DNA from: Candidatus Bathyarchaeota archaeon
GTDB taxonomy: Archaea > Thermoproteota > Bathyarchaeia > 40CM-2-53-6
NCBI GenBank assembly: GCA_005888755.1
Contig: VBBQ01000023.1
Coordinates: 1 to 14,778 of the forward strand
Direction: 5' to 3'
DNA: 14,778 bases
Shown: positions 1 through 14,778 of the stretch, one piece after another
How positions within the stretch are numbered: position 1 is the stretch's first letter
How the letters are laid out: each line of letters starts with the position of its first letter
Notes under the pieces: model-generated
What the model was told of the DNA's origin: nothing
The model's input: only the letters and a program-made list of their open reading frames with translations
Database searches by the model: none
Translations under genes and position numbers: made by a program

Positions 1-190
1 AGAACGCGGCCAGGAACCTGGCTGCGGGAGGGCTGAGGTTCAGCCCCAGCGGGCCTCCAGGTGAAGCAATGGTAGAGGAACGGGAACCGGAGAACGCGAC
101 CCTAATCCTCAAAGTTGATGGAGGCAAGTTAAGTCGATAAGCCACAACGACAATCCATCTGATGAAGACTTAACAGAACCCCTAAATCGT
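1..190 (+). ncRNA. Structured non-coding RNA, 3' part; possibly RNase P RNA
   Basis: No reading frame here looks like a protein, but the strand folds well. Visible elements are a hairpin at 5-26 (CGCGGCCA paired with TGGCTGCG), a perfect 7-bp hairpin at 30-46 (GGGCTGA/TCAGCCC, loop GGT), a small hairpin at 81-90, and two interleaved helices: 117-122 with 154-159 (GATGGA/TCCATC) and 128-135 with 167-174 (GTTAAGTC/GACTTAAC). Together these last two make a pseudoknot. The order of short motifs (GGTGAA at 60-65, GGTAGAGG at 71-78, GGAGGCAAGT at 120-129, GATGAA and ACAGAACCC near 161-181) resembles the 3' half of RNase P RNA. The P4-forming GGCTTA expected after ACAGAACCC is missing, so the identification is tentative. 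The 5' part lies outside the window. The 3' end is probably between 185 and 220, where TTTT precedes the tRNA; the two RNAs may be co-transcribed. SRP RNA was considered and does not fit. Confidence 0.45.
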
Positions 191-248
191 AATCTACTCG
201 GACGTGGTTTGCGTGTTTTCGGTCTGGGCCGGTAGTTCAGCCTGGTTA

Positions 249-269
249 GGAGCATTGACTCTCCGGATA
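249..269 (+). other. Probable D-loop intron of tRNA-Val
   Basis: About 21 bases interrupt the D arm between GGTTA and GAAC. Repeated bases at the junctions leave the boundary free to slide between 247-267 and 250-270. The insert can form a hairpin of GGAG (249-252) with CTCC (261-264). A bulge-helix-bulge built on that hairpin would instead predict a 19-base intron at 248-266. The alternative D stem, GTTC with GAGC (250-253), contains a G-T pair and would move the insertion to 254-274. Confidence 0.6.
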
Positions 270-292
270 GAACGTCCGCCTTACACGCGGAA

Positions 293-313
293 ACCCTCAC
301 GTGGGGGCCGTAG
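293..313 (+). other. Probable variable-region intron of tRNA-Val
   Basis: The bases between the anticodon stem (ending at 291) and the T stem (starting at 318) number 26 instead of 5. Keeping A292 and GGTC (314-317) restores the usual archaeal AGGTC variable loop and defines a 21-base insert. Inside it CCC (294-296) can pair with the G run at 303-307. ACCCT (293-297) is also perfectly complementary to AGGGT (312-316), so the insert can be closed by a 5-bp stem. The exact junction may differ by a base or two. Confidence 0.55.
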
Positions 314-357
314 GGTCGGGAGTTCAAATCTCCCCCGGCCCACCAGACTATCTTTGG

Positions 358-759
358 CTACCTTCGAGTAGTCTTCGTCTTTCTTCTCCGTGGGGTGCGT
401 GCATTGAGGGATTTGCTTCGAGCACGTTTCTGGTACTTTGGCTCGTACAATTGCACCTCGACATCTCCAGGCATTTGGAAGTGGGTCACCAGCCCGAAGC
501 TTTCATCGCTGACGCCCGTGGTGAAGTGGACGCCACGAGACTTCAATTCTTCAATTGTCTTCTTTATGTCATCGCAATAGAAGGAAATTGAATGGGACAC
601 TCCATCGGATGGATGGCAGCCCAGATCGGCTTCCGGCATGTCGAAGATCAGCCAGCCTTCGCCGACATCCGTGAAAGGGAACCTGAGCTTGTCGCGAATG
701 AATGCACGCAGCTCTTCGGGCCTGGGCGTGTACAATAATGCGTGAAGACCCTTGATCAA
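358..759 (-). CDS. VOC/glyoxalase-fold protein with basic tail
   Basis: The 133-residue product has the length and beta-alpha-beta-beta-beta pattern of a vicinal-oxygen-chelate domain. A first strand contains His6 (GLHALLY), a central segment reads HSISFYCDDI (56-65), and the last strand reads EVQLYEP (101-107). Such proteins include glyoxalases, extradiol dioxygenases and bleomycin-resistance proteins; the substrate cannot be told from sequence, and the metal ligands are only partly identifiable. After the domain come about 25 residues rich in Arg and Lys, which the fold does not need. The start is TTG at 759: an in-frame TAG lies two codons upstream and no later Met precedes the domain. GGAAG sits about 7 bases before it. 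A TATA-like CTTTTAT at 829-836 suggests its own promoter downstream of the aminotransferase gene. The gene ends 12 bases from the convergent tRNA. Confidence 0.75.
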   Translation of the reverse strand: MIKGLHALLYTPRPEELRAFIRDKLRFPFTDVGEGWLIFDMPEADLGCHPSDGVSHSISFYCDDIKKTIEELKSRGVHFTTGVSDESFGLVTHFQMPGDVEVQLYEPKYQKRARSKSLNARTPRRRKTKTTRR

Positions 760-847
760 TTTCTATCTTCCATGTTTGTCCCACTCGTCTCCTAGATAGC
801 TCTGGTCCCCCTTTTGGCTTTGAACGGATAAAAGCGTAGTTTTTGGT

Positions 848-2068
848 CTAGAAGCCAGCTGTTACCGCGAGTCTTCTTGTCTTGGCATAACTCGAACGCG
901 CCCCAGGGTGTTTGGACGAGAACTTTTCCAATCTCTTTATCGCTCGACGAATTGTCTCCGGCTTCTTTGAGAAGGAAAACCTGAACCTTAGCCTCCCGTG
1001 TGATGGGTTGTGGAAGAAGCTTGACCCAGGAACCCCACCGACCCCAATCTTGGTGATCAGGTGCACAGCGAGGTCTCGGTCGTCCTTGAAACCCGTGTCA
1101 TTAGTCGTAGTCCACACATAGTATGCCCCTTCTGGCTGGAAGACTCTAAATCCCGCATCATTCAACGAATCCACCAACATCTCTCTACCTTTACGATAGT
1201 TTTCTCGCAGATGATCGTAGTATGATTCAGGCAGCTGAAGAGCGGCGGTACACGCTTCTTGCAAGGGTGTTGGAGCGCAAACGGTGAGAAAGTCGTGAAC
1301 CTTTCTTATCGCGGAGGTCAGGGGCTTGGATGCCACGACGTAACCTACACGCCAGCCTGTCACACTGAAGGTTTTGGAAAACCCTGAGATCGTGATTGTT
1401 CGATCCTCCATTCCAGGGAGGCTTCCAATGCTCACGTGCTCGTGTCCATCGTATAGGATGTGTTCGTAGATCTCGTCGGTAATCGCGTAGGAATCATAGT
1501 CTTGGCATAGGTCTCGGATCAGACCCAGCTCTTGACGTGACAGAACCCTTCCCGTGGGATTGTGGGGTGTGTTGATGATGACTGCCTTGGTCTTCCGATT
1601 GAAAGCCTGCTTGAGAGATTCTTCTTCGATCTTGAAGTCTGGCTCCCGCATTCTGACGTATCGGCATTTTGCGCCCGAGAGAATCGCATCGGGGCCATAA
1701 TTCTCGTAGAAGGGCTCGAAAATCACGACCTCCTCTCCCGGATCTAGGAGACCGAGCTGGGAAGCGATCATACCCTCAGTTGTCCCACATGTGACAGTGA
1801 TTTCGTCCACATTACAGTCGATATGGTTGTATGTTTTCATCTTGCGCGCGATCGCCTTCCTCAAACCAATGGTCCCGTAAGTGGTGGAGTACTGGTTGTA
1901 TCCTTTGGAGATGGCAGTGGCAGCCGCTCGCTTGATGCTGACCGGCGGATCGAAGTCAGGAAAACCTTGAGCAAGATTTACCGCCCCGTATGCCTGGCAG
2001 AGCCGAGTCATCTCCCGAATTACAGATTCTGAGAACCCGGAGGCTCGACTAGAGGGCCCCTTTCTCAT
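848..2068 (-). CDS. Class I/II PLP-dependent aminotransferase
   Basis: The 406-residue protein is a fold-type I aminotransferase that transfers an amino group between an amino acid and a 2-oxo acid using pyridoxal phosphate. Visible landmarks are the N-terminal AQGFPDFDPP (33-42), substrate-side TPHNPTG (167-173), cofactor-binding DEIY (198-201, Asp198 to the pyridine nitrogen), the Schiff-base lysine in SGFSKT (Lys232), GWRVGY (Arg240), and the carboxylate-binding arginine region GRLRFRFS (358-365). The overall pattern is that of aspartate, aromatic or methionine-type aminotransferases (kynurenine aminotransferase-like). The substrate is not determined. About 20 residues beyond the usual end are basic. 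It starts with ATG at 2068. A TATA-like CTTATTTAG read on this strand (2131-2139) lies about 65 bases upstream and overlaps the box of the divergent DUF1428-like gene, so the two may share a promoter region. Confidence 0.92.
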   Translation of the reverse strand: MRKGPSSRASGFSESVIREMTRLCQAYGAVNLAQGFPDFDPPVSIKRAAATAISKGYNQYSTTYGTIGLRKAIARKMKTYNHIDCNVDEITVTCGTTEGMIASQLGLLDPGEEVVIFEPFYENYGPDAILSGAKCRYVRMREPDFKIEEESLKQAFNRKTKAVIINTPHNPTGRVLSRQELGLIRDLCQDYDSYAITDEIYEHILYDGHEHVSIGSLPGMEDRTITISGFSKTFSVTGWRVGYVVASKPLTSAIRKVHDFLTVCAPTPLQEACTAALQLPESYYDHLRENYRKGREMLVDSLNDAGFRVFQPEGAYYVWTTTNDTGFKDDRDLAVHLITKIGVGGVPGSSFFHNPSHGRLRFRFSFSKKPETIRRAIKRLEKFSSKHPGARSSYAKTRRLAVTAGF

Positions 2069-2130
2069 AATGCGGCCTTACCCATCGAGGCTAGTAAGGA
2101 TTCCGCTCGCCACCGTGCTCTGAGTCGAGG

Positions 2131-2138
2131 CTAAATAA
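2131..2138. promoter_or_regulatory. Shared TATA-like box between divergent genes
   Basis: CTAAATAA lies 26 bases before the ATG at 2157, the spacing expected for a leaderless archaeal transcript from that start. Read on the other strand it is TTATTTAG and could serve the aminotransferase with a leader of about 40 bases. It is the only AT-rich patch in this 88-base GC-rich intergenic space. Confidence 0.4.
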
Positions 2139-2156
2139 GCCATCAACCCCTGAGGG

Positions 2157-2531
2157 ATGCCCACGCCGATGGTCTACTGCTCCGTCTTCCTGTACAGAGT
2201 CCCGAAGAGGAAAGCGGAGGCTTTCACTCAGGCCTTGAGGCCGATAATGAAATTGTTCCTAGACTCAGGAGCACTCTCGGAAGAACTTCTCCAACCAAAA
2301 GAAATGGAGGGAAAGTTCGGCTCAATGAGCCTTCCACCCGCCATTGGTATGTCCCAGGACGAAGATCTTTGGGTTGAGATAGCCCGTTTCGAAGACGCCT
2401 CCCACATGAAAGATGTCCACTCCGCAGTATCGAAGAATCCTCATCTGGAAAAACTCCATTCTCGGTTCGACTTGCTCATTACCGGAAAACAAGTCTACCA
2501 CGCAGAATTCGAGTCGGTCCAACAGAAATAG
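2157..2531 (+). CDS. DUF1428-like dimeric alpha/beta-barrel protein
   Basis: The 124-residue product resembles DUF1428 (YbaA-type) proteins of the dimeric alpha+beta barrel superfamily: an opening strand YCSVFLYRVPKRK (7-19), a helix through about residue 38 (SGALSEELL), a mid strand LWVEIARFEDASH (about 72-84) and a closing helix and strand. No catalytic residues are recognised and the family has no established function. I use ATG 2157 because the TATA-like box at 2131-2138 would start a transcript at or next to it; ATG 2169 (codon 5) is the alternative. GAGGG directly touches the first ATG and is too close to act as a ribosome binding site. The gene is divergent from the aminotransferase and 168 bases upstream of the flavoenzyme. 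Confidence 0.55.
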   Translation: MPTPMVYCSVFLYRVPKRKAEAFTQALRPIMKLFLDSGALSEELLQPKEMEGKFGSMSLPPAIGMSQDEDLWVEIARFEDASHMKDVHSAVSKNPHLEKLHSRFDLLITGKQVYHAEFESVQQK

Positions 2532-2688
2532 CGGGACCAACCGTTTGGGATTGCGGAGAAAAAACGTCTGCCGTACTCGGCCTCTTTTCTCGACGGTAGT
2601 GATTCAGAAGCATGATAGCACCTCGAAATCTTATCCGCACGGAGATAGACTCTCGAACGATGTAATATCTCGCAAGAAGCGTTGATTC

Positions 2689-2693
2689 AGGAG
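2689..2693 (+). promoter_or_regulatory. Ribosome binding site choosing the flavoenzyme start
   Basis: AGGAG lies six bases before TTG 2700. The longer frame opens with TTG 2682, which has no comparable site before it. This favours TTG 2700 as the start. Confidence 0.5.
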
Positions 2694-2699
2694 CAGGTC

Positions 2700-3863
2700 T
2701 TGCATCTAGAAGCCGATGTTTGTATTGTTGGTGGAGGCGTGATGGGGGTCGCCACTGCGTATGCCATCAGTCGTATGGCTGAGAAGAAGATCATCTTGAT
2801 CGACCGATACGGTCTCGGCAATGAATACTGCAGTTCCAACGATGTCAACCGAGTCTTTCGCTACGCGTATGGAAATGAAAAGTATTACACCAAGATGGCG
2901 ATTGCGAGTCTAGGACTCTGGAGAGAGATCGAGAAAGAGTCCCGCCAAGAATTATTGATCCCTACGGGCCTTCTGATGCTGGAAGGAGAAGACCAACATG
3001 CTAACGAGTTCAATGAATCCAGCTTCAGAACGCTGACCGGGCTAGGGCTCGGCGCGAAGCTCTACGAGGGACAAGAGCTGAAGAAGCGTTTCCCTCAGTT
3101 CCGAGCCCGCAGGGGATTCTTCGACCCGCACGGAGGAGTTCTCTTAGCATCGAAGAGCCTGGAGACTATGGCGTCCCAAGCCCGGGCAAAGGGAACGAGG
3201 ATTCTTGAAAAACACGTGACCGCGTTTCGGGACAGATCGGGCCTCGAAATAGAGACATCGGAAGGACAGACAATCCGAGCTCAGAAACTTGTCGTGGCAG
3301 TCGGACCTTGGTCCAACGGCTTCCTGAAAAATGGGTTCACCAGCATTACTCCGACAAGGCAACAAGTCGTCTATCTAAGACCCTCTGGGGACATCGAGAA
3401 GTTCAGGCCGACTTCTTGCCCGGTCTTCTTTACAGATCACCACTACGGCCTTCCGGCCGCAGGCATCGATGGAGTCAAGATTTCTAACAAAGAATTGATC
3501 GACCCCGTCGACCCTGAAATCGCAAGTAGACTGGTTGACCCGGAGCAAATTGAACAATCTAGGGCCGCGTGCCGGAAATTCATCCCCGACCTAGCAGATG
3601 GAGAGGTTGTAAAAAGCAAGGTGTGTTTCTATGATATGACAGCGAATTCTGATTTTGTCGTAGATCGAGACCCTGAGGATAGCGACATTGTTTACGGCTA
3701 CGGTTTCTCGGGACACGGATTCAAGTTTGCTCCTCTCATCGGTAGATTGTTGGCGGAGCTGGTCCTTGATCGAGAGCCGAGCTTCGACCTTACTCGGTTC
3801 TCCTCCAGAAACTCTGACAGGAAGCCTCAGGTCACAAGAGGCCACCTAGGCAAGGGCGAGTAG
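2700..3863 (+). CDS. FAD-dependent amine oxidase, sarcosine oxidase-like
   Basis: This 387-residue flavoenzyme (393 if TTG 2682 is used) belongs to the D-amino-acid oxidase (DAO) superfamily and matches the monomeric sarcosine oxidase/N-methyltryptophan oxidase branch. Members oxidise secondary or N-methyl amines with O2, giving H2O2. The Rossmann motif is VCIVGGGVMG (7-16), with acidic Asp35 ending the second strand to hold the ribose. NRVFRYAYG (50-58) matches the active-site arginine region. VCFYD (308-312) carries Cys309 where sarcosine oxidase attaches FAD covalently (VCMYT), and GFSGHGFKF (335-343) preserves the family's His and Lys. The start follows the ribosome binding site at 2689-2693. 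The substrate is unproven: sarcosine, pipecolate, proline-like or other N-alkyl amines are possible. The 3' end overlaps the convergent membrane-protein gene by 18 bases. Confidence 0.85.
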   Translation: MHLEADVCIVGGGVMGVATAYAISRMAEKKIILIDRYGLGNEYCSSNDVNRVFRYAYGNEKYYTKMAIASLGLWREIEKESRQELLIPTGLLMLEGEDQHANEFNESSFRTLTGLGLGAKLYEGQELKKRFPQFRARRGFFDPHGGVLLASKSLETMASQARAKGTRILEKHVTAFRDRSGLEIETSEGQTIRAQKLVVAVGPWSNGFLKNGFTSITPTRQQVVYLRPSGDIEKFRPTSCPVFFTDHHYGLPAAGIDGVKISNKELIDPVDPEIASRLVDPEQIEQSRAACRKFIPDLADGEVVKSKVCFYDMTANSDFVVDRDPEDSDIVYGYGFSGHGFKFAPLIGRLLAELVLDREPSFDLTRFSSRNSDRKPQVTRGHLGKGE

Positions 3864-4277
3864 CCCAGCCAATACCAGCGCTCCCAAGACCGCTTCGAGA
3901 TGCATTACCCTGGCCTTGCGCCGGTCCAGCTTCTTCCATTCCTCAGACCTTACCGTCATTTTGGTTGTTGACTTGCCAAAAGCCATCCCGCTAGGTTCGT
4001 GTAGATCGTACGTGCCCCTGGAGGCGTGGAGAACACAGAACGACATCGTTCCCTCCAAAGCAGCCAGCAAGCCGACGTAGAACGGGGTGAACAGAAAGAG
4101 CCTGAAAACGGGAGAAACCGACCCTAGGGCAAGAACGCCAAAGCCGACGAATACGGCTATTATTCCCAGTCCTGTGGCTAGTCGTATGGCCCGTCCCCGG
4201 GCTCCGATATTGCACTTGCCGGGGGCATATTCTGGGGGCATTTTTATCGACTTTTTGAAAAGAGTAACAAGCTTCAT
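3846..4277 (-). CDS. Small DUF2892-like membrane protein
   Basis: This is a 143-residue integral membrane protein. KCNIGARGRAIRLATG (21-36) followed by hydrophobic helices at about 36-53 and 58-79, with a Cys at 81 (SFCVLHASRG), matches the layout of DUF2892/YgaP-type proteins, in which a charged amphipathic opening precedes two helices. A third helix (about 124-142) ends the protein, after a hydrophilic stretch (90-122). The function is unknown; some relatives are fused to rhodanese domains, but none is present here. I use ATG 4277. ATG 4241 (codon 13) is possible, because the TATA-like box at 4295-4300 would start transcription close to or just inside the first ATG. The gene overlaps the flavoenzyme tail-to-tail and is divergent from TFB. 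Confidence 0.6.
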   Translation of the reverse strand: MKLVTLFKKSIKMPPEYAPGKCNIGARGRAIRLATGLGIIAVFVGFGVLALGSVSPVFRLFLFTPFYVGLLAALEGTMSFCVLHASRGTYDLHEPSGMAFGKSTTKMTVRSEEWKKLDRRKARVMHLEAVLGALVLAGLLALA

Positions 4278-4292
4278 TTGTGGCCCCCATCA

Positions 4293-4304
4293 CCTATATG
4301 GGTA
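4293..4304 (-). promoter_or_regulatory. TATA-type promoter element, TACCCATATAGG
   Basis: Read on the minus strand the sequence is TACCCATATAGG with a TATA-like core, 16 to 27 bases upstream of ATG 4277. The same 12 bases recur at 12015-12026 before another gene. The core is nearly symmetrical, so it could also start TFB transcription on the plus strand near 4324, leaving a leader of about 75 bases. Confidence 0.45.
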
Positions 4305-4388
4305 CAGTTGGCGGGCACTTCCACGGTCTCACCGGAAAAGGATAACCAGCTTACCCCAGACAGGACCCCGCAGACTACGTATCCCGCG

Positions 4389-4394
4389 GGAGGG
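4389..4394 (+). promoter_or_regulatory. Ribosome binding site choosing the TFB start
   Basis: GGAGGG lies six bases before ATG 4401 and three before GTG 4398. It supports a start there rather than at the far-upstream TTG 4278, which would add 41 residues before the zinc ribbon. Confidence 0.65.
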
Positions 4395-4400
4395 TCCGTG

Positions 4401-5342
4401 ATGAGCCGGAGGAAGACCAGACCCCGAGACGAGGTGGGACACTATGTCTGCCCTAACTGTGGCAGCCCAAGCTTAGTCCGAGACGCTGAGACTGGCGAAG
4501 TCATATGCACCAACTGTGGATTCGTTCTATCAGATCCTACTGAACAGTACGCGGCACCAGTACCCAGGCGAACCGAGGAAGGACTCCTTGAGAGCCAATC
4601 AGGACCTCCAGGAAGATTTTCGGCTTTTGACAAGAACCTCTCCACTATCATTTCCAGAGCGCAGGCTTCCAACCGGTCGCTCAGCGCCGACGAGCGGCTA
4701 CAGCTCTGGCGGCTCCGAAGAACACAACTCCGCGCATCTGCGGGATCATCAACCGCTAGAAATCTGTCCAGAGCAATGAGCCAACTCCGAGGATTGGCCG
4801 GACGACTGAACCTACCAGAAGTTGTCACGGAACGAGCAGCATTGATGTACCGAAGAGCCCTCAACAAAGGCCTCGTCCGAGGCCGACCGATAAACGGAAT
4901 GGTTGCAGCTTCGACCTACGCGGCGTGTCGATTGACCGACGTGCCTCGCTCTTTGAGTGAAATCGCAAAAGCCTCAGGAATGAGCAGAAAGCTTCTCGCC
5001 CATTACTACCGAGCCCTGGTCCGATCTCTGGATGTCACCATGGCAATTGAAGATCCACTGAAACGAGTCTCGAAAATCGCATCTCGAGCAGGAGCAGACT
5101 CCCCAACAGAGATGCTTGCAGGGAAGATTCTACGAGAGGCCATCAGACTGAGGGTTAACGTCGGAAAGGACCCGGACGGTTTGGCAGCTGCGGCACTCGA
5201 TCTGGCAGCAAGAATACGAGGATCAATGGTTATGCAGAGAGACCTCGCAAAGGCCGCAGGCGTCTCCGAGGTAACTATTCGGAGCAGGATGAGGGATCTG
5301 AAGGCAGCGGCGAAATCTCTCGGCCTCCCCGATGTCGCGTAG
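4401..5342 (+). CDS. tfb: Transcription initiation factor IIB (TFB)
   Basis: This 313-residue protein is the archaeal counterpart of eukaryotic TFIIB. It binds the TBP-TATA complex and recruits RNA polymerase. The N-terminal zinc ribbon has CPNC (17-20) and CTNC (36-39). The B-reader/linker follows, with SAFDKNLST corresponding to the usual HDKGLST. Two cyclin-like repeats follow, the first with the typical AASTYAACR, the second with GKDPDGLAAAALDLAAR. The C-terminal helix-turn-helix (AKAAGVSEVTIRSRMRDL) is the BRE-recognition region. All four zinc ligands are intact, so the protein looks functional. Archaea often hold several TFB paralogues; whether this is the main one cannot be told. The start at ATG 4401 gives the usual family length. 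Confidence 0.95.
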   Translation: MSRRKTRPRDEVGHYVCPNCGSPSLVRDAETGEVICTNCGFVLSDPTEQYAAPVPRRTEEGLLESQSGPPGRFSAFDKNLSTIISRAQASNRSLSADERLQLWRLRRTQLRASAGSSTARNLSRAMSQLRGLAGRLNLPEVVTERAALMYRRALNKGLVRGRPINGMVAASTYAACRLTDVPRSLSEIAKASGMSRKLLAHYYRALVRSLDVTMAIEDPLKRVSKIASRAGADSPTEMLAGKILREAIRLRVNVGKDPDGLAAAALDLAARIRGSMVMQRDLAKAAGVSEVTIRSRMRDLKAAAKSLGLPDVA

Positions 5343-5531
5343 CAGTCACTACTCTAGTTCTACTTGGGTAACACGAGTCTAAACCCAGCTTGGCCCTCGC
5401 ATAGCCTTCTGCAATAGGAGCGTGTTGAGCCAGCGTAGATGCTGGCGTAGGATAAGCCTAGAGGGCAGGAAAAAACGGAACCTTACGTAGCTGCTACCCT
5501 AAACATTGGAACAATCATAGTAGACGCTCTG
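5343..5531 (+). other. Intergenic region with two small hairpins
   Basis: No gene is supported between TFB and the MEDS protein. GCCAGC (5429-5434) pairs with GCTGGC (5441-5446) and TAGG (5448-5451) with CCTA (5457-5460), giving two adjacent small stems; GAAAAAAC follows shortly after. They could be part of the TFB 3' end or the leader of the next gene. CTAAACATT about 30 bases before ATG 5532 is a weak TATA candidate. Confidence 0.3.
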
Positions 5532-7367
5532 ATGGTTCTATTCCTCATAAGAGAACCACTATCCTATTTCCGACCCTACAAGGCCTACTTCGTAGCCATC
5601 TACGCTTTCTTCAATGCATTTCCAATCTCACAGCTAGTCCTGATATTTTACCCTGAGGCATACCTAATCAGACTCACCACTCAAGCCTTCTCCGCCTCTG
5701 CCGGGATCATAGCTACGTTATGGGGACTATTGGTTACCAAGCTGTACTTCTACCCTGAGAAATTCTCGTTGCGCTCCGCGCTTTCCAATCCCCTGAAGCC
5801 AATACACACTGCCTTCCTCCTCTACCTAGTTCCGATGGTAACTCTCATCATAATGACCATTGCAGATCCGACGTCTATAGATCCGAGCCCCAGCCGACAA
5901 GCGTTCTATGTCCTTGACAATACGTACTTTGAAACGGTTGGTCTGAGTCCTCTCCTGCTTACCGTCGCCGCAACTTTGATTTCGGCCTTCACTCTTTACT
6001 CGTTCGTAGTTCTATCTCGACTTAGATCGCAACTCAAGGACCGCGAGGTCAGAGGCGCGCTGAGAGTTATCGCAAGATGTTTCGCAACGATCGCAATAAT
6101 GCTACTATTTGGATATGCCTTGTCAAGTTTTGGATACAGCTTACTAGGGCTAGTGAATCTTGTTGGCGTGATTCTTCTTGTTGTTGCAGTGACTGCCTTC
6201 AAGAGACCTACTTTTCTGAAAGCATTCCTCGGACTAGTCCCCTCTCTGGGTCCCAATCCGGCCGTGATGCGAGGCGACCAAATAATTCTAATCTATGGAA
6301 ATGATGAGGCGAAAATTACCCCAATAGCTAGATTTGTCAATGAAGGAGTCAACCAACAAAACCGGGTTTTGTATTTCCACTCTAATGACGAGACGACTGC
6401 CCGAGAAGAGCTCTCACGAAACGGAGTGGATGTAAAGCATAACCTGACCAAGGGAGACCTTCGACTACCATCTATTGACAGTCTCTACCAAGGCGAAAAC
6501 CTTCTCGATGAGGAAGCAGCAATCGGGCAATGCCAGGAACTAGCCAATGAGACGAGAGCCTTGGGCAAGAATGGGCTAAGGATAGTGATAGACTACGGCG
6601 ATAGTACCAAGCGTCCATATCAGAAATTCGTCAACCATATCGCAGACCCCAGATGGGCCATTCCTGACCACTATGTGCAAGTAATGATGACTTTTGCGAA
6701 TCGCGCCTTCGAGAATGAGAAAGCAACCCTTGACCTTCTGAAATCAAAGGTCCCTGTCATCGACCTAACCGAGTCGACCAACGTATTCTCTCGCACAGTT
6801 GGACTGTCTCACGATGAAATCGCCGGACGGAAAATTCTACTGGAATATGACCCTCTCTCAGGCTATGAAAAGATACTCAGAACCTTGGCCACAGAAGCTG
6901 CTTCCAATTTTGAGAGAGTAATTCTATTCACCAGAAAAGACAGCCCAATTCATTCGGCCATGGAAGATGAGCTAGGGTTGAAGATGTTCGTCCTAACATC
7001 AAGAGTGTCTTATCCAAAAGTCGAGAGCGAGAACGTTGTCCTCATACCCGCATTCGACAGCTCGCTAATTCTCGACTCGATGAACAAAACAATCGAAGCC
7101 TATTCCGCAACCCCCTTCACCATAATCTTCGACAATATTTCCCACCAAATCTTCACCCTCGGAACGGAAAGGGCGCACTCATTCGTTCGCCAAGGACTTG
7201 AGCTAATGGTCTCAGACAGGATCACGGGGGTCTTTCTTCTAAACTACCCAGCACACGACCCGAAAACCGTGTCAATGTTTGAGAACCTCTTCGATCTCGA
7301 ACTAGTATCCAGGCCAGGAGCCCGTATACCCGAAGTCAGAAGGAAGCTGAGCCTTACGGCAACTTGA
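5532..7367 (+). CDS. Six-helix membrane protein with MEDS and RecA/KaiC-like domains
   Basis: This is a 611-residue protein in three parts. Residues 18-225 hold about six hydrophobic helices (near 18-40, 52-72, 90-110, 138-162, 180-202, 205-222). Residues 245-413 resemble the MEDS domain of DcmR-type sensors: GDQIILIYGNDEAK, FVNEGVNQQNRVLYFHSND, then GVDV..L.KGDL and a conserved IDYGD strand. MEDS domains are RecA-like and derived from the KaiC fold. Residues 433-597 form a second domain of similar plan (ILLEYDPLSGYEKILR, FERVILFTRKD, FTIIFDN, GVFLLNYP). Neither has a Walker A loop, so ATP hydrolysis is unlikely. No kinase, receiver or DNA-binding domain is visible, so any output must go through a partner. 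A hairpin and T run follow the stop codon, and no neighbouring gene is close enough to be clearly co-transcribed. Confidence 0.7.
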   Translation: MVLFLIREPLSYFRPYKAYFVAIYAFFNAFPISQLVLIFYPEAYLIRLTTQAFSASAGIIATLWGLLVTKLYFYPEKFSLRSALSNPLKPIHTAFLLYLVPMVTLIIMTIADPTSIDPSPSRQAFYVLDNTYFETVGLSPLLLTVAATLISAFTLYSFVVLSRLRSQLKDREVRGALRVIARCFATIAIMLLFGYALSSFGYSLLGLVNLVGVILLVVAVTAFKRPTFLKAFLGLVPSLGPNPAVMRGDQIILIYGNDEAKITPIARFVNEGVNQQNRVLYFHSNDETTAREELSRNGVDVKHNLTKGDLRLPSIDSLYQGENLLDEEAAIGQCQELANETRALGKNGLRIVIDYGDSTKRPYQKFVNHIADPRWAIPDHYVQVMMTFANRAFENEKATLDLLKSKVPVIDLTESTNVFSRTVGLSHDEIAGRKILLEYDPLSGYEKILRTLATEAASNFERVILFTRKDSPIHSAMEDELGLKMFVLTSRVSYPKVESENVVLIPAFDSSLILDSMNKTIEAYSATPFTIIFDNISHQIFTLGTERAHSFVRQGLELMVSDRITGVFLLNYPAHDPKTVSMFENLFDLELVSRPGARIPEVRRKLSLTAT

Positions 7368-7374
7368 CAAGCTC

Positions 7375-7434
7375 GTTCCGCTTGTTTGCAAGCTGTGGAA
7401 CCAGTGAGTTCAGCTAAAATGACAGCAATTTTTT
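7375..7434 (+). terminator. Hairpin and T run after the MEDS gene
   Basis: GTTCC-GCTTG (7375-7384) pairs with CAAGC-TGT-GGAAC (7389-7401), giving ten base pairs with a three-base bulge and a TTTG loop, eight bases after the stop codon. A run of six T follows at 7429-7434. Archaeal termination depends mainly on the T run; the hairpin may instead stabilise the mRNA end. Confidence 0.5.
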
Positions 7435-7553
7435 CTGTTGAATTCCATGGCACACGACGCGAAGAAGATTTCGAGCTTTGAAGACTTTTAATGTCGAACT
7501 GATCTGAAAGAGTTGCGCAAGGGGTCTCAGAGGAAAGACTTGATTCGATGCTC

Positions 7554-8234
7554 TCAGTAGCTAGACTTGTGCCCTACATTCCTCGCCTCGAAAAGTATGG
7601 TATAGTACGCTTTCATTATTTCCTTGCCTTTCAGCACACCATACCGATTATGTTGGTCATGCAATGAAATAGCGGTGAGATAGAGCCCCGCGAGCTCTCG
7701 GTAGACGCTCTCAGTTCCCGTCAGCCTCATCATAAGAACCCGGTGTAGCTCGATGAGGTGTTTGACATACGCATCGTCTTTGATTGCATGGTATCTGTAC
7801 GCATTGGTGGTCTCTATTCCGAAGGAGGCTGGCAAGTTGAGCAGTCTGCACATCTTGGAAAATTCGTTGCGTATGAATTCCCATTTCTCATCGTGGACCC
7901 TAGTGTAAGGATCCGCATTATCATCCTTCAACTTACTCTCCGCGAACAAGGCGGTGATAAACGCCTCAGATGCCTTCATCACACGCTCGCTGTCGAATTC
8001 AGGAAAAATTGCATGAAACACCTGTGACCAATGAAGGACCGCGCGGTCAAACTCCATTTGATCCTGAGCAATGAAGCCGTCCACAGTATTCTGTGAGGCG
8101 ATCTCTGCCAATTCTGTAATTTTCTCCTCGGAAAGATACCGATCCAAAACTGGAAAGATCGTCTCGATGAGGGCACGCTCGTTCTTTGGCGGCCTTATTT
8201 CCTCCACAAAGACCATAGCTGTTTGCTCGCCCAA
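7554..8234 (-). CDS. Unrecognised helical protein, probably cytoplasmic
   Basis: I do not recognise this 226-residue protein. It is acidic to neutral, rich in predicted helix, and has no signal peptide, membrane helix or cysteine cluster. Notable clusters are FDRAVLHWSQVFHAIFPEFDSERVMKA (split at 62-73 and 74-88), a conserved-looking NAYRYHAIKDD (about 144-154) and AISLHDQHNRYG (about 188-199), whose His and Asp residues could bind a metal, though that is a guess. The start is TTG 8234 or ATG 8216 (220 residues); neither has a ribosome binding site. A TATA-like ATTATATT at 8269-8276 on this strand would start RNA near 8246, allowing either. It is convergent with the MEDS gene. Confidence 0.6.
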   Translation of the reverse strand: MGEQTAMVFVEEIRPPKNERALIETIFPVLDRYLSEEKITELAEIASQNTVDGFIAQDQMEFDRAVLHWSQVFHAIFPEFDSERVMKASEAFITALFAESKLKDDNADPYTRVHDEKWEFIRNEFSKMCRLLNLPASFGIETTNAYRYHAIKDDAYVKHLIELHRVLMMRLTGTESVYRELAGLYLTAISLHDQHNRYGVLKGKEIMKAYYTILFEARNVGHKSSY

Positions 8235-8268
8235 CTTTGCTTCTGTTTAGTTTCAGCTATGTCTCTGG

Positions 8269-8276
8269 AATATAAT
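8269..8276 (-). promoter_or_regulatory. TATA-like box of the unrecognised helical protein gene
   Basis: ATTATATT on the minus strand sits about 27 bases before a predicted start near 8246, shortly before the TTG at 8234. A second candidate, AATATAAA (8315-8322), lies further upstream. Confidence 0.35.
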
Positions 8277-8314
8277 CGTCACCTACCTTTCATGTGAAAA
8301 AAGCTCTACGACCG

Positions 8315-8344
8315 TTTATATTCGCGGTATCTACCTTTTGGTAG
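8315..8344. promoter_or_regulatory. TATA-like box next to a CTACC-N4-GGTAG palindrome
   Basis: TTTATATT (8315-8322) is the best TATA match in the window and lies eight bases from a perfect palindrome, CTACC (8331-8335) TTTT GGTAG (8340-8344). CTACCTTT also occurs at 8283-8290. On the minus strand the pair could control the gene starting at 8234. On the plus strand the box would drive an RNA starting near 8341, with the palindrome over its start, antisense to the small membrane-protein gene. Confidence 0.35.
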
Positions 8345-8381
8345 AAATTTCCAGCATTTTAGTGAAAGCTGCTGTATTACC

Positions 8382-8386
8382 AAAAA
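8382..8386 (-). terminator. T run after the three-helix membrane protein gene
   Basis: Read on the minus strand, TTTTT follows the stop codon at 8410 by about 24 bases. A short stem, GCTG/CAGC (8353-8371), lies just beyond it. Confidence 0.35.
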
Positions 8387-8409
8387 GAGCGAATGGGAAG
8401 AGAAGGCGA

Positions 8410-8709
8410 TCAGGCGAAGTGGTCTTTACTTGCCCAGAAAAGGAAGTTCTTCCTCAGCCCGAGGAAGAGAAATGACGCACCCACAGTCTCTAACACGCCC
8501 CCAACCGGTAGCAATCCAATAGGTGCCACGGACTCAGCAAGAAACGCCACGACCCCCACACTAGAGAATATTGCACTGAGAGAAATGTAGATCCAGGCCC
8601 TTGCTGCGACATTTCGCTTGAAGAGAAACAATGTTCTGAAACTGTAGTAGATTAGACCTACCGTCACTGCCACCCCAGTTATCGAGACGACCAGAATTGT
8701 AGGATCCAA
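8410..8709 (-). CDS. Small three-helix membrane protein
   Basis: This 99-residue protein has three hydrophobic segments at about 4-24, 38-58 and 66-86. Between helices 1 and 2 lies a positive loop (FKRNVAARAW), which places that loop in the cytoplasm by the positive-inside rule. It ends with charged GLRKNFLFWASKDHFA. I do not recognise a family. Small proteins like this in archaea are sometimes the sensor half of signalling systems, but nothing here proves that. The start is TTG 8709; no ATG or GTG precedes the first helix in frame. No strong ribosome binding site is visible. Its gene shares the strand with the unrecognised protein gene 175 bases downstream, which appears to have its own promoter. 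Confidence 0.6.
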   Translation of the reverse strand: MDPTILVVSITGVAVTVGLIYYSFRTLFLFKRNVAARAWIYISLSAIFSSVGVVAFLAESVAPIGLLPVGGVLETVGASFLFLGLRKNFLFWASKDHFA

Positions 8710-8868
8710 GGACCTGATTCGATTCTAGCGATCACTTTTACTTAGAGGCCTTGTAACCCCCCAAACCTCCGCTAAGGGTCTTGAACTCAAAGCCCACACC
8801 GCGAGGGTCAAACTGTTAAACTGGAACTGAAGAGAAGAGGAGCACCAACATCATTTCCGGGAAAACCA

Positions 8869-10110
8869 TTGACTGCTTCCGCTGATTTCACTTTCCTATT
8901 TGACCTAGGGCTTGCGGTCTTCGCTGCTCTAGGTTTCAGCTATCTCTTCTCAAAAATCAAGCAACCCGTCGTAGTTGGACAACTAGTCGCTGGAATAATA
9001 ATAGGACCCTTCGGGCTCGGCCTCATCCAAAACCTCAACACGATTAACCTACTAGCTTCACTCGGAATCATACTGCTCCTCTTCACAGTCGGACTTGAGC
9101 TAGATCCGCTAGAGATCAAAAAGATTGGACCAGATAGTTTCATACTTGCAATCGTCGAACTGACGGTCACGTTCGTACTAGTGACACTTGTTGGGCTAGC
9201 AGTAGGCCTCACGCAGATCGAAGCAATCTTCGCCGCAGCGGTGGTTGCTACAACCAGCACGGCGATAATGAGCAAGATCTTGCTCGAAACAAAGAGTCTG
9301 CGAGCGAAAGAGTCTCACACCGTAGTGACCGCATCGGTAATCGAGGATTTTGCTACAGTGTTCATGCTTCTACTGCTCCCGGGTCTCGCAGCAGCTAGCA
9401 ACCAGGTTCCTCCGCTTGACCTTGCCTTTGTGGTCCTGAAGGGAGCGTTTCTTGTGGGGGTCATTTTCGTGTTCGGTTGGAGAATCGCTCCATACCTCAT
9501 TGATAGGATTAGTCGAGGAGATCAGGAATACAAGGAAACGGCCTTCTTGCTCGCTTTGTCGTTCGGGTTCGCCTTCGCCATTTTCTCGTCCTACCTTGGA
9601 TTCTCACCCGCGGTAGGGGCCTTCCTCATGGGCTTGATGATCAGAGGCCGCCAGGCGCAGTTCGTCAAAGAAAAGGTCAGTCCCATCAAAGACTTGTTCG
9701 TCGTCCTTTTCTTTGTCTCTATGGGAACACTCATCAATATCGGAGCTCTCCTCACCGTCACACTCCCAATCATAGCAGTCTTGGCCGTCGCCATCTTCGG
9801 GAAGTTCCTCGGCTGCTGGACAGGTGCCAGGCTATCGGGTGCAAAAGACGAGGCCACGACCATAGGACTCTCGATGCTGCCTCGTGGAGAATTCTCTTTC
9901 ATCGTAGCCCAGGAAGGGACCGGTCTAGGGATAGCCGCACAGATCCTCTACCCAGTAGCAGGCCTAGTTACCCTGATCAGCTCCATCCTATCCTCCATCG
10001 GACTTCGACTTTTCAAACCCAGCATAACCCCTGACGCCCCGAAGATCAAGATTTCTCAACAGCTCCGCCAACTGATTCGACCCCGAAATGCCGTTAGAGA
10101 AAAAAGTTGA
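8869..10110 (+). CDS. Kef-type monovalent cation/proton antiporter (CPA2)
   Basis: This 413-residue membrane protein of the CPA2 family has about 12 to 13 helices; such proteins exchange Na+ or K+ for protons. Family marks are QPVVVGQLVAGIIIGPFGLG (32-51), LGIILLLFTVGLELD (65-79), ATTSTAIMSKIL (127-138), the ion-binding helix ASVIEDFATVF (155-165), FSPAVGAFLMGL (245-256), LFFVSMG (280-286) and LPRGEFSFI (337-345). The ion site has Glu159-Asp160, where bacterial KefB/C have Gln-Asp and NapA-type members Asp-Asp. The TrkA-N (RCK) domain found in KefB/C is absent; only 30 hydrophilic residues follow the last helix. The start is TTG 8869, the only start in frame before the first helix. The stop overlaps the next gene's start as TTGA. 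Confidence 0.9.
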   Translation: MTASADFTFLFDLGLAVFAALGFSYLFSKIKQPVVVGQLVAGIIIGPFGLGLIQNLNTINLLASLGIILLLFTVGLELDPLEIKKIGPDSFILAIVELTVTFVLVTLVGLAVGLTQIEAIFAAAVVATTSTAIMSKILLETKSLRAKESHTVVTASVIEDFATVFMLLLLPGLAAASNQVPPLDLAFVVLKGAFLVGVIFVFGWRIAPYLIDRISRGDQEYKETAFLLALSFGFAFAIFSSYLGFSPAVGAFLMGLMIRGRQAQFVKEKVSPIKDLFVVLFFVSMGTLINIGALLTVTLPIIAVLAVAIFGKFLGCWTGARLSGAKDEATTIGLSMLPRGEFSFIVAQEGTGLGIAAQILYPVAGLVTLISSILSSIGLRLFKPSITPDAPKIKISQQLRQLIRPRNAVREKS

Positions 10111-10733
10111 AAATCCCCCCGGGTACTGGACTGTTACTCGTCGGATCGGGACTCTACTGGGTCCTCGCCGGTCCACTCATCGGCTGGTTCACCGTACTAA
10201 ATCCTGCACAAATCAGTCTGACACAAACGGGACTAACCCTAGTCCTCAGCACAGGGATCGCCTCTTTAGTCTTGGGACTCTGGATCCTTCCAATAGATCT
10301 CGAAGAGCTCTCTAGGCTGTTCTCTAGAAATGATGGGTGGATATTCGTCATCCCAATCGAACTGGTCGTCGCCGACATCTACCTCACCCTAATTGGACTG
10401 TCGCAAGGAAATTGGGAACTGAACCCGTTCGTCGCGTCTGCAGTCCAGATCGGACCCTGGGCAGTCGTTCCCTTCGTCGTATCCTACATGGCCTTGTCGG
10501 AAGGATTGGCGCTGGGGATGTTGAGCATTGGAAAATGGTTGTTCGGCGTTGTGCGTCAATCAAGATTCGTGCCTTTCGCATTGATTTGCGGAGCCGCCTC
10601 CTTCGGACCGTTAAGTAACACAGAGTTGCTGGCATTTCCCGGAGCAGGTCCGGTCAGCTATTTTGTCGGCATGATAATCGGGATGATCGCATTATCCGTC
10701 GCGATCTTCCTCCATTTCAAACGGCTGAGTTAG
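10107..10733 (+). CDS. DUF5658-like membrane protein coupled to the antiporter
   Basis: This is a 208-residue protein with about six hydrophobic helices (near 8-30, 41-62, 79-99, 114-136, 153-172, 184-204). The segment ELVVADIYLTLIGLSQG (85-101) followed by WELNPF (103-108) resembles DUF5658-type membrane proteins, where a helix with an Asp is followed by an E-x-N-P turn. The function of that family is unknown. Translation starts at TTG 10107, whose last two bases are the first two of the antiporter's TGA stop, a four-base overlap that implies translational coupling. It may be an accessory subunit or partner of the antiporter; the pairing is inferred only from gene order. It ends eight bases before the end of the convergent copper-protein gene. 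Confidence 0.65.
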   Translation: MKIPPGTGLLLVGSGLYWVLAGPLIGWFTVLNPAQISLTQTGLTLVLSTGIASLVLGLWILPIDLEELSRLFSRNDGWIFVIPIELVVADIYLTLIGLSQGNWELNPFVASAVQIGPWAVVPFVVSYMALSEGLALGMLSIGKWLFGVVRQSRFVPFALICGAASFGPLSNTELLAFPGAGPVSYFVGMIIGMIALSVAIFLHFKRLS

Positions 10734-10741
10734 TGAGACCG

Positions 10742-11938
10742 CTATGTCTGTGTCCTAGTTTTCCGCCGGAGGATGTAGACTATCCCCGCGACTACTGCAA
10801 TCGCCGCGGCAATTCCTCCTCCTATGATGGCTGAGCTGGGGAGGCCTCCGACGCCTGAAGATGAGCCTACAGTCAAGGAAAGCGTTGTCGAATGCACCGA
10901 TGAACCGCTGGTCCCTGTAACCGTCACCGTGTAGCTTCCCTGCGATACAGAGGTGGAATATGCCCCGGAAGGAACTGCGGACACGGTAAGGGTTGACGAT
11001 ATTGAACCACCCGACGGCACAGCCACGGATGGAGGGCTGAAGGTTACCTGAGGCCCACTAGAAGAAAGAATGGAAGTCAAGGAAACGGTTCCAGAGAACC
11101 CGTTAAGACTGGTCAGAGTAATGGTGGTCGTGCCAGATGAACCTTGAAGAATATTCAGCGATGACGGGCTGGAGATAATGGTGAAGTCAGGAGCGATCAC
11201 GGTAACGCTCACACTAGTATTACGAGATGTTGTGCTGTTTGAACCGGTTACCGTAAGGCTGTAAGGGCCTGGGGTAGTACCGGCGGGTACGGAGACTGTG
11301 AAGTTTGACTTTGCCGTTCCGCCCGCTGGAACTGTAACCGGATTCACACTAAAGCTGCTCGGAATGAGGCCGGCGGGCGATGATGGTGACGATGATAAGG
11401 TAACCGAGCCAGCGAAATTGTTGAGACTTGTTATCGATACGGTCGAATTTGCATTCGCCCCCTGAAGGATCGTGAGGGAGGATGGGCTGGATGAAACCCC
11501 ATAGTCTGGCCCCGGAACTATGAAAGTCCCAACCATCGAATTAAGATGTACCGAGCAGTAATACGTGTACGTCCCTGGACCAAAATCGACACTGAACGGG
11601 TAAATTATCGTCGTTGTAAATGTGGAGGAACACTTGTTCACTGAACAGTTGGGGCTGGGAGTGACCCCGTCCTTATGGACATCAATGACGAACGTGTGTG
11701 GTGAACTATCTCCACTTACCAGGGTCAAGAAAACACTATCTCCTTTGGTCACCGTTATTGCCGGGCCGGGGTTGGTTCCGTTCCAACCGGCATAAGCCGT
11801 GCCTGTCAGTTTTATGGAATGAGATACTGCGTGAGCCTTCGGAACGGCCATTAAGGTCAAGAAATTTGACGATGGAAGCGTTGAGCCGATCAGAAACAAT
11901 GTGAGTATACAGATGATCAGAGCCTTTTGGTGCGACAT
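10742..11938 (-). CDS. Secreted, membrane-anchored blue copper protein with two Ig-like repeats
   Basis: This 398-residue protein has an N-terminal signal peptide (hydrophobic 6-22, probable cleavage near AHA, 35-37), a cupredoxin domain (about 40-142), two similar domains (145-248 and 250-358), and a C-terminal helix (367-390) ending in basic RRKTRTQT. This topology places the bulk outside the cell. The copper ligands are all visible: His81 (SSPHTF), Cys128 (YYCSVH), His131 and Met135, a plastocyanin-like type 1 site for electron transfer. Cys98 and Cys103 could form an extra disulfide. The repeats both open with SSPSSL followed by ILQG and are rich in Ser, Thr and Gly, like archaeal surface-exposed spacer domains. 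ATG 11938 lies about 27 bases after a TATA-like box, so the transcript is probably leaderless. A palindrome sits between the two. The electron partner is unknown. Confidence 0.88.
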   Translation of the reverse strand: MSHQKALIICILTLFLIGSTLPSSNFLTLMAVPKAHAVSHSIKLTGTAYAGWNGTNPGPAITVTKGDSVFLTLVSGDSSPHTFVIDVHKDGVTPSPNCSVNKCSSTFTTTIIYPFSVDFGPGTYTYYCSVHLNSMVGTFIVPGPDYGVSSSPSSLTILQGANANSTVSITSLNNFAGSVTLSSSPSSPAGLIPSSFSVNPVTVPAGGTAKSNFTVSVPAGTTPGPYSLTVTGSNSTTSRNTSVSVTVIAPDFTIISSPSSLNILQGSSGTTTITLTSLNGFSGTVSLTSILSSSGPQVTFSPPSVAVPSGGSISSTLTVSAVPSGAYSTSVSQGSYTVTVTGTSGSSVHSTTLSLTVGSSSGVGGLPSSAIIGGGIAAAIAVVAGIVYILRRKTRTQT

Positions 11939-11946
11939 GTTGAAAC

Positions 11947-11961
11947 CTACTACATTAGTAG
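11947..11961. promoter_or_regulatory. Palindromic operator candidate in the copper-protein promoter
   Basis: CTACTA (11947-11952), CAT, TAGTAG (11956-11961) is a perfect 6-3-6 inverted repeat. It lies between the TATA-like box (11964-11971) and the start codon (11938). A dimeric repressor bound here would block polymerase recruitment. Confidence 0.5.
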
Positions 11962-11963
11962 CA

Positions 11964-11971
11964 TAATATTA
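11964..11971 (-). promoter_or_regulatory. TATA-like box of the copper-protein gene
   Basis: TAATATTA, read in the minus direction within TTAATATTATG, is centred about 27 bases before a predicted transcription start near 11940, two bases from the ATG at 11938. This fits a leaderless mRNA. Confidence 0.55.
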
Positions 11972-12014
11972 ACCGTTGCGAAGTTAGAACGGGAAACATT
12001 GCCACAGAAGGACC

Positions 12015-12026
12015 TACCCATATAGG
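12015..12026 (+). promoter_or_regulatory. TATA-type promoter element, TACCCATATAGG
   Basis: The core CATATA (12019-12024) is centred about 26 bases before GTG 12047, so transcription would begin at or next to the start codon. The 12 bases are identical to those at 4293-4304 on the other strand. Confidence 0.5.
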
Positions 12027-12046
12027 GCAAGAGCACCAATAGAAAC

Positions 12047-12496
12047 GTGTCCATCGGTAGGATTCGTCTCAAGAGCCCTTCATCCCACAAAACGACCGTC
12101 GGCTCGCCAAAGGTGGCCGCGAGGAAAGATCGCTTTCTCGTACAGGAGCATCATGCCCGGCGACTACATTGGGACTTTCGATTGGAACTTGACGGTGTCC
12201 TGAAGAGCTGGGCTGTTCCTAAGGGTCCACCCATTGAACCGGGTATCAAACGACTCGCGGTCCAAGTTGAGGATCATCCTCTCAGCTATTATGGTTTCGA
12301 GGGAACTATTCCAGAAGGCGGGTATGGCGCGGGCGAGGTAGAGGTCTGGGACAAAGGATTCTACATCTTAGAAGTCAGGGAGCCGCGGAAGTACCATGTT
12401 CTTTTGAAAGGGCGGAAGCTGAAGGGAGACTATCGTTTGATCAATTTCAAGGACAAGAACTGGCTGATGTACAAGGTAGCTGATGACCAAGGTTAG
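12047..12496 (+). CDS. Stand-alone LigD-type DNA 3'-phosphoesterase
   Basis: This 149-residue protein is a free-standing version of the 3'-phosphoesterase domain found at the N-terminus of bacterial LigD, which trims 3'-phosphates and 3'-ribonucleotides from DNA ends during break repair. The segment EHHARRLHWDFRLELDG (34-50) contains His35, His41, Asp43 and Arg45, and VEDHPLSYYGFEG (74-86) contains His77. Their spacing equals that of His42, His48, Asp50, Arg52 and His84 of Pseudomonas LigD, shifted by seven, so the manganese site looks intact. No ligase, polymerase or Ku gene is in this window. The start is GTG 12047, matching the transcription start predicted from the TATA box; no ATG or GTG lies further in before the domain. 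It overlaps the AhpD-like gene tail-to-tail by four bases. Confidence 0.9.
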   Translation: MSIGRIRLKSPSSHKTTVGSPKVAARKDRFLVQEHHARRLHWDFRLELDGVLKSWAVPKGPPIEPGIKRLAVQVEDHPLSYYGFEGTIPEGGYGAGEVEVWDKGFYILEVREPRKYHVLLKGRKLKGDYRLINFKDKNWLMYKVADDQG

Positions 12497-12855
12497 GATT
12501 GTTTTTCTTTCCTTCTGCACCCTTCTAGAATCTCGACTGCACTCCGTAGGTGCGGTATGACTATTGACCCACCAACTATCAAGCCGACGTTGAAGACCTC
12601 GAAGAACTCTGCGTCTGAAACTTTCTGTTCAACGCATTGGATGATATGGTAGGTGACACAGTCGTCGCATCGAAGGACGAGTGATGCGACGAGCCCCATC
12701 ATTTCTTTTGTTTTCCGAGAAAGCGCGCCGTCGTTGTAGGCTTGGGTGTCTAGGTTGAAGAAGCGTTTGATCTGAAGGTTTCCTCTTTCTAGAATCTTTT
12801 CGTTCATCTTCTCTCGGTATGCTTTGAACTCCTTCAGGGAATGGCCATGCTCCAC
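12493..12855 (-). CDS. AhpD-like carboxymuconolactone decarboxylase-family protein
   Basis: This 120-residue helical protein carries the thiol motif RCDDCVTYHI (62-71), with Cys63, Cys66 and His70, characteristic of AhpD-type alkylhydroperoxidases in the carboxymuconolactone decarboxylase family. The Cys pair supports a disulfide-based peroxidase or reductase role rather than the decarboxylase activity of the name-giving enzyme. The second half (VGLIVGGSIVIPHLRSAVEIL) fits the family's helical core. Members are usually trimers or hexamers. The start is GTG 12855 with GGTGA about seven bases upstream; no earlier in-frame start is better. It could protect the redox-active neighbours, but no operon link is shown: 71 bases separate it from frdD on the same strand. 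Confidence 0.8.
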   Translation of the reverse strand: MEHGHSLKEFKAYREKMNEKILERGNLQIKRFFNLDTQAYNDGALSRKTKEMMGLVASLVLRCDDCVTYHIIQCVEQKVSDAEFFEVFNVGLIVGGSIVIPHLRSAVEILEGCRRKEKQS

Positions 12856-12926
12856 GTGTATCTCACCCGTGCCCGTGTTGTGGGGCGGGTTGTATTAGAA
12901 CAAGCGGAGCCGGAACCGGAACATGA

Positions 12927-13304
12927 TTATGGGAGACTGAAAAAACTCGGGTTATACTGGAGTAGGTAAATCGCGGTGGCAAGGATCCCGAGGATAATTA
13001 TGAGATAGCCGATCGCTTCCAGGGCCCTTTTCGCGCGTGCTAGGCCAACCTCTGTAAGAGTTGATTGGAAACGGAATATTCCATGATACAAGGACCCTGC
13101 GACAGTCACGAACAAGAAGAGCGTCCCGATGTGATGATGGTTTAGGATAGCGCTGGTGGGATCTTCATTTGTGACGGGCCAGAGACCTAATGGATAGGCG
13201 ATTCCGACTAAGTAGATCAATACTGGAAGTAGGAATGCTGCGATGAAGCCGCCCATCGAGAATACTCCCCAGAGAATTGCGTGTAAGCGGGCAACTTTTG
13301 GCAT
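12927..13304 (-). CDS. frdD: Fumarate reductase membrane subunit D
   Basis: This 125-residue, three-helix membrane anchor (about 11-36, 56-76, 95-116) closely follows the E. coli FrdD pattern. LWGVFSMGGF, LLPVLIYLVG and YPLGLWP correspond to FWGLFGAGGM, IAPVMILLVG and LPLGLFP, and IGTLFLF to IGRVFLF. With FrdC it anchors the catalytic FrdAB dimer on the cytoplasmic face and forms the menaquinol site. The E. coli-type pair binds no haem. The helix 2 region has several His residues (HHHIG at 56-60, LYHG at 72-75), so haem binding should not be excluded here. The start is ATG 13304, six bases after the frdC stop, with GAGG about nine bases upstream. It is the last gene of the operon; no strong terminator is obvious in the 71 bases that follow. 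Confidence 0.85.
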   Translation of the reverse strand: MPKVARLHAILWGVFSMGGFIAAFLLPVLIYLVGIAYPLGLWPVTNEDPTSAILNHHHIGTLFLFVTVAGSLYHGIFRFQSTLTEVGLARAKRALEAIGYLIIILGILATAIYLLQYNPSFFSLP

Positions 13305-13310
13305 CGGGCG

Positions 13311-13706
13311 CTACCTCACGATGAATATCTGAATTACCGCGTAGGAGATTATCAGCAGTAGGACAATGTTGAGGAGTAACGCTTGCCAAGGTTTGCTCGT
13401 CGTTTTTCCCAACTTGATCGGCTGGACTTTGCCAATCAAATAGAACCAGGTGGAGGCGTGGTAGAGGGTGAACAGTAAAGCTAGGACGTTGAAAGCGATG
13501 ATGCCTGGATTTCTCATCAAGGCGAGGGCGCTGTCTTTGGCTCCCGATGCAAACAGCGATAATTCGTAGATGTAGATGAGACTGAAGACCGCAACGAAGA
13601 AGCTCGTCCATTCCCTTATCATGTACTGAGTGAAGTGGCCATTTGAAAGCCACCATCCTGGCCCAAGCTTACGTCTGTACTCGGGAAACGGTTTCTCTTT
13701 GGACAA
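13311..13706 (-). CDS. frdC: Fumarate reductase membrane subunit C
   Basis: This 131-residue, three-helix subunit has helices at about 33-53, 68-92 and 107-130. The opening GPGWWLSNGHFTQYMIREWT (15-34) and LYHASTWFYLIGK (81-93) match E. coli FrdC. Glu32 aligns with Glu29 and His83 with His82 of E. coli, residues implicated in menaquinol oxidation, so the quinone site looks preserved. FrdC joins FrdD to pass quinol electrons to the FrdB clusters. The start is TTG 13706, two bases after the frdB stop, with a good GGAGG ribosome binding site inside the frdB end about ten bases upstream. This tight packing implies co-translation. Confidence 0.87.
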   Translation of the reverse strand: MSKEKPFPEYRRKLGPGWWLSNGHFTQYMIREWTSFFVAVFSLIYIYELSLFASGAKDSALALMRNPGIIAFNVLALLFTLYHASTWFYLIGKVQPIKLGKTTSKPWQALLLNIVLLLIISYAVIQIFIVR

Positions 13707-13708
13707 TG

Positions 13709-14458
13709 CTATTTTCCGCCTCCTCGTGGCATTAGAAGTGATTTCAGAGCGTTTGTAGCTCCGAGGATCTTTGTCTTCTGAATCGCAAGCATGGGATCAA
13801 CGCCCTTCGGGCACACAACACTACATTCTCCCACTAGGGTGCATTCCCAGACCCCTTCGATTTCATGCACAATTGGAAACCGTGCATCCTTGCCTTGGTC
13901 TCTGGAATCCTTGATGTATCTGTACGCAAGAGCGGTAGCAGCGGGACCCAAGAATTTCTCGTTGAGCCCGTAGACGGGACAGGCGGAGTAGCAGAGCATG
14001 CAGTTGATACATGAGGAGAATTGCTGGTAACGTTCCAATTCCTCTGCACTCTGACGGTATTCACCCTCTTCTGGCGGAGACTCTTTGTCACGTATTATCC
14101 AGGGTTTGATCTCGACCAGTTTGTGCATGAAGTCGTCCATGTTGACGACTAGATCTTTGATGACTGGAAAGTGTGGTAGGGGCTCCACCTTGATCGTCCG
14201 ACCTTTGAACTCGTGGAGAAAGCTGGCACATGTGAGTTTTGGGACTCCGTCTACGCTCGCTCCGCAGCTTCCGCAGACCCCCATCCTGCATGACCAGCGA
14301 TAGGTCAGCGTCCCGTCTAGATTCGCCTTGATGTAGTTGAGTGCGTCAAGAACAACCATATCCTTTCGGTAAGGCACTTTGTAATCTTGGAAGAACGGCT
14401 CTCCATCTTTCTCGGGTCGATACCGGGTTACCCTGACGGTTGCGACATCTTGGCTCAT
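13709..14458 (-). CDS. frdB: Fumarate reductase iron-sulfur subunit B
   Basis: This 249-residue electron-transfer subunit has all cluster cysteines in place. The N-terminal ferredoxin domain holds Cys57, Cys62, Cys65 and Cys77 for [2Fe-2S]. The C-terminal domain has CINCMLC (150-156) plus Cys216 for [4Fe-4S], and Cys160, Cys206 and Cys212 for [3Fe-4S]. These positions equal the E. coli FrdB ligands shifted by two. GLNEKFLGPAA (164-174), SRDQGK and the ending LLMPR also match E. coli FrdB. It relays electrons between quinol in FrdCD and the FrdA flavin. I start it at ATG 14458, which shares one base with the frdA TGA stop (TGATG); a longer frame opens with TTG 14485 inside frdA and adds nine residues. 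Reversal as succinate dehydrogenase is possible. Confidence 0.93.
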   Translation of the reverse strand: MSQDVATVRVTRYRPEKDGEPFFQDYKVPYRKDMVVLDALNYIKANLDGTLTYRWSCRMGVCGSCGASVDGVPKLTCASFLHEFKGRTIKVEPLPHFPVIKDLVVNMDDFMHKLVEIKPWIIRDKESPPEEGEYRQSAEELERYQQFSSCINCMLCYSACPVYGLNEKFLGPAATALAYRYIKDSRDQGKDARFPIVHEIEGVWECTLVGECSVVCPKGVDPMLAIQKTKILGATNALKSLLMPRGGGK

Positions 14459-14778
14459 CAGTAGACGCGGGCCTCCGGTTTCCAACGCGTAATAGTCACC
14501 GGCATCGTGTCTATCCTTGGAACGGTTCCAGTCTCATAGACCACCAAATGCTTGAGGAATTGATCATCGTCACGTTTTGGATAGTCTGTTCGGGAGTGTG
14601 CGCCTCTCGATTCCTTTCGTGCTAGCGCAGCGTAGGGAATAGTCTCGGCGACGTCAAGCATGAAGTCCAGCTCTAGGGCGGAGACTAGGTCAGTGTTGTA
14701 GACCCGGTCCTTGTCTTCAACGACGGCGTTTTTCATTCTCTGTTTCAAGTCTCCGATCAGTCTACAAGCCTGTTTGAG
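14458..14778 (-). CDS. frdA: Fumarate reductase flavoprotein subunit A (C-terminal part)
   Basis: The gene runs off the right edge of the window, so only the last 106 residues are visible and the start is outside. The frame is open to the edge. The fragment has the family hallmark ESRGAHSRTDYPKRDDDQF followed by LKH, from the C-terminal helical domain of FrdA/SdhA, including Arg residues that lie near the dicarboxylate site. The ending ITRWKPEARVY matches the E. coli FrdA segment ITTLPPAKRVY, but stops there and lacks the long hydrophilic tail of the E. coli protein. FrdA carries covalent FAD and reduces fumarate to succinate; the flavin-binding region is not in view. The TGA stop overlaps the frdB start by one base. 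Confidence 0.92.
   Translation of the reverse strand, partial: LKQACRLIGDLKQRMKNAVVEDKDRVYNTDLVSALELDFMLDVAETIPYAALARKESRGAHSRTDYPKRDDDQFLKHLVVYETGTVPRIDTMPVTITRWKPEARVY

Follow-up and report, generated by a model that had tools for sequence, protein, structure and literature searches.

The window analysed here, by which we mean the whole stretch of 14,778 nt, is contig C22 of a draft bathyarchaeal genome (G000; 2.0 Mb, 95% complete, 48 contigs) and carries a gene for tRNA-Val(UAC) with two inserts of 21 nt each. We take the host to live in soil at moderate temperature, judging from the 20-40 cm depths in the record titles of its closest named relatives, MAGs called 'Candidatus Bathyarchaeota archaeon BA_x', and from general knowledge. 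Neither ARAGORN nor Rfam at its gathering threshold calls a tRNA in the window, so that the gene is missed by ordinary annotation; the one hit of a permissive Rfam search, a tmRNA match over the T arm and acceptor, was rejected as spurious. The features of the gene, all on the forward strand, are as follows.

226..345, + strand: tRNA-Val(UAC) gene; precursor of 120 nt, encoded CCA included
226..247, + strand: exon 1; acceptor 5' strand, U8 and A9, D-stem 5' strand, D loop up to U20a
248..268, + strand: intron 1, 21 nt, AGGAGCATTGACTCTCCGGAT; D loop, position 20a/21; placed by uninterrupted orthologues and by a parser using bulge-helix-bulge (BHB) motifs only
269..292, + strand: exon 2; A21, D-stem 3' strand, whole anticodon arm, A44
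282-284, + strand: anticodon UAC, within exon 2
293..313, + strand: intron 2, 21 nt, ACCCTCACGTGGGGGCCGTAG; variable region, position 44/45; placed by orthologues and by the BHB-only parser
314..345, + strand: exon 3; remaining variable region, T arm, acceptor 3' strand, discriminator A, CCA (343-345)

With both inserts removed the predicted mature tRNA is 75 nt plus CCA, and all its stems are perfectly paired (acceptor, 7 bp; D, 4 bp; anticodon, 5 bp; T, 5 bp). Spliced in silico it reads GGGCCGG UA GUUC AGCCUGGUUA GAAC G UCCGC CUUACAC GCGGA AGGUC GGGAG UUCAAAU CUCCC CCGGCCC A CCA. About 45 nt upstream of the gene, CCTAAATCGTAATCTAC (181..197, + strand) is kept with few changes in the orthologues of the family and is a possible promoter element. 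Elsewhere in the window, Pfam domains identify a TFB-type transcription factor (4278-5342) and a stand-alone LigD 3'-phosphoesterase domain (12047-12496), and we read the Pfam domains of a third gene (13709-14485) as those of a succinate-dehydrogenase-type iron-sulphur subunit.

Orthologues and insert boundaries

An orthologue search with the gene as query finds both inserts in 16 genomes of the same family, namely 15 of one genus (the genome analysed here included) and one, G062, of another genus; the genes are 112-122 nt in total length. In five genomes from other families of the same order (G013, G014, G015, G020 and G055) the same tRNA is uninterrupted, at 77-78 nt with CCA, and since the exons match, the insert boundaries are exact (U20a/A21 and A44/G45). 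In a sixth genome, G018, the tRNA bearing the UAC anticodon arm is likewise uninterrupted; its parse, in which the ends were wrongly set, was left out of the boundary comparison. Moreover, a parser using only the BHB and the cloverleaf, with no orthologue information, recovers the same two introns in the window gene. In 15 of the 16 genomes with both introns it arrives at the mature tRNA that is expected, the exception being G062, where it misplaces the D-loop intron. The sequence-only reading had proposed two short introns at non-canonical sites, about 21 extra bases in the D loop and as many in the variable region, an uninterrupted anticodon loop and a mature form of 75 bases; all of this agrees with the parse given above, in which the anticodon arm lies complete within exon 2.

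Across the 16 genomes the exons are near-invariant, whereas the inserts have diverged and yet retain their BHB pairs. That the two inserts recur at the same sites with different sequences in so many genomes makes an artefact of assembly or binning a reading to which we give practically no credence, even though the named relatives are themselves draft metagenome assemblies. The same conservation, together with intact stems and the encoded CCA, bears out the earlier view that the gene is alive, and makes it extremely improbable that we are dealing with a decayed pseudogene whose decoding has passed to another, intact tRNA-Val(UAC). Such a copy could lie in the roughly 5% of the genome that is missing from the 48 contigs; however, the exons are not relaxed, no stem is broken, and the search for a second Val(UAC) gene that the sequence-only reading had advised found none among the tRNA genes recovered by targeted searches of the 95%-complete assembly. 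Single copies of Val CAC, GAC and UAC are, in addition, the expected archaeal set.

The variable-region insert occurs alone, at 16 nt, in a genome of another family (G052, locus L253), and on the strength of this one genome the variable-region intron may have arisen before the D-loop intron; loss of the latter, or an independent gain, would explain the pattern equally well.

BHB motifs and the splicing endonuclease

The two motifs, again on the forward strand, are laid out as follows.

242..266, + strand: BHB of intron 1; central helix 242-245/263-266, inner helix 249-252/259-262 (minimum-energy fold)
285..316, + strand: BHB of intron 2; outer helix 285-286/315-316, central helix 287-290/308-311, inner helix 294-298/303-307

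Both inserts are almost certainly BHB introns, judging by their pairing and conservation: each has a 4-bp central helix with 3-nt bulges at the splice sites, and removal of both leaves a canonical tRNA with the layout of the uninterrupted orthologues. Relaxed forms of the motif, HBh' or hBH, may be without the outer or the inner helix. In intron 1 the predicted fold has a central helix CUGG/CCGG, bulges UU^A and AU^A and an inner helix GGAG/CUCU, and this BHB is already present in the minimum-energy fold of the precursor; since the inner helix is present and the D stem sits outside, beyond a 3x3 internal loop, intron 1 is HBh'-like. Intron 2 has both inner and outer helices and forms a full hBHBh', with outer AC/GU, central GCGG/CCGU and inner CCCUC/GGGGG helices and bulges AA^A and AG^G. 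The earlier impression that the gene has no obvious strict bulge-helix-bulge is therefore not upheld. In the intron-2 motif the 3' strand of the anticodon stem is paired with the intron, so that motif and stem are mutually exclusive; when the motif is forced, the predicted fold of the window gene lies 4.2 kcal/mol above the free fold, and in all orthologues folded the motif lies 1.2-6.9 kcal/mol above the minimum-energy fold.

In the alignment of the 16 orthologues, 93.2% of the cells at BHB pairs are paired, compared with 42-53% when the partner strand is slid. For the two central helices the figure is 98.4% (16 genomes); each contains one G-U pair in the window gene, and mismatches occur in the variable-region central helix of G008 (one) and in the central helix of the D-loop BHB of G062. 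In the inner helices, 9 cells have changed on both sides, compared with a mean of 3.2 in shuffles (16 orthologues). Central-helix pairs vary on one side only (U-G to C-G, G-U to G-C), and covariation there is for this reason suggestive, not strong. Finally, with the exons held fixed, 0.09% of the shuffled versions of either insert formed a complete central helix (4/4) together with an inner helix of 4 bp or more at the exact site; since both real inserts pass, chance is a poor explanation of the motifs.

The genome encodes two members of the tRNA-intron endonuclease family, which answers the earlier suggestion to establish the subunit type. The alpha subunit (C46:22713, 189 aa) has Aeropyrum pernix EndA as its best PDB match (3p1z, E 4e-42) and carries Y126, H134 and K165 at the catalytic triad positions, H134 aligning with the position occupied by A in 3ajv; the beta subunit (C32:2972, 176 aa) is without the triad. 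In addition, alpha K42 aligns to K44 of the A. pernix enzyme, which lies in a Crenarchaea-specific loop whose lysine is required for broad specificity (PMC6379350). These genes point to an endonuclease of (alpha-beta)2 layout, in which the subunits would assemble as a heterotetramer, and this type cuts relaxed BHB sites (PMC4090602, PMC6379350); at gene level, the genome thus has one of the two forms ((alpha-beta)2 or epsilon2) fit for such sites. Considering that the BHBs are present and that the alpha-beta enzyme has the broad-specificity lysine, the gene does not stretch the known range of the endonuclease, contrary to what the sequence-only reading had suggested.

tRNA introns elsewhere in the genome and in its class

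Targeted searches, an incomplete census, recovered at least 41 tRNA genes in this genome, 16 of which reach the Rfam cut-off. Thirty-nine of them, at loci within L001-L030 and L150-L163, were run through the BHB parser, for which tRNAs of G040, from the same class, served as references; 37 proved to be interrupted, only Arg(GCG) and Leu(CAG) being free of introns. In G040 itself the parser gives 45 tRNAs, of which 37 are uninterrupted and the other 8 hold 9 introns. The intron count for our genome is 85 by the parser and 70 by spliced alignment, a range that arises because some single introns come out of the parser as nested pairs and spliced alignment merges neighbours; gene-by-gene reconciliation by hand gives about 77, or about two per gene, and is uncertain for several genes (Trp, Asp, Ser-GGA and Lys-CUU). 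The sites include the D loop, the variable region, the anticodon stem and loop, position 8/9 and the T arm.

The gene for tRNA-Phe(GAA) (C4:90838-91006; L026:1419-1587) has four predicted introns, at 8/9, in the D loop, at 37/38 and in the variable region. Its 8/9 intron (26 nt) is precisely absent in the congeners G005, G006 and G007, G013 lacks the D-loop intron, and the tRNA-Phe of G040 has none of the four. Two tRNA-Gly genes, L018 (C13:88461) and L163 (C39:35382), share a similar 26-nt intron in the T arm at 53/54, hinting at copying or common descent. These two are the only introns clearly alike, and near-identical introns in non-homologous tRNAs, the transposed type of Thermoproteales, were not seen; likewise, a search for copies of the window introns, such as transposition would leave, gave none that is convincing among the other parsed introns of the genome. 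Directly upstream of tRNA-Leu UAG, locus L014 (about 1329-1496) holds an apparent tRNA-Glu of 165 nt, which likely has one intron within its T loop and further introns around the anticodon.

As a proxy for intron load we counted recognisable tRNAs in 121 genomes of the class, using strict filters and few scored candidates per genome. The count per genome is 10-18 in this family, mostly 15-27 in the remaining families of the order (8 in one fragmented genome) and mostly 25-38 in the rest of the class. Since recognisable tRNAs are fewest in this family, intron load seems to peak there.

Proposed processing and comparison with known systems

On the evidence of the gene, its orthologues and the enzyme genes, we are highly confident that this is a functional gene whose two BHB introns would be cut by the alpha-beta endonuclease and whose exons would be ligated into tRNA-Val(UAC). 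The locus would be transcribed as a 120-nt precursor; the endonuclease would cleave both motifs after the second base of each 3-nt bulge, and a ligase would link the three exons into the 75-nt tRNA plus CCA, which would then presumably be aminoacylated. As to the order of events, we infer from the predicted folds that intron 1 may be offered on the folded precursor, with the D stem still paired, and that intron 2 may be offered only once GCGG, the 3' strand of the anticodon stem, swaps to the CCGU of the intron, at a predicted cost of about 4 kcal/mol.

Instead, the inserts might stay in the mature molecule as extra hairpins of the D loop and variable region, in which case the tRNA would be larger than usual and still functional. 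In favour of this, the minimum-energy fold of the precursor does hold the full cloverleaf with added hairpins; however, the inserts are missing in sister families with matching exons, and across lengths of 16 to 24 nt it is the splice-site pairing and the bulges that are kept, with no constant arm. Considering also that such insertions occur genome-wide at many sites, 8/9 and 53/54 among them, and that the splicing enzyme carries the broad-specificity loop, we regard retention as highly unlikely and favour splicing.

The closest parallels known lie in Thermoproteales (Pyrobaculum; Sugahara et al., 2007, 2008, as cited in PMC4090602 and PMC8450103), which, as far as these accounts describe them, share BHB or relaxed-BHB introns at non-canonical sites, including the D loop and the variable region, several introns per gene and an alpha-beta endonuclease (PMC4090602, PMC8450103). 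Those archaea are hyperthermophilic, in contrast to the soil Bathyarchaeia considered here. The highest published load that we found is that of Pyrobaculum calidifontis, whose 46 genes hold 71 introns, at most three in any one gene (PMC8450103). Its mean is 1.54 introns per gene against about two here, and the published maximum of three compares with four in our tRNA-Phe. Within the limits of a draft genome, home-made parsers and the open-access literature, the intron density of this genome thus appears to be above the highest that we found for archaea in published work. We found no report of tRNA introns in Bathyarchaeia or of four-intron archaeal tRNAs in the open-access literature, most subscription papers lying outside this scope.

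The statement that multiple non-canonical introns are documented mainly in Thermoproteales holds for that group and has to be widened, since they also occur in Thaumarchaeota (PMC8450103) and Caldiarchaeum (PMC3293823), and the present host is a bathyarchaeon. In Caldiarchaeum subterraneum, tRNA-Thr(GGU) has one D-arm and one variable-region intron, as here, at 24/25 and 45/46 (the D-loop intron of our gene being at 20a/21), and presence or absence likewise varies between close relatives; in contrast, just 13 of its 45 tRNA genes are interrupted (PMC3293823), compared with the 37 of 39 parsed here, and no split fragment was seen here. Thaumarchaeota, too, have non-canonical BHB introns outside Thermoproteales, and these were the training data for the second intron model in tRNAscan-SE 2.0; introns per genome are far fewer there (107 non-canonical over all genomes analysed; PMC8450103).

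Taken alone, tRNA-Val(UAC) is one further two-intron archaeal tRNA; it is the genome context that is remarkable. The intron-2 site, which needs an opened anticodon stem, poses a question of folding order for pre-tRNA splicing, and the presence of 0, 1 or 2 introns in this tRNA among relatives allows the gain and loss of introns to be traced directly, in a clade where standard tRNA finding misses most genes. We consider it probable, from the genomes compared, that this family of soil Bathyarchaeia is the most tRNA-intron-dense lineage described, with nearly all genes interrupted, a mean of about two introns and up to four, and gain and loss ongoing between congeners. If so, the proliferation of tRNA introns would be uncoupled from hyperthermophily.
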